From Solibacillus silvestris (GTDB lineage: Bacteria > Bacillota > Bacilli > Bacillales_A > Planococcaceae), in contig CP014609.1 in NCBI GenBank assembly GCA_001586195.1, positions 780,001 through 844,000 on the forward strand: DNA of 64,000 bases, in the 5' to 3' direction. Positions 1-64,000 of this stretch are shown one piece after another. The notes beneath the pieces are model-generated. The model ran no database searches and was not told the origin of the DNA. It worked only from the letters and a program-made list of their open reading frames with translations. The translations under genes and the position numbers were made by a program. Within the stretch, counting starts at the first letter, position 1. Every line of letters starts with the position of its first letter.

Positions 1-246
1 AGTGGTTTAGAGAAAACTGGGTCAAACTACTTCCAAGTTACGCAAAACTCTGGAGAAGCTTATGCACATTTTGGTACAGTGGATGGCCTAGGTTCAATTA
101 ACTCAGGCTTCATGGAAATGTCCAACGTGGATCTTTCTGAAGAATTCACAGAGATGATTGTTGCACAGCGTGGGTTCCAGGCAAACTCTCGTATTATAAC
201 AACGTCAGATGAAATTTTACAAGAGTTAGTTAACTTAAAACGATAG
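1..246 (+). CDS. flgE: Flagellar hook protein, C-terminal part (5' end outside window)
   Basis: An open frame runs from base 1 to the TAG at 244-246, giving 81 residues of a C-terminus. It ends in the flagellar rod/hook family signature: SNVDLSEEF, then EMIVAQRGFQANSR and the helix TSDEILQELVNLKR. This helix forms the coiled-coil core of axial proteins such as FlgE and FlgG. The next genes are swrD and fliL, which in Bacillus follow flgE (the hook gene, sometimes annotated flgG), so the hook protein is the best call. Family membership is certain; FlgE versus FlgG cannot be decided from the C-terminus alone. Confidence 0.85.
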   Translation, partial: SGLEKTGSNYFQVTQNSGEAYAHFGTVDGLGSINSGFMEMSNVDLSEEFTEMIVAQRGFQANSRIITTSDEILQELVNLKR

Positions 247-284
247 TTTAAGTTCATTAGAAATTCATTGAAAAATTCATTATA

Positions 285-330
285 GAAGGGGGGCGGGCCG
301 GCTCTCAAGTCAGGTCCGGCCCTATTTCAA
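285..330 (+). promoter_or_regulatory. Hairpin between a Shine-Dalgarno sequence and the swrD start
   Basis: A purine tract GAAGGGGGG (285-293) lies about 36 nt before the swrD ATG, too far for normal initiation. Between them GGGCCGG (295-301) pairs perfectly with CCGGCCC (316-322) around a 14-nt loop. If the stem folds, the tract is brought to about 8 nt from the ATG at 330. No U-run follows, so it is not a terminator. The bridging role is inference; the pairing is visible directly. Confidence 0.5.
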
Positions 331-551
331 TGATCGAGGTGACTCGCCTTAACGGTAAAGCATTTACTTTAAATGCTTTATACATAGAAACAGTTGAAGC
401 ATTTCCGGACACCCAAATTACGCTGACGACTGGACGTAAATTCATTGTGTTAGAGACTGAAGAACAGGTGCGGCAAAAGGTGAAGACATTCTATCAGCAT
501 GTCCAAGTATTATCTAACCCGCATCTTAGAGGTGAAGAAGATGAAGAATAA
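330..551 (+). CDS. swrD: SwrD/FlbD family swarming motility protein
   Basis: A 73-residue protein opening with MIEVTRLNGKAFTLNALYIE, the hallmark of the FlbD family (SwrD/YlzI in Bacillus subtilis), and followed by a small beta-rich domain with TTGRKFIV. It has no membrane segment and an acidic tail (GEEDEE). In B. subtilis SwrD increases flagellar power and is needed for swarming; that role is transferred from the family. The ATG at 330 matches the conserved N-terminus even though no ribosome-binding site lies directly before it. The 3' end overlaps the start of fliL by 11 nt, suggesting coupled translation. Confidence 0.85.
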   Translation: MIEVTRLNGKAFTLNALYIETVEAFPDTQITLTTGRKFIVLETEEQVRQKVKTFYQHVQVLSNPHLRGEEDEE

Positions 552-966
552 TAAATTACTGACAATTATGCTAATTATATTAGTGACGATTACATTATTC
601 GGTGTTATTGTCGTTGTGTTATTGACACAGCTCAACAAAGAGAAGCCGGATGGTCCAACGATTGATGAAATCATCGAGTCATCGGTAGACATTCCTGAGA
701 TTACGACGAACTTAGCAGATGGAAGCTTTGTCCGAATTACATTGAAAATTCAGGCATCAGATAAAAAGGCTGGTGAAGAGTTGTTTAAACGAGATTTCCA
801 AGTGAAAAATATCGTAATTCAGGAACTTTCTGAAATGGAAGAAGAAGCTTTAGAAGGTAAGCAAGGGAAAATTACATTCCAAGATGCAATTAAATCTCAA
901 TTGAATGAGTTAATGCAAGAAGGGGAAGTTACGCAAGTGTATATTACTTCATACGTACTTCAGTAA
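541..966 (+). CDS. fliL: Flagellar basal body-associated protein FliL
   Basis: 141 residues. One membrane helix lies near the N-terminus (about residues 5-29, LLTIMLIILVTITLFGVIVV), followed by an extracytoplasmic domain ending in VTQVYITSYVLQ, as in FliL. FliL is a single-pass protein beside the MotA/MotB stator that supports torque. ATG 541 is preferred over the upstream ATG at 499, because AGAGGTGAAG lies just ahead of 541 and the 499 extension would add a hydrophilic stretch before the anchor. It lies between swrD and fliM, as in Bacillus. Confidence 0.85.
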   Translation: MKNNKLLTIMLIILVTITLFGVIVVVLLTQLNKEKPDGPTIDEIIESSVDIPEITTNLADGSFVRITLKIQASDKKAGEELFKRDFQVKNIVIQELSEMEEEALEGKQGKITFQDAIKSQLNELMQEGEVTQVYITSYVLQ

Positions 967-1008
967 TCAGTACTACACAATTTTAATTTTTGAAATGGAG
1001 GTGGGCAA

Positions 1009-2004
1009 ATGGCAGGAGATATAATGTCGCAATCCGAAATCGATGCGCTCTTATCAGCGATATCGACCGGAGAGATGTCTGCAGAAGACATTAAAAAAGA
1101 AGATGAGACACGAAAAGTAAAAGTATATGACTTTAAGCGGGCTCTGCGCTTCTCAAAAGACCAAATCCGAAGTTTGACCCGTATACATGAAAACTTTGCG
1201 CGACTGTTAACAACTTTCTTTTCTGCACAGTTAAGAAGCTATGTCCAAATTACAGTTGCATCTGTTGACCAAATTCCGTTTGAAGAATTTGTTCGTTCCA
1301 TCCCAAACATGACATTGATCAATGTATTTGAGGTTCCGCCTTTGGATGGCAATATTTTAATGGAGATTAACCCGAACATCGCCTATTCGATGCTAGACCG
1401 CTTGATGGGCGGAGCAGGGGGAAGTCATAGCAATGTTGATAATTTAACTGAAATCGAAACGAAAATCATGACGAATTTATTTGAGCGTTCTTTTGATAAT
1501 TTGCGTGAAGCATGGGAAAATGTTGCGGAAATCGATCCGATGCTTGTGGAATTGGAAGTAAATCCACAGTTTTTACAGATGATTTCTCCAAATGAGACCG
1601 TTGTTGTCATTTCATTTAATACAATCATCGGAGATACGACAGGGATGATCAATATTTGTATCCCGCATGTTGTATTAGAGCCGATCGTTCCAAATTTATC
1701 TGTTCGCTACTGGATGCAGACGAATACGAAGGAAATTTCACCGGAACAAACGAAAATGCTTGAAACTCGTGTGAAACAAGCTAAATTACCCGTAATTGCA
1801 GAGTTAGGAACGACGGATATTACGATTGAAGATTTCCTGACAATGGCTGTCGGTGATGTCATTCCGTTAAATCAAAAAATTGAAAATCCGTTAACACTAA
1901 AAGTCGGCAGTTTACCGAAATTTACTGTTCAGCCAGGGAAATTGAATAATAAAATGGCTGTTCAAATTATCGACCCTTTGAAAGGAGGAGACGAAGATGA
2001 GTGA
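1009..2004 (+). CDS. fliM: Flagellar motor switch protein FliM
   Basis: 331 residues, the usual FliM length. The N-terminal SQSEIDALL is the peptide that binds phosphorylated CheY. It is followed by a CheC-like middle domain containing LMGGAGGSHSN and a C-terminal SpoA (FliN-like) domain from about residue 255. FliM forms the C-ring of the switch with FliY and FliG and sets rotation direction. AAATGGAGGTGGG precedes the ATG. It overlaps fliY by 8 nt, implying coupled synthesis of two C-ring subunits. Confidence 0.97.
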   Translation: MAGDIMSQSEIDALLSAISTGEMSAEDIKKEDETRKVKVYDFKRALRFSKDQIRSLTRIHENFARLLTTFFSAQLRSYVQITVASVDQIPFEEFVRSIPNMTLINVFEVPPLDGNILMEINPNIAYSMLDRLMGGAGGSHSNVDNLTEIETKIMTNLFERSFDNLREAWENVAEIDPMLVELEVNPQFLQMISPNETVVVISFNTIIGDTTGMINICIPHVVLEPIVPNLSVRYWMQTNTKEISPEQTKMLETRVKQAKLPVIAELGTTDITIEDFLTMAVGDVIPLNQKIENPLTLKVGSLPKFTVQPGKLNNKMAVQIIDPLKGGDEDE

Positions 2005-3262
2005 TGAAATGCTCTCCCAAGAAGAAATTGAGGCTCTATTAAGGGGCGAAACGCTGGAGGATTTTTCTGCAAATACAGCAAGTCCGCAAGAAGAAATTAA
2101 AGTTGAGGATCACTTAACTCCAATAGAAATTGATGCATTAGGTGAGGTAGGGAATATCTCATTCGGCAGTTCGGCAACTGCATTATCTTCATTATTAGGT
2201 CAAAAAGTAGAAATTACAACGCCGAGTATTTCAATGATTAACCGCAATCATCTGGAACAAGAATTCCCTCATCCATATGTTGCAGTACAAGTAGAGTATA
2301 CAACTGGATTATCAGGAATGAACCTGCTTGTCATCAAACAATCGGATGCTGCCATTATTGCAGACTTAATGCTAGGTGGCGATGGTATAAATCCAAGACC
2401 TGAATTAAGTGAAATCCAGTTAAGTGCTGTTCAAGAAGCAATGAATCAGATGATGGGTTCAGCTGCGACTTCTATGTCAACAGTATTTAACCAAAAGGTT
2501 GATATTTCACCGCCGACAATTGATTTACTGAACATTTCACAAAATGAAGGCACAGACACTATTCCAACAGATGAATTATTAGTGAAAATTTCATTCAGAT
2601 TGCGTATCGGTGAATTGATCGATTCGAATTTAATGCAATTATTACCTTTAAAGTTTAGTAAAAAGATAGTAAAGTCATTAATGGGAGAAACTGATGAGCC
2701 TCTTACTGCAACAACAACAGTGGAGCCTCCGCCAGTTCAGCCGACACAACAGCAGCCAATGCAGCAGGCACAACAACCGACTGCACAGCAACCAATGTTT
2801 GAACAACCTGTTCAGCAGCCAATGTATGAGCAGCCAGTACAGCAGCCGGTCTATCAGCAGCCAATATATGAGCAACCGGTGCAACAGCAACCTGTTTATG
2901 AACAGCCGGTTTATCAGCAGCCCGCTTATACAGCACCACCGGCAAATGTACAGCAAGCTCAATTTGCGAGCTTCGAATCGGCAAATATTACACAGTCAGA
3001 AGCACGCAATTTAAATATGCTGCTTGATATTCCATTGCAAGTAACAGTTGAGCTGGGACGGACTAAACGTTCTGTAAAAGAAATACTGGAACTTTCGAGC
3101 GGATCGATTATTGAATTGGATAAGCTTGCAGGTGAACCTGTTGATATTTTAGTAAACAGTCGGTTAATTGCCAAAGGTGAAGTTGTAGTAATTGATGAGA
3201 ACTTCGGTGTTCGCATCACAGATATTTTAAGTCAGGCAGATCGCTTGAACAATATTAGATAG
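1997..3262 (+). CDS. fliY: Flagellar motor switch phosphatase FliY
   Basis: 421 residues in three parts. The N-terminal LSQEEIEALL is a CheY-P binding peptide. A CheC-like phosphatase domain carries two active-site-like helices, GEVGNISFGSSA and SAVQEAMNQMMG. The C-terminal FliN/SpoA domain (about 330-415) begins NLNMLLDIPLQVTVELGR. A Gln/Pro/Tyr-rich linker (about residues 233-315) separates the phosphatase and FliN domains and repeats QQPVYEQP-like units. FliY replaces FliN in Bacillus-type motors and dephosphorylates CheY-P at the switch. It starts inside the end of fliM. Confidence 0.96.
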   Translation: MSDEMLSQEEIEALLRGETLEDFSANTASPQEEIKVEDHLTPIEIDALGEVGNISFGSSATALSSLLGQKVEITTPSISMINRNHLEQEFPHPYVAVQVEYTTGLSGMNLLVIKQSDAAIIADLMLGGDGINPRPELSEIQLSAVQEAMNQMMGSAATSMSTVFNQKVDISPPTIDLLNISQNEGTDTIPTDELLVKISFRLRIGELIDSNLMQLLPLKFSKKIVKSLMGETDEPLTATTTVEPPPVQPTQQQPMQQAQQPTAQQPMFEQPVQQPMYEQPVQQPVYQQPIYEQPVQQQPVYEQPVYQQPAYTAPPANVQQAQFASFESANITQSEARNLNMLLDIPLQVTVELGRTKRSVKEILELSSGSIIELDKLAGEPVDILVNSRLIAKGEVVVIDENFGVRITDILSQADRLNNIR

Positions 3263-3284
3263 TTTTAATTGGAGGAATTAGATT

Positions 3285-3647
3285 ATGTCTAAAAGGATTT
3301 TAATTGTGGACGATGCAGCTTTCATGCGCATGATGATCAAAGATATTTTAACGAAAAATGGTTTTGAAGTAGTAGGGGAAGCAGCTGACGGAATTCAAGC
3401 GGTTGAAAAGTACAATGAATTACGTCCGGATTTAGTAACGATGGATATTACAATGCCTGAAATGGATGGTATTGCAGCATTAAAAGAAATTAAAGGCACG
3501 GATCCAAGCGCGGTAGTTATTATGTGTTCAGCAATGGGCCAACAAGCTATGGTAATCGATGCGATTCAAGCTGGTGCAAAAGACTTTATCGTAAAGCCTT
3601 TCCAAGCAGATCGCGTAATCGAAGCGATTCAAAAAGCTTTAGGTTGA
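3285..3647 (+). CDS. cheY: Chemotaxis response regulator CheY
   Basis: A 120-residue single receiver domain. The acidic pair is D9/D10 (LIVDDAAF), the phosphorylated Asp is D54 (LVTMDITMPEMDG), and the conserved Lys lies in FIVKPF. There is no output domain, as in CheY. CheA phosphorylates it, and CheY-P binds the EIDALL-type peptides of FliM and FliY encoded just upstream. A good ribosome-binding site (TTGGAGGAA) precedes ATG 3285. Confidence 0.96.
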   Translation: MSKRILIVDDAAFMRMMIKDILTKNGFEVVGEAADGIQAVEKYNELRPDLVTMDITMPEMDGIAALKEIKGTDPSAVVIMCSAMGQQAMVIDAIQAGAKDFIVKPFQADRVIEAIQKALG

Positions 3648-3648
3648 T

Positions 3649-4335
3649 GTGATGAATGCAAAAAAATCATTTCGATTTTGGCTCGCTGTTGGAATTGTAT
3701 GGATGACGGCACTATTTACACCAAACTCAAATGGAACTTTTGCGATGGTAAGTAACGTATACGAAAACTGTAATGAAAACCCTGAAGTATGTTCAGAAGA
3801 AAAAATTTCAGATGAAAATACTCCGGATGCCGACACAGATCAAACTGACTCGGCATCCGTTAGTATTGGATTTTGGGATTATCTTAAAGTTTTAATAGCA
3901 CTTGTCTTCGTCATAGGGCTATTATTGTTCATTTTAAAGTATTTAAACAAGCGTAACTTCAACTATCAACAAAATGCCGTAATTAAGAATATCGGTGGCA
4001 TGTCTGTAGGACAGCAAAAGTCTGTACAATTATTGTTAATTGGAAAACGAGTTTATGTAGTGGGTGTCGGCGATAACATTCAGCTTCTGAAGGAAATTGA
4101 TTCCGAGGAAGAAATCGACCATTTACTGAATCAGATCGAAACTAAACAGAGCATGGTGAATACTTCACCTTATATAGCACAATTATTTAATAAGTTTTCA
4201 CAAAAAAAACGCCCTCAAGATATTTCGGAAAGCCCTAAATTCAATGATTTGTTCAATGAAAAAATCGGGAAAATCAAGCAACAACGAAGTGATGAGCTGG
4301 AGCGTTGGAAAGAACAGGAGCGTGATGATCGATGA
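3649..4335 (+). CDS. fliO: Flagellar biosynthesis protein FliO (FliZ in Bacillus)
   Basis: 228 residues. There is an N-terminal signal-like hydrophobic segment (about 8-25), an acidic extracytoplasmic stretch (NPEVCSEEKISDENTPDADTD), one membrane helix (about 78-98, LKVLIALVFVIGLLLFILKY), then a cytoplasmic FliO domain with IGGMSVGQQKSVQLLLIG. FliO helps assemble the FliP ring of the export gate. The start is GTG 3649 or ATG 3652; both fit. It starts 1 nt after the cheY stop and overlaps fliP by 4 nt. Confidence 0.88.
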   Translation: MMNAKKSFRFWLAVGIVWMTALFTPNSNGTFAMVSNVYENCNENPEVCSEEKISDENTPDADTDQTDSASVSIGFWDYLKVLIALVFVIGLLLFILKYLNKRNFNYQQNAVIKNIGGMSVGQQKSVQLLLIGKRVYVVGVGDNIQLLKEIDSEEEIDHLLNQIETKQSMVNTSPYIAQLFNKFSQKKRPQDISESPKFNDLFNEKIGKIKQQRSDELERWKEQERDDR

Positions 4336-4997
4336 ACGACCTTCTTTCCGTGTTTTCTGAAAGTGATCCCGGAAATGTATCCACATCGGTTACGCTGTTA
4401 TTCCTGTTAACCGTTCTATCTTTAGCACCGAGTCTATTAATCTTAATGACTTCTTTTGCGCGTATTGTCATCGTTTTGTCGTTTACTAGGACAGCCCTTG
4501 CGACGAACCAAATGCCGCCTAACCAGGTAATTATCGGGTTGGCATTGTTTTTAACATTCTTTATTATGGCGCCGACTTTCCAGCAAGTAAATGAGCAGGC
4601 ATTACAACCGCTTTTTGATGAAGAAATTAATTTGGAAGAGGCGTATGATCGGGCGACGATTCCGTTTAAACAATTTATGGCTCAGCATACAAGGCAAAAG
4701 GATTTAGAGCTTTTTATCGAATATAATCAGGCGGAGTATCCGGATTCCATCGAGGAAATTCCGATGACACTGTTAGTACCCGCATTTGCGTTAAGTGAAA
4801 TTAAAACAGCTTTTCAAATGGGTTTTATGATCTTCATTCCGTTTTTAGTTATTGATATGGTGGTCGCAAGCACACTGATGTCAATGGGGATGATGATGCT
4901 GCCTCCAGTAATGATTTCACTGCCATTTAAAATCTTATTATTTGTACTCGTCGATGGTTGGTATTTAGTGATGAAATCTTTACTTCAAAGTTTTTAG
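4332..4997 (+). CDS. fliP: Flagellar type III export gate protein FliP
   Basis: 221 residues with four hydrophobic segments. The family core RIVIVLSFTRTALATNQMPP is followed by NQVIIGLALFLTFFIMAP, and the C-terminal helix has MSMGMMMLPPVMISLPFK. FliP forms the core of the export pore with FliQ and FliR, encoded next. Its ATG overlaps the fliO stop (ATGA), so the two are probably translationally coupled. Confidence 0.97.
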   Translation: MNDLLSVFSESDPGNVSTSVTLLFLLTVLSLAPSLLILMTSFARIVIVLSFTRTALATNQMPPNQVIIGLALFLTFFIMAPTFQQVNEQALQPLFDEEINLEEAYDRATIPFKQFMAQHTRQKDLELFIEYNQAEYPDSIEEIPMTLLVPAFALSEIKTAFQMGFMIFIPFLVIDMVVASTLMSMGMMMLPPVMISLPFKILLFVLVDGWYLVMKSLLQSF

Positions 4998-5010
4998 GGG
5001 ATGATATAAA

Positions 5011-5280
5011 GTGACACAGGAAATGGTCATTGCAATTGCAGAAAATGCAGTATTCACGATATTGATAGTTTCGGGACCTTTACTATTAATCGCGCTTATC
5101 AGTGGTTTAATAGTCAGTATATTTCAGGCAACAACTTCCATTCAAGAACAAACATTGGCGTTCGTACCTAAAATCGTAGCGGTTTTAGTGGCGATTATTT
5201 TTTTTGGCCCGTTTATGATCAGCAAGATGACGGACTACTTTCACGACATTTTAAATAACCTAGTTCGGTATATTGGGTGA
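5011..5280 (+). CDS. fliQ: Flagellar type III export gate protein FliQ
   Basis: 89 residues, the standard FliQ size, with two membrane helices. The conserved stretch ISGLIVSIFQATTSIQEQTL is followed by FVPKIVAVL. It packs around FliP/FliR in the export gate. The start codon is GTG at 5011, preceded by AGGGGATGATATAAA; no internal ATG would preserve the family N-terminus. Confidence 0.96.
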   Translation: MTQEMVIAIAENAVFTILIVSGPLLLIALISGLIVSIFQATTSIQEQTLAFVPKIVAVLVAIIFFGPFMISKMTDYFHDILNNLVRYIG

Positions 5281-5284
5281 GTAG

Positions 5285-6061
5285 ATGACGGAATTATTAC
5301 CGAATTTATCAATATTGCTATTAATTTTAGTACGTGTTTCTGCATTTTTCGTCTCCGTCCCTTTATTTTCATATCGTACAATACCACCGCAAGTGCGTAT
5401 TATATTGGCTGTCGCTTTAGCTTGGATGATGTACTATACGTTTAATATCGAGCCGTTTGAAATTAATGCGTTTTACTTGCTGCTCGTTTTAAAAGAGGCA
5501 ATTATCGGGCTCATGCTAGGATTGGCCGCGATGATTATCGTTTCCGCTGTTCAAATAGCAGGCGGATTTATCGATTTCCAGATGGGTTTTGCGATGGCGA
5601 ATATTATCGATCCGCAAACAGGTGCCCAGTCTCCGTTAATGGGGCAGTTTTTAAACTTTTTAATGCTTTTATTATTGCTGTCAATAAATGGTCATCATCT
5701 TATTTTAGATGGTATTTATTATAGTTATCAATTTATGCCGATGGATCAGTTTTTCCCGAATTTCGGTGAAGAAGGAACCGCATTGTTTATTATTAAAATA
5801 TTTGTTTCTGTTTTTGCCATAGCATTTCAAATGTCAGCTCCAATAGTTGCAACATTATTTTTAGTAACATTAGCGTTAGGAATTACAGGGAAAACGGTAC
5901 CGCAAATGAATATATTTGTTATCGGATTCCCGATTAAAATTGCAGTAGGGTTTCTTGTATTGATTGTGACAATGGGTGTATTAGTGGGAGTTATGAAGGA
6001 GCTAATTGAATTTATGATTATTTCTTTACGTGACTTAATGGTTATTTTAGGTGGTGGCTAA
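5285..6061 (+). CDS. fliR: Flagellar type III export gate protein FliR
   Basis: 258 residues, strongly hydrophobic, with about six membrane helices. The motif GGFIDFQMGFAMANIIDP is typical of FliR, and the last helices carry MNIFVIGFPIKIAVGF. FliR is the single-copy subunit that closes the FliP5-FliQ4-FliR1 gate. The ribosome-binding site GGGTGAG lies in the end of fliQ, 4 nt upstream. The gene ends just before flhB. Confidence 0.96.
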   Translation: MTELLPNLSILLLILVRVSAFFVSVPLFSYRTIPPQVRIILAVALAWMMYYTFNIEPFEINAFYLLLVLKEAIIGLMLGLAAMIIVSAVQIAGGFIDFQMGFAMANIIDPQTGAQSPLMGQFLNFLMLLLLLSINGHHLILDGIYYSYQFMPMDQFFPNFGEEGTALFIIKIFVSVFAIAFQMSAPIVATLFLVTLALGITGKTVPQMNIFVIGFPIKIAVGFLVLIVTMGVLVGVMKELIEFMIISLRDLMVILGGG

Positions 6062-6062
6062 C

Positions 6063-7157
6063 ATGGACAGAAAGCTATTAATTAACGTTGACCTTCAGTT
6101 TTTTGCAGGTGAAAAAACGGAAAAAGCAACACCGAAAAAGCGGCAGGATTCACGAAAAAAAGGACAAGTATTAAAAAGTCAGGACGTCACAGCTGCCGTA
6201 TTACTGCTATTGTCATTTTTCTTTTTACTTTTCTTTGCACCATTCATGTACGAAGGAATGAAAGATTTTTTATTACAAGCACTTAACCGCAATATGTTAA
6301 TTGAAACGCTGAACGCTGAAACCGTAATGGATATGTATGTTGAGTCCATTAAAGAGATGGCAATTATCGTACTGCCGATTATGGTCATTGCCATTATTGC
6401 AGGTATTGGAGCTAACTTTTTTCAGTTTGGCTTACTTTTTACAACAGAAACATTAAAAATAGATTTGAAAAAAATGGATCCGATTAAAGGGATCAAAAAG
6501 ATTATTTCTGTACGTGCAATCGTCAATTTAATTAAATCATTATTGAAAGTAACGTTAATCGGAACTGTGACAACCGTTGTCATAATTATATATCTAGAAG
6601 ATGTATTGTCGCTTGCTTTACATAGCCCGGCAGAAATTTTGGCCACTGTAGCATATATGTCGGCAATCATGGGAATTGCCGCGTCGATTATGCTCGTTTT
6701 CATTGCATTGTTTGACTATATATATGAACGGCATGAATATGAGAAACAATTGAAAATGTCGAAACAGGATGTTAAAGATGAGCATAAAAATGCAGAAGGT
6801 GACCCGTTGATCAAGTCGAAAATTAAACAGCGTCAACGTGAAATGGCGATGCGCAGAATGATGCAGGAAGTACCTGCTGCAGATGTTGTCATTACAAACC
6901 CGACCCATTTTGCGATTGCTTTAAAATACGACGAAGATATGATGGATGCGCCGAAAGTTGTAGCAAAAGGGACCGATTTTGTCGCGCAGAAAATAAAACT
7001 TATTGCAAAAGAACATGATGTCATTATGGTAGAAAATCGTCCGCTTGCCCGTGCGATGTATGACCAGGTTGAAATCGGCCAGGCTGTACCGGAAGAGTTT
7101 TTCAAAGCTGTTGCCGAAGTTCTTGCATATGTATACCGAATCAAACGCAAAATTTGA
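6063..7157 (+). CDS. flhB: Flagellar export substrate-specificity switch FlhB
   Basis: 364 residues: four membrane helices, then a cytoplasmic domain with the self-cleavage motif NPTH at about residues 279-282 (VVITNPTHFAIALKY). Cleavage between N and P switches export from rod/hook to filament substrates. The N-terminus has the basic GEKTEKATPKKRQDSRKKG. ATG 6063 is chosen over GTG 6051 because AGGTGGTGG, which would include the GTG, forms its ribosome-binding site 6-8 nt ahead. It lies directly after fliR. Confidence 0.95.
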   Translation: MDRKLLINVDLQFFAGEKTEKATPKKRQDSRKKGQVLKSQDVTAAVLLLLSFFFLLFFAPFMYEGMKDFLLQALNRNMLIETLNAETVMDMYVESIKEMAIIVLPIMVIAIIAGIGANFFQFGLLFTTETLKIDLKKMDPIKGIKKIISVRAIVNLIKSLLKVTLIGTVTTVVIIIYLEDVLSLALHSPAEILATVAYMSAIMGIAASIMLVFIALFDYIYERHEYEKQLKMSKQDVKDEHKNAEGDPLIKSKIKQRQREMAMRRMMQEVPAADVVITNPTHFAIALKYDEDMMDAPKVVAKGTDFVAQKIKLIAKEHDVIMVENRPLARAMYDQVEIGQAVPEEFFKAVAEVLAYVYRIKRKI

Positions 7158-7180
7158 CATAGATTTCAGGAGGGACAACA

Positions 7181-9214
7181 ATGCAAATACGCGACTTAGG
7201 GGTTTTAGCTGCAGTGATTATGGTTGTAGCGATGCTCATTATCCCTCTTCCACATTGGCTACTCAGTTTTTTAATTATTATTAATATTACATTGGCACTA
7301 CTCGTATTATTAACTTCGATGAATATGAAGGAAGCGCTCGATTTCTCGATTTTCCCTACTGTTATTCTATTATTAACACTGTTCCGTCTGGCATTGTCCG
7401 TATCGACAACACGTGCCATTTTAGCGGAAGGTGACGCAGGTAAAGTAGTAGAGACATTTGGTAATTTCGTTACAGGCGGTAATATTTTAGTAGGTTTAGT
7501 TATTTTCTTATTACTAGTTATTATCCAGTTTATCGTAATTACAAAGGGTTCGGAGCGTGTTGCGGAAGTAGCTGCACGTTTCACATTGGATGCGATGCCG
7601 GGTAAGCAAATGAGTATCGATGCGGATTTAAACGCCGGAATGATTTCGGAAAAAGAAGCGCGGGAACGCCGTGAAAAAGTATCCGGCGAAGCGGACTTTT
7701 ACGGAGCAATGGATGGTGCAACGAAATTCGTAAAAGGGGATGCCATTGCCTCGATTATTATGGTTGGTATTAACTTACTGTTCGGTATGATCATCGGTAT
7801 GATTCAGATGGAACTAAGCTTTGCTGAAGCAGCATCTAAATATTCGATGCTGACAGTCGGTGATGGACTAGTATCGCAAATCCCCGCCTTATTAATTTCT
7901 ACTGCGACAGGGATTGTTGTAACACGTGCTGCTTCAAAAGGAAATCTTGGTTCAGACATTACAGCACAGTTATTTGCACAATCAAAGCTATTGTATGTAG
8001 CTGCAGGTACAATTCTCCTGCTCGGATTATTTACACCGATTCCAGACTGGATTACGATTCCGATTGCAATTGCATTAGCGGTTGGCGCATTCTTAATGGA
8101 CCGTAAAAAGGAAGAAACACCGGAAGAAATTATGGAATTCGAAGAGGAAGTTGCCTCTGATACGATGAAAAGTCCGGAAAATGTTATTAATCTTTTAAAT
8201 GTTGATCCGATAGAATTCGAATTTGGCTATGGATTAATTCCTTTAGTAGATGCGGCACAGGGTGGGGATTTACTGGACCGCGTTGTTATGATCCGTCGTC
8301 AGCTTGCATTGGAGCTTGGGATTGTCATACCGATTGTACGTATCCGTGACAATATTCAGCTGCAGCCAAATGAGTACCGGATTAAAATAAAGGGAAATGA
8401 AATGGCAAGAGGTGAATTGTTACTGGATCATTATTTGGCAATGAGTCCAGGGGATGATAATTCAATTGATGGTATTGATACAATCGAGCCATCATTCGGC
8501 CTGCCTGCAAAATGGATTACAGAAGCAGTAAAAGAGGATGCGGAAATGTTCGGCTATACAGTTGTCGATCCGCCAAGTGTTGTTTCTACACATTTAACCG
8601 AAATTATCCGTGCAAATGCCCACGATCTGCTCGGCCGTCAAGAGACGAAGCAATTGATCGATCATTTACGCGAAACACATGCCATTTTAGTGGACGATTT
8701 AATTCCGACACCATTATCAATAGGGGAAGTACAAAAAGTATTGGCAAAATTATTGCGTGAAAATGTTTCGATACGGAATTTGCCGATCATTTTCGAAACA
8801 TTAGCAGATTATGCAAAGCTTACTAGTGATCCCGATATTTTAACAGAGTATGTGAGACAGGCATTGGCTAGACAAATTACATCTCAATTTATTAACGGTC
8901 AACAAGCGCTAAAAGTTATTACAGTGTCTGCAAAAGTCGAAAAACTTGTAGCTGACAGCATTCAGCAAACAGACCATGGCAACTATTTAGCGATGGATCC
9001 ACAGCAGTCGCAATTCGTATTGGAAGCTATTGCGAAAGAAGTGGAGCGTGTTTCCTATACGGAACAGTCGCCAATTATTTTATGTTCGCCGGGTGTGCGT
9101 CTGTACATAAGACAACTGACAGAACGTTATTTCCCGCAAGTCCCGATTCTTTCGTATAACGAATTGGATGCAGCCGTTGAAATTCAAAGTGTAGGGGTGG
9201 TGAATGTTGAATGA
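7181..9214 (+). CDS. flhA: Flagellar export apparatus protein FlhA
   Basis: 677 residues. The N-terminal half has about eight membrane helices and the FHIPEP-family cytoplasmic loop (residues about 140-200, DAMPGKQMSIDADLNAG and YGAMDGATKFVKGDAI). The C-terminal half is soluble and forms the nonameric docking ring for export substrates and chaperones. Length and domain order are normal. GGAGGG precedes ATG 7181, and the stop overlaps flhF by 4 nt. Confidence 0.97.
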   Translation: MQIRDLGVLAAVIMVVAMLIIPLPHWLLSFLIIINITLALLVLLTSMNMKEALDFSIFPTVILLLTLFRLALSVSTTRAILAEGDAGKVVETFGNFVTGGNILVGLVIFLLLVIIQFIVITKGSERVAEVAARFTLDAMPGKQMSIDADLNAGMISEKEARERREKVSGEADFYGAMDGATKFVKGDAIASIIMVGINLLFGMIIGMIQMELSFAEAASKYSMLTVGDGLVSQIPALLISTATGIVVTRAASKGNLGSDITAQLFAQSKLLYVAAGTILLLGLFTPIPDWITIPIAIALAVGAFLMDRKKEETPEEIMEFEEEVASDTMKSPENVINLLNVDPIEFEFGYGLIPLVDAAQGGDLLDRVVMIRRQLALELGIVIPIVRIRDNIQLQPNEYRIKIKGNEMARGELLLDHYLAMSPGDDNSIDGIDTIEPSFGLPAKWITEAVKEDAEMFGYTVVDPPSVVSTHLTEIIRANAHDLLGRQETKQLIDHLRETHAILVDDLIPTPLSIGEVQKVLAKLLRENVSIRNLPIIFETLADYAKLTSDPDILTEYVRQALARQITSQFINGQQALKVITVSAKVEKLVADSIQQTDHGNYLAMDPQQSQFVLEAIAKEVERVSYTEQSPIILCSPGVRLYIRQLTERYFPQVPILSYNELDAAVEIQSVGVVNVE

Positions 9215-10401
9215 AGATGAAAAAATACAATGCACCTTCCATTGCTGAAGCAATGAAACAAATTCGCGCTGATCTAGGGGAAGATGCAGTTATTCTGAAT
9301 TCGAAAGTCGTCGTGACGAAAAAGTTTTTCGGATTAGTAAAAAATAAAAGCTATGAAGTCGTGGCAGGATATGACGCGTTGGAAAAGAAACCTTCATTAC
9401 CGTCTTTTGAAGACCTTCCGACATTTGCACCGCAATTGAAAGAGGAAGGAATCAGCGAAGCAGCATCGTCTGTGGAACAACATACAAAAGTTCCGCAAAA
9501 CGGTGCTGCTGGCTTACCTGAAAACTTGATTAAAGAAATTGCTGATTTAAAATCGATGATGCAATCGATGCAACGTATGTCTACACAGTCTCAATATCCT
9601 GATGAACTCTTATCATTTATCGACTTTCTACGTGAGCAGGAACTTGGAGAGGAGCTTATCACAAAAATCAGTGATGAGCTTTTTATATATTATAACGAGC
9701 ATGGCAAACAAATGACATGGAACGAAATGCAGGAAGTTGCCAAAGATTATTTAAGAAAAGAATTGTATGACTTGCCGATTAGCGGAATTTCATATGAGAA
9801 AAAATATATTAACGTGCTAGGTCCAACCGGTGTTGGGAAAACGACTACGATTGCGAAAATGGCTGCACGCGCTGTACTTGAAAAGAAAAAGAAAATCGGT
9901 TTTATAACAACAGACACTTATCGTATAGCTGCGATTGAACAATTGAAAACGTATGCTGCATTGCTGCAGGCCCCGGTTGAAGTTGTCTATAATCCAACAG
10001 ATTATGCAGAGGCGCTTCAAAAGTTTGACCATCTGGATTTAATTTTTATTGATACAGCCGGGAGAAACTACAAAGAAGCGAAATATGTAGATGATTTAAA
10101 GTCATTGATACAATTTAGCGAACAAGCAGAATCTTACTTAGTTTTATCGTTAACGTCTAAGCAAAAAGACTTAGAATCAATTATTGAACAATTTGCGAAC
10201 TTGCATATTGAAAAATTTATCTTTACGAAGCTTGATGAAACAAATTCTATTGGCACTATGTTTAATTTAATGATTAAATATAATAAAGGACTAGCTTATT
10301 ATACAAATGGTCAAGAAGTACCAGAAGATATCGAACAACCTAATAGTGATAATTTACTAGAACTTTTCTTCAAGGAGAACTCCGATGAAAGATCAAGCTG
10401 A
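9211..10401 (+). CDS. flhF: Flagellar biosynthesis SRP-family GTPase FlhF
   Basis: 396 residues. The basic N-terminus MKMKKYNAPSIAEAMKQIR is typical of FlhF. A variable linker follows, then an NG domain with P-loop GPTGVGKTTTIAKMAA, DTAGRN (G3-like) and TKLDET (G4). FlhF dimerises with GTP and marks where flagella assemble; FlhG stimulates its GTPase. The ATG at 9211 overlaps the flhA stop and preserves the family N-terminus. It overlaps flhG by 17 nt. Confidence 0.95.
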   Translation: MKMKKYNAPSIAEAMKQIRADLGEDAVILNSKVVVTKKFFGLVKNKSYEVVAGYDALEKKPSLPSFEDLPTFAPQLKEEGISEAASSVEQHTKVPQNGAAGLPENLIKEIADLKSMMQSMQRMSTQSQYPDELLSFIDFLREQELGEELITKISDELFIYYNEHGKQMTWNEMQEVAKDYLRKELYDLPISGISYEKKYINVLGPTGVGKTTTIAKMAARAVLEKKKKIGFITTDTYRIAAIEQLKTYAALLQAPVEVVYNPTDYAEALQKFDHLDLIFIDTAGRNYKEAKYVDDLKSLIQFSEQAESYLVLSLTSKQKDLESIIEQFANLHIEKFIFTKLDETNSIGTMFNLMIKYNKGLAYYTNGQEVPEDIEQPNSDNLLELFFKENSDERSS

Positions 10402-11263
10402 AAAACTACGTCAGAAGATGCTTGAAAGTGAACATAAGCCAGGGCGATCAATTGCAGTTGTTAGTGGAAAAGGTGGAGTTGGTAAAAGTAATTTCACGAC
10501 AAACTTCGCTACCCTATTATCTAAAAAGGGGAAAAAAGTAGCTATATTAGATATGGATATTGGCATGGGTAATGTACACATTCTCATAGGAAGCTCCGTG
10601 AAATACAGTTTAAAAGATTACCTGGATGGTCAAGTGCCGCTGGAAGATGTTCTTTGCGAAACAATGGAAGGGGTAAGCTATATTTCCGGCGGTACCGGTA
10701 TGTCGTCGTTAATGGAATGGTCTCCTGATGTTTTTGCACGTTTAATCACGGCTTTTGAAACATTGCAGAAAAATTATGATTTTGTCTTATTTGATATGGG
10801 AGCCGGTGTTGTGGATTGGTCACTCGATCTATTAACATCCATAGAAGAAATTATCGTTATTTCTACCGCGGAACCGACATCCATTATGGATGCCTATTCT
10901 ATGATGAAATTTATCCATCTAAAAGACCCGATGAAGAAATTTTATCTATTATGCAATCGAGCATTTACCATCGAGGAAGGGCAAGATACGACACAGCGCC
11001 TGAAAACAGTGATGCAACGTTTTTTGGAAAAGGAAGTATCGATTTTAGGATCGCTGCCGGAAGACCCTGTTGTGCGTCAAGCGGTACGTCAGCAAGCCTT
11101 ATTTGCATTGCTCTATCCTGATGCTCCTGTCACAAAAACAATGGATAAAATTATAGAGCAATTTTTAACAACGCAGGCAGTAATGAAAGAAGTACATGCA
11201 ACAAATGAGTCGATGAAATTTATATCAAAATTAAAAAGCATCTTTTCGAGAGGGCGTGAGTAA
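10385..11263 (+). CDS. flhG: Flagellum number/site ATPase FlhG (MinD-like, YlxH)
   Basis: 292 residues of the ParA/MinD family. The deviant Walker A is SGKGGVGKSNFTTNFA (near residue 24). A switch I region has LDMDIGMGNVHILIG and a Walker B-like FDMGAG. The C-terminal amphipathic stretch (MKFISKLKSIFSRGRE) resembles a MinD membrane-targeting helix. The N-terminal segment DQAEKLRQKM corresponds to the FlhF-stimulating motif. FlhG limits flagellar number and patterning with FlhF. Confidence 0.94.
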   Translation: MKDQAEKLRQKMLESEHKPGRSIAVVSGKGGVGKSNFTTNFATLLSKKGKKVAILDMDIGMGNVHILIGSSVKYSLKDYLDGQVPLEDVLCETMEGVSYISGGTGMSSLMEWSPDVFARLITAFETLQKNYDFVLFDMGAGVVDWSLDLLTSIEEIIVISTAEPTSIMDAYSMMKFIHLKDPMKKFYLLCNRAFTIEEGQDTTQRLKTVMQRFLEKEVSILGSLPEDPVVRQAVRQQALFALLYPDAPVTKTMDKIIEQFLTTQAVMKEVHATNESMKFISKLKSIFSRGRE

Positions 11264-12403
11264 ATGAGCAACTTACAGAAAACAAAACTGCTAGTTGTTG
11301 ATGATTCCGCCTTTATGCGGAAGCTAATAAGCGATTTTTTTTCGGATCATATGCATATTGAGGTCATCGGGGCGGCCCGTAATGGGAAAGACGCCATAAA
11401 AAAAATTGAGCAGCTTAAACCCGATGTCGTGACAATGGATGTGGAAATGCCGGAAATGAATGGGATGGAAGCGTTAAAAGAAATCATGCAAAAGTACCCA
11501 TTGCCTGTCATCATGCTTTCAAGTACGACAAAGCGCGGTGCAGAGAATACATTAATGGCAATGGAGTACGGAGCAGTCGATTTCGTTGCAAAACCAAGCG
11601 GTTCCATTTCATTGGATTTACATAAAATTAAAGATGAACTTGTACGAAAAGTGGAAGAGGCATCTAAAGTAACGGTTTCAAAACTGAGAAAACCATACGA
11701 AAAATCGACTGTTGTAAGTAGAACAATCCGTCAACCTCTTCATAATGAAGAATCAAAACTAAAAAGCATGACTAAACCAACCATCAAAATTGATGTACCG
11801 ACCCAAAAGACGGAGTGGAGCAAAACTTCGAAGAAAATCATTTTAATCGGAACTTCAACAGGTGGTCCAAGAGCTTTACAGGAAGTCATTACAAAAATTC
11901 CCGCAAATGTGGATGCACCGATCTTAATCGTGCAGCATATGCCTGCCGGATTTACAAAATCATTGGCAGCCAGACTTGATCAATTAAGTGAAATTCATGT
12001 AAAAGAAGCAGAACAAGGCGACCTATTGCAAAAGGGAACGGCCTATATTGCCCCTGGTGGCTATCATCTTAAATTAAGAAAAGTCGGATCGGCATTTGCT
12101 GTAGTCCTCGATAATCAGGAACCGCCAAGAGCAGGACATCGCCCGTCTGTAGACGTCTTATTTGAAGATGTCAGTCAGTATTCGGAATTCGATAAAATTG
12201 CCGTCATTATGACCGGAATGGGCTATGACGGATCAAAAGGACTTGTCTCGCTCAAAAAAACAGGGAATGTCACGGCTATTGCCGAGTCAGCAGAAACATG
12301 TATCGTATATGGAATGCCAAAAGCTGCCGTGGAAACGCAGCTTGTAGATGAAGTGGCGGATGTTGATGATATTGCCCGAACAATTATGAAATATATGCCT
12401 TAA
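11264..12403 (+). CDS. cheB: Chemotaxis protein-glutamate methylesterase CheB
   Basis: 379 residues. The N-terminal receiver domain (DDSAFMR; phospho-Asp in VVTMDVEMPEMNG; KPSG) is joined by a linker to a methylesterase domain. The esterase triad is visible: Ser in GTSTGGPRAL, His in IVQHMPAGFT, and Asp in MTGMGYDGSKG. CheB removes methyl groups from, or deamidates, chemoreceptors for adaptation. The ATG follows the flhG stop directly. Confidence 0.96.
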   Translation: MSNLQKTKLLVVDDSAFMRKLISDFFSDHMHIEVIGAARNGKDAIKKIEQLKPDVVTMDVEMPEMNGMEALKEIMQKYPLPVIMLSSTTKRGAENTLMAMEYGAVDFVAKPSGSISLDLHKIKDELVRKVEEASKVTVSKLRKPYEKSTVVSRTIRQPLHNEESKLKSMTKPTIKIDVPTQKTEWSKTSKKIILIGTSTGGPRALQEVITKIPANVDAPILIVQHMPAGFTKSLAARLDQLSEIHVKEAEQGDLLQKGTAYIAPGGYHLKLRKVGSAFAVVLDNQEPPRAGHRPSVDVLFEDVSQYSEFDKIAVIMTGMGYDGSKGLVSLKKTGNVTAIAESAETCIVYGMPKAAVETQLVDEVADVDDIARTIMKYMP

Positions 12404-12420
12404 AAAGGGGTGCCCTCTAA

Positions 12421-14514
12421 ATGGAATTAAATCAATATTTAGAAATGTTCATTGAAGAAAGTAAAGAACATTTACAAGCATGCAGTGAACACTTATTGGA
12501 ACTTGAAAAAAATCCGGAAGATTTAACGATTGTCGGAGAGATTTTCCGCTCGGCACATACTTTAAAAGGTATGGCAGCAACAATGGGCTTTGAAGATTTG
12601 GCTGATTTAACACATAAAATGGAAAATATATTAGATGCGATCCGCAACAGTAAAATTAAAGTGAACGCAGAAATTTTAGATGTCGTTTTCGAATCAGTCG
12701 ACCATTTAGAAGAAATGGTATTTGACATTGCTGATGGCGGCGACGGTAAACGCAATGTGCAGGCAACAGTGGAAAAGCTAAAGCGCATTGAAGCAGGCGA
12801 ACCTGCAACTACCGATACAGAAGAAATAATGGCAGAACAGGAAGTTGCTGCTGCAGTAGTAGCAACTGAGCTTGAACAGCCAGCCCAAAGATTGGAATTA
12901 AAATTGTCCTATGATGATTTTGAAAAAACGGTCATTCTGCAATCATCTGAACAAGATTTCAATGCATTTGAAATTACAGTATTTTTGCGTGAAGACTGTT
13001 TATTAAAAGCGGCTCGTGTGTTCATGGTATTCGAAATACTGGAGAAAAATGGAGATGTCATTAAATCTTCGCCGACAGTAGATAAATTAGAAGAAGAACA
13101 GTTTGATAGTGAATTCCATGTTGCCTTTATCTCGAAAGAGTCAGCTGAAGATTTGCAAAAGATGCTCATGAAAGTATCAGAGGTCGATCGTGTAGTTGTC
13201 AATAAAATCAGCCGAGATGTATTTGTTACAAAAACTACGGCCATCGACGTACCTGTAGAAGAAGTACAATCACAGCCAGCAGTACAGGAAACTGTAACTG
13301 CCGTGTCTGAAGAACAGCCAAAAACAGCAGCTGCTAAAAATAATAATAAATCGGGTCATGCATCGAGTAAAACGATCCGCGTAAATATTGAACGCCTAGA
13401 CATATTGATGAACTTGTTTGAAGAACTTGCGATTGATCGCGGCCGTCTTTTAACAATTGCTGGTGACGTGAATCACGGTGAATTGAATGAAACAGTTGAA
13501 CGTATGAGCCGTACAATGGGTGACCTGCAAAATATCGTCTTAACGATGCGCATGGTTCCTGTAGACACAGTATTTAACCGTTTCCCGAAAATGGTACGTC
13601 AATTATCGCGTGATTTAAACAAAAAAATCGAACTTAATATTGTCGGTGCAGAAACAGAGCTTGACCGCACAGTAATTGATGAAATTGGAGATCCGTTGGT
13701 TCATCTGATCCGCAACTCAGTTGACCATGGAATCGAAAGTCCGGAAGTACGCCGTGCAAAAGGCAAACCGGAAGAAGGAACGGTGGAACTTCGTGCTTAT
13801 CATAGCGGGAACTATGTATTCATCGAGATTGAAGATGATGGGGCAGGAATCAACCGAGAAAAAGTATTGGCAAAAGCGCTGTCTAAAGGGATTGTTACAC
13901 ATGAACAGTCATTAACGATGACAGACAAGCAGATTAACGAGCTAATTATGGCATCTGGTTTCTCAACAGCGGACGTCATTTCGGATGTATCTGGCCGTGG
14001 TGTCGGTTTGGATGTTGTTAAAACAACGATTGAATCATTAGGCGGGAATATTTCGATTGAATCAACTCAAAATGTCGGTTCAGTTTTCTCGATCCAATTA
14101 CCGCTGACACTGTCAATTATTTCAGTCATGCTTGTAGAAATTGAAAATGAAATTTATGCAATTCCGTTATCATCTATTATTGAAACATCGATTATCCGTC
14201 ATTCAGATATTTTAAATGCCCATAATCAAAAAGTAATCGATTTCCGTGGTAAAGTTGTACCGCTTGTATTCCTGGAAGAAATTTTTGAAGTACCGCGCGC
14301 TGAACAAAAAGATGATGGCTTCCATTCAGTTGTAATTGTCCGTAAAGGCGATAAATTAGCTGGTTTAGTAGTTGATTCATTTATCGGTCAGCAGGAAATT
14401 GTGCTGAAATCATTAGGAAACTACTTAACGAACATTTTTGCGATTTCAGGTGCGACGATATTAGGAAACGGAAAAGTGGCGTTAATAGTAGACTGTAACG
14501 CACTAATGAAGTAA
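12421..14514 (+). CDS. cheA: Chemotaxis histidine kinase CheA
   Basis: 697 residues with normal CheA architecture: HPt domain with phospho-accepting H46 (RSAHTLKGMAATMGF), CheY/CheB-binding P2 region (about 160-270), dimerisation helices from about 320, an HATPase domain (VDHGIE; DDGAGI; SDVSGRGVGLDVV), and a C-terminal CheW-like domain. It passes phosphate to CheY and CheB in response to receptor state. AAAGGGGTG precedes the ATG. Confidence 0.97.
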   Translation: MELNQYLEMFIEESKEHLQACSEHLLELEKNPEDLTIVGEIFRSAHTLKGMAATMGFEDLADLTHKMENILDAIRNSKIKVNAEILDVVFESVDHLEEMVFDIADGGDGKRNVQATVEKLKRIEAGEPATTDTEEIMAEQEVAAAVVATELEQPAQRLELKLSYDDFEKTVILQSSEQDFNAFEITVFLREDCLLKAARVFMVFEILEKNGDVIKSSPTVDKLEEEQFDSEFHVAFISKESAEDLQKMLMKVSEVDRVVVNKISRDVFVTKTTAIDVPVEEVQSQPAVQETVTAVSEEQPKTAAAKNNNKSGHASSKTIRVNIERLDILMNLFEELAIDRGRLLTIAGDVNHGELNETVERMSRTMGDLQNIVLTMRMVPVDTVFNRFPKMVRQLSRDLNKKIELNIVGAETELDRTVIDEIGDPLVHLIRNSVDHGIESPEVRRAKGKPEEGTVELRAYHSGNYVFIEIEDDGAGINREKVLAKALSKGIVTHEQSLTMTDKQINELIMASGFSTADVISDVSGRGVGLDVVKTTIESLGGNISIESTQNVGSVFSIQLPLTLSIISVMLVEIENEIYAIPLSSIIETSIIRHSDILNAHNQKVIDFRGKVVPLVFLEEIFEVPRAEQKDDGFHSVVIVRKGDKLAGLVVDSFIGQQEIVLKSLGNYLTNIFAISGATILGNGKVALIVDCNALMK

Positions 14515-14534
14515 AAGGATAAGAGGTGTGAAGG

Positions 14535-14981
14535 ATGACGAATGCAACAGAGCAAAAAAACTTGAAAGTAATTGTGTTTCAATTAGCAGATAAAGAATAT
14601 GCCATTCCTGTTTCGCACGTAAAAGGAATCGAAAAATTAATGCATATTACACGTGTGCCGAAAACAGAACGTTATGTAAAAGGTGTCATTAATCTTCGAG
14701 GTGTTGTAACCCCTGTTATCGATTTACGTGAACGGTTTGAATTGCCGGTTTCAGGGAACGAGGAAACAACTCGAATCATTATTATTACACTGGAAACGAT
14801 GGAAGTCGGTTTTATAGTAGATTCAGCAAATGATGTGTTGGATATCGATGCATCTTCCATTGAACAGCAGCCGGAAGTGGTGGGCTCATTAGAAGAAGAT
14901 TTTATCGCTGGTGTCGCAAAATTGGAAAACCGCTTATTAATTTTACTTCACTTAGATAAAGTGTTAAATCCGTTCGATTGA
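14535..14981 (+). CDS. cheW: Chemotaxis coupling protein CheW
   Basis: 148 residues forming a single CheW domain: VFQLADKEYAIPVSHVKGIE, then VPKTERYVKGVINLRGVVTP and VIDLRERF. It links chemoreceptors to CheA. A ribosome-binding site (AAGAGGTGTG) lies before ATG 14535. It is followed by a short hairpin and cheC. Confidence 0.96.
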   Translation: MTNATEQKNLKVIVFQLADKEYAIPVSHVKGIEKLMHITRVPKTERYVKGVINLRGVVTPVIDLRERFELPVSGNEETTRIIIITLETMEVGFIVDSANDVLDIDASSIEQQPEVVGSLEEDFIAGVAKLENRLLILLHLDKVLNPFD

Positions 14982-14998
14982 ATTCAATGAATAATTTT

Positions 14999-15021
14999 CC
15001 GGGTGAGCTTCGCTTACCTGG
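14999..15021 (+). promoter_or_regulatory. Intercistronic hairpin between cheW and cheC
   Basis: CCGGGTGAGC (14999-15008) pairs with GCTTACCTGG (15012-15021) over 10 bp, including two G-U pairs, around a 3-nt loop. No U-run follows, so it is unlikely to terminate transcription; RNA stability or processing is possible but unproven. Confidence 0.45.
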
Positions 15022-15045
15022 AATCTATTAAAGTAGGGATTGAAA

Positions 15046-15684
15046 ATGAACTTTAGTGAAAAAATCACATTGCTGCATTTAGATGTTTTAAAGGAAATCG
15101 GAAATATTGGTGCTGCACATGCGGCTACGGCATTATCGAATTTATTGGGAAAAAAGATCGATATGCGTGTCCCCGACGTGAAGATGGCCTCGTTTAATGA
15201 AATGATGGAACTCGCTGGCGGCTCGGAAAATGCTGTCGTCGGTATTTATCTTCGTATAGAAGGGGATGCCCAAGGAAGCATGTTTTTCATTTTGCCGATT
15301 GAACAGGCAAACCGATTTATTCAAAGTCTTATTCAGGATGAATCATTTGATTTTCACACACCTCCATATTCGGAAATGGGCTTATCGGCAATGCAGGAAA
15401 TGGGAAATATTTTATCCGGCTCTTATTTATCGGCTTTATCCGATTTTACAGGGCTGAAAATCTATCCGACTGTCCCTGGATTGAGTGTGGATATGTTTGG
15501 TGCGATTATTAGTATCGGCCTGATTGAACTTTCACAAGTTAGCGATACAGTAATCGTCATTAACACGTCCATATATGAAGAAGTCATGTCTGATGATGAC
15601 GCTGTAAAGGGGCAGTTCTTCCTGTTACCTGAACCTGATTCATTTGAAGCGATTTTTAAAGCATTAGGAGTGCCTACGACATGA
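15046..15684 (+). CDS. cheC: CheY-P phosphatase CheC
   Basis: 212 residues. Two phosphatase helices are visible: DVLKEIGNIGAAHAATALS (E17, N20) and SAMQEMGNILSGSYLSALS. CheC dephosphorylates CheY-P and binds CheD, encoded next. ATG 15046 is preferred over TTG 15040 because AGTAGGG (15032-15038) is properly spaced only for the ATG. The stop overlaps cheD by 4 nt. Confidence 0.93.
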   Translation: MNFSEKITLLHLDVLKEIGNIGAAHAATALSNLLGKKIDMRVPDVKMASFNEMMELAGGSENAVVGIYLRIEGDAQGSMFFILPIEQANRFIQSLIQDESFDFHTPPYSEMGLSAMQEMGNILSGSYLSALSDFTGLKIYPTVPGLSVDMFGAIISIGLIELSQVSDTVIVINTSIYEEVMSDDDAVKGQFFLLPEPDSFEAIFKALGVPTT

Positions 15685-16184
15685 TAGTTACCCATTCAAG
15701 CGAAGTGATTAAAGTAGGTATTGCACAAATGGATATCGTAAAAGTTCCTAAAACAATCCGTACGTCGGGTTTAGGTTCTTGTGTTGGTGCAGTCATTTAC
15801 GACGATTCCAAAAAAGTTGCCGGTATGGTCCATGTCATGCTGCCGGATTCTAGTTTAAATCGGACGGCAACAATGAATGCCGCAAAATTTGCCGATACCG
15901 GAATTGCTGCTTTAGTTGATCTTTTAAAACAAGAAGGAGCACAACGCTTTAAGTTGAAGGCGAAGATTGCGGGTGGTGCACAAATGTTCCAATTTACAGC
16001 AGACAAAGATTCGATGAGGATTGGACCTAGAAATGTAGAAGCTGTAAAAGCGCAGTTAAAAGAACTGGGCATACCGCTCATCGCTGAAGATACGGGCGGT
16101 AACAGCGGTCGTACGATTGAGTTTAACCCTGAAACGAGCATGCTTTCAGTTCGTACCGTCAATAAAGGAGTGAGTGAAATTTAA
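15681..16184 (+). CDS. cheD: Chemoreceptor glutamine deamidase CheD
   Basis: 167 residues. The cysteine-hydrolase residues C34 (SGLGSCVGAVIYDD) and H51 (MVHVMLPDS) are present. CheD deamidates receptor glutamines and binds CheC, increasing its phosphatase activity. Its ATG overlaps the cheC stop, consistent with paired CheC-CheD production, and the next small gene starts at its last base. Confidence 0.95.
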   Translation: MIVTHSSEVIKVGIAQMDIVKVPKTIRTSGLGSCVGAVIYDDSKKVAGMVHVMLPDSSLNRTATMNAAKFADTGIAALVDLLKQEGAQRFKLKAKIAGGAQMFQFTADKDSMRIGPRNVEAVKAQLKELGIPLIAEDTGGNSGRTIEFNPETSMLSVRTVNKGVSEI

Positions 16185-16555
16185 TGTTTGGTTCAATATT
16201 TTATAATTTTTGGGCAGCACTATTTTCATTCGCTGTATATTTTATCGCTGCAATTCAAAATCCGTATGCGTTGCCACTGCCGACGATTGGCGCAGCTTTT
16301 GTCGTTGCTGTCATTGCATTTAGTTTAATGTTTCTTATCCGTTATTTCCTTGGGTATGTATTTTATACACCGGAATCACCTGTTTTGTTACAAACAGAAG
16401 AGGAGCTTCCGGGAGCAGTTGCGAAAGAGACGGACAAAACACAGGCTGTTCCGCAAAGCGACCTTCCGGCAAAGGAAGTTGAAGATGAGAATTCGGAAGA
16501 AATTGCACAAGTCGTTCGTTCGATGCTTCAAGGCGATGAATCCCTTTCAAGGTAA
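16184..16555 (+). CDS. Small membrane protein of unknown function at the fla/che operon end
   Basis: 123 residues. Two membrane helices are apparent (about 8-24, AALFSFAVYFIAAI, and 34-57, AAFVVAVIAFSLMFLIRYFL). A charged, acidic cytoplasmic tail follows and ends in a short helix (EEIAQVVRSMLQGDE). I do not recognise the family, and it is not part of the B. subtilis operon. Its ATG lies at the end of cheD, so it is probably coupled to cheD, and the operon terminates within its stop codon region. A role linked to motility is inferred only from position. Confidence 0.75.
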   Translation: MFGSIFYNFWAALFSFAVYFIAAIQNPYALPLPTIGAAFVVAVIAFSLMFLIRYFLGYVFYTPESPVLLQTEEELPGAVAKETDKTQAVPQSDLPAKEVEDENSEEIAQVVRSMLQGDESLSR

Positions 16556-16582
16556 AAGAGTCGTATATCCGGCTCTTTTTTA
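16554..16582 (+). terminator. Terminator ending the fla/che operon before sigD
   Basis: AAAAGAGTCG (16554-16563) pairs with CGGCTCTTTT (16570-16579) around a 6-nt loop and runs into T6. The hairpin begins inside the stop codon of the preceding small gene. Confidence 0.8.
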
Positions 16583-16646
16583 TTTCGCAGAATATAAGGA
16601 AATACTGTGTCGAATTATTGGATTAAATGTATATTAAAAGGCTTTT

Positions 16647-16655
16647 TGGTATAAT
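16647..16655 (+). promoter_or_regulatory. Extended -10 promoter for sigD
   Basis: TGGTATAAT is a perfect -10 with the TGn extension. No good -35 is visible about 17 nt upstream, as is usual for extended -10 promoters. It lies about 42 nt before the sigD start and after the terminator at 16554-16582. Confidence 0.6.
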
Positions 16656-16696
16656 AAACATAAATATGTTACTTTTCAAAAAAGGGGTGGGTATGT

Positions 16697-17467
16697 TTGA
16701 CAGAACAAAGGCATAGAGACGAACAATCATTATGGGTTCGTTGGACAAAGAACCGTGATCCCGAAGCAGGCGATTTATTAATAAAAAAGTTTAAACCACT
16801 CGTATCCTATCATGTACAGCGTATCGCTGTCGGGCTTCCGAAAAACATTTCCAGAGATGACTTAATGAGTCTTGGGATGATGGGGCTGTTTGATGCGTTA
16901 AATAAATTTGATATAAACCGAGATTTAAAATTTGATACGTATGCTTCATTCCGTGTTCGTGGTGCTATCCTCGATGGTTTACGAAAAGAGGACTGGCTCC
17001 CGAGATCAGCGCGTGAAAAAGCAAAAAAACTGGAATCGCAAATTGAGTCACTTGAGCAAAAGCTGATGCGCCATGCGACAGCAGAAGAAGTTGCAGCACA
17101 TATGAATCTGCCTGTCGAAGAAGTGTACCAAACTTTCCAAGAACATTTTTTCTCTAATGTGCTGTCCATCAATGAGCAGCTGGACCAGGAAGAATCGGAA
17201 GGTAAGTCCTTTGTTATCCGTGATGACAATACGAAAACACCGGAGCAGCATAGCGTTCATGTAGAACTGTTAGGCGATTTGGCTGAAAATATTAAAAAGC
17301 TGAATGAAAAAGAACAGCTTGTCATTAGTTTATTTTACTCGGAAGAATTAACATTAACCGAAATCGGTGAAATACTGGACCTGTCCACATCTAGAATTTC
17401 GCAAATTCACTCAAAAGCATTGTTTAAATTACGTAAATTATTGTCTTCAGAAATGATTAATACGTAA
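16697..17467 (+). CDS. sigD: Flagellar/motility RNA polymerase sigma factor SigD (sigma-28, FliA type)
   Basis: 256 residues. Region 2 includes DLMSLGMMGLFDALNKFD and FDTYASFRVRGAILDGLRKE. Region 3 follows, and region 4 has the helix-turn-helix LTLTEIGEILDLSTSRISQI. SigD transcribes late flagellar, chemoreceptor and autolysin genes. The start is TTG 16697: the nearby ATG at 16693 is out of frame and stops quickly, and AAAAGGGGTGGG is well spaced for TTG. It appears to have its own promoter, separate from the upstream operon. Confidence 0.95.
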   Translation: MTEQRHRDEQSLWVRWTKNRDPEAGDLLIKKFKPLVSYHVQRIAVGLPKNISRDDLMSLGMMGLFDALNKFDINRDLKFDTYASFRVRGAILDGLRKEDWLPRSAREKAKKLESQIESLEQKLMRHATAEEVAAHMNLPVEEVYQTFQEHFFSNVLSINEQLDQEESEGKSFVIRDDNTKTPEQHSVHVELLGDLAENIKKLNEKEQLVISLFYSEELTLTEIGEILDLSTSRISQIHSKALFKLRKLLSSEMINT

Positions 17468-17479
17468 GGAGGCGGCGTT

Positions 17480-17791
17480 ATGAGTTTAAAGGGCCTGGAA
17501 TTGCAGATTGCGATTCCTAAAACATTTGAGGCGGGGAAGATGGCGGATCAGCGTCAACAAAATACAATTCTGCAGCAAATGCATGCAAATGAAGCATTGA
17601 ACAAGGAACTGGAACGCAAACAATTATCCGTTAATGAAACAGATCATCTGAACGCCCTCAATGATGAGGAACAGGATAAGCCTTCCCAAAACGGACAAGA
17701 GCAAACTCAAGAAAACAAGAAAAATAAGGAACAGCTAGAACAAAAAGTGCAGCACCCGTTCAAAGGGAACCTTTTTGATTTTAGTGGCTAG
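17480..17791 (+). CDS. Small hydrophilic protein of unknown function between sigD and the swrB-like gene
   Basis: 103 residues. The N-terminus MSLKGLELQIAIPKTFEAGK is followed by a charged Gln/Glu/Lys-rich, probably helical or disordered body, and the end is HPFKGNLFDFSG. No membrane segment or catalytic motif is visible. AAGGAGGCGG precedes the ATG. It is probably cotranscribed with sigD (12-nt gap) and the next gene (11-nt gap). I do not recognise it; a motility link is positional inference. Confidence 0.72.
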   Translation: MSLKGLELQIAIPKTFEAGKMADQRQQNTILQQMHANEALNKELERKQLSVNETDHLNALNDEEQDKPSQNGQEQTQENKKNKEQLEQKVQHPFKGNLFDFSG

Positions 17792-17802
17792 GAGCAGTCA
17801 TC

Positions 17803-18354
17803 ATGATCGCAGTTGTAATTACCTTATTTCTCATCCAGATGATTACGATTTTTGTAATTGTTCTTTTATATAGTAAGCTTTCTAAGTTTCAGAATATAGA
17901 AAAGCGCCAAAATGAACTGATTAATGAAATGGACAATGCGATTAGCGTATATTTAATGGAGATGAAAGAAGAAAATGACCGGTTAATCAGTGAACTGAAA
18001 AAACCGAATGTTGTCCAAAAGGCAGCATCAACCCGTAAAGAAGGAACGGCGCAGACTATAAAAGAACAACCGGTAAAAGAACAGGAAATGGAACCGCGTA
18101 AATTCGTACCGGTCAAGCAAGCTGCAAGTGCCTATCAAAAGCAAAAGACACAGCAGCAAGTTGAAGAAAAGGACAATGAAGCTTTAGAAAAAGCGGAAAC
18201 ACTTTCTGAAGACAATGAAATTCAAGAACAAAACCTGACATTTGAACAGCAAGTAATCAATCATTATCGCAATGGGAAATCGATTGAAGAAATTGCGAGA
18301 ATGATGGGACGCGGAAAAACGGAAATTGAGCTCCTCGTAAAGTTTCATGCGTAA
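17803..18354 (+). CDS. SwrB-like motility membrane protein
   Basis: 183 residues. One N-terminal membrane helix (about 2-25, IAVVITLFLIQMITIFVIV), a coiled-coil-like charged region, a Lys/Gln/Glu-rich linker, and a C-terminal short helix-turn-helix-like motif (GKSIEEIARMMGRGKTEIEL). This is the layout of B. subtilis SwrB, encoded at the same position between sigD and rpsB, which promotes flagellar type III export. Sequence identity to SwrB cannot be measured here, so no symbol is given. Confidence 0.75.
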   Translation: MIAVVITLFLIQMITIFVIVLLYSKLSKFQNIEKRQNELINEMDNAISVYLMEMKEENDRLISELKKPNVVQKAASTRKEGTAQTIKEQPVKEQEMEPRKFVPVKQAASAYQKQKTQQQVEEKDNEALEKAETLSEDNEIQEQNLTFEQQVINHYRNGKSIEEIARMMGRGKTEIELLVKFHA

Positions 18355-18359
18355 AGTAG

Positions 18360-18388
18360 TTGCACTTGAAAGTCCATTATGATATAGT
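18360..18388 (+). promoter_or_regulatory. SigA-type promoter for rpsB
   Basis: TTGCAC (18360-18365) and TATAGT (18383-18388) are 17 nt apart. They lie just after the swrB-like stop codon and about 125 nt before rpsB. Confidence 0.65.
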
Positions 18389-18412
18389 TACAAGCGGTGT
18401 TAACAATACACA

Positions 18413-18477
18413 CGTATTTTGATGTAGTAAGTGGTGCTCGTAAGTCTACGGGTAGCTTGTTGCAGATGAAAAATACG
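18413..18477 (+). promoter_or_regulatory. Possible structured leader RNA of rpsB
   Basis: CGTATTTT (18413-18420) pairs perfectly with AAAATACG (18470-18477), enclosing AGTAAG/CTTGTT and a small CGTA-AGTC-TACG hairpin (18439-18450). Two Shine-Dalgarno-like tracts (CGGAGG and AGGAGG) follow before the ATG at 18514. Autogenous control by ribosomal protein S2 is inference. Confidence 0.45.
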
Positions 18478-18513
18478 GAGGAAAAAAACCAAACATATTA
18501 GGAGGAAACACTC

Positions 18514-19236
18514 ATGTCAGTAATTTCAATGAAACAATTACTAGAAGCTGGTGTACATTTCGGTCACCAAACTCGCCGTTGGAACCCAAAAATGAAGAAA
18601 TATATCTTCGTAGAGCGTAACGGTATTTACATTATCGATTTACAAAAAACGGTTAAAAAATTAGAAGAAGCATACGATTTCATGCGTCAAGTTGGTCAAG
18701 ACGGTGGTAAAGTTTTATTCGTAGGTACGAAAAAACAAGCACAAGAAGCGATCAAAGAAGAAGCTGAACGTTCAGGTAACTACTACATCAACCAACGTTG
18801 GTTAGGTGGTACTTTAACAAACTTCGGTACTATTCAAAAACGTGTAAAACGTATGAAAGATATCGAAAAAATGGAAGAAGACGGTACTTTTGCTGTACTT
18901 CCTAAAAAAGAAGTAATCCAACTTAAAAAAGAGCACGAGCGCTTAGTTAAATTCTTAGGCGGTATCCGTGATATGAAAGCTATTCCGGACGTAATGTTCG
19001 TTGTAGACCCTCGTAAAGAGCGTATCGCAGTTGCAGAAGCAATCAAATTAAACATCCCTCTAGTTGGTATCGTAGACACTAACTGTGATCCAGATGAAAT
19101 TGATTACGTAATCCCTGCAAACGACGATGCTATCCGCGCGGTTAAATTATTAACTGCTAAAATGGCTGACGCTTTATTAGAAGCTAAACAAGGTGAAGAA
19201 GAAGCTCCAGCAGTAGAAGAAGCTACAGCTGAGTAA
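18514..19236 (+). CDS. rpsB: 30S ribosomal protein S2
   Basis: 240 residues. Typical S2 start [20 protein letters not shown] followed by [11 protein letters not shown], and later [10 protein letters not shown] and [20 protein letters not shown]. It binds the small subunit late in assembly. Codon use is more biased than in the flagellar genes, as expected for high expression. The acidic Glu/Ala tail is normal for Firmicutes. Strong TTAGGAGGAAA ribosome-binding site. Confidence 0.98.
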
Positions 19237-19247
19237 TTCACTGTTAG

Positions 19248-19287
19248 AAAAGGTGATAAGTGGATGAACCCCTTATCACCTTTTTTT
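19248..19287 (+). terminator. Terminator between rpsB and tsf
   Basis: AAAAGGTGATAAG (19248-19260) pairs perfectly with CTTATCACCTTTT (19272-19284), 13 bp, followed by further T residues. It would reduce readthrough from rpsB into tsf. Confidence 0.85.
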
Positions 19288-19316
19288 GAGAAATGAATTT
19301 GAAAATGTATGAATCG

Positions 19317-19345
19317 TTGAAAAATCGCGATTTATCGCTTAAAGT
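19317..19345 (+). promoter_or_regulatory. Possible promoter for tsf
   Basis: TTGAAA (19317-19322), a 17-nt spacer, and TAAAGT (19340-19345) lie downstream of the rpsB terminator and upstream of tsf. The -10 match is moderate. Confidence 0.4.
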
Positions 19346-19394
19346 ATGAAATAGTGTAAATAAATTTTTCATTATATTTAGGAGGAAACTCAAC

Positions 19395-20279
19395 ATGGCA
19401 AACATTACTGCACAATTAGTAAAAGAATTACGCGAAAAAACAGGCGCAGGTATGATGGACTGTAAAAAAGCTTTAGTATCTACAGAAGGTGACATCGATG
19501 CTGCAATCGATTTCCTACGTGAAAAAGGTTTAGCTGCTGCTGGCAAAAAAGCTGACCGTATCGCTGCTGAAGGTACAACTTACATTTTAGAAAACGGTAA
19601 TGAAGCGATTCTTTTAGAAGTAAACGCTGAAACAGACTTCGTTGCGAAAAACGACAAGTTCCAAGTTTTAGTTGCTTCTTTAGCAGAGCAATTATTAGCT
19701 GCTAAGCCAGAATCAGTAGAAGCTGCTTTAGAATTAGAAAAAGACGGCGTGAAAATCGTTGACCAAATTTCTACAGCTACAGCTACAATCGGTGAAAAAA
19801 TCTCATTACGTCGTTTCGAAATCAAAACAAAAACTGATGCAGATGCATTCGGTTCTTACTTACACATGGGCGGACGTATTGGTGTATTAGTAGTTCTTGA
19901 AGGTTCTACTGACGCTGCTGCTGCAAAAGATATCGCTATGCATATCGCTGCAATCAACCCAACTTACATTTCTCGTGACGAAGTTTCTACTGACGAAGTT
20001 GAACGTGAGCGCAAAGTATTAACTGAGCAAGCGTTAAACGAAGGTAAACCAGAAAACATCGTAGCGAAAATGGTAGAAGGCCGTCTTGGTAAATATTTCG
20101 AAGACGTATGTTTATTAGACCAAGCTTTCGTTAAAAACTCAGATCAAAAAGTACGCGACTTCGTAAACTCATTAGGTGCTACTGTAACAAGCTTCACTCG
20201 TTACGGTGTTGGTGAAGGTATCGAAAAACGTGAAGATAACTTCGCTGAAGAAGTAATGAGCCAAGTTAAAGGTAACTAA
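19395..20279 (+). CDS. tsf: Translation elongation factor Ts
   Basis: 294 residues. The N-terminal UBA-like domain has [16 protein letters not shown], and the core has ETDFVAKND, both EF-Ts signatures. It recycles EF-Tu by releasing GDP. TTTAGGAGGAAA precedes ATG 19395. Codon bias is high, as in rpsB. Confidence 0.98.
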
Positions 20280-20319
20280 TTAAATTACAACTTAAATTAA
20301 CATTAATTTAAGCAAACAG

Positions 20320-20351
20320 TAGGGAGCACCATTTGCGTGTTCCCTATTTTT
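20320..20351 (+). terminator. Terminator after tsf
   Basis: AGGGAGCAC (20321-20329) pairs with GTGTTCCCT (20337-20345) with one G-U pair, followed by ATTTTT. Confidence 0.75.
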
Positions 20352-20430
20352 AAAGAAATCTATTTTTGAATGAAGCGAAGTACGATACATAAAAAAATCG
20401 CGTCGTATTTCCTTTTAAATAAATGAGTAA

Positions 20431-21167
<737 letters not shown>

Positions 21168-21168
<1 letters not shown>

Positions 21169-21725
21169 TGACACAACAAGTATTAAATCAAGCACAAGAA
21201 AAAATGACAAAATCTATTAATGCTTTCTCACGTGAATTAGCTTCAATTCGCGCAGGTGTAGCAAATGCTTCACTATTGGATCGTATTACGGTGGACTACT
21301 ATGGTTCTCCAACACCAATCAACCAAATGGCAGGTATCTCTGTACCGGAAGCACGCCTTTTAGTAATCCAGCCTTATGATAAATCAATTTTAGGCGAAAT
21401 CGAAAAAGCGATTATGCGTTCAGACATCGGAATCACTCCGACAAATGACGGAAATGTTATTCGTTTAGCAGTACCGGCATTAACGGAAGAGCGCCGTAAA
21501 GAATTAGTTAAACAGGTGAAAAAAGAGTCGGAAGAAGCGAAAGTTGCTGTACGTAACGTGCGCCGCGATGCCAACGATGACCTGAAAAAATTAGAAAAGA
21601 ACGGTGAAATCACAGAAGACGAACTACGCGGCTTCAACGATGACATCCAAAAGCTAACAGACAACTCAATTGTTAAAATCGAGGAGTTAGTGAAAGAAAA
21701 AGAAAAAGAAATTTTAACAGTTTAA
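21168..21725 (+). CDS. frr: Ribosome recycling factor
   Basis: 185 residues, standard RRF length. The three-helix bundle carries [20 protein letters not shown] and [20 protein letters not shown], and the last helix has [17 protein letters not shown]. With EF-G it splits post-termination ribosomes. It overlaps pyrH by 1 nt and is followed by a long non-coding gap. Confidence 0.97.
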
Positions 21726-21750
21726 TTTTAAGTATATTTTATAAAACAGG

Positions 21751-21840
21751 GTGATTGGAATAGGGGAGGCGACTAGATTTCGCCTTCTCATTCATCAAGT
21801 CGTTGCTTCTTCTGCGGTGGCCGCAATGGATATTAACCCC
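21751..21840 (+). repeat. Degraded copy of an intergenic repeat family
   Basis: TGATTGGAATAGGGGAGGCG resembles the left ends of the elements at 26416 and 53699. AGGCGA (21767-21772) pairs with TCGCCT (21780-21785). The right end (CAATGGATATTAACCCC) only partly matches the others, and the two-hairpin module is missing. Confidence 0.5.
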
Positions 21841-21878
21841 AATGTTCATAAGATAATACTTAATTTTTAATAATATTG

Positions 21879-21917
21879 TTTCGCGCTGGTGGATCACATT
21901 AGCGCGAAATCTTTTTC
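21879..21917. terminator. Terminator downstream of frr (first of two)
   Basis: TTTCGCGCT (21879-21887) and AGCGCGAAA (21901-21909) pair perfectly; TCTTTTTC follows. Confidence 0.7.
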
Positions 21918-21944
21918 TGGCGATGTATGAACTTTACATGGATT

Positions 21945-21976
21945 AAAACGTCCTGCTAATAAGGACGTTTTTTTTT
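21945..21976. terminator. Terminator downstream of frr (second)
   Basis: AAAACGTCC (21945-21953) and GGACGTTTT (21963-21971) pair perfectly and run into T9, a strong terminator that could act in both directions. Confidence 0.8.
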
Positions 21977-22225
21977 ACAATAATAGATAAAATTTAAGTT
22001 TGTTAGGGAAGTATAGCTGTAGCAAAAAAATGCGCATTAACCCATTTCCCCTAATTGAAAAGTATAAATTGTAGAAAAAATACATATGAAAGATAATAGA
22101 AGAACAATTTATTCTTTATTCTTTTAGATACTAAAGAAGTTCATTATATAAAAAGGACAGGCTATCCCTTTTTTGATATGATAAAAAGGGAAACGGTCCG
22201 ATCTGTGCAGTTGGGGGTATTAACT
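21977..22225. other. AT-rich region before uppS with no recognisable gene
   Basis: About 250 nt with no supported ORF. It must contain the promoter for uppS-cdsA-dxr, because two terminators lie upstream, but no single -35/-10 pair stands out. Confidence 0.4.
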
Positions 22226-23020
22226 ATGTTTAAAAAACTTTTTGGAAAAAATACAAATAAAGAACAGTCATTCAGTAGTGAAAATGTGGACTTAGTTAAG
22301 GGAGAGGAAATCCCTACCCATATTGCAATTATTATGGACGGAAATGGACGCTGGGCTAAAAAGCGTTCATTGCCAAGGGTCGCAGGTCATCATGAAGGAA
22401 TGAAAACCATTCGAAAGATAACACGCTGCGCATGTGATTTAGGAGTACAAGTATTGACGCTCTACGCATTTTCAACAGAAAACTGGAAGCGTCCTAAATC
22501 AGAAGTCGAATTTTTAATGCGTTTACCAGAGCAATTTTTAAATTCCTTTTTGCCGGAGCTAATGGAGCGAAATATTAAAGTGGAAATGATAGGTGTAATG
22601 GATTCATTGCCGGACTATACTCAATCCGCTTTAAAAAAGGCGATGGAAGCTACTGCAGGGAATACGGGACTGGTCTTAAATTTTGCGATGAATTACGGTG
22701 GGCGTGCTGAAATTGTAATGGCGATGCAACAGCTTCTGAAAGAGGTAGAAGCAGGAAGTCTTACAATTGACGAATTAAATGAACAACATATTTCCCAGTA
22801 TGTAATGACGGCTCATTTACCTGAACCCGATTTATTAATTCGCACGAGTGGTGAAGTGCGCATAAGTAACTTTATGCTATGGCAGCTTGCCTATACGGAG
22901 TTTTGGTTCACTGATACGCATTGGCCTGATTTTGACGAAGCATGCTTAAAAGAGGCAATCTCCGTGTATCAAAACCGTAACCGCCGTTATGGAGGGCTGA
23001 AAGGAGAAGGAACAAGTTGA
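22226..23020 (+). CDS. uppS: Isoprenyl (undecaprenyl) diphosphate synthase
   Basis: 264 residues of the cis-prenyltransferase family: IIMDGNGRWAKKR (catalytic Asp), GHHEGMKTIRKI, LTLYAFSTENWKRP, and RTSGEVRISNFMLWQ near the end. It makes undecaprenyl diphosphate, the lipid carrier for cell wall synthesis. ATG 22226 is chosen over an upstream ATG at 22178 because TTGGGGGT precedes it, and the extension is not typical of the family. It overlaps cdsA by 4 nt. Confidence 0.95.
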   Translation: MFKKLFGKNTNKEQSFSSENVDLVKGEEIPTHIAIIMDGNGRWAKKRSLPRVAGHHEGMKTIRKITRCACDLGVQVLTLYAFSTENWKRPKSEVEFLMRLPEQFLNSFLPELMERNIKVEMIGVMDSLPDYTQSALKKAMEATAGNTGLVLNFAMNYGGRAEIVMAMQQLLKEVEAGSLTIDELNEQHISQYVMTAHLPEPDLLIRTSGEVRISNFMLWQLAYTEFWFTDTHWPDFDEACLKEAISVYQNRNRRYGGLKGEGTS

Positions 23021-23814
23021 AACAACGCATCATTACCGGAGTAATTGCTGCAGCATTATTTATTCCATTCGTAATTTATGGAGGAACGCCATTTGCGATT
23101 TTAATGAGTATTATCGCAGTCATTGGTTTCTATGAATTGCTGAAAATGAAAGGAATTTCAATTGCATCTGTTCCAGGTATTATTGGTACACTTGCATTAA
23201 TAGTATTGGTTGTACCAAATGAATGGTCACTGAATATCGTTGAATTTTTTCAATATGATTCAATTTTGATGATTGTGTATGGAATTACGGCACTGTTATT
23301 GATTTATATTGTACTTGTAAAAAATAAAATGACATTTGATGAAATTGGTTTTATATTGTTAGGGGCATTTTATGTCGGCCTTGGATTCCATTATTTTATC
23401 GAAACACGTTTTATCGGTCTAGAATTTGTCGTCTTTGTATTGTTAGTCGTGTGGACAACAGATTCCGGCGCCTATTTTGTTGGGCGTAAATTAGGGAAAA
23501 ATAAATTATGGCCGGAAATTTCGCCGAAGAAAACAGTGGAAGGTTTTGTGGGCGGAATTGTGATTGCCGTTATTTTCGCAATTGCTATGCAGCTCATCTA
23601 TCCTTTTGCCTCAAGCTGGCTGCAATTAATCGTTGTGACAATTATCGCATCAATTATTGGCCAAATGGGTGATTTGGTCGAATCGGCTATTAAACGTCAT
23701 TATGATGTAAAAGATTCAGGCAATATTCTGCCAGGACACGGCGGCATATTGGACCGCTTTGACAGTTTACTATTTGTCGTACCATTACTGCATTTTTTAC
23801 ATTTCTTTTCCTAG
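23017..23814 (+). CDS. cdsA: Phosphatidate cytidylyltransferase (CDP-diglyceride synthase)
   Basis: 265 residues, about eight membrane helices, and the C-terminal signature SAIKRHYDVKDSGNILPGHG followed by GGILDRFDS. It makes CDP-diacylglycerol for phospholipid synthesis. The start is TTG 23017 overlapping the uppS stop; AAGGAGAAGG provides the ribosome-binding site. Confidence 0.95.
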   Translation: MKQRIITGVIAAALFIPFVIYGGTPFAILMSIIAVIGFYELLKMKGISIASVPGIIGTLALIVLVVPNEWSLNIVEFFQYDSILMIVYGITALLLIYIVLVKNKMTFDEIGFILLGAFYVGLGFHYFIETRFIGLEFVVFVLLVVWTTDSGAYFVGRKLGKNKLWPEISPKKTVEGFVGGIVIAVIFAIAMQLIYPFASSWLQLIVVTIIASIIGQMGDLVESAIKRHYDVKDSGNILPGHGGILDRFDSLLFVVPLLHFLHFFS

Positions 23815-23836
23815 GACATAGAAGGGACGTATCATT

Positions 23837-24982
23837 GTGAAAAAAATTAGTTTATTAGGTGCAACAGGTTCCATCGGATGGCAAACCTTTGATATTTTAC
23901 TTGCAAATCCGAATGAATTTAAGCTTGTTGCATTTTCAGCCGGACAAAATATTGAAAAGTCCCGCGAAATCATAAAAAAATTGCAACCAGAATTAGTTTC
24001 AATGCAAACAGAGGAAGCGGCAGGCACTTTACAAAAAGAGTTTCCGCATATTTCCTTTACATATGGTGAAAAAGGATTGGTCGAAGTAGCGACACATCCT
24101 GATTCGACAGTGCTTATTAATGCGGTATTAGGCAGCGTTGGACTGGAATCGACACTTGCTGCGATCCGCATGGGGAAAACGATTGCCATTGCAAACAAAG
24201 AAACACTTGTAACAGCAGGTCATCTTGTCATGGCTGAAGCAAAAAAATACAATGCACCGATCTTACCGGTAGACAGTGAACATTCTGCTGTTTTCCAATC
24301 GATGAACGGTGAAAACAAAAAGCGTATCGAGCGCATTGTTTTAACGGCATCAGGTGGTTCATTCAGAGATCGAACAAGAGATGAGCTAGTAGGAGTAACG
24401 GTAAAAGATGCTCTGAATCATCCGAACTGGTCAATGGGAGCCAAAATTACGATTGACTCAGCAACAATGATGAATAAAGGGCTTGAAGTGATTGAGGCAC
24501 ATGTATTGTTTGATATGCCTTATGACAACATCGACGTATTGCTGCACCGTGAAAGCATCATTCACTCGATGGTTGAATATGAGGATACAAGTGTCATCGC
24601 ACAGCTCGGAACACCGGACATGCGTGTACCGATTCAATATGCGCTTAGCTATCCGGATCGTCTGCCGCTTGCAAATGGCCAACGTTTAAATTTGGCCCAA
24701 ATTGGACAGCTTCATTTTAAGGAAGTGGATTTTGACCGTTTCCGTGCATTAAAGCTTGCTTATGATGCAGGGCGCATGGGCGGGACAATCTTAACGGCAA
24801 TGAACGCAGCAAACGAAGCAGCCGTTGCATTGTTTTTACAAGAAAAAATTACTTTTTTAGAAATTGAAGAATGTATTGAGCGTATTATGAATAGTCATAA
24901 CAATATCGCTTTGCCAGATTTAGCAACTATTTTACATGTAGACAGTGAAACGAGAAAAACAGTCGCAAGCATGGTAAAATAG
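23837..24982 (+). CDS. dxr: 1-deoxy-D-xylulose 5-phosphate reductoisomerase
   Basis: 381 residues. NADPH-binding [26 protein letters not shown], the catalytic region [12 protein letters not shown] with the metal-binding Asp/Glu, and [17 protein letters not shown]. It commits carbon to the MEP isoprenoid pathway, feeding UppS encoded upstream. The start is GTG 23837 with GAAGGGACG upstream. Confidence 0.96.
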
Positions 24983-25010
24983 GAAAGTGTGAAAAACGGA
25001 TGTGAAGAAC

Positions 25011-25052
25011 AAAAAGGTGGACATCCCCTTTTTGTACAAGCGGTGCCTTTTT
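25011..25052 (+). terminator. Weak terminator-like hairpins between dxr and rseP
   Basis: AAAAAGG (25011-25017) can pair with CCTTTTT (25027-25033), and a second pairing using CGGTGCCTTTTTTC is possible. The folds compete, so termination is uncertain. Confidence 0.4.
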
Positions 25053-25124
25053 TCAAAGAGCTTGATTGCTAAAAAAGATTGGGCGAAATAATATTCGGCT
25101 CAGTTCCAATGAAGGTGGGAGATT

Positions 25125-26381
25125 ATGCAAACAGTTATAGCCTTTATTTTAATTTTTGGCTCACTCGTTTTTTTCCATGAGCTAGGTCACTTCTTATTTG
25201 CAAAACGCGCAGGAATTATGGTGCGTGAATTTGCGATTGGTATGGGACCGAAGATTTTTGGGATGACGAAAGGTGAAACAGTCTATACGCTACGACTATT
25301 ACCAATTGGCGGTTATGTAAGAATGGCCGGTGAAGATACCGATACGGTAGAGTTGCAGCCTGGTTACCGCGTAGCTTTAATAACAAATGAAGAAAATATC
25401 GTAGAAAAAATCATACTCAATCAAAAAACACATTATCAAAACGTCATCTTTTTAGAAGTAGAGCGTGCAGATCTGGAACGTGAACTTTGGATTGAAGGTT
25501 ATGATGAGGATGACCAGTTCATTCGCTACAATGTATCCCGTACAGCAAGCATCGTTGAAAATGGTACGGAGCAGATGATTGCGCCGCTTGATCGCCAATT
25601 TAATTCAAAATCTGTTGGTGCTCGTGCAATGGCGATTTTCGCTGGTCCATTATTCAATTTTATTTTAGCGTTCTTCATCTTCCTGATTATCGGGCTTATT
25701 CAAGGGATTCCTTCTGAGGAACCGATTATTGCCGAAGTTATGGACAATTCTGTTGCGAGCAGTGCCGGATTGGTCGATGGCGATAAAGTAGTCAAGGTGA
25801 ACGGACAGTCGATTTCAACTTGGGAAGAATTATCAGAACAAATTTTCGAAAACCCGAACAAAGCCGTAACATTTGAAGTCGAACGTGAAACGGGTAATGA
25901 AATAATTGAACTTACACCAAAAGCTGTAGAGCAGGAAGGTGGTCCAGATTACGGACAAATCGGTGTAATGCGTTCCATTGAAAAAAATCCGCTAAAAGCC
26001 GTCGTGTATGGTGTGGAAGAAACGTATAACATGATTATTACAATCGGAACACTTGTCGGCAAACTGATTACCGGCCAATTCTCGATTGACGCATTATCAG
26101 GCCCTGTAGGAATTTATAAAACAACTGAAACGGTTGTCACATTCGGTTTATATAATATTCTATACTTTGCGGCAATGCTGAGCGTCAACTTAGGGATTAT
26201 GAACTTGTTACCACTACCAGCACTTGATGGTGGCCGTTTACTTTTCTTCGCTGTGGAAGCAGTAAGAGGAAAACCGATCGACCGTCAAAAAGAAGGTATG
26301 GTTCACTTCGTCGGCATCCTCCTCCTGATGATCTTGATGGTCGTCGTAACATGGAACGATATCCAGCGATTCTTCTTCTAA
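25125..26381 (+). CDS. rseP: Site-2 intramembrane zinc metalloprotease RseP/RasP
   Basis: 418 residues. The zinc motif HELGH lies in the first membrane helix (FFHELGHFLFAKRAG), a PDZ domain occupies about 205-290, and the distal motif MNLLPLPALDGGRLLFF lies in a later helix. It cleaves anti-sigma factors such as RsiW and signal peptide remnants within the membrane. Length is normal. GGTGGGAG precedes ATG 25125. Confidence 0.96.
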   Translation: MQTVIAFILIFGSLVFFHELGHFLFAKRAGIMVREFAIGMGPKIFGMTKGETVYTLRLLPIGGYVRMAGEDTDTVELQPGYRVALITNEENIVEKIILNQKTHYQNVIFLEVERADLERELWIEGYDEDDQFIRYNVSRTASIVENGTEQMIAPLDRQFNSKSVGARAMAIFAGPLFNFILAFFIFLIIGLIQGIPSEEPIIAEVMDNSVASSAGLVDGDKVVKVNGQSISTWEELSEQIFENPNKAVTFEVERETGNEIIELTPKAVEQEGGPDYGQIGVMRSIEKNPLKAVVYGVEETYNMIITIGTLVGKLITGQFSIDALSGPVGIYKTTETVVTFGLYNILYFAAMLSVNLGIMNLLPLPALDGGRLLFFAVEAVRGKPIDRQKEGMVHFVGILLLMILMVVVTWNDIQRFFF

Positions 26382-26415
26382 ATTAATTGAGATGATTTTA
26401 CTAAGTGGCAAGCTA

Positions 26416-26619
26416 GTTGATTGGAATGGAGGGGAGGCGAGTGTTCGTGCTGACGGTTTCGCCTTTCGCACTGTTAAAACACTAGCTTACGGCTAACGCC
26501 TTTCGCTACAAACTGCGTTTCCTGCCGGAACAAGGAACAAAAGCTAAGATCGCCACGTCCTGTGGCAACGCTTTTGTGACCAACATCATGTTGGCCTCTG
26601 ACCCGTAATGGAAATCAAC
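26416..26619 (+). repeat. Structured intergenic repeat, two-hairpin type (rseP-proS gap)
   Basis: The ends form an inverted repeat: GTTGATT (26416-26422) and AATCAAC (26613-26619). The right half has two 5-bp hairpins with 5-nt loops: GCCAC-GTCCT-GTGGC (26552-26566) and CCAAC-ATCAT-GTTGG (26580-26594), exactly 13 nt apart. The left half shares AGGCGA...TCGCCT with the copy at 21751. No gene is present in this 385-nt gap. Confidence 0.75.
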
Positions 26620-26745
26620 CCCATGTCAGATGTAGAATCTCTTTTAAACAAAATACGTTTTAAAATGGCAGCTTTGAGCGTTTTGTATGAATAATACTAG
26701 CGTTCAAAGCTAAATTTGATTAGTATTATAGAAGTAGCAATTTAA

Positions 26746-28473
<1,728 letters not shown>

Positions 28474-28497
28474 TAACGATTAAGATAGAGAGAACGG

Positions 28498-28532
28498 GAA
28501 AGTACAATTTTTTATGTACTTTCTTTTCTTTT
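28498..28532 (+). terminator. Terminator after proS
   Basis: GAAAGTAC (28498-28505) pairs with GTACTTTC (28516-28523), followed by TTTTCTTTTTC. Confidence 0.75.
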
Positions 28533-28627
28533 TCATTGGATGTGAAGGGACCGGTGATTGGTGAGCGCGGAGTGTTTTCCATGCCGACGCAACCCTTGCC
28601 TCACAATGAAAGCAGCATGATGAAAGG

Positions 28628-31600
28628 GTGAAACAATTGTCAAAACAGGAAGGAAGACAAAAATTCCTACTATTGTTACAGCAGCTTGAATTGACTGATG
28701 ATGTCTATATGTCCTTTTTTGAAAATGGAACACTCGAACGTGTAACAGTTCATAAAAAGAAGCGTGTTTGGGACTTTAAAATAAAAATAGAAAATATATT
28801 GCCTTACCAAGTGTATCAATTACTGCGGATGCGGATGGTCGAGAAATTTTCGCCCATTGCCAATGTGTTACTGACGATTGAATCATATAATCCAGTAGTC
28901 AATGAGCAGCATATTTTGGATTATTGGCAAGTAGTTATTGAGCAAATGGATGAAATGTCGCCAATGCTGCGTACCAATTTATCAAAGCAAACACCGAAAT
29001 GGACAGGTCATAAGCTTGTCGTGACGTCGATGCTCGAAGTAGAGTACTTATCATTAAAATCAAAGTATACGGATAAAATTGCCGATTCATACAAGACATT
29101 CGGTTTCCCGCATATTCCGCTTGATTTCCAGCTGGTGGAAGAGTCAGATGAATTTATCGCACAGCAAGAAGCGTTTTACCAGCAGCGCAGGGAAGAGGAA
29201 GAACGACTGTCTAAACAGGCGATGGCCGATTTTGCAACACGCGAAAAAGAGAAAGCGGCCAATCCTGGTGCTGTTACTGGAGATACACCGTTCCAGATTG
29301 GTGCACTGATCAAAAATCCGGATCCGGTTGAAATCCGTACAGTACTGGAAGAAGAACGCTCGATTGTACTGGAAGGGTTTATTTTTGCATGTGATATTAA
29401 GGAACTTCGAAGTGGCCGTTCATTGCTTGAGTTTAAAATTTCCGACTACACCGACTCACTAATGGTCAAAATGTTCTCAAACGGGGATGAGGACGTCGTG
29501 AAGATGAAGCAGATGAGTAAAGGGATGTGGGTTCGTGTACGCGGATCGATTCAGCTTGATACATTTGCCCGCGATTTAGTCATGATGGTAAAAGACATCA
29601 ATGAAATCAAGCATGAACCTAAAAAAGACCATGCTCCGGAAGGCGAGAAGCGTGTTGAGCTTCACTTGCACACACCAATGAGTCAAATGGATGCGATGAC
29701 ATCTGTCGATAAACTAGTAGCACAAGCAGCTAAATGGGGACATCCTGCGATTGCGGTTACTGACCATGCTGTTGTTCAGGCATTCCCTGAAGCTTATGCT
29801 GCTGGCAAGAAAAACGGCATTAAAGTCATTTACGGCGTTGAGGCAAACTTAGTTGATGACGGGAAACCAATTGTTTACGATCCGATAAATGTTGATCTAG
29901 AAGATGCAACGTATATCGTATTTGACGTAGAGACGACCGGCTTTTCAAACGTGTATGACACGATTATCGAACTGGCGGCCGTCAAAATAAAGAATGGTCA
30001 GGTTATTGATACATTTGAACGATTCTCAAATCCGCACCGAAAATTAACAGCAAAAATTATCGAGCTGACACATATTACCGATGATATGCTCGTCAATGCA
30101 CCAGAGCTGAGTGATGTCATTCGTGAATTCCATGACTTTATCGGTAATGGGGTCGTTGTTGCGCATAATGCAGCGTTTGACTTAGGCTTCTTATATGTTG
30201 CCTACAAAAATGCCGGCATAGAAGTTCGTCACCCGGGGATCGATACGGTCGAGCTTTCTCGTCTTGTAAACCCAGGGCAAAAATCGCATAACTTAAAAAC
30301 CTTAACGAAAAAATACAATATTGAACTTACCCAGCATCACCGGGCAATTTATGATACCGAAGCAACAGGTGAACTATTCCTGCATTTGCTGAAACAGGCT
30401 GCAGATTTAGGCATTAAAAATCTGATTGAAATGAACGACCACGTCGGCGGTGAAGAAGGGTACAAGCAGTCACGTCCAAGTCACTGTACAGTTTTGGCTG
30501 TAGATGATGCCGGGCTGAAAAATCTGTTTAAGTTAATTTCGATTTCGCATACGGAAACATTTTACCGTGTACCACGTATTCGCCGCTCTGATTTGCAGAA
30601 ACTACGACAAGGATTAATCGTCGGCTCAGGCTGCTCGAATGGTGAGCTCTTTGAAACGATGATGAATAAAACGCAGGAAGAAGCCGAGCGTATCGCAAAA
30701 TTCTATGATTATTTGGAAGTTATGCCGAAACCGGTCTATTCTCCCTTAGTGGACGGTGGTACTGTCCATGATGAATGGGCATTGGAAGATATTATCCGCC
30801 GTATCGTAAAGCTTGGCAAAAAGCTGAACTTACCGGTCGTAGCAACGGGAAATGTCCACTACTTGCATGAAACCGATGCAAAGTTCCGTCAAATCTTAGT
30901 TGGATCAATGGGTGGCGCAAACCCGTTAAATCGTAATCCTTTACCGAAAGTACATTTCCGTACAACGGATGAAATGCTGAAGGAATTCGACTTTTTAGGG
31001 CCGGATTTGGCAAAGGAAATTGTCGTGACAAATACGCAGCGAGTTGCCGATATGATCGGCGATGTAAAACCGATCAAGGATGATTTATATACGCCGAAAA
31101 TTGAGGGCTCGGATGATGAAGTAACGAATTTAACTTATGAGATGGCACATAGCATTTACGGCGAAAATTTACCGGAAATTGTCCAGGCCCGTATTGATAA
31201 GGAACTGAAATCTATTTTAGGACACGGGTTCGGGGTAATTTATCTGATTTCCGCGAAGCTCGTAAAAAAATCGCTGGCTGACGGTTACTTAGTAGGTTCA
31301 CGTGGATCGGTAGGGTCTTCCCTTGTCGCGACATTTATGGAAATTACCGAAGTAAACCCGCTGCCGCCGCATTATGTTTGTCCAAACTGTAAGCATTCCG
31401 AGTTTATCGCGGACGGTTCGGTTGCATCAGGCTATGACTTACCGAACAAACAATGTCCGGAATGTGGTGCCCCGTTCAAAAAAGACGGCCAGGATATCCC
31501 GTTCGAAACGTTCCTAGGATTCAAGGGTGACAAGGTGCCCGATATCGATCTGAACTTCTCCGGTGAATATCAGCCACAAGCGCATAACTACACGAAAGTG

Positions 31601-32959
31601 CTATTCGGTGAGGATTATGTATTCCGTGCCGGAACGATTGGTACGGTTGCCGAAAAGACGGCATATGGTTATGTAAAAGGGTACGGAAGCGACAATGGCA
31701 TCACTTACCGAAATGCGGAAGTGGACCGCCTTGTGCAAGGATGTACAGGAGTAAAACGTACAACTGGACAACACCCGGGGGGAATTATCGTAGTACCGGA
31801 TTATATGGATATTTACGACTTCTCGCCAGTGCAGTTCCCGGCGGATGCTCAGGATTCGGAATGGAAAACAACCCATTTCGACTTCCACTCAATCCACGAT
31901 AATATTTTAAAGCTTGATATACTTGGGCACGATGATCCGACCGTAATTCGTATGCTTCAGGATTTATCCGGAATCGATCCAAAAACAATCCCGACGGACG
32001 ACCCGATTGTTATGAAGATTTTCAGTTCAACTGAATCGCTAGGTGTGACCGAAAAGCAAATTGGAACGAAAACAGGAACGCTCGGAATTCCGGAGTTCGG
32101 GACAAAATTCGTACGCCAAATGCTTGAAGAAACAAAACCGTCGACATTCAGTGAACTTGTTCAGATTTCCGGACTTTCACATGGTACAGACGTATGGCTT
32201 GGAAATGCACAGGAACTGATTAAAGACGGCACTTGTGTATTAAAAGAAGTAATCGGTTGTCGTGACGATATTATGGTTTATTTAATTTATCAGGATCTTG
32301 AACCATCGTTTGCCTTTAAAATAATGGAGTCCGTTCGTAAAGGTAAAGGGTTAACAGATGAAATGGAAGCGGAAATGCGTGCGAAAAAAGTACCTGAATG
32401 GTATATCGATTCTTGTAAAAAGATTAAGTACATGTTCCCGAAAGCCCACGCCGCAGCCTATGTATTAATGGCTGTGCGTATCGCATGGTTCAAGGTCCAT
32501 CATCCGATTCTTTACTATGCAGCGTACTTCACTGTGCGTGCGTCGGACTTTGATTTAATTGCGATGACACAAGGTTCTGTCATGATCCGCAAAAAAATCG
32601 ATGAAATCAACATGAAGGGGCTCGATGCAGCGCCGAAAGAGAAAAGTTTACTGACAGTTATGGAACTAGCACTGGAAATGTGTGAACGCGGGATGAACTT
32701 CAAAAAGGTGGATTTATACCGTTCGCATGCGAGTGAGTTCATCATCGAAGGAAACTCATTGATTCCACCTTTTGATGCCATTCCAGGTCTTGGTACTAAC
32801 GTAGCGAAACAAATTGTTGAAGCACGTAAAAATGGAGAATTTTTATCAAAAGAAGATTTACAGCAGCGCGGCCGTGTATCGAAGACGTTAATCGAGTATA
32901 TGGATGAGCTTGGATGTTTGGAAGGAATGCCGGATGCCAACCAGCTGTCCTTATTCTAA
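28628..32959 (+). CDS. polC: DNA polymerase III alpha subunit, Gram-positive PolC
   Basis: 1443 residues, normal PolC length. An OB-fold (about 245-330) is followed by a PHP domain ([15 protein letters not shown]). This is interrupted by a 3'-5' exonuclease ([28 protein letters not shown]). The zinc module is CPNCKHSEF and CPECGAPF. The palm has [19 protein letters not shown], and the C-terminus ends DANQLSLF. It is the replicative polymerase with built-in proofreading. The start is GTG 28628 or TTG 28637; B. subtilis PolC begins MEQLS, which favours GTG (MKQLS), although the ribosome-binding site AAAGGG is better spaced for TTG. Confidence 0.98.
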
Positions 32960-33107
32960 TGTACAGACAGGCTAAAAGAGAGGATTTTGTATTTTCGGAT
33001 GCATATTCTCTCAGTAGTTGTTAATTCTATGTGTTAATAGGCAAAATTTGCATTAGGATAGCCTTTGTGCTATGCTAAATGTAATAATTTGTTGATAGTT
33101 CGCCAGC

Positions 33108-33136
33108 AAAAGAGTGGGGTTTCCCGCTCTTTTCTG
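33108..33136 (+). terminator. Terminator-like hairpin downstream of polC
   Basis: AAAGAGTGGG (33108-33117) pairs with CCCGCTCTTT, with one G-U pair, and is followed by TTCTGTTG. It is about 150 nt after the polC stop. The remaining 461-nt gap before rimP has no supported ORF. Confidence 0.6.
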
Positions 33137-33250
33137 TTGTTTACACAACTATTTAATTTCAACGAGCAAGTGTTCTGATTTTTGTGAGTGGAGTTAAACC
33201 TCTGGCGAATGTCGCAGATTTTATAATGAAAAAAGAAGTCCGTCTAACGC

Positions 33251-33293
33251 GTCGCATCGTGCGGCAAAGACTGGCTGACCCACGTCCTGTGGG
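33251..33293 (+). repeat. Two-hairpin module of the intergenic repeat family (polC-rimP gap)
   Basis: GTCGC-ATCGT-GCGGC (33251-33265) and CCCAC-GTCCT-GTGGG (33279-33293) are two 5-bp stems with 5-nt NTCNT loops, 13 nt apart, as in the copies at 26552, 38998 and 63264. The stem sequences differ from the other copies but still pair. The flanks are not clearly conserved. Confidence 0.7.
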
Positions 33294-33420
33294 CCTCAAA
33301 AAGAAATCTGGACGCCATTGCATTTAGTTGTAAATGTCCAATTTTTTCAATGAAAACTCGTCTTTTGTTTAACCAATACTATGAAGATCTAAAACAAACA
33401 AAGACGTTAGGGAGGATACG

Positions 33421-33906
33421 ATGAGCAAAGTTACGTCGATCATTGAAGAGCTAGTGACACCGATTGTGGAAGAGCTTGATTTGGAATTAGTTGATATCGA
33501 GTTCGTAAAAGAAGGACGCGACTGGTTCCTGCGTATTTATGTTGACACACCAGAAGGCGGCATTGATATTTTACAATGTGCACAAGTGAGTGAGCGTTTA
33601 AGCGAGAAATTGGATGAAAATGATCCAATCGAGCAAAACTACTACTTAGAGGTTTCTTCACCAGGAGCAGAACGTCCGTTAAAGAAACAACAGGACTTTG
33701 AAAAAGCAATCGGCAAATATATTTATGTGAAAACTTATGAGCCAGTTAAGGATTTAAAAGAATTCTATGGTTATTTACGCGCATATACAGATGAATTTTT
33801 AGAAATGGAATTCCGTATTAAAACACGTAAAGTTACAGTACAAATTGAAAAAGAAAAAATTGCGCAAGCGCGTCTTGCTATCGATTTTTCAGATAAGCAA
33901 ATTTAG
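33421..33906 (+). CDS. rimP: Ribosome maturation factor RimP
   Basis: 161 residues. The N-terminal domain has LDLELVDIEFVKEGRDWFLR and SERLSEKLDENDPI, and YLEVSSPGAERPL is the family signature; an SH3-like C-terminal domain follows. It assists 30S subunit maturation. It is first gene of the nusA-infB operon, with GGGAGGATACG before the ATG. Confidence 0.96.
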   Translation: MSKVTSIIEELVTPIVEELDLELVDIEFVKEGRDWFLRIYVDTPEGGIDILQCAQVSERLSEKLDENDPIEQNYYLEVSSPGAERPLKKQQDFEKAIGKYIYVKTYEPVKDLKEFYGYLRAYTDEFLEMEFRIKTRKVTVQIEKEKIAQARLAIDFSDKQI

Positions 33907-33920
33907 GAGTGAAAACAAAA

Positions 33921-35048
33921 ATGAGTAGTGAATTACTAGATGCCCTAACTGCCCTTGAAGAGCAGAAAGGTATTTCAAGAGATGTATTAATTGAGGCGAT
34001 TGAGGCGGCTTTAGTAACGGCGTACAAACGTAACTTCAACCAAGCGCAAAACGTTCGCGTGGATCTTAACCTACAAACAGGATCAATGGTTGTTTATTCT
34101 CGTAAAGACGTAGTAGAAGAAGTAGAAGACGATCGTCTGGAAATCGCTTTGGAAGACGCGAAGTTTATTAATGCAGCTTATGAAATTGGTGACGTCGTAG
34201 AAGAAGAAGTAACACCTCGTAACTTCGGACGTATCGCGGCACAGACGGCTAAGCAAGTTGTGACGCAACGTGTTCGTGAAGCAGAGCGCGGTTTAATTTA
34301 TGAAGAGTATGTAGACCGTGAAGATGACATCGTAACAGGCGTAATCGAGCGTCAAGATGCACGTAATATTTATGTGTCAATCGGTAAAGTGGAAGCGGCA
34401 TTACCTGTTAACGAACAAATTCAAGGTGAAGTTTACAAGCCAACATCTCGCATCCGTGTTTACATTACAAAAGTTGAACGCACAACACGTGGTCCACAAG
34501 TAATTGTATCTCGTACTCATCCTGGATTATTGCGCCGCCTATTTGAAATGGAAGTTCCGGAAATTTATGATGGCACAGTTGAAATTAAATCAATCGCGCG
34601 TGAAGCGGGCGACCGTTCAAAAATCTCTGTATATGCACATAATGAAGAAGTAGATCCAGTAGGTTCATGTGTCGGAGCTAAAGGTGCCCGTGTGCAGACA
34701 ATTGTAAACGAATTAAACGGTGAAAAAATTGATATCGTAGAATGGTCAGAAGATCCGGTTGTATTCGTTGCAAATGCACTAAGTCCTTCAAAAGTTCTGG
34801 ACGTTCAAGTAAATGAAGAAGAAAAGTCAACAACAGTTGTCGTACCGGATTATCAACTATCACTAGCGATTGGTAAGCGCGGACAAAATGCTCGTTTAGC
34901 AGCAAAATTAACGGGCTGGAAAATTGACATCAAGAGTGAAACAGATGCACGCGAATTAGGAATCTATCCTTCTGAAACGAGCACATTCGTTCCACGTGAA
35001 GATGCAGAAGAAGTAAAATTTGATTTATACGGTGATGACGAAGAATAA
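33921..35048 (+). CDS. nusA: Transcription termination/antitermination factor NusA
   Basis: 375 residues, the short Gram-positive form: N-terminal RNAP-binding domain, S1 domain ([18 protein letters not shown]), and two KH domains ([38 protein letters not shown]). It lacks the C-terminal AR repeats of enteric NusA, as is normal in Bacillus. ATG 33921 is used; the GTG at 33909 belongs to the AGGAGTG ribosome-binding site. Confidence 0.97.
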
Positions 35049-35087
35049 GCCGTCATTTGGAATGATTTTGCAAGGAGGGTAAGCAAT

Positions 35088-35366
35088 ATGGTCGTTAATA
35101 AAAAAATTCCTTTACGCAAATGTGTTGCAACAGGCGAGATGCTTCCGAAAAAATCAATGATTCGCGTCGTTCGTTCTAAAGAGGGCGAAGTGACTGTTGA
35201 TATTACAGGAAAAAAATCCGGTCGTGGAGCATATGTTTCTAAAACGGAAGATGCTGTTGAAATGGCGCGTAAAAAGAATATTTTAGATCGCCAGCTTGAT
35301 GCAAAAGTGCCGGATGAGGTGTATGAGGAGTTGCTAACGCTAATCCGCAGGGAGTCGATTTTATGA
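35088..35366 (+). CDS. rnpM: RNase P modulator RnpM (YlxR family)
   Basis: 92 residues. The family core is RKCVATGEMLPKKSMIRVVR, followed by KKSGRGAYVSKTEDAVEMAR. YlxR proteins bind RNA, and the B. subtilis member interacts with RNase P RNA. It lies between nusA and ylxQ as in other Bacillales, with AAGGAGGGT before the ATG, and overlaps ylxQ by 4 nt. Confidence 0.92.
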   Translation: MVVNKKIPLRKCVATGEMLPKKSMIRVVRSKEGEVTVDITGKKSGRGAYVSKTEDAVEMARKKNILDRQLDAKVPDEVYEELLTLIRRESIL

Positions 35367-35671
35367 CAAACCCTGCATTGCTACAGCTATTAGGTTTAGC
35401 AGCACGTGCACGAAAAATAATATCCGGAGAAGAGCTTGTCGTAAAGGAAATTCGCAGCGGCAAAGCTAAGCTTGTCTTTTTAGCTTCAGATGCTTCGGCA
35501 AATACGAGCAAAAAGATTCAGGATAAATGTACGTTTTATAATGTTGAGTATTATGTTTTCGGGGATCGATATGATCTTGGACATGCTACCGGGAAGGAAG
35601 CCCGTGTAGCGATTGCTATTACAGATAGCGGATTTGCTAAAAAAATGTCTAGTCTACTCAACGAAAATTAA
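35363..35671 (+). CDS. ylxQ: L7Ae-family RNA-binding protein YlxQ
   Basis: 102 residues of the L7Ae/L30e fold: [40 protein letters not shown]. These proteins bind kink-turn RNA; the specific target of YlxQ is not clear. ATG 35363 overlaps the rnpM stop. Confidence 0.92.
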
Positions 35672-35685
35672 TCGGGGGTGAGCAG

Positions 35686-38058
35686 ATGAGCAAAGTAAGA
35701 GTTCATGAATATGCGAAAAAGGTAAATAAAACAAGTAAGGAAGTTATTGAGGAGCTTGCAAAACATAATCTGCCGGTGAAAAATCACATGGCGGTAATTG
35801 ATGAGCAGGCGGTCTCAAAACTAAATTCTGTCTTTAAGCAAGCAGTGGAACCAACGAAAGATTCTCCTGCAAAGACACCTGCCAAAGCTGTAAATGTAAC
35901 ACCGAGACGCGGTGAACAAGGGCAGAAAAAAGTGCAGCAAGGTCAAAAGCAGGATCGTCCACAATCTGCTTCGAATAACCAACAACCGAACAAAGCTTCA
36001 AACGCCCAAGGGCAAACAAAATCGCAACAAGGCGAAAAAATAAGAAATGAAAAAGGTAACCAAAATCGAAATATGACTCAAAATAACTCTAACAACCGCA
36101 AAGGCGGCACAACACAAAACACTAGTAATAATAAAGGCGGCGGTAACACGCCAAATAGAGGCGGTAACACGCCAAATAAAGGTGGTAACACACAAAATAA
36201 AGGCGGCTATCAACAACGTAGAAAACCAGGTATCAATGGTGGTAAACGTCGTACGCACCGTCCTGCACCACAACCAATGGTGCAAAAAGAATTACCTGAA
36301 AAAATTACTTTCTATGAAAGTTTATCAGTTGCAGAACTTGCAAAAAAATTACACCGTGAGCCATCGGAAATTATTAAAAAATTATTCATGCTTGGTGTAA
36401 TGGCAACAATTAACCAAGAACTTGATAAGGATGCAATCGAGCTAATCTGTGCAGACTACGGGGTAGAAGTTGAAGAAGAAATCCGTATCGACAAAACAGA
36501 TTTAGATACGTACTTCGATGATACAATCGTGGAAGTTGACGAAAACGCATTAGAAGAACGTCCACCAGTTGTAACAATCATGGGACACGTTGACCATGGT
36601 AAAACATCATTGCTTGACTCAATCCGTAAAACGAAAGTTACTGCGGGTGAAGCAGGCGGTATTACACAGCATATCGGTGCATACCAAGTAGAAGTTAACG
36701 GAAAGAAAATTTCATTCCTTGATACTCCTGGACACGCGGCATTCACAACAATGCGTGCGCGCGGTGCATCAATTACAGATATCGCAATTATCGTAGTTGC
36801 AGCGGATGACGGTGTAATGCCTCAAACAGTTGAAGCGATCAACCACGCAAAAGCTGCAGAAGTACCAATTATCGTAGCAATCAACAAAATGGATAAACCA
36901 TCTGCCAATCCGGACCGTGTACAACAAGAATTAACAGAGCACGGATTAGTTCCTGAAGCATGGGGTGGAGATACAATCTTCGTACCAATTTCAGCACTAA
37001 AAGGTGAAGGTATTGACCAGCTTCTAGAAATGATTTTATTAGTTTCCGAAGTAGGCGAATTAAAAGCGAACCCAACTCGCTCAGCAATCGGTACAGTTAT
37101 TGAAGCACAGCTTGATAAAGGTCGTGGAGCAGTTGCAACACTTTTAGTTCAGGATGGTACATTACGTGTTGGTGATCCAATCGTAGTCGGTCATGCATAT
37201 GGTCGTGTACGTGCAATGGTCAATGATCTTGGCCGTCGTATTAAAACAGCTGGTCCTTCTATGCCGATTGAAATTACAGGCTTAAACGAAGTACCACAAG
37301 CGGGCGACCGTTTCGTAGTATTCCAAGATGAGAAAACAGCTCGTCAAGTTGGTGAATCTCGTTCAATGACAGCTATCCAAGCGTCACGTTCAGAAAAACA
37401 ACGTGTAACTCTTGATAACTTATTTGAACAAATGAGCCAAGGCGAAATGAAAGAGTTAAACTTAATCGTAAAAGCAGACGTACAAGGTACAGTGGAAGCA
37501 ATGGCTTCTTCATTAATGAAAATTGATGTTGAAGGTGTTAATGTTAAAATTATCCACACTGGTGCGGGTGCGATTACAGAATCGGATATCTCTCTTGCTG
37601 CTGCATCAAATGCAATCGTTATCGGATTCAACGTACGTCCGGACACAAATGCTAAACGTGCTGCTGATGAAGAAGGCGTAGATATTCGTCTGCACCGTAT
37701 CATCTATAAAGTAATCGAAGAAATCGAACACGCGATGAAAGGGATGCTTGATCCTGAGTTCGAAGAGAAAATCGTTGGTCAAGCGGAAGTTCGTCAAACA
37801 ATTAAAGTATCTAAAGTTGGTACGATCGCTGGTTCATACGTTATTGAAGGTAAAATCGTTCGCGATGCTGGAGTACGTGTTATCCGCGAAAACGTTGTTG
37901 TGTTCGAAGGTGAACTGGATTCACTAAAACGCTTCAAAGATGATGCAAAAGAAGTTGCAAAAGGGTATGAGTGTGGTATTACGATCAAAAACTACAACGA
38001 CATTAAAGAAGGCGACATTATCGAAGCCTTCGTAATGGAAGAAATCGTTCGTAAATAA
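35686..38058 (+). CDS. infB: Translation initiation factor IF-2
   Basis: 790 residues. The N-terminal IF2-N module ([19 protein letters not shown]) is followed by a Gln/Asn/Lys-rich linker (about 55-200) with near-identical seven-residue repeats of the GGNTPNK type, and then a second IF2-N helix region. The G domain has [23 protein letters not shown], and NKMDK. Domains II, III and the C-terminal fMet-tRNA binding domain follow. The stop overlaps the ylxP start (TAATG). Confidence 0.97.
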
Positions 38059-38336
38059 TGATTGTATACGCAGAAGTTGAATTCATGATTCAGACTGCCC
38101 ACTCATTAAAAGAAAAGCGCGCCGTCCTTCAGCGGATGGTGACGCGTACGAAACAAAAATTCAATGTTTCCGTTGCTGAAATTGATCATCAGGATGTATG
38201 GCAGCGTACAAAGCTTGCGCTTGTCGCAGTTGCTTCTTCCAAAGAAGCGGCTGAACGCGAGCTAATGCGGGCGATCCATTATCTGCAGTCAAATCCGCAA
38301 TGGGAACAGCTGGATTTCTATCGTGAATATTTATAA
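38058..38336 (+). CDS. ylxP: DUF503 family protein YlxP
   Basis: 92 residues: [41 protein letters not shown], and DHQDVWQRTKLALV match the small YlxP/DUF503 family found between infB and rbfA. Its function is not firmly established. The ATG overlaps the infB stop codon. Confidence 0.9.
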   Translation: MIVYAEVEFMIQTAHSLKEKRAVLQRMVTRTKQKFNVSVAEIDHQDVWQRTKLALVAVASSKEAAERELMRAIHYLQSNPQWEQLDFYREYL

Positions 38337-38394
38337 AGCCCACGATTTGTGGCAAATGTACTATTAATTACGCAATTTAAATGAGGTGACATTT

Positions 38395-38739
38395 ATGTCT
38401 CTACGTTCCAATCGAGTTGCTGAGCAAATGAAAAAAGAAATTACTGAAATCATTGCGCGCAAAATCAAAGATCCGCGTGTAGGCTTCGTTACGGTTACAG
38501 ATGTAGCAGTAACAGGAGACTTACAGCAAGCAACTGTTTATATTACATCGTTAGGCAATGACCGCGAACGTGCGGAAACATTGCAAGCGTTGGAAAAAGC
38601 ATCCGGTTTCATCCGTTCGGAAGTTGGTTCACGTATCCGCTTACGCCGTACGCCTGAACTGGCATTCGAATTCGATACAGCAATCGAATACGGTAACAAA
38701 ATCGATGCATTACTACGTGGTTTACACGAAGAGAAATAA
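38395..38739 (+). CDS. rbfA: 30S ribosome-binding factor RbfA
   Basis: 114 residues of KH-like fold: [40 protein letters not shown], and [17 protein letters not shown]. It helps 16S rRNA maturation at low temperature. ATG 38395 is used; the upstream GTG at 38386 lies in the GAGGTGA ribosome-binding site. Confidence 0.96.
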
Positions 38740-38746
38740 AACTAAG

Positions 38747-38784
38747 AAGTCTGCACTGCATAACTATGCGGGCAGACTTTTTTG
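38747..38784 (+). terminator. Terminator of the rimP-rbfA operon
   Basis: AAGTCTGC (38747-38754) pairs with GCAGACTT (38772-38779), with an inner GCAT/ATGC stem, and runs into T6. Confidence 0.88.
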
Positions 38785-38871
38785 CATTTGAAGGTTCTTT
38801 AACTAAATTGTTGAATAAAGAAGTTTTGTTAAGAAAATAAACTTTATGCTAAGGTAAGAGTGACGCGAAGC

Positions 38872-39045
38872 GAAGGGGGGCGACTCCTAGGAGATCAGCG
38901 TGTGCGGAAAATCCACTTTATCGCTGCCGCCGTAAGAGGTAGCGATAAAGTTAGTGGGAGCCACGCCCCCCAGGAAATTTGAACGAATGCTAAAACCGTT
39001 ACGTCGTATAACAACGCATTCGTGACCAACGTCCTGTTGGCCTCC
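38872..39045 (+). repeat. Structured intergenic repeat, long form (rbfA-truB gap)
   Basis: GGGGGGCG (38875-38882) pairs with CGCCCCCC (38964-38971), enclosing ACTTTATCGCT/AGCGATAAAGT (38915-38925/38941-38951). Then follow two hairpins: GTTAC-GTCGT-ATAAC (38998-39012, four pairs) and CCAAC-GTCCT-GTTGG (39026-39040), 13 nt apart. Much of the unit matches the copy at 63136. No gene in this 383-nt gap. Confidence 0.78.
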
Positions 39046-39122
39046 CGTAGCGGAGCAGAACGGATTACATGAAAAGCCCCACATAATTTACGGAAATGTG
39101 GATCTAACAAAGGAGCAAAACA

Positions 39123-40034
39123 ATGAACGGTATTTTACCATTATGGAAAGAGCGCGGCATGACTAGTCATGACTGTGTGTTTAAATTACGAAAAATATTA
39201 AAGACGAAAAAAGTAGGCCATACCGGGACACTTGATCCGGGTGTAGAAGGCGTACTGCCGATCTGTATCGGCCAGGCAACACGCATTGCCGAATATTTAA
39301 CAGATGCCGGCAAAACGTATGAGGCAGTCGTATCGATTGGACGCACAACAACAACAGAAGACGCAGAAGGTGAAACGGTCGAGCAAAATACAGATTTCAA
39401 ATCGTTTACACGTGAAGAAATTTTACACGCACTTCAAACATTGACAGGTGAAATCGAACAAACGCCACCGATGTTTTCCGCTGTAAAGGTGAATGGGAAA
39501 CGGCTGTATGAATATGCAAGAGCTGGTCAAACAGTCGAGCGCCCAACACGTAAAATTACGATTTATGAGCTGGAATTATTGGATGATGCACAAACGTTCG
39601 AAGGGGAAGAAGTGACGTTCTCTATTCGCATTAAATGTTCTAAAGGGACGTATATCCGTACATTAGCTGTTCAGATCGGTGAAGCATTAGGCTACCCGGC
39701 ACATATGCATGAATTAGTACGAACAGCATCAGGCACATTCACAAAAGACAATTGCTTCACATTGGCCGAAATCGCGGAAATGATGGAAGCAGGTAAGCAG
39801 GAGAAGTTTCTGTTGCCGGTTGAATATGCATTATCCGACTATCCATACGTTGAAATTACGGAAGACATTGAAAAGCAAATTTTCAATGGGCAAGTTCTCC
39901 CGATGCATACTTTATTAACGGAACATGATAAAATTGTATATGGTGTAGAGGGACGAGCATTTGCGGTTTACATCGCCCATCCGACAAAGAGTGGGCAAAT
40001 GAAGCCGGATAAGATGTTTCCCGAAATTAATTAG
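39123..40034 (+). CDS. truB: tRNA pseudouridine-55 synthase TruB
   Basis: 303 residues. Catalytic motif GHTGTLDPGVEGVLPICI contains the nucleophilic Asp. RCSKGTYIRTLAVQIGEAL-like segment (KCSKGTYIRTLA) and TPPMFSAVKVNGKRLYEYAR are TruB signatures; a C-terminal PUA-like region follows. It modifies U55 in tRNA T-loops. AAAGGAGC precedes the ATG. Confidence 0.96.
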   Translation: MNGILPLWKERGMTSHDCVFKLRKILKTKKVGHTGTLDPGVEGVLPICIGQATRIAEYLTDAGKTYEAVVSIGRTTTTEDAEGETVEQNTDFKSFTREEILHALQTLTGEIEQTPPMFSAVKVNGKRLYEYARAGQTVERPTRKITIYELELLDDAQTFEGEEVTFSIRIKCSKGTYIRTLAVQIGEALGYPAHMHELVRTASGTFTKDNCFTLAEIAEMMEAGKQEKFLLPVEYALSDYPYVEITEDIEKQIFNGQVLPMHTLLTEHDKIVYGVEGRAFAVYIAHPTKSGQMKPDKMFPEIN

Positions 40035-40044
40035 GAGGCACGAG

Positions 40045-40995
40045 ATGAACGTTATTCATTTGAAATACCCCCATCAATTAGCACAGGAAATAGAAAAAGA
40101 GGCGTACTCATTAGCAATCGGATTTTTTGATGGGGTACATAAAGGACATCAGGCAGTTATTGAAGTGGCAAAGCAAAAAGCTGAGCAGCTAAATATTAAA
40201 AGCGCCGTGATGACTTTTGATCCACATCCATCGATTGTATTAGGTAGACGTAATGAAAAAGTATTCTACATTACGCCCCTTTCACAAAAAATAGATACTT
40301 TTAAAAAATTGAATATCGATACAGTATTTGTTGTAAACTTTACGTCAGATTTTGCGAAGCTTACACCTGAAGAATTCATTAAGTACTTTATCGTAGATTT
40401 AAATGTTCAGCATGTAACTGCAGGCTTTGATTTCTCGTTTGGCGCTTACGGCAAAGGCAATATGGAGCTGATGGACCAACTGTCAAACGGAAAGTATGGT
40501 GTGACGGTAATCGAAAAGCAGCAGGATGAAGTTGAAAAAATTAGTTCTACACGCATTCGCAAAGCATTGCAGGACGGGGATATGGAACAGGCTCGTAATC
40601 TATTAGGCCGCGCATTCGAAGTGCCGGGAATCGTCGTGCACGGAGATAAGCGCGGACGGACAATGGGCTTCCCGACAGCGAATGTCCAAGCGATGGAAGG
40701 CTGCTACATACCGGCAACAGGTGTGTATGCGGTGAAAATTTCAGTTCAGAATAAATGGTATGACGGTGTTTGTAATGTAGGCTATAAACCGACATTCAAC
40801 AATCCGGATGAAAAGCAGCTGTCGATTGAAGTGCATATTTTGAATTTCAATAAAAATATTTACGGTGAAGAGGTCGTTGTAGGTTGGTATAAACGCATTC
40901 GCAGCGAACGGAAATTTAATGGTATCGAAGCGTTAATTGAGCAAATTGAATTAGATAAACAGCAAGCAATCGCCTATTTTGAGCAACTACGCTAA
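40045..40995 (+). CDS. ribF: Bifunctional riboflavin kinase/FAD synthetase
   Basis: 316 residues. N-terminal FMN adenylyltransferase domain with GFFDGVHKGHQAVI (HxGH-like) and SSTRIRKAL; C-terminal riboflavin kinase with HGDKRGRTMGFPTANV and GVYAVKI. It converts riboflavin to FMN and FAD. It follows truB after 10 nt with a TTAGGAGGC ribosome-binding site. No FMN riboswitch is visible here. Confidence 0.96.
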   Translation: MNVIHLKYPHQLAQEIEKEAYSLAIGFFDGVHKGHQAVIEVAKQKAEQLNIKSAVMTFDPHPSIVLGRRNEKVFYITPLSQKIDTFKKLNIDTVFVVNFTSDFAKLTPEEFIKYFIVDLNVQHVTAGFDFSFGAYGKGNMELMDQLSNGKYGVTVIEKQQDEVEKISSTRIRKALQDGDMEQARNLLGRAFEVPGIVVHGDKRGRTMGFPTANVQAMEGCYIPATGVYAVKISVQNKWYDGVCNVGYKPTFNNPDEKQLSIEVHILNFNKNIYGEEVVVGWYKRIRSERKFNGIEALIEQIELDKQQAIAYFEQLR

Positions 40996-41078
40996 ATAGT
41001 TGCGCATCTATAAACAATTATGGTACTATTCACTAGTACGAAATTCTCGTATGAACCTTAGCTCGGCTTTTCGCAACT
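40983..41078 (+). promoter_or_regulatory. Alternative pairing region between ribF and rpsO
   Basis: TAGTTGC (40997-41003) can pair with GCAACTA upstream (40983-40989, inside the ribF end) or, as AGTTGCG (40998-41004), with CGCAACT downstream (41072-41078). The two stems exclude each other. Whether this regulates rpsO is inference. Confidence 0.4.
41000..41029 (+). promoter_or_regulatory. Possible promoter for rpsO
   Basis: TTGCGC (41000-41005) and TACTAT (41024-41029) with an 18-nt spacer. This would give an rpsO leader of about 95 nt. Confidence 0.4.
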
Positions 41079-41131
41079 CCAGCGACTGCTGTGCTATTGG
41101 GGATATCTTAATTATCAGGAGGTCATTTAAA

Positions 41132-41401
41132 ATGGCAATTACACAAGAACGTAAAAACGAAATTATCGCTGAGTACCGCGTACACGAAACAGACACTGGT
41201 TCTCCAGAAGTACAAGTAGCTGTATTAACTGCAGAAATCAACGCATTAAACGCTCACTTAGCTACTCACAAGAAAGATTTCCACTCTCAACGTGGTCTTC
41301 TTAAAATGGTAGGTAAACGTCGTCATTTATTAAAATATTTACGTGAAAACGACGTAGCTCGTTACCGTGAATTAATTACTAAACTTGGATTACGTCGCTA
41401 A
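41132..41401 (+). CDS. rpsO: 30S ribosomal protein S15
   Basis: 89 residues, exact S15 length: [38 protein letters not shown], and [13 protein letters not shown]. It binds 16S rRNA early in assembly. ATG 41132 follows a strong CAGGAGGTC; longer upstream readings from 41000 are not S15. A terminator follows 20 nt after the stop. Confidence 0.98.
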
Positions 41402-41420
41402 TACGTCGTTAATCTGACAA

Positions 41421-41450
41421 TAAAAAGCGGGATTTTTCCCGCTTTTTATT
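41421..41450. terminator. Bidirectional terminator after rpsO
   Basis: AAAAAGCGGG (41422-41431) and CCCGCTTTTT (41438-41447) pair perfectly around ATTTTT-type loop sequence, with A- and T-runs on both sides. Confidence 0.88.
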
Positions 41451-41468
41451 ATGTTTGAAAATGAGTCA

Positions 41469-41555
41469 GCTTTCCGAATCAATGGTGCGATGTTTAACTT
41501 CTTTGAGCAGGTGTCAACACGCCTGTTGAAAGAAGTTAAACCATTGCTGGAAAGC
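41469..41555 (+). repeat. Large imperfect inverted repeat between rpsO and pnp
   Basis: An 87-nt fold: GCTTTCC/GGAAAGC outer pairs, AATGG/CCATT, a perfect 13-bp stem GTTTAACTTCTTT (41492-41504) with AAAGAAGTTAAAC (41529-41541), then CAGG/CCTG and GTG-TCAA-CAC at the tip. No U-run follows. Confidence 0.7.
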
Positions 41556-41618
41556 CAAAAATATTTTATTAAATTTATCGATATTTAGATCAAAAAATTT
41601 AGCATAGAAAACGCTTTT

Positions 41619-41646
41619 TTGATACACTAACTATGGTACATAATAT
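41619..41646 (+). promoter_or_regulatory. Possible promoter for pnp
   Basis: TTGATA (41619-41624), 16-nt spacer, TAATAT (41641-41646), about 40 nt before the pnp ATG. Confidence 0.45.
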
Positions 41647-41684
41647 GATACGTAGAGTGTTTCAATAAGAAAGGGGTTCATTTA

Positions 41685-43799
41685 ATGAACGAAAAAAAGG
41701 TCTTTTCGTATGAATGGGCAGGCCGTCCACTAACAGTAGAAGTAGGACAGCTGGCAAAACAAGCAAATGGTGCTGCAATGATCCGCTACGGCGAAACAGC
41801 AGTTCTAGCTACGGCAACAATGTCAAAACAACCAAAAGCATTAGATTTCTTCCCGTTAACAGTAAACTTTGAAGAACGTCTATATGCAGCAGGTAAAATC
41901 CCTGGTGGTTTCATTAAACGTGAAGGACGTCCATCAGAAGCGGCAGTATTAACTTCTCGCCTAATTGACCGTCCAATCCGTCCTATGTTCCCGGATGGTT
42001 TCCGTAACGAAGTACAATCAATTTTAATGGTTATGTCAAATGATTCAAACTGCCCTGCTGATGTAGCGGCAATGTTTGGTTCTTCATTATCATTAGCAAT
42101 TTCTGATATCCCATTCGACGGACCGATTGCAGGTGTACATGTAGGATATATCGACGGTGAATTCGTTGTGAACCCGACTGTAGAACAATCTGCTAAATCG
42201 ACTGTTCACTTAACAGTAGCAGGTAACAAAGACGCGGTTAACATGGTAGAAGCAGGTGCTTTAGAAGTAACTGAAGATATTATGCTTGAAGCGATCATGT
42301 TCGGTCATGAAGAAATTAAAAAGTTAATTGCCTTCCAAGAGCAAATTGTTGCTGAAGTTGGTAAAGAAAAACTTGAAGTAACATTATATGAATTAGATGC
42401 AGACTTAACAGCAGCGATCAAAGCTGAATGTGAAGCTGATATGAATACAGCGATCCAAACAGTGGACAAGCAATTACGCCAAGAAAATATTACAGCAGTA
42501 AAAACACGTGTAATCGAAGCTTATGAAGCGCAGGAAGCTGACGAAGCTACGATGAAACAAGTGAATGCTATTTTAGATAAAATGGTAAAAGATGAAGTGC
42601 GTCGTTTAATTACAGAAGATAAAGTTCGTCCGGATGGTCGTAAGCAAGATGAAATCCGTCCACTTTCTTCTGAAGTAGATTTATTGCCACGTGCACACGG
42701 TTCAGCATTATTCACTCGTGGACAAACGCAAGCATTATCAATTTGTACTTTAGGTGCTTTAGGCGACGTTCAAATTATTGACGGCTTAGGTATTGAAGAG
42801 TCAAAACGCTGGATGCACCACTACAACTTCCCTCAATTCTCGGTTGGGGAAACAGGCCGTTACGGTAGCCCAGGCCGTCGTGAAATTGGTCACGGTGCAT
42901 TAGGTGAGCGTGCGATTTTAGCGGTAATGCCAACAGAAGAGGAATTCCCGTATGCAATCCGTTGCGTATCGGAAGTATTGGAATCAAACGGTTCTACTTC
43001 TCAAGCATCAATTTGTGCATCAACAATGGCACTTATGGCTGCTGGTGTTCCAATTAAAGCACCGGTTGCAGGTATTGCAATGGGTCTTGTTAAAAAAGGC
43101 GAACACTATACAGTATTATCAGATATCCAAGGTATGGAAGACCACCTTGGCGACATGGACTTTAAAGTGGCAGGTACAGCTAAAGGTGTAACAGCACTTC
43201 AAATGGACATTAAAATCGATGGTCTGTCTCGTGATATATTAGAAGAAGCATTAACACAGGCGAAAATCGGCCGTATGCACATTTTAGAGCATATGATGTC
43301 AACGATTTCAGCGTCTCGCACTTCATTATCACAATACGCACCAAAAATCGTTTCAATCAAAATTAATCCTGACAAAATCCGCGATGTAATCGGACCGGGT
43401 GGTAAAGTCATCAATAAAATTATTGATGAAACAGGCGTTAAAATCGATACAGAACAAGATGGTACAATTTACATCGCTTCAGCTGATGAAGCAATGATTA
43501 ACCGTGCTAAAGAAATGATCGAATCAATCGTACGCGAAGCTAAAGTAGGCGAGTACTACTTATCAACAGTAAAACGCATTGAAAAATTCGGTGCATTCTG
43601 TGAAATCTTCCCAGGTAAAGACGGCTTACTGCACATTTCGGAAATTCAGGAAGAACGTACGAAAGAAGTAGAAGACGTATTAAAACTAGGCGATGAATTA
43701 CTTGTGAAATGTATCGAAATCGATAAACAAGGTCGCGTAAACTTATCACGTAAAGTAGTAATCAAAGAAGAAAAAGAGCGCGCAGAACAAGGAAAATAA
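41685..43799 (+). CDS. pnp: Polynucleotide phosphorylase
   Basis: 704 residues: two RNase PH domains (first with [20 protein letters not shown], second with RTDGRK-like [14 protein letters not shown] and [13 protein letters not shown]), then KH ([20 protein letters not shown]) and S1 ([19 protein letters not shown]) domains. It degrades RNA 3'-5' by phosphorolysis. AAAGGGG precedes ATG 41685. It follows rpsO as in many bacteria but with a terminator and a hairpin between. Confidence 0.98.
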
Positions 43800-43829
43800 T
43801 TGAAACAAGCGTTTCAAACAAGATAAAAA

Positions 43830-43865
43830 GGGAGGTTGTACACTATTGTACAGCCTCTTTTTTAA
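43830..43865 (+). terminator. Terminator after pnp
   Basis: GAGGTTGTAC (43832-43841) and GTACAGCCTC (43848-43857) pair with one G-U, then TTTTTT. Confidence 0.85.
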
Positions 43866-43913
43866 ATAACGTTAAGCTGATGTTTGGAGATTTCCATTAC
43901 TTGATGAAGTATG

Positions 43914-43949
43914 GTAAGGGGAGGTATGCGTAATGGAGCATACCCTTAC
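43914..43949. promoter_or_regulatory. Second hairpin in the pnp-mlpA gap
   Basis: GTAAGG (43914-43919) and GTATGC (43924-43929), separated by a 4-nt bulge, pair with the contiguous GCATACCCTTAC (43938-43949). There is no T-run. In B. subtilis ylxY lies in this gap; here it is absent. Confidence 0.4.
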
Positions 43950-44031
43950 TACAAAAATAAGCTTAAAATTGTAATATTACAGATTTTTAAATAATACTTA
44001 TAGTTTATTAGCCGAAATAAAGGAGAAATTT

Positions 44032-45258
44032 ATGGTACAAGTAATTACAGCAAAAAATGGCGTGCGCATTGTTACAGAGCAAATGCCGCATGTCCGATCT
44101 TTATCGGTCGGCATTTGGGTCAACGCGGGCTCACGCTACGAAACAAAAGAAGAAAATGGCATTACCCATTTCATCGAGCATATGCTTTTCAAAGGAACGA
44201 AAAACCGTACAGCCCGTCAAATCGCGGAAGAGTTCGACCGCATCGGCGGAGAGATTAATGCCTTCACATCGAAGGAACATACATGTTATTACGCGAAAGT
44301 GCTGGACCATCATGGGGAACTGGCTATCGATATTCTGGCCGATATGTTCTTTAACTCGCTGTTTACGCAGGAAGATATCGAAAAAGAACGCCAAGTTGTT
44401 CTTGAAGAAATCTACATGAGCGAAGACGATCCGGCAGATGATGTCCATGAAAAATTATGGGGCGTCATGTTCCCGGATGATGCGCTAGGCCGTCCGATTT
44501 TAGGGACACCGGAAACATTGGCGACATTTGATGAAGAGATGATCCGTACGTATATGGCGAAACATTACGGCCCTCAAAATGTTGTCATCTCAATTGCCGG
44601 TAATATTGAAGAGAGTTTACTGGAAAAAGTGGAAGCATTATTCGGAAACTATGAAGCAAGTGCGAAATCAATTGTTTCCAAACCATCCTATCCGACATTT
44701 ACACCAGGTGAAATTGAAAAATTGCGTGATACGGAACAGGCGCATATTGCGATTTCTTTCCCTGCAATTGCGGTAAAAGATCCGAAAATGTACAGCTTTA
44801 TTGCGTTGAATAATATAATCGGTGGCAATATGAGCTCTCGCCTGTTCCAGGAAGTGCGAGAAGATCGCGGGTTGGCGTATTCTGTATTCAGCTACCAGTC
44901 GAGCTATGAGGATGTAGGAACATTTACGATTTACGCGTCGGCCTCAAAACAAAACCTCGATTCATTAAAGCAGCAGATCGATCAGACGTTATTTGACCTC
45001 GTTGCAGGAGGGGTAACGGAAACCGAGCTTGAAAATGCGAAGGAGCAATTAAAAGGCGGCTTCGTTTTAGGGCTTGAAGGTACGGAAGACTTTATGAACC
45101 GTAACGGGGTCAATGAACTCATTCACCAAAATCACCGTTCAGTCGATGAAGTATTGGCAAAAATCGATGCCATTTCGATGGAAACGATCGATGAGTTAAT
45201 TACACAAATTTTATTATCCGAACCGGCAATTGCGATTATCGGACCGGAAAACGAATAA
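44032..45258 (+). CDS. mlpA: M16-family zinc peptidase MlpA (YmxG)
   Basis: 408 residues. The inverted zinc motif HFIEH is intact (ITHFIEHMLFKGT), with the distal Glu likely in EEIYMSEDDPADDVHE; a C-terminal M16 half contains REDRGLAYSVFSYQ. It is thus likely catalytically active, unlike the YmfF-type protein at the window end. AAAGGAGAAA precedes ATG 44032. Substrates are unknown. Confidence 0.92.
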   Translation: MVQVITAKNGVRIVTEQMPHVRSLSVGIWVNAGSRYETKEENGITHFIEHMLFKGTKNRTARQIAEEFDRIGGEINAFTSKEHTCYYAKVLDHHGELAIDILADMFFNSLFTQEDIEKERQVVLEEIYMSEDDPADDVHEKLWGVMFPDDALGRPILGTPETLATFDEEMIRTYMAKHYGPQNVVISIAGNIEESLLEKVEALFGNYEASAKSIVSKPSYPTFTPGEIEKLRDTEQAHIAISFPAIAVKDPKMYSFIALNNIIGGNMSSRLFQEVREDRGLAYSVFSYQSSYEDVGTFTIYASASKQNLDSLKQQIDQTLFDLVAGGVTETELENAKEQLKGGFVLGLEGTEDFMNRNGVNELIHQNHRSVDEVLAKIDAISMETIDELITQILLSEPAIAIIGPENE

Positions 45259-45261
45259 CGC

Positions 45262-45306
45262 AAAAGGACAGCGCGGGCTAGTAGTTAGCATGCGCTGTCC
45301 TTTTAA
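45262..45306. terminator. Shared terminator between mlpA and the minus-strand ABC operon
   Basis: AAAAGGACAGCGC (45262-45274) and GCGCTGTCCTTTT (45292-45304) pair perfectly. A-runs and T-runs flank both sides, so it can serve both convergent transcripts. Confidence 0.85.
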
Positions 45307-45929
45307 AATTCGGCAGCTTTAAATTTTGTGATGGCTGTTTTAAAGTAGCGGTAATAAACAATCAATCCTAAAACTGGAACAATCGGTGCCCCTATGAGCT
45401 CAATGTCCATCATACTAAATATAAGCATGATCAGTAAATGAACAAAGGTAAAGATAAAAAAATAACCGATAATTGTCCCAATTGATATGCTTTTCGTACC
45501 CTTTGTCGGATTGCTTAAATAGTTTTTCAGCATCGAGCCGATAGAAGCAATTCCAGCAGCAAAGACGATTGAAATTAATGAAAGTTCAATGCCTCCCATT
45601 TGATTATTTAAATATAAATAAGTTTGATAAATCCCGATTGGAACCGTGATGATCAGCATAAGCAGCAAACTGAAAATAAATAAACTTTTCACAAAAGTCT
45701 TTGGGTCAATCGGCATGACACGGAATCGGTTTATAAAATGGTTTTCAAGTAAATAGCTAACACCTAATGCGGGCGACAAAGCTATAAAATAGAGTGTCAA
45801 AAAACCAAAACCTAAATTAGCTTCTTTAATGATCGCCCACTGAATTCCGATCATGATTAAAAAGAATAAAAAAACAGTGATGAATACCTTTCTTGATAAA
45901 TAAAAATGCATTTTAAGCAGTGCAATCAT
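45303..45929 (-). CDS. ABC transporter permease, ABC-2-like, of a YtrA-regulated cluster
   Basis: 208 residues, about six membrane helices (VFITVFLFFLIMIGIQWAII, then others), no catalytic motif. Conserved-looking FRVMPIDPKTFVKSLFIF suggests relation to bacitracin- or peptide-efflux-type ABC-2 permeases. Its stop lies in the shared terminator; its start overlaps the next permease by 4 nt. The substrate is unknown; export of, or immunity to, an envelope-active compound is a possibility from the cluster type. Confidence 0.8.
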   Translation of the reverse strand: MIALLKMHFYLSRKVFITVFLFFLIMIGIQWAIIKEANLGFGFLTLYFIALSPALGVSYLLENHFINRFRVMPIDPKTFVKSLFIFSLLLMLIITVPIGIYQTYLYLNNQMGGIELSLISIVFAAGIASIGSMLKNYLSNPTKGTKSISIGTIIGYFFIFTFVHLLIMLIFSMMDIELIGAPIVPVLGLIVYYRYFKTAITKFKAAEF

Positions 45930-46522
45930 GGGACGTCCCTCCTGAATTCACGAAAGTAAGTAATGCTTGCTGCGATGATGAGAAGTATCAGTAAACTCAT
46001 AAATAAACTGAAACTCTGAATAATAGATAAGCTTCCTAAAAATACGAGTAGTTGAGATAATCCTAATGGAATAAGAAATATAGAGAAGTTTATCATTTGC
46101 CCAAACTTGCTACGACGAAACAGCAGGAAAAAAGCGATAATAAAAAAGCTGATGGCGAAGCTTACTAATAGCTGTCTGACGGAAGGCAAAACAAGCTGCT
46201 TTTCAAGTAATGTTTGAATAGCGGTCGTTGCTACGATTGTATAAAGGATATAATATAGTGTGTAACGACCTAAAAAAGAGAGATCCACAATGAAAAATGT
46301 CTTTCTGGAAATCGGAAATAAACTTGTCATAATGAGCTGGTTCTCACGTTGATCCAAATAGACGGCACATAGCGCTGTAATACTGATGGACAGTATTAAG
46401 TATGCAGCCATTTCGGCACTTTCAAATAATAAAGGAAGAGCAAAAAAAGATGCTACAAGTGGTGTAAACAAAATCCAGGAAGCCAACCCCTGTTCGTAAT
46501 AATGAAGAAGCATTTTTTTCAT
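45926..46522 (-). CDS. ABC transporter permease of the same cluster
   Basis: 198 residues with about six hydrophobic segments (WILFTPLVASFFALPLLF and later helices) and the positively charged loop YLDQRENQLIMTSLFPISRK. It has no ATPase motif. It overlaps the ATPase gene by 1 nt and the next permease by 4 nt, so the two permeases are probably a heterodimer with the ATPase below. Specific family not recognised. Confidence 0.8.
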   Translation of the reverse strand: MKKMLLHYYEQGLASWILFTPLVASFFALPLLFESAEMAAYLILSISITALCAVYLDQRENQLIMTSLFPISRKTFFIVDLSFLGRYTLYYILYTIVATTAIQTLLEKQLVLPSVRQLLVSFAISFFIIAFFLLFRRSKFGQMINFSIFLIPLGLSQLLVFLGSLSIIQSFSLFMSLLILLIIAASITYFREFRRDVP

Positions 46523-47370
46523 TATTTTCGCCCCTTTACGAAAAACAACATCAAATCATCAATCGTCGGTTTTTGCAATTCAATCACTGGATTCACAAAT
46601 TCACGCAAGACTAAGTACTCGATTCCAAATACATAATCCCGTTTGCCGATAATCGAATGGTTCGGTATCACTTTCGCTTCTTCATACGTTCCTTTCCAAA
46701 TCCCGTAACCGTACAGCAGGTCATCTTTATTTTCACTGAACAAAATTTCGCCTTCATGGATAAATGTAATCGTATCCGCAATTTTTTCTAGATCCGTTGT
46801 TATATGCGAAGAAAAGAGAATGGCATGATCTTCCTGTTCCATAAAGTGTTGAAGCATACTTAGCACTTCATCGCGCACAATCGGGTCAAGCCCGCTCGTT
46901 GGTTCATCAAGCAGCAAAAGCTTCGGCCGGTGTCCCAGTGCCAGTGAAAGAGCGAGCTTCATTTTCGTTCCTTTTGACATCGTTTTAATCTTGTCATACT
47001 TCGGTACATCCAGCTGCTCCAGCAACCCGTCAAAATAAGGACGGTCCCAAGTAGGATACACATCCCCGTACAGGACATCGAGCTCCTTTGGTGTAAAGCT
47101 TTCCGGTACATGCAGTTCATCAAACACGACCCCGATTTGCGCCTTTAGCTCCACCTCATGTTCGATATGATCTTTTCCGAATAAAAGAATGTCGCCGTCA
47201 ATCTTTTTCAGCAAATTTAACATCAGTTTGATCGTCGTTGATTTCCCGGCACCGTTTTGCCCGATAAAGCCTGCAATGGTCCCGCTCTCAACAGTGAACG
47301 AAATATTATTTAAACGAAATTTTTTGAATTGCTTCGTAACATTTTTTACTTCAATTGCATTCATCATCAT
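46522..47370 (-). CDS. ABC transporter ATP-binding protein of the same cluster
   Basis: 282 residues. Walker A GQNGAGKST, signature-like MSKGTKMKLALSLALG, Walker B KLLLLDEPTSGLD, and switch His in LFSSHIT. The C-terminal 80 residues are a nonconserved extension. Signature and length resemble YtrB/BcrA-type exporters' ATPases. Several ATGs are possible at 47370, 47367 or 47364; it overlaps the regulator's stop. Confidence 0.9.
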   Translation of the reverse strand: MMMNAIEVKNVTKQFKKFRLNNISFTVESGTIAGFIGQNGAGKSTTIKLMLNLLKKIDGDILLFGKDHIEHEVELKAQIGVVFDELHVPESFTPKELDVLYGDVYPTWDRPYFDGLLEQLDVPKYDKIKTMSKGTKMKLALSLALGHRPKLLLLDEPTSGLDPIVRDEVLSMLQHFMEQEDHAILFSSHITTDLEKIADTITFIHEGEILFSENKDDLLYGYGIWKGTYEEAKVIPNHSIIGKRDYVFGIEYLVLREFVNPVIELQKPTIDDLMLFFVKGRK

Positions 47371-47738
47371 TCCTCCAATAGTAAGTCGAGTAAGTCATGC
47401 AGTTCCTCTTTTGGCACATTTGCCGTTTTGGCAATGGATACCGCCTTTGTGAAATGAACTTCAATTTGTCGGATCAGCTCTTCACGCAGGAAATCCTGAT
47501 TGCGCTCTGATACATAGCTCCCTTTCCCGGCAATCGTGACGATAAAGCCGTCCCGTTCCAAATCGGCATACGCCCGCTTCGTTGTCATCACACTGATTTT
47601 CAATTCTTTCGCCAACGCCCGAATAGAAGGTAGAGAATCACCGGTTAATAGTGTGCCTGTCAAAATAGCCTGTTTTAGCTGATCGGTAATTTGTTCATAA
47701 ATAGGCTTTTCGCTATTATTGCTCAATTTGATTATCAA
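47367..47738 (-). CDS. GntR-family transcriptional regulator, YtrA subfamily
   Basis: 123 residues from TTG 47738. Winged helix N-terminus PIYEQITDQLKQAILTGTL, then SLPSIRALAKELKISVMTTK and GFIVTIAGKGSYV. The short C-terminal tail without a ligand domain is typical of YtrA. TTG 47738 is preferred over GTG 47747, which overlaps the GAGGTGA ribosome-binding site. It is first in the minus-strand ABC cluster, as is usual for YtrA-type repressors. Confidence 0.88.
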   Translation of the reverse strand: MIIKLSNNSEKPIYEQITDQLKQAILTGTLLTGDSLPSIRALAKELKISVMTTKRAYADLERDGFIVTIAGKGSYVSERNQDFLREELIRQIEVHFTKAVSIAKTANVPKEELHDLLDLLLEE

Positions 47739-47761
47739 TCGTTTCACCTCACATGTTCAAA

Positions 47762-47784
47762 CTGTGTATATACAGTATATACAG
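47762..47784 (-). promoter_or_regulatory. Likely operator/promoter of the YtrA-type cluster
   Basis: CTGTGTATATACAGTATATACAG is an imperfect palindrome (quoted in two parts: CTGTGTATATAC and AGTATATACAG). On the minus strand it contains a TATACT -10, with TAGACA 18 nt upstream as -35. A repressor bound here would block the promoter. Confidence 0.6.
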
Positions 47785-47988
47785 ATATGGCATATTATGT
47801 CTACTGAAAAATTAAGCAATTTCAGAGGGATTTTTAAATTAGGTTAATTACTACCATTATTTTTCCGACCGAGTGCTGTGTGACTCGTTTCCTGTGAGTA
47901 GGTCCTTCAAACTTAAATGATGAACCATTTCACTTCTGCCAAAGTTGATGCATATAGTAATGTAGGCTCTTACAAGAGGAGGGATGCA

Positions 47989-48261
47989 ATGCTTTTATCG
48001 GAGCTCGCTGAAAAAGAACTGATCGAAATGGAAAACGGTGTTCGATATGGATTTTTAGCCGAGACGGAATGTATTTTTGATGCCAAAACAGGGAAGATTG
48101 TCGGATTTGAAATGCCGGCACAAATGGTGAAAATGCCCTTCCAAAAGAAAAAGGCAGGTATGGTAAAATACATTCCCTGGAGTGAAATTATTTTAATTGG
48201 GGAAGACCGGGTATTATTTCAAAAAACAACATCGACATTAAAGCATGCCTATGATGACTGA
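47989..48261 (+). CDS. ymxH: YlmC/YmxH family PRC-barrel protein
   Basis: 90 residues: MLLSELAEKELIEMENGVRY, then FDAKTGKIVGFEMPAQ and VKYIPWSEIILIGEDRVL form a PRC-barrel-like fold. YmxH is associated with sporulation gene neighbourhoods, and the next genes make dipicolinate. ATG 47989 is chosen because AAGAGGAGGG precedes it; the longer reading from 47917 lacks family support. Function is not established. Confidence 0.88.
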   Translation: MLLSELAEKELIEMENGVRYGFLAETECIFDAKTGKIVGFEMPAQMVKMPFQKKKAGMVKYIPWSEIILIGEDRVLFQKTTSTLKHAYDD

Positions 48262-49030
48262 ACGCTGGCTTGTGATCGGGACAGATGAGCGGATGAAGTT
48301 TTTGGCGAAGCAATTATCGACAAATGATCGCACGGTGTATTACAAAAACACGACTGTTTGGGATGAAGCGCTGAACAAAGTGGCGTTGGAGCTGCACCCG
48401 ACAGAAATTGTGTTGCCGATCCACCCTTTAACGATTCAAGTGGAGGAGCTTCTAGGCATTCGACAGGCACAGTTTTTTGCGGGGAAATTGACAGATCAGT
48501 GGAAAGAAATACTTGAAAACAAGTGCTTGCATTATTATTTGGAAGATGAAACATTCATCTGGAAAAATGCCGCACTTACTGCAGAAGGCTTTTTAGCACA
48601 CCTGTATAAAGAAAAAGTAAATGTGCAGTATAAAACAATTATGATTACAGGGTTTGGACGTGTAGCAAAAATGCTTGCCCTGTTTTTAACACGTCTCAAT
48701 GCAAAGGTCATCATCGCCGTTCGTTCGGAAACGCAAAAAGCCGAGGCCCTTGCATATGGCTATACTGGTATCGAATTAAATGAGAAAAATGATATGGAAG
48801 CGGATTTTCTGATTAATACGATTCCGACAAAATGGCTGACAAAGGATTTTGAATCATGGATGGTCCGTCCGATTTATGATGTCGCATCAAGCCCGGGATG
48901 TTTGAACGATATCAAATTATCTCAATATGAGCTGCTACCTGCATTACCTGGGAAATACTTTCCGCAAGCTGCAGCAAACTTGTTATACGAAACGATACTA
49001 GATTTACGAAAGGAGGAAGCAAATGCTTGA
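48245..49030 (+). CDS. dpaA: Dipicolinate synthase subunit A
   Basis: 261 residues, somewhat shorter than the ~297-residue B. subtilis SpoVFA. Rossmann-type motif MITGFGRVAKMLALFLTRL, and INTIPTKWLTKDFE. With DpaB it forms dipicolinic acid from the DapA product. It overlaps ymxH by 17 nt; ATGs at 48245, 48251 and 48254 are all possible and no clear ribosome-binding site is seen, so coupled translation is likely. The variant GFGRVAK replaces the more usual GLGRTG. Confidence 0.88.
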   Translation: MPMMTERWLVIGTDERMKFLAKQLSTNDRTVYYKNTTVWDEALNKVALELHPTEIVLPIHPLTIQVEELLGIRQAQFFAGKLTDQWKEILENKCLHYYLEDETFIWKNAALTAEGFLAHLYKEKVNVQYKTIMITGFGRVAKMLALFLTRLNAKVIIAVRSETQKAEALAYGYTGIELNEKNDMEADFLINTIPTKWLTKDFESWMVRPIYDVASSPGCLNDIKLSQYELLPALPGKYFPQAAANLLYETILDLRKEEANA

Positions 49031-49613
49031 GGGAAAACGCATTGGTTTAGGAATTACCGCATCACATTGTACGTATGAAGATGTCATACCGAAAATTACC
49101 CAATTTCGTGAAGCCGGTGCAACCGTTGTACCGATTATAACGCCTTCTGTATTACACGCTGCTACACGATTTGGAACGGGTGAAGAATGGATTGCGAAAA
49201 TCGAAGAATTCTCTGGGGAAAAGGTTGTCAGTTCCATTGCGGAAGCGGAGCCATTTGGGCCGAGTAATCCGTTAGACTGTATGGTAATTGCGCCGATGAC
49301 AGGGAATTCCATCAGTAAATTTGCGAATGCCGCAACAGACAGTGCCGTACTGATGGCAGCAAAAGCAACACTCCGAAATGGTTCACCTGTAGTACTTGGT
49401 ATTTCAACGAATGATGCGCTTGGGTTAAACGGGATGAATTTAATGAAATTAATGAATGCGAAAAACATTTTCTTCATTCCATTCGGTCAGGACGATCCAA
49501 TTAAAAAACCGACGTCGCTTATAGCAGATTTCACAAAAATGCTCGATACTGTAGCATATACGCTCGCTCATAAAAAACAGATTCAACCGATATTTATACA
49601 ATATTTTAAATAA
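49023..49613 (+). CDS. dpaB: Dipicolinate synthase subunit B (flavoprotein-like)
   Basis: 196 residues of flavoprotein-like fold: GLGITASHCTYEDVIPKI and APMTGNSISKFANAATDSA, typical of DpaB/SpoVFB. Overlaps dpaA by 8 nt and has AAAGGAGGAAG before ATG 49023. Spore DPA protects DNA and contributes to heat resistance. Confidence 0.92.
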   Translation: MLEGKRIGLGITASHCTYEDVIPKITQFREAGATVVPIITPSVLHAATRFGTGEEWIAKIEEFSGEKVVSSIAEAEPFGPSNPLDCMVIAPMTGNSISKFANAATDSAVLMAAKATLRNGSPVVLGISTNDALGLNGMNLMKLMNAKNIFFIPFGQDDPIKKPTSLIADFTKMLDTVAYTLAHKKQIQPIFIQYFK

Positions 49614-49644
49614 TCAAATTATCTCGCACAATTCTAATAATATA

Positions 49645-49653
49645 TGATACAAT
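49645..49653 (+). promoter_or_regulatory. Extended -10 promoter for asd-dapA
   Basis: TGATACAAT is an extended -10 (TGn plus TACAAT) lying about 45 nt upstream of the asd ATG. The -35 region is poor. Confidence 0.5.
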
Positions 49654-49697
49654 ATCCAACATTATATACATACCGATAATTTTAGGAGAGATGAGAC

Positions 49698-50738
49698 ATG
49701 ACAAAGAAATTGAATGTTGCCGTAGTTGGGGCAACAGGAGCTGTTGGTTCAAAAATGATGGAGAAGCTGATTGAGCGCAAATTTCCAATTGCATCTATCA
49801 AGTTTTTAGCTTCTGCTCGTTCAGCGGGAAAACAAATTGAATTTAATGGTGAAAACTATACGATAGAAGAAGCGAAACCGGAAAGCTTTGAAGGGATCGA
49901 TCTAGCATTATTTTCAGCAGGCGGGGCTGTATCAGAAGTATTGGCACCTGAAGCAGCAAAGCGTGGAGCGATTGTGATTGATAACACAAGCCATTTCCGT
50001 ATGGATCCAGAGGTACCGCTTGTTGTACCGGAAGTAAATCGCCATGCATTAAAAACGATTCCAAAAGGGATTATCGCAAATCCAAACTGTTCGACAATTC
50101 AAATGGTTGCAGCATTACAGCCAATCCGTGAAAAGTTCGGTCTAACAAAAGTTGTCGTATCGACATATCAAGCGGTATCCGGTTCTGGTGTGGCAGCAAT
50201 TGAAGAGCTGCGTGAGCAAAGTGCACAGTGGGATGCAGGTAAAAACGTTGAAGCGAAAGTTTTGCCGGTAAAATCAGATAAAAAACATTATCCAATCGCA
50301 CGTAACGTCATTCCGCAAATCGATAAATTTACGGACAATGGCTTTACATATGAAGAAATGAAAATGATCAATGAAACGAAAAAAATTATGGAAGCACCTG
50401 AGCTGAAAGTCGCTGCAACATGTGTACGTGTTCCGGTTGTTTCCGGCCACTCAGAATCGGTTTATATCGAACTTGAGCAAGAAGCAACAGTACAGCAAAT
50501 TTTTGACGCATTAACGGATGCACCGGGGATTGTACTGCAAGATGACATTCGCGAACAGCTTTACCCGATGCCAATTTTTGCGGAAAATGAAGAACCGACA
50601 TATGTTGGACGTATTCGCCAAGATTTAGACAACAAAAAAGGATTCCACTTATGGATTGTGTCAGATAATTTATTAAAAGGGGCTGCACTCAACTCAATTC
50701 AAATTGCAGAAGCTATGCTAGAGGATCACTTACTATAA
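49698..50738 (+). CDS. asd: Aspartate-semialdehyde dehydrogenase
   Basis: 346 residues. NADP-binding VVGATGAVGSKMMEKL, catalytic Cys in ANPNCSTIQM, and the C-terminal His region RVPVVSGHSE. It reduces aspartyl phosphate to the semialdehyde used for lysine, threonine and dipicolinate. TTAGGAGAG precedes the ATG. dapA follows after 17 nt, with no aspartokinase gene between. Confidence 0.97.
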   Translation: MTKKLNVAVVGATGAVGSKMMEKLIERKFPIASIKFLASARSAGKQIEFNGENYTIEEAKPESFEGIDLALFSAGGAVSEVLAPEAAKRGAIVIDNTSHFRMDPEVPLVVPEVNRHALKTIPKGIIANPNCSTIQMVAALQPIREKFGLTKVVVSTYQAVSGSGVAAIEELREQSAQWDAGKNVEAKVLPVKSDKKHYPIARNVIPQIDKFTDNGFTYEEMKMINETKKIMEAPELKVAATCVRVPVVSGHSESVYIELEQEATVQQIFDALTDAPGIVLQDDIREQLYPMPIFAENEEPTYVGRIRQDLDNKKGFHLWIVSDNLLKGAALNSIQIAEAMLEDHLL

Positions 50739-50755
50739 GGGGAGGATTATTAGTT

Positions 50756-51667
50756 ATGGATTTCGGACGTATTGGTACAGCGATGATTACGCCGTTTAAA
50801 AAAGACGGTACGATTAATTATCCTGAGTTAGAACGTATCATTAATCATTTAATTGAAAATGGTACAGATTCAATTATTGCTTGTGGAACAACTTCGGAAA
50901 ACCCGACAATGTCAACTGAGGAAAAAATCGAGGTCGTGCGCTTTACAGTTGAAAAAGTGGCAGGTCGCATCCCTGTTATCGCAGGTACAGGTGATAACGA
51001 AACAGCTTACTCGATTATGATGACTCATAAAGCAGAGGAAAATGGGGCAAACGGAATCATGCTCGTAACTCCATATTATAATAAGCCAAACCAGCGCGGC
51101 ATGTATGCCCACTTTAAAACAATCGCAAAAGAAACAAAACTTCCTGTAATGCTATATAATGTCCCTGGTCGTACAGGTGCCAACATTTTAGCGGAAACAA
51201 CGATTGCGATCAGCAAAGACGTACCGAATATTACATGCATTAAAGAAGCAAGCGGTAACCTGGATCAGATGGGCGACATCATTGAAAATGTCGATTCGGA
51301 TTTCCATGTGTACTCAGGTGATGACGGGTTAACATTGCCACTTCTTGCAATCGGCGGTCGCGGTATTATTTCTGTCGCTTCACATGTTGTAGGAAAAGAT
51401 ATGCAGCAAATGGTTCGCGCATTTGAAGAAGGCCGTCATCAGGAGGCTGCAAAAATTCACCGTGCATTACTGCCGCTCGTTCGTGCGCTGTTTGCACAAC
51501 CGAATCCATCACCAATTAAATATGCGATGACAAAACTAGGCTTTGATACGCTTGATGTACGGATGCCAATGATGGAAATGCTACCGGAAGAAAAGGCAGC
51601 ATTTGATGAAATTTGGGATACGTATCAGGAAAAAGCAAAAGGTTTCCGCGCATTACAAGTAAACTAA
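50756..51667 (+). CDS. dapA: 4-hydroxy-tetrahydrodipicolinate synthase
   Basis: 303 residues, a TIM barrel. Catalytic Lys in CIKEASGN, Tyr in LYNVPGRTG, and CGTTSENPTMSTEEK. It condenses aspartate semialdehyde with pyruvate; its product feeds both lysine and, via DpaAB, spore dipicolinate. GGGGAGG precedes ATG 50756. Confidence 0.97.
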   Translation: MDFGRIGTAMITPFKKDGTINYPELERIINHLIENGTDSIIACGTTSENPTMSTEEKIEVVRFTVEKVAGRIPVIAGTGDNETAYSIMMTHKAEENGANGIMLVTPYYNKPNQRGMYAHFKTIAKETKLPVMLYNVPGRTGANILAETTIAISKDVPNITCIKEASGNLDQMGDIIENVDSDFHVYSGDDGLTLPLLAIGGRGIISVASHVVGKDMQQMVRAFEEGRHQEAAKIHRALLPLVRALFAQPNPSPIKYAMTKLGFDTLDVRMPMMEMLPEEKAAFDEIWDTYQEKAKGFRALQVN

Positions 51668-51674
51668 CACATAC

Positions 51675-51716
51675 ACAGTCACTCCTTCCGATGAGAAGCG
51701 GGTGACTGTTTTTTTA
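51675..51716 (+). terminator. Terminator after dapA
   Basis: ACAGTCAC (51675-51682) pairs with GTGACTGT (51702-51709), followed by T7. Confidence 0.85.
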
Positions 51717-51728
51717 TTTTAGCGAATT

Positions 51729-51842
51729 TGAGGATTATAGAGGATGAACTGAGAATTATTCATAACTAACTGAGGATTATTCGTCAATGCTTGAGGATTA
51801 TCCGTCACCAGCTGAGGATTACACAGTTTAAACTGAGGATTA
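51729..51842. repeat. Six-copy TGAGGATTA array with 21-nt period
   Basis: TGAGGATTA (one copy TGAGAATTA) starts at 51729, 51750, 51771, 51792, 51813 and 51834: exactly 21 nt each time. The 12-nt spacers differ. It sits between the dapA terminator and rnjB, and the plus strand has stops in frame. The minus strand stays open across the array (NPQxxxx repeats) but has no ATG. Confidence 0.85.
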
Positions 51843-51993
51843 AAATTTCCGCGCCAAGTAAAACGGCTGCGATTTTAATTTGCCCGGCATAACGTAAAAA
51901 AAGAAAATCACTTTTTTATTTGTACTAACGTCATTCTCACCGTATAATGAACTTTAAGTGGTTGCTGTTCGGAACAATTTAGGAGGAAATAAA

Positions 51994-53661
51994 GTGACAA
52001 AATCAAAAAATGAACTAATCCGTGTCATTCCATTAGGTGGAGTTGGCGAAATCGGAAAATCAATGTATGTAATAGAAATCGATGAAGAGCTTTTCGTAGT
52101 AGACAGTGGGCTCATGTTCCCAGAAGACGAAATGCTTGGAATTGATATCGTCATTCCAGATATCACGTATTTAGAGGAAAATAAAGATCGCGTAAAAGGT
52201 ATTTTCCTGACACATGGACATGAAGATGCAATTGGATCGATTGCGTATGTATTAAAGAAAATTAAAGCACCGGTATACGGTTCGAAGTTAACGATCGCAT
52301 TGGCGAAGGAGCATTTAAAAGAATTGCCTGCACCTTACCAAGTGAAATTCTTTGAAGTATCGAGCAATAGTCGCATGAACTTCAATTCTACTTATGTGAC
52401 ATTCTTCCATACAACACATAGTATTCCAGATTCATTAGGTATCGTGTTCCATACTTCTGAAGGCGCTATCGTTCACACGGGTGAATTTAAATTTGACCAG
52501 TCGGCAACAGGCAAGTTCAAGCCGGATTTGGCAAAGATGGCGATGCTCGGTGAAGAAGGCGTATTCATGCTTTTATCAGAATCAATGGAAGCAGAACGTC
52601 CAGGCTATACAACAAGTGAAGCAGTTATTGCAGAAGAATTGCAAAAAACGTTCCATTCGGCACCAGGTCGAATTATCGTAGCATTATATGCGTCCAACTT
52701 TATTCGTATTCAGCAAGTGTTTAGACAAGCTGCCGCATCGCACCGTAAAGTCGCGGTAGTCGGAAAATCGTTAGAAAAAATGGTCGATATCGGTGTGAAC
52801 CTAGGCTACTTGGAAATCGATGAATCAACACTTGTACCAGTAAACGAAATTCATAAATATCATGATGACGAAATTATTATTATGGCTACGGGCAACAAAG
52901 GTGAACCACTTGATGCACTAGATAAAATTGTGCGTAAACACCACCGTGACATTAAAATCAGAAATACAGATACAGTCCTAATTACATTTACACCATCACC
53001 AAGCATGGAAGTGCAAATGTATAACACGATGAACCAATTGGCAAAAGCGGGCGCACATGTCATGACTTCGAACAAGAAAGTCCACGTTTCCGGTCACGGC
53101 AGCGCGGAAGATTTAAAACTGATGCTGAACTTTATGAAGCCGAAATACTTTATTCCGGTTCAAGGGGAGTACCGCATGTTAATTGCGCACTCGAAACTTG
53201 CACAACAAGTAGGTCTGCAAAAATCACAAATCTTCATTGCAGATAAAGGCGATATTGTTGAATACAAAAACGGCAAAGTGCGTATGACAGGTCGTGTACA
53301 AGCAGGGAATGTATTAATCGACGGAATCGGTGTAGGCGATGTAGGGAATATTGTACTGCGCGACCGTAAACTGCTTTCTCAAGATGGTATCTTCATTGTC
53401 GTTGTGACATTAAACCGTGCACAGAAGAAAATTGCTTCAGGTCCCGAAATTTTATCGCGCGGATTCGTTTACGTTCGTGAATCAGAACAGTTAATGGAAG
53501 AAGCATCTGAAATCGCACGCGAAGTGATCGAGAAATATGTCGGCAAAGAAACGTTCGAATGGACAAACATTAAGCAAGAAATTCGCGACACACTAAATCA
53601 ATATTTATTCCAAAAAACAAAACGTCGTCCAATGATTATTCCGATCATTATGGAGTACTAA
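51994..53661 (+). CDS. rnjB: Ribonuclease J2
   Basis: 555 residues of metallo-beta-lactamase/beta-CASP family: GGVGEIGKSMYVIEIDEEL, THGHEDAIGS, TTHSIPDSLGI, HTGEFKFDQ, and SGHGSAEDLK. The metal motif has HGHEDA where RNase J1 has HGHEDH, a ligand loss known for J2. It pairs with J1 in mRNA decay and rRNA maturation. Start GTG 51994 after TTAGGAGGAAAT; an upstream GTG at 51958 would include that site. Confidence 0.93.
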   Translation: MTKSKNELIRVIPLGGVGEIGKSMYVIEIDEELFVVDSGLMFPEDEMLGIDIVIPDITYLEENKDRVKGIFLTHGHEDAIGSIAYVLKKIKAPVYGSKLTIALAKEHLKELPAPYQVKFFEVSSNSRMNFNSTYVTFFHTTHSIPDSLGIVFHTSEGAIVHTGEFKFDQSATGKFKPDLAKMAMLGEEGVFMLLSESMEAERPGYTTSEAVIAEELQKTFHSAPGRIIVALYASNFIRIQQVFRQAAASHRKVAVVGKSLEKMVDIGVNLGYLEIDESTLVPVNEIHKYHDDEIIIMATGNKGEPLDALDKIVRKHHRDIKIRNTDTVLITFTPSPSMEVQMYNTMNQLAKAGAHVMTSNKKVHVSGHGSAEDLKLMLNFMKPKYFIPVQGEYRMLIAHSKLAQQVGLQKSQIFIADKGDIVEYKNGKVRMTGRVQAGNVLIDGIGVGDVGNIVLRDRKLLSQDGIFIVVVTLNRAQKKIASGPEILSRGFVYVRESEQLMEEASEIAREVIEKYVGKETFEWTNIKQEIRDTLNQYLFQKTKRRPMIIPIIMEY

Positions 53662-53698
53662 TTTAAATATTAAAAAAACCACATCAACTATTAAAATA

Positions 53699-53806
53699 GA
53701 TGATTGGAATGAAGGGGAGGCGACTCCAGCGGGAACAGCACGATGCCTGAGACTACAGGCTCAGGCCGTGCCCGCGGAAAGCGTCCGACCCGTAATGGAA
53801 ATCATC
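53699..53806 (+). repeat. Intergenic repeat, short palindromic form (rnjB-ftsK gap)
   Basis: Ends pair: GATGATT (53699-53705) and AATCATC (53800-53806). The core has GCGGGAACAGC...GCCGTGCCCGC and CCTGAG...CTCAGG pairs. GGAATGAAGGGGAGGCGACT matches the left end at 26416. It lacks the two-hairpin module. I recall similar sequences in other Bacillales gaps but cannot verify that here. Confidence 0.7.
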
Positions 53807-53840
53807 CTTGTCTCATGAGGATGCGCTATATCTAATAATA

Positions 53841-53882
53841 AAAAAGGGTTTTCTTACATTAAGCGTGAGAAAGCCCTTTTTC
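53841..53882. terminator. Strong terminator in the rnjB-ftsK gap
   Basis: AAAAAGGGTTTTCTTAC (53841-53857) pairs over 17 bp with GTGAGAAAGCCCTTTTT (53865-53881), including two G-U pairs. It could act in both directions. Confidence 0.88.
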
Positions 53883-54130
53883 TAACTAAATTTCCGGAGT
53901 CGAGATGTTCTTTATAGAGTTGAAATTAGCGAGAGCTGGATAAAGACAGTAAAACCTGAAGATTACGTGAAAAAAACTGATTTTTCGGTACATAGCGGTA
54001 AAACTATTTTAATTCAGCACAAACTAAGTTATCGCTTACGCTTAAATAACACATCAACATAATTCGGAAGCCTATGTTGCAACTTTGGCGTCTAACAATA
54101 TGGAACAATTTTTAAGTAGGTGAACAACGA
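53883..54130. other. Non-coding region before ftsK
   Basis: About 250 AT-rich bases with no ORF or clear repeat. In B. subtilis tepA lies between rnjB and spoIIIE; nothing resembling it is found here. A promoter for ftsK must lie here but no pair stands out. Confidence 0.4.
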
Positions 54131-56428
54131 TTGGATAAAAAGAAAAGTAGTAAGTCAAAAGCAAAAGCAAAGCCGACGCTAAAGCCAAAAACAAAAGAAG
54201 AGATGCATCCGCTCGCATATGAAATTATCGGATTGCTGCTCATCGCATTAGCCATTATCGAATTTCTGGAGTTCGGACTTGTTGGACGAATGCTCCATTC
54301 AATTGCCATGTTTTTCTTCGGCAATTTACATTTTATCATTCCGTTATTATGCTTTTTAATCGCAGGGATGTTAATGGTTAAACGCCGTGGTGTCGCATTC
54401 AATACCCGTGTCGTATACGGTGTGCTGTTTGTCGGGGCAAGCTTGACAATTTTTAGTCATAGTTTGTTATTCGAACAAATGCATGCAACAAATACATTGT
54501 TGTCCAATTCCGTATTAAAGGAAACTTGGAGAATTCTCATCAGTACGGACGGAATCGTAAACCGCAGCAATGCGCTCGGCGGAGGGATGATCGGCGGATT
54601 ATTATTCAGCCTGTTCCACGTTTTATTTGATGCTTCGGGAGCTAAAATTGCCGCATTTGTATTATTGGCAATCGGAATTATTTTAATTACCGGAAAGGCG
54701 CTCGTGCCAATATTAGTGGAGAAAGCCCCGAAACTTAAGGGAAAGTTCAAAAGGACGAAACGCAGCACAAGAAGTAAGCCGCAACCTGAAACGAAAGAGA
54801 AGCAGCGTCGTTCTAAAACCGAACCGATTATAGAAGAGGAAGCGGCTGATTTGGAAGACCTGATTATTACAACGGCAACGCCAGCACCACATCATGAACC
54901 GATCATTTCAAATTTTGTGGAGCAGGTAAAACAGGAAAAGCAAAAGGGTAGCGAAATTGAGGTAGAAGAAAAAATAAGTGAGCCGATCATGGCTGTAACT
55001 TCCGAACCGGACCAAACTTACATTTTACCGTCCATGCAGCAACTGAATCCACCACCAGAACATGATCAAAGCGGTGAATATTCGGTCATTCAAATGAATG
55101 CAAAAAAACTGGAACAAACATTTTTAAGCTTTGGTGTAAAAGCGAAAGTGACACAGGTTCATTTAGGTCCTGCAGTTACAAAATATGAAGTCATGCCGGA
55201 CACTGGTGTAAAAGTAAGTAAAATTGTCAGCCTTCAAGATGATTTGGCACTTGCCCTAGCAGCAAAAGATATTCGTATTGAAGCTCCGATTCCAGGTAAG
55301 TCGGCTGTCGGGATTGAAGTACCGAACAGTGAAGTAGCTGTCGTAACATTACGTGAAGTGCTTGAAGCAAATGAGCAGGTGAAAGTCGGGGCCAAATTGC
55401 TGGTAAGTTTGGGACGCGATGTAACAGGCCAGGCGATTGCGGCAGAACTTAACAAAATGCCCCACTTACTGGTCGCTGGTTCAACCGGCAGCGGAAAAAG
55501 TGTATGTATCAATGGCATTATTGTGTCACTATTAATGCGCGCAAAGCCAAGTGAAGTGAAAATGATGATGATCGATCCGAAAATGGTGGAGCTGAGTGTA
55601 TATAATGGTATTCCGCATTTATTGGCACCGGTTGTAACAGATCCGCGTAAAGCAGCACAGGCTTTACAAAAAGTTGTGTCGGAAATGGAACGACGCTACG
55701 ATCTATTTTCACATTCCGGTACAAGGAATATTGAAGGATATAACGAATATATCGATATAAGCAATGAAGCGGCAATGGAGAAACAGCCGAAGCTTCCCTA
55801 CATTGTCGTAATTGTCGACGAGCTGGCGGACTTAATGATGGTTGCGTCAAGTGAAGTGGAGGATGCGATTACACGACTTGCCCAAATGGCGCGTGCAGCA
55901 GGAATTCACCTCATTATCGCGACACAAAGACCGTCTGTTGATGTTATTACCGGCATCATCAAAGCAAATATTCCTTCCCGTATTGCATTTGCCGTGTCAT
56001 CTGCAGTCGATTCCCGCACCATTTTGGATATGGGTGGGGCAGAGCGACTACTTGGCCGCGGCGATATGCTGTATTTACCGGCAGGAGCATCCAAACCAGT
56101 CCGTGTGCAAGGTGCATTTGTAAGTGATCATGAAGTGGAACGAATTATTAACAGTGTCATTGAACAGCAAAAAGCACAATATGAGGAGGCGATGATTCCG
56201 ACAGATGAACCGATTGTTGATGTGATGGATGAAACGGATGACTTGTATGACGATGCAGTACAGCTCGTAATGGAAATGCAAACAGCTTCCGTATCTTTAC
56301 TGCAGCGCCGATTTAGAATCGGGTATTCACGTGCAGCCCGAATTGTCGATCAAATGGAGCAACGCGGTGTCGTCGGACCACCTGAAGGCAGTAAACCGCG
56401 CCAAGTTCTAGGGAACCGATTTAACTAG
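54131..56428 (+). CDS. DNA translocase FtsK/SpoIIIE
   Basis: 765 residues. Four N-terminal membrane helices (about 32-185), a charged linker, and a RecA-like motor: Walker [17 protein letters not shown], Walker [17 protein letters not shown], and [20 protein letters not shown]. The C-terminal gamma winged helix is [20 protein letters not shown]. Synteny with rnjB and ymfC matches B. subtilis spoIIIE, which pumps the chromosome into the forespore; FtsK versus SpoIIIE role cannot be settled from sequence. Start TTG 54131, with TAGGTGAA upstream. Confidence 0.94.
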
Positions 56429-56588
56429 AAAACCTTGACATTATCGGACTTTTCGGAATATATTCTTTTCTATAAGTTTTGAAATAAATTCGCTAATTTT
56501 TCACATTAACGTAACACATTTAAAGAAATATGTTTTCTTTTTTCGTTTAAAGTGTTATATTATTCACGAATTAGTAGGAATGTTGTAC

Positions 56589-56602
56589 ATCAGATGTCTG
56601 AT
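56589..56602 (+). promoter_or_regulatory. Palindrome upstream of the GntR gene ymfC
   Basis: ATCAGA-TG-TCTGAT forms a near-perfect palindrome 26-39 nt before the start codon, and downstream of a TATATT -10-like sequence. Autoregulation is possible; inference only. Confidence 0.45.
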
Positions 56603-56627
56603 CTCTATGTTATGGTGGTGATACTAA

Positions 56628-57356
56628 TTGACAATTAAAGCAGATCATCGTCATTTATACTTACAAGTTATTGATCGTTTGAAGTCAGATATAGATAAAG
56701 GGACCTATCGTGAGAACGAAAAATTACCCTCAGAATTCGAACTTTCAAAGACATTAGGTGTAAGTCGTGCAACGCTTCGTGAAGCACTGCGACTGTTGGA
56801 AGAAGAAAACATTATTGTCCGACGTCATGGTGTTGGTACATTCGTCAATCCAAAGCCGGTCTTTACGTCAGGTATTGAACATTTATCGAGTGTATCATCT
56901 ATGATTGAAAACGCTGGTATGAATCCAGGCACAATCTTCATCAGTGCGAAGGAAGAAAAAGCCACGGAAGATGATGTCGAACGTTTCCAAGCTGACATTG
57001 ATGACAATGTTATCACGATTGAACGTGTAAGAACGGCAGACAATGAACCGGTCGTCTACTGTGTGGACAAAGTACCGGCAAATTTACTGCCAAAAGAATT
57101 TATAAGTAATCAAAACGTTTCTATTTTCTCGGCTTTAGAGCAAAACGGATCCATCCGTGTCGCATATGCAGTGACATATATCGATCCTGTAGGCTTCCAC
57201 GATGAAGTATCACCGATATTGAAATGTGGGCCGGAAACAGCATTGCTTGTATTAAAGCAACTTCACTATGATGAAAATGATCGTGTTGTTCTTTATTCAA
57301 AAAATTATTTCAGAGCTGACAAATTCAGCTTCCATGTAGTACGTAAACGGGTGTAG
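56628..57356 (+). CDS. ymfC: GntR-family regulator with UTRA ligand domain (YmfC-like)
   Basis: 242 residues of the HutC subfamily: winged helix [49 protein letters not shown]; then a UTRA effector domain (about 85-240, with [20 protein letters not shown]). It lies just upstream of the nup nucleoside importer and may control it. Start TTG 56628 with GGTGGTG upstream. The effector is unknown. Confidence 0.88.
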
Positions 57357-57417
57357 AACAATAATTTCTATTATTTAATTCCTGCTAATATCAATTACCT
57401 TTGAGGGGGACTCATTA

Positions 57418-58530
57418 ATGAAAAAGCGTAAATTTGGTTTATTAATTTCTTCTGTAGTAGCAACTGGTGCAATTTTGGCAGCATGCGGAACTGACGATGA
57501 GGGCACTGATTCAAAAGACACTTCTAAAAACGATTCTACTTCTGGTTCTGAAACAAGCACAGACGCTGGTTCTGGCGATTTCTCAATCGCAATGGTAACA
57601 GACGTTGGTGGTGTAGACGACAAATCATTCAACCAATCAGCTTGGGAAGGTGTTCAACAGTTCGGTGCTGACAACGGCCTTTCTAAAGGTGAAGGTGGTT
57701 TCGACTACTTACAATCTCAATCAGATGCTGACTACAACACAAACTTAAACAACTTATTACGTCGTGACTTCGATTTAGTATTCGGTGTTGGTTTCATGAT
57801 GGGTGATGCAATTGAAGAAATCGCTAATGACAATCCAGATGCACAGTTGGCATTAATCGATGCTGAAGTTGAAGCTGACAACGTAGCAAACATCCTGTTC
57901 AAAGAACAAGAAGGTGCTTTCTTAGCTGGTGTTGTTGCTGCTTCAATGTCTGAATCAGGCAAAATCGGTTTCGTAGGCGGCGTTGATATTCCAGTAATTA
58001 ACCGCTTCCACGCTGGTTTCATCGAAGGTGCAAAAGCTGTTAACCCGGATATCGAAATTCAAGTAAACTACACAGGTGTGTTCGATGATGCATCTAAAGG
58101 TAAAATTGCTGCGAACTCAATGTACTCTTCTGGCGTAGACATTATTTTCCACGCTGCTGGTGGTACTGGTAACGGTGTATTCTCAGAAGCAAAAGAGCGT
58201 AAAGCAAAAGACAAAGATGCTAACGTATGGGTAATCGGTGTTGACGCTGACCAATATGCAGAAGGTCAAGTGGATGACTCTACAAACATCACTTTAACTT
58301 CTATGTTAAAAGGTGTTAACAACGCAGTAGTGGATATCGCTACAAAAGCGAAAAACGGTGAGTTCCCAGGCGGTGAAACAACTGTTTACGGTTTAGCTGA
58401 AGACGGTGTTGGCTTAGCAGATTCTCGTGGTGCAATTCCTCAAGAAGTATTAGATAAAGTTGAAGAATATAAAGAGAAGATTGCTTCTGGCGAAATTAAA
58501 GTTTCAGAAGAAAAACCGAAAGATAAATAA
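57418..58530 (+). CDS. nupN: BMP-family nucleoside-binding lipoprotein
   Basis: 370 residues. Lipoprotein signal with lipobox ILAAC (Cys at about residue 22), a Ser/Thr/Asp-rich linker, then the BMP fold with TDVGGVDDKSFNQSAWEG and FVGGVDIPVINRFHAGFIEG. BMP proteins bind purine nucleosides. The next three genes encode the importer, matching B. subtilis NupNOPQ (guanosine uptake). GAGGGGGA precedes the ATG. A terminator lies between it and nupO. Confidence 0.9.
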   Translation: MKKRKFGLLISSVVATGAILAACGTDDEGTDSKDTSKNDSTSGSETSTDAGSGDFSIAMVTDVGGVDDKSFNQSAWEGVQQFGADNGLSKGEGGFDYLQSQSDADYNTNLNNLLRRDFDLVFGVGFMMGDAIEEIANDNPDAQLALIDAEVEADNVANILFKEQEGAFLAGVVAASMSESGKIGFVGGVDIPVINRFHAGFIEGAKAVNPDIEIQVNYTGVFDDASKGKIAANSMYSSGVDIIFHAAGGTGNGVFSEAKERKAKDKDANVWVIGVDADQYAEGQVDDSTNITLTSMLKGVNNAVVDIATKAKNGEFPGGETTVYGLAEDGVGLADSRGAIPQEVLDKVEEYKEKIASGEIKVSEEKPKDK

Positions 58531-58544
58531 TAATTCTTAATGGT

Positions 58545-58582
58545 AATCATCATAGGGGAATTATTCCCTATGATGATTTTCT
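58545..58582 (+). terminator. Terminator between nupN and nupO
   Basis: AATCATCATAGGG (58545-58557) pairs perfectly with CCCTATGATGATT (58566-58578), then TTCT. It likely makes binding protein more abundant than the membrane components. Confidence 0.82.
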
Positions 58583-58780
58583 AATGTGAACGCGCGTTTT
58601 AAAAATTCAGTAAATTGGAAATGTAAGCGTTCTATTTTCATAGAATGGTAAGGAAAAGACCTATTTAGTGTAGAATTCGTCTGAAAATTGATAGATGAAA
58701 GATTTTACCAAAAATCTTTCATGTGTTAATTTTATATAAAAATAATTTTAAAAGATAAATAGCCTAAGGGAGTGAGTCTA

Positions 58781-60322
58781 TTGGAATACGTGATTGAAAT
58801 GCTAGGAATCCGTAAACAGTTCGGTAATTTCGTAGCAAACAACAATATCACCCTCCAGTTAAAAAAAGGCGAAATTCATGCACTACTAGGAGAAAACGGT
58901 GCAGGTAAATCGACTTTAATGAATGTACTTTTCGGTCTTTATCAACCAGAAGCCGGAGAAATTAAAGTACGCGGAGAATCAGTAAAAATTACAGATCCAA
59001 ACAAAGCAAATGATTTAGGAATCGGAATGGTCCACCAGCACTTTATGCTTGTGGAGAACTTTACGGTTACGGAAAATATCATTTTAGGTAGCGAACCTAC
59101 GAAACTAGGAGCTATCAACATTAAAGATGCCGCAAAAGACATCGCTGCATTATCGAAGAAATACAATCTGGATGTGGATCCATATGCGAAAATTGAAGAT
59201 ATTTCTGTCGGAATGCAACAACGTGTAGAAATTTTGAAAACGTTATACCGTGGTGCGGAAATCCTTATTTTTGACGAGCCCACTGCATCATTAACACCGC
59301 AAGAGATTACGGAATTAATGGCGATTTTAAAACTTCTGATCAAAGAAGGCAAATCGATCATTATCATTACGCATAAGCTAAAAGAAATTATGGAAGTATC
59401 TGACCGTGTAACGATTATCCGTAAAGGTGAAGGGGTTGGAACAGTCGTAACGAACGAAACAAACCCGGATCAGCTTGCGGAATTAATGGTAGGCCGACAA
59501 GTAGAATTCAAAACAGAAAAAGGGGAAGCAAACCCTACTGAAGAAATCTTCAAAATCGAAAATCTTGTTGTAACGGATTACCGGGATGTCGAAAAAGTAA
59601 AAGGTTTGAATTTATCGATTCGTCGTGGTGAAATCGTTGGTATTGCAGGGATTGACGGAAATGGTCAATCAGAATTAATCGAAGCAATTACAGGGCTTCG
59701 TAAAATTAAGAGCGGTAAAGTTACTTTAGGCGGCAAAGATATTACAGGTTTAAAACCGCGTGAAATTACGGAAACAGGGGTAGGACATATTCCTCAGGAC
59801 CGTCACAAACACGGGCTTGTCCTGGATTTCCCTATTGGGCACAATATCGCATTACAAACTTACTATAAATCGCCAATTTCAAAAGGCACAATCATGGATT
59901 ATAAGAAAATTAACGAAAAAGCACGTAAAATCATTGAAGAGTATGATGTTCGTACAGGTCAAGGCGAAATGACGCCTGCACGTGCACTTTCAGGCGGTAA
60001 TCAGCAAAAGGCAATTATCGGCCGTGAAGTTGACCGTGATCCGGATCTGCTGATTGCAGCACTTCCTACTCGTGGGTTGGACGTTGGGGCAATTGAATTT
60101 ATCCACTCTCGTTTAATCGAGCAACGTGATAAAGGAAAAGCCGTATTATTAATTTCGTTTGAATTAGATGAAGTAATGAATGTTTCTGACCGCATTGCCG
60201 TTATTTATGACGGAACAATCGTCGATACGGTTTATCCGAAAGAAACATCTGAACAAGAGCTGGGCTTATTAATGGCCGGTGAAAAACGTAAAGCAAAGGC
60301 AGTTAAGGAGGGGAACGAATAA
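58781..60322 (+). CDS. nupO: Nucleoside ABC transporter, duplicated ATP-binding protein
   Basis: 513 residues with two ABC domains: first Walker A GENGAGKST, signature ISVGMQQRVEILKTL, Walker B ILIFDEPTASLTP; second GIDGNGQSELI and LSGGNQQKAIIGRE. TTG 58781 gives MEYVIEMLGIRKQF, the family N-terminus; GTG 58772 lies in the AAGGGAGTG ribosome-binding site. It powers the NupPQ channel. Confidence 0.93.
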   Translation: MEYVIEMLGIRKQFGNFVANNNITLQLKKGEIHALLGENGAGKSTLMNVLFGLYQPEAGEIKVRGESVKITDPNKANDLGIGMVHQHFMLVENFTVTENIILGSEPTKLGAINIKDAAKDIAALSKKYNLDVDPYAKIEDISVGMQQRVEILKTLYRGAEILIFDEPTASLTPQEITELMAILKLLIKEGKSIIIITHKLKEIMEVSDRVTIIRKGEGVGTVVTNETNPDQLAELMVGRQVEFKTEKGEANPTEEIFKIENLVVTDYRDVEKVKGLNLSIRRGEIVGIAGIDGNGQSELIEAITGLRKIKSGKVTLGGKDITGLKPREITETGVGHIPQDRHKHGLVLDFPIGHNIALQTYYKSPISKGTIMDYKKINEKARKIIEEYDVRTGQGEMTPARALSGGNQQKAIIGREVDRDPDLLIAALPTRGLDVGAIEFIHSRLIEQRDKGKAVLLISFELDEVMNVSDRIAVIYDGTIVDTVYPKETSEQELGLLMAGEKRKAKAVKEGNE

Positions 60323-61371
60323 TGTCAAATCGAGTTGTGAATCTGCTCGTTCCACTCATCTCGGTAGTTTTAGGATTACTCGTTGGCGGAATCATCATGG
60401 TTGTCAGCGGCTATGATGCAATCGATGGGTATACTGCCCTATGGAATGGTATTTTCGGAGATTCTTATTCTATCGGTAATACAATTCGCCAAATTACACC
60501 GTATATTTTAGCAGGTCTTGCGGTAGCATTCGCCTTCCGTACTGGATTATTCAACATCGGTGTTGAAGGTCAGCTATTAATGGGCTGGCTTGCAGCGGCA
60601 TATGTCGGATATGCAATTGAAGGATTACCACGTATTATCCACTTGCCATTAGCATTACTAGCGGCTGCAGCAGCTGGTGCATTCTGGGCATTTATCGTCG
60701 GTTTCCTGAAAGCAAAACTTCAAGTACACGAAGTAATTGCGTCGATCATGTTAAACTACACAGCATTATATTTAACAAATGCTGCAATTAAATCATTATC
60801 AGACGGCGGTTTCAAAACGCCGACAGTATTAGAGTCCGCAACATTACGTAATCAGTGGTTACGTGACATTACAGATAATTCAAGTCTTCACTTAGGGATT
60901 ATCGTTGCGCTGATCATGGTTGTTGTTATGTGGTTCATTTTAGAAAAAACAACGCGCGGTTATGAGTTGAAAGCAGTAGGGTTCAATAAAAACGCTGCTG
61001 AATATGCTGGTATGAACGTAAACCGCAATATCATTTTAGCGATGACAATTTCCGGTGTATTCGCCGGTCTTGGCGGTGCGATGGAAGCATTGGGGACATA
61101 CCAGAACGCATCGATTAAAGCAGCTGCTTCAGGTATCGGATTCGACGGGATTGCCGTAGCATTACTTGGTGCAAACAATCCAATCGGTGTATTCTTCGGA
61201 GCTTCATTATTCGGTTCCCTGAAATACGGTTCTTTAAACATGCCGAACGAAGCTGGAATTCCGGAAGAAATCGTATCGATCATTATCGCAGTAATTATTT
61301 TATTCGTAGCATCAGGCTATATTTTACGTGTTGGTTTACAGAAATTCGGAAAGAAAAAGGAGGGCAAGTAA
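60322..61371 (+). CDS. nupP: Nucleoside ABC transporter permease NupP
   Basis: 349 residues, about eight to ten membrane helices, with the BPD_transp_2 features FRTGLFNIGVEGQLLMGWL and KLQVHEVIASIMLNY. Paired with NupQ in the importer. Overlaps nupO by 1 nt; AAGGAGGGGAACG precedes the ATG. Confidence 0.92.
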   Translation: MSNRVVNLLVPLISVVLGLLVGGIIMVVSGYDAIDGYTALWNGIFGDSYSIGNTIRQITPYILAGLAVAFAFRTGLFNIGVEGQLLMGWLAAAYVGYAIEGLPRIIHLPLALLAAAAAGAFWAFIVGFLKAKLQVHEVIASIMLNYTALYLTNAAIKSLSDGGFKTPTVLESATLRNQWLRDITDNSSLHLGIIVALIMVVVMWFILEKTTRGYELKAVGFNKNAAEYAGMNVNRNIILAMTISGVFAGLGGAMEALGTYQNASIKAAASGIGFDGIAVALLGANNPIGVFFGASLFGSLKYGSLNMPNEAGIPEEIVSIIIAVIILFVASGYILRVGLQKFGKKKEGK

Positions 61372-61372
61372 C

Positions 61373-62332
61373 ATGAGCTTTTTAGAAGTGTTATACTTTA
61401 TCGTCCCTTCTGCCCTTTTATACGCAACACCGCTTATTTTAACAGGTATCGGGGCTCTATTCTCGGAGCGTGCAGGGGTAATCGGTCTTGGTGTTGAAGG
61501 GTTAATGATTGTCGGTGCATTTACAGGTATTTATATAAACCTTGAATACTATGCTGATTTTGGGAAAAACGTCATTTGGCTGGCTTTATTGGCAGCGTTG
61601 TTGGCAGGGGCAATTTTCTCGTTGATTATTGCAGTTGCAGCCGTAACATTCCGTGCAGACCAAACTGTTACAGGTGTTGCCCTGAACATGCTTGCTGCAG
61701 CGATTACAGTATTCTTAGTAAAATTAATTTACGGTAAAGGTCAAACAGACATGGTTTCAGCGCCATTACAACGTTTTGAAATACCGTATTTATCCGATAT
61801 ACCGTTTTTAGGACCGCTTTTGTTCCAAAATGTATACTCTACAACAATTATCGCATTGGTTGTTGCGGTAGGAGCATGGTTTGTTCTTTACAAAATGCCA
61901 TTCGGTTTACGTATTCGATCAGTAGGAGAGCATCCAATGGCAGCGGATACGATGGGGATTAACGTAGCAAAAATGCGTTATATCGGCGTTATGATTTCCG
62001 GTGCATTAGCAGGTGTTGGTGGTGCTTCATTGGCTATGACATCATCTGGTGATTTCTCTGGCTCTACAGTAGCAGGACAAGGTTTCATCGCCATTGCCGC
62101 AATGATCTTCGGTAAATGGCATCCACTTGGTACATTAGGTGCTGCACTTTTCTTCGGATTAGCACAAACATTAAGTATCGGTGGCGGGAACATCCCATAC
62201 ATTCAGGATATCCCACCAGTAATCCTGCAAGTCCTGCCGTACGTCCTGACAATCCTGGCATTAGCAGGCTTCGTAGGAAAAGCAGTAGCACCAAAAGCAT
62301 CAGGCGTTCCATACATCAAAGGAAAACGCTAA
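61373..62332 (+). CDS. nupQ: Nucleoside ABC transporter permease NupQ
   Basis: 319 residues with about nine membrane helices and the family motifs FSERAGVIGLGVEGLMIVGA and GADQTVTGVALNML-like (RADQTVTGVALNML). ATG 61373 is used; a longer start at 61328 would overlap nupP by 44 nt, and the AGGAGGGC site favours 61373. Last gene of the importer; strong terminator follows. Confidence 0.92.
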   Translation: MSFLEVLYFIVPSALLYATPLILTGIGALFSERAGVIGLGVEGLMIVGAFTGIYINLEYYADFGKNVIWLALLAALLAGAIFSLIIAVAAVTFRADQTVTGVALNMLAAAITVFLVKLIYGKGQTDMVSAPLQRFEIPYLSDIPFLGPLLFQNVYSTTIIALVVAVGAWFVLYKMPFGLRIRSVGEHPMAADTMGINVAKMRYIGVMISGALAGVGGASLAMTSSGDFSGSTVAGQGFIAIAAMIFGKWHPLGTLGAALFFGLAQTLSIGGGNIPYIQDIPPVILQVLPYVLTILALAGFVGKAVAPKASGVPYIKGKR

Positions 62333-62336
62333 TTAT

Positions 62337-62379
62337 AAAACCGTCTGTACAAAGTGGATTTGTACAGACGGTTTTTTTG
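62337..62379 (+). terminator. Terminator after nupQ
   Basis: AAAACCGTCTGTACAAA (62337-62353) pairs perfectly over 17 bp with TTTGTACAGACGGTTTT (62359-62375), with a T7 tract. Confidence 0.92.
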
Positions 62380-62393
62380 TCTATTAATTGGTG

Positions 62394-63038
62394 GCGCGGA
62401 TTTTATTAGCGGGGTTTGGTGGGGAAGTAGAAAGTATTAAAGGTAAAGTAGAAAGTTCTGCGACTAAAGTAGAAACTATTCTAGGGAAAGTAGAATGGCT
62501 CGCTAGAAAAGAAGAAAGCGCGGATTTATTAGCCGAAGTGCGTGGGAAAGTAGAATTTATTGAAATAAAAGTAGAAAGTTTTATGGCGAAAGTGGAAACT
62601 ATTTATGGAAAAGTAGAACGGAACGCCTGAAAAGTAGAAAGTGCTAATTTTATTAGCTGAGTTGCGGGAGAAAGTGGAACGTATTGAAGAGAAAGTAGAA
62701 AGTTTTGCGGCTAAAGTGGATACTATTCATGGAAATGTAGAACAGAACGCCAGGAAAGTAGAAAGCGTTGATTTATTAGCTGAGTTGCGTGGGTAAGTGG
62801 AACGTATTGAAGAGAAAGTAGAAAGTTCTGAGGCTAAAGTGGAAACTATTCATGGGAAAGTAGAACAGATCGCCCGGAAAGTAGAAGTGCAAATTTTATT
62901 ATCCAAGTGACTGGAGAAAGTGAAATGTTTTGAAGAGAAAGTAGAAAGTTCAACGTTTAAAGGAGAAACTATTCAAGGAAAAGTAGAACAGGTAGCCCGC
63001 AAAGTAGAAAGCCAAATTTTATTAGTCAAGTTGCGTTA
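62394..63038. repeat. AAGTAGAA array: 21-nt subrepeats in five 123-nt units
   Basis: AAGTAGAA/AAGTGGAA words recur at exactly 21-nt steps: 62425, 62446, 62467, 62488, 62509, then groups starting 62548, 62672, 62795 and 62918 with the same steps, each group of five separated by 39-40 nt. Unit starts are 123-124 nt apart. 62394-62424 matches a unit tail, so a partial sixth unit precedes. The + strand reads as KVExxxx heptads, but TGA, TAA and a 1-nt insertion break it. I see no gene here. Confidence 0.85.
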
Positions 63039-63135
63039 AAGCGTAAACTTTAAAGTTAAAGGCAATAAAATTCAACAAACCTTTACCCAAATTAAATAAG
63101 AACCCCAAACCCCATACCAAACCTTAGTTGTGCGG

Positions 63136-63317
63136 AGTGTAGGGGCCGACTCCTTGGGGATTAAGCGTGCGCGGAAAATCCACTTGATGTATGCCGTCGT
63201 AAAGGCATACATCAAGTTAGTTGGAGCCACGCCCCCAGGAATAATGGAACGAATGCTAAGATCGTCACATCGTGTGACAACGCATTCGTGACCAACCTCA
63301 TGTTGGCCTCCCGGAAC
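63136..63317 (+). repeat. Structured intergenic repeat, long form (before ymfF)
   Basis: ACTTGATGTATGCC (63182-63195) pairs perfectly over 14 bp with GGCATACATCAAGT (63204-63217). Two hairpins follow: GTCAC-ATCGT-GTGAC (63264-63278) and CCAAC-CTCAT-GTTGG (63292-63306), 13 nt apart. Long shared stretches with the copy at 38872, including GCGGAAAATCCACTT and GAGCCACGCCCCC. Confidence 0.8.
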
Positions 63318-63458
63318 GCAGCACAACGAACCCAATTAGGAAACGCAGAAAGCGTGAATAAAATTAAAAATCAAAATAACGGATTTTAATTTAAAACCGT
63401 TCAAACTTTTCATTCATAAATGTCACGAATTAGGGAACACTTAGTACGGATAATAACT

Positions 63459-63488
63459 TTGCACAAATCAAGGCAACACATGTATAGT
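63459..63488 (+). promoter_or_regulatory. Promoter for ymfF
   Basis: TTGCAC (63459-63464), 18-nt spacer, TATAGT (63483-63488), about 50 nt before the start codon. Confidence 0.6.
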
Positions 63489-63539
63489 AGAGAAGAAGCA
63501 TTTATATTTATATTCACGAGGTAGTCAGGAGGAGTTTTT

Positions 63540-64000
63540 TTGTTTTTAACAACCGAAATTGCGAAAGGTGTTTCGCTTCATATACGACAAACCGCCCAAT
63601 TCAAAACGGTGAACTTTTCGATCAAATGGAGAGCACCATTAAATGAAGAAACAGCGGCACAACGTACAGTATTATCGAATGTCCTGCAGCACAGCAACGA
63701 AAAATTTCCAACATCGGCAAGTTACCGCAGCTATTTAGATGACCTTTTTGGCACAGTATTGTATTTTGACACAGCAAAGCGCGGTCAGGAGCATACTGTA
63801 CTATTAAATGTCGAAACAGTAAACGACCAGTATTTATCGCATGGCAATGTATTAAATGAAGTAATCGATCTGATCCATGAAGCGATCTTCAAACCGAACT
63901 TCGAAAACGGTGTATTTAAAGAATCAATTGTCAACCGCGAAAAAGAGATGGTTATCCAACGTATCCAATCCATTTTCGATGACAAATCGCGCTATGCACA
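63540..64000 (+). CDS. ymfF: M16-family peptidase-like protein YmfF, N-terminal part (cut by window end)
   Basis: 153 codons of an N-terminus: start TTG 63540 after CAGGAGGAG, then FLTTEIAKGVSLHIRQTAQF and SIKWRAPLNEETAAQRTV. Where active M16 enzymes have HXXEH, this has LSNVLQHSNEKF, so it probably lacks zinc-dependent activity, as YmfF does; an active partner (YmfH) normally follows. EKEMVIQRIQSIFDDKSRYA matches the family. The rest is outside the window. Confidence 0.85.
   Translation, partial: MFLTTEIAKGVSLHIRQTAQFKTVNFSIKWRAPLNEETAAQRTVLSNVLQHSNEKFPTSASYRSYLDDLFGTVLYFDTAKRGQEHTVLLNVETVNDQYLSHGNVLNEVIDLIHEAIFKPNFENGVFKESIVNREKEMVIQRIQSIFDDKSRYA

Follow-up and report, generated by a model that had tools for sequence, protein, structure and literature searches.

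Bacillaceae-1 (RF01690) elements in Solibacillus silvestris: a structured repeat probably carried by MITE-like palindromes

Four paired-hairpin sites in a 64,000-nucleotide stretch of the Solibacillus silvestris genome (contig CP014609.1, positions 780,001 to 844,000; hereafter, the window) are members of the known RNA family Bacillaceae-1. On balance, and in preference to a dedicated host sRNA, we read them as copies of a non-autonomous, structured interspersed repeat that MITE-like palindromes have largely spread as their cargo. New here are the larger palindromic hosts, of at least three unrelated kinds, the within-genus scatter of 3 to at least 69 copies per genome, and a predicted folding advantage of the reverse strand through near-invariant G.U pairs, a CsrA-like reading of that strand being already in print. 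These results matter for the annotation of RF01690, which is catalogued as an sRNA gene without an assigned function.

Four full-length members of a known family

In a cmscan of the window, all four sites matched Rfam RF01690 over its full length (positions 1 to 67 of 67), with scores of 52 to 78 bits against a curated cut-off of 35 and E-values of 1.3e-12 to 9.8e-7, and the window gave no RF01690 match besides these four, either over the cut-off or up to an E-value of 1. A model built from 39 copies of the S. silvestris genome, the four window copies included, recovered the four in the window and nothing further there, even at E<=10 (Table 1). The first-pass annotation, made from the letters of the window, had recognised no named family; the family is Bacillaceae-1. 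Its account of the hairpins was borne out by direct reading. Hairpins H1 and H2 begin at 26552 and 26580, 33251 and 33279, 38998 and 39026, and 63264 and 63292; all eight loops (GTCCT, ATCAT, ATCGT, GTCCT, GTCGT, GTCCT, ATCGT and CTCAT) fit NTCNT, the spacer between H1 and H2 is 13 nt in all four copies, and the stems pair as claimed, H1 at 38998 with four of five pairs. The module extends further than had been described, starting 23 to 24 nt further 5' and measuring 66 to 67 nt, and it includes an overlooked outer helix, P1, of 7 bp (e.g., CAAAAGC/GCTTTTG). A conserved AAGGA-like 5' motif is followed by P1, which encloses H1, and then by H2. The spacing is constant because 7 of the 13 spacer bases are the 3' arm of P1. 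Folded singly as plus-strand RNA, the four window copies were moderately better than shuffles (z of -2.30, -1.98, -1.33 and -2.16). Copy 1 neighbours genes that we take, from gene order, to be rseP-like and proS-like; the neighbours of copy 2 are presumably polC-like and rimP-like, and those of copy 3 rbfA-like and truB-like.

Table 1. Bacillaceae-1 cores and palindromic repeats located in the window
Feature	Positions	Strand	Evidence and remarks
Bacillaceae-1 (RF01690) core copy 1 (locus L008)	26528..26594	+	77.7 bits, E 1.3e-12; own-model match
Bacillaceae-1 core copy 2	33228..33293	+	52.4 bits; same site occupied in G001, G004, G006, G008, G012, G015
Bacillaceae-1 core copy 3	38974..39040	+	61.5 bits; site occupied in G001, G006, G008, G012, not G004
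Bacillaceae-1 core copy 4	63240..63306	+	73.1 bits
Type A palindromic host of copy 1, ends GTTGATT / AATCAAC	26416..26619	+	direct reading
Type B host arms of copy 2, GTCGCAGATTTT / AAATCTGGACGC	33199..33325, ends approximate	+	read and compared with other type B copies
Type D host of copy 3, extra long hairpin in left arm	38875..39056, ends approximate	+	reading; repeats D4, D17
Type D host of copy 4, ends GTTGTGC / GCACAAC	63127..63327	+	reading; repeats D4 and D17 common with copy 3
Core-less type A palindrome, ends GATGATT / AATCATC, tip GCCTGAGACTACAGGCTCAGGC	53699..53806	+	repeat D15; arms resemble copy-1 host

The motif was published in 2010 by Weinberg et al., whose table carries the entry 'RNA? 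Y, cis-reg? n' (PMC2864571). A passage of PMC4333381 describes two CsrA-site-like hairpins in the reverse complement of the motif and has its discoverers unsure of the strand. Further copies are mentioned in BSGatlas (8 in B. subtilis, previously unannotated; PMC8208703) and in the description of a Brevibacillus draft genome (10 copies; PMC5764928). A literature text search for the repeat letters CGCGGAAAGCGT gave no match.

The search for further copies that had been proposed at first pass found 39 in the S. silvestris genome (3.99 Mb), with 150 of 403 first-look candidates scored; 34 of the 39 are distinct, so that the copies are mostly non-identical. With further copies present and covariation well beyond controls (below), none of the three outcomes that the first-pass annotation had named as refuting was seen. 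The motif was carried by 35 of 61 genomes, our own included, and by all 16 of the genus, within which the number of copies per genome ranged from 3 to at least 69, the ceiling of the scoring. Across the class, where 12 candidates were scored per genome under stricter filters, it was present in 82 of 398 genomes (80 over the family cut-off) and 38 of 146 genera.

Other features were seen elsewhere in the window. A match to Listeria rliD on the minus strand (41657-41834), below cut-off at 37.5 bits against 50, lies antisense to the start of a 704-aa ORF at 41685, which we take to be pnp-like. Five intergenic direct repeats with a 21-nt spacing (TGAGGATTA...) occupy 51729-51842, and a 240-nt direct repeat in three overlapping copies (73-80% identity) lies at 62400-63009, just before the fourth module.

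Palindromic hosts and the states of individual loci

Many copies are embedded in larger palindromes, which belong to three or more unrelated kinds. Sorted by eye, the flanks of the 39 copies fell into several unrelated repeat types, among them A, B, C and D. Type A repeats have ends TTGATT/AATCAA, often within a longer repeat with ends GGGACA/TGTCCC, and read GAGG.TGGGACA / TGTCCCACCCTC at their ends in most copies read; type B ends are GTCACAGATTTTT/AAAAATCTGGAC, and type C ends are GTGAAACTTCAATCAG ... TTAATGCGGG. About 230 bp long when core-less and longer with the core or extra modules, type A repeats have MITE-like traits, being non-autonomous, repeated, highly folded and bounded by inverted ends, and no gene was seen in the type A letters read. 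The outer stems of the repeats vary together (TTGATT/AATCAA, TTGTTC/GAACAA, TTGTGC/GCACAA, GATGATT/AATCATC).

The same kind of host occurs with and without the core. A search of the S. silvestris genome with one type A repeat found both states, and in the ten core-less repeats read (L197, L199-L203 and L206-L209) a short tip, CAGGCTCAGG or one base off, takes the place of the core. The core-less palindrome of the window folds as one long hairpin, and its tip is short. After similar contexts had been merged (105 to 77), flank complementarity was compared with mismatched-flank controls: 21 of the 77 contexts fell in the top 10%, against 7.7 expected (p 1.5e-5), and 8 beat all 25 mismatched partners. 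Copy 1, with a left arm lengthened by extra modules, stood at the bottom of this ranking. It counts against the cargo reading that clear pairing arms surround the core in no more than 21 of 77 contexts.

The coding flanks of eleven S. silvestris copies were searched in five relatives (G001, G004, G006, G008 and G012), and 36 stretches were compared, covering ten of the eleven loci (an 81% match of L002 in G001 was left out); the flanks of L012 gave no match in any of the five. At L019, S. silvestris has the core in a type C copy with 5-bp ATAAA on both sides, G008 and G012 have the same repeat core-less, and G001, G004 and G006 are empty. The core of L016 is shared with G008, while G006 is core-less, G001 and G012 are empty and G004 keeps a remnant; that of L025 is also shared with G008, G012 being empty. 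At L007 the core is present in S. silvestris and G004, G001 is core-less, and G006, G008 and G012 have a plain terminator, as the last three also do at L003, where S. silvestris has the core, G001 is core-less and G004 has another palindrome. L004 carries the core in S. silvestris, and G012, the sole match, has the outer repeat without inner palindrome or core. A small terminator stands at L002 in G008 and G012, at L005 in G004, G006, G008 and G012 (G001 aligned on one side only) and at L010 in all five relatives; L013 gave a single stretch, aligned on one side only. At the presumed rseP-proS site, where S. silvestris has the core, G005, G007, G008 and G012 have similar arms with other tips. 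The core replaces a short tip, and no target-site duplication was found for the core itself, a further point against the cargo reading. A four-gene tree gave the order OWN,(G004,((G008,G012),(G001,G006))), on which the locus patterns need several gains or losses and which fits core gain or core loss alike. The empty sites, the core-less counterparts at the same loci and the spread of copy number within the genus argue that most copies are mobile-repeat cargo.

Two of these sites had peculiarities of their own. The G004 palindrome at the L003 site (L235, ends GAGGGC/GCCCTC) lies in a terminator loop, with the 8-bp loop sequence TATTTTTG on each side. At the L004 site, the G012 outer repeat (L237) reads TTATTAAGAAACG ... 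T-run hairpin, and the absence of the inner type A palindrome shows one more layer to be missing in some genomes.

Other copies adjoin rRNA and tRNA genes, as confirmed with Rfam and ARAGORN. In G351 (L155, L157, L158) and G049 (L156), the core runs right up to the 16S 5' end on the same strand; in G189 (L154) and G263 (L159) it occupies this position in inverted orientation. Between 0 and 2 bases separate the end of the core from 5S at L168, L169 and the S. silvestris locus L031, and 2 bases separate it from tRNA-Val at L164 and L176; L178 is between tRNA genes. Reportedly, an earlier study tied one motif class to rRNA clusters, with the reverse complement expressed there; neither the rRNA tie nor the reverse-strand reading is therefore new here. 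At L151, the core lies within a reading frame whose beginning matches a holin-like toxin (Hol_Tox, PF16935, E 8.7e-7); L152, which resembles this locus, gave no match in the same toxin search, and the core of L160 lies in what looks like a small toxin locus. Two tandem cores lie upstream of nusA in Lysinibacillus sp. BPa_S21 (L040, 8725-8963), the H2 loop of the first appearing to carry an insertion of another module. In G158 (L210-L217), half Bacillaceae-1 units are stacked next to a single complete core, either on one side of it or on both.

Covariation, strand and alternative explanations

The stems covary far beyond controls. Among the 39 S. silvestris copies, 96.0% of cells were paired and 12 of 17 pairs were changed on both sides, with a covariation score of 0.453 against at most 0.087 when slid. 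Among 105 matches, in an alignment that was fitted to the structure and in which two S. silvestris copies were counted twice (overlapping loci L019 and L027), 96.9% of cells were paired and the score, at most 0.122 when slid, was 0.722, a value reached by none of 500 shuffles; P1, H1 and H2 of RF01690 all covary in this set. Double changes occurred at 16 of 17 pairs, a count that 21 of the 500 shuffles also reach. With identical rows merged (105 to 95) and gapped cells set aside, wobble intermediates were rare (34 G.U and 22 A.C among 1603 stem cells), and 428 cells were changed on both sides. As a lead towards a pseudoknot between AAGGA and the H1 loop, columns 7 and 40 were associated (Watson-Crick 0.642 versus 0.527 shuffled, a column statistic that ignores relatedness), but all four pairs were present in only 41 of 95 copies. 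The first-pass annotation had seen in the stem changes a structure kept by selection. The module is indeed real, conserved and covarying, but the inference of selection is unsafe, because it is a high-copy, patchy repeat travelling within other repeats and because near-pure Watson-Crick swaps are also expected from fold-back copying of palindromes. Covariation within repeats is thus no proof of host function.

As RNA, the complement of the strand read at first pass probably folds better. In RNA folding, the reverse complement was more stable in 83 of 95 distinct copies (33 of 34 from S. silvestris and 50 of 61 others), with means of -25.9 versus -22.0 kcal/mol, whereas 73-mers drawn at random from the window showed the opposite tendency (mean +1.3, sd 4.1). 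The reverse strand folds better because bases mismatched on the Rfam strand form G.U on the other: columns 28/50 are pairable in 94 of 94 copies on the reverse strand versus 5 of 94 on the Rfam strand, columns 62/+1 in 83 of 93 versus 8, and columns 26/52 in 72 of 94 versus 17. Columns 27/51 are mostly unpaired on either strand (31 and 20 of 94), and columns 61/+2 pair on both (83 and 75 of 92). In the predicted reverse-strand RNA, H1 is extended towards P1 and includes a bulge and, in most cases, a single mismatch; H2 is lengthened too, and the loops are ANGAN, mostly AGGA. The count of G.U against A.C in the main stems was rejected as a strand test (34 versus 22; p 0.14, or 0.009 once the end pair is left out); its direction was opposite to that of the extension pairs. 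The G.U pattern could also arise if the sequence were conserved on other grounds. As to which strand folds, the wobble pairs suggest an answer that can be tested.

The compensating changes might owe nothing to selection on the RNA if one arm were re-copied from the other by fold-back (template-switch) copying, an explanation that we hold to be unlikely, though by no means negligible. It agrees with the 56 of 1603 cells that are G.U or A.C against 428 doubly changed, with similar arms carrying differing tips, and with locus L210 of G158, where three layers pair in mirror order outside the core (CTTCCGC/GCGGAAG, CTTTCG/GCGAAAG and CTTCTGC/GCAGAAG). Yet fold-back copying cannot correct loops and unpaired bases, which are conserved; moreover, the next left unit of L210 breaks the mirror order, and at 8 of 9 G158 loci read, among them L210, the left and right unit counts are unequal, so that ordinary slippage is also at work. 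The AAGGA-like motif, CTAA, the loop T, C and T and the core sequence are conserved across many families, which counts against a pure parasite as well, since such an element need not show this conservation. A host-serving RNA with the sequence of the opposite strand, whose two AGGA loops would capture a CsrA dimer and make the copies decoys or cis-acting control elements, is in our view unlikely. At least one GGA loop is present on the reverse strand in 85 of 95 distinct copies, the strand concerned is the better-folding one with its G.U pairs, CsrA was found in 79 of the 82 RF01690-positive genomes of the class (compared by hand), and a CsrA motif on this strand was proposed in the section of PMC4333381 cited above. 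However, GGA is completed by a variable loop base (GGA stands in both loops in 33 of 95 copies, in one loop in 52 and in neither in 10), and no CsrA match was found in G222, which has 7 copies (best E 1.2e-14), or in G293 and G114, with one copy each. The association is not significant within the family (19/32 versus 2/7, p 0.22), and the class-wide link is therefore largely taxonomic; a simple co-occurrence of the motif with CsrA everywhere was accordingly rejected, being strong in the class but with exceptions. Main-stem G.U pairs of the Rfam strand (34) are not rarer than those of the reverse strand (22), and the genes flanking copies 1 to 3 run with the Rfam strand, so that transcripts of these genes would contain the strand that has no AGGA loops. 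Some copies may nonetheless serve the host, whether via CsrA or in another way.

It also seems rather improbable that the core belongs to a module of terminators or mRNA 3' ends, with the type A repeat taking the place of small intrinsic terminators. Relatives do have a small terminator at L002 (two read), L003 (three), L005 (four), L007 (three) and L010 (five), sites at which S. silvestris has the large repeat, a T-run hairpin stands at the end of many type A copies, and the upstream gene is co-directional in 17 of 20 type A copies (p 0.0026; a hand count on rough ORF calls). But this evidence concerns the host repeat, core-less type A copies having identical ends, and the same hand count shows no bias in type B (4/10) or type C (3/5); copies also occur within apparent operons, such as the presumed rbfA-truB, and before rRNA and tRNA genes.

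Proposed spread and comparison with known systems

The reading that we favour is that the 66-67-bp core is carried in the tip of larger palindromes, the MITE-like type A and types B, C and D, and would be copied, exchanged and lost together with these hosts, other copies adjoining 16S, 5S and tRNA genes. Cargo propagation and exchange between copies, rather than a dedicated host function, would explain most copies. The strand opposite to that of Rfam would be the better-folding RNA, with two hairpins, and copies that are transcribed could incidentally bind a GGA-loop protein, putatively CsrA. More speculatively, and with considerable doubt, Bacillaceae-1 might be a tip-capturing module that settles by preference in the loops of further hairpins, whether those of palindromic repeats, of terminators or of its own copies, through fold-back copying, yielding nested palindromes in mirror order and spreading without a dedicated transposase.

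The search for a mobilising enzyme covered two transposon protein families, the Y1 transposase and the TnpB zinc-ribbon, and its negative outcome counts against the cargo reading. A RAYT/Y1 transposase was rejected as mobiliser, the S. silvestris genome giving 0 PF01797 matches in a search whose control was positive in E. coli. IS605/TnpB was rejected as the source of type C, with no TnpB zinc-ribbon match in the S. silvestris genome and no type C ends at 20 TnpB-type loci of relatives; around these loci, host-repeat ends gave no pair and four single matches to one end.

Compared with Bacillaceae-1 RNA as tabulated in PMC2864571, the window copies agree in sequence, in the three helices and in the loops, all four being over the cut-off, and the core shows no difference; the Rfam model is without the palindromic hosts, the core-less counterparts and the empty sites. 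The Bhal-1 stem-loop family of Bacillus halodurans (74 bp, 36 copies, as summarised in PMC2267715) is alike in size, copy number and host group. REP/BIME repeats, into which IS elements such as IS1397 insert (from the account in PMC1525189), are likewise palindromic repeats targeted by further insertions; in contrast to REP/RAYT systems, the S. silvestris genome is without a Y1/RAYT transposase match. By the description given in PMC3049150, the BOX, RUP and SPRITE elements of Streptococcus are similarly modular, structured, apparently non-autonomous, variable in make-up and inserted into one another, whereas here a single core recurs in unrelated hosts across many genera.
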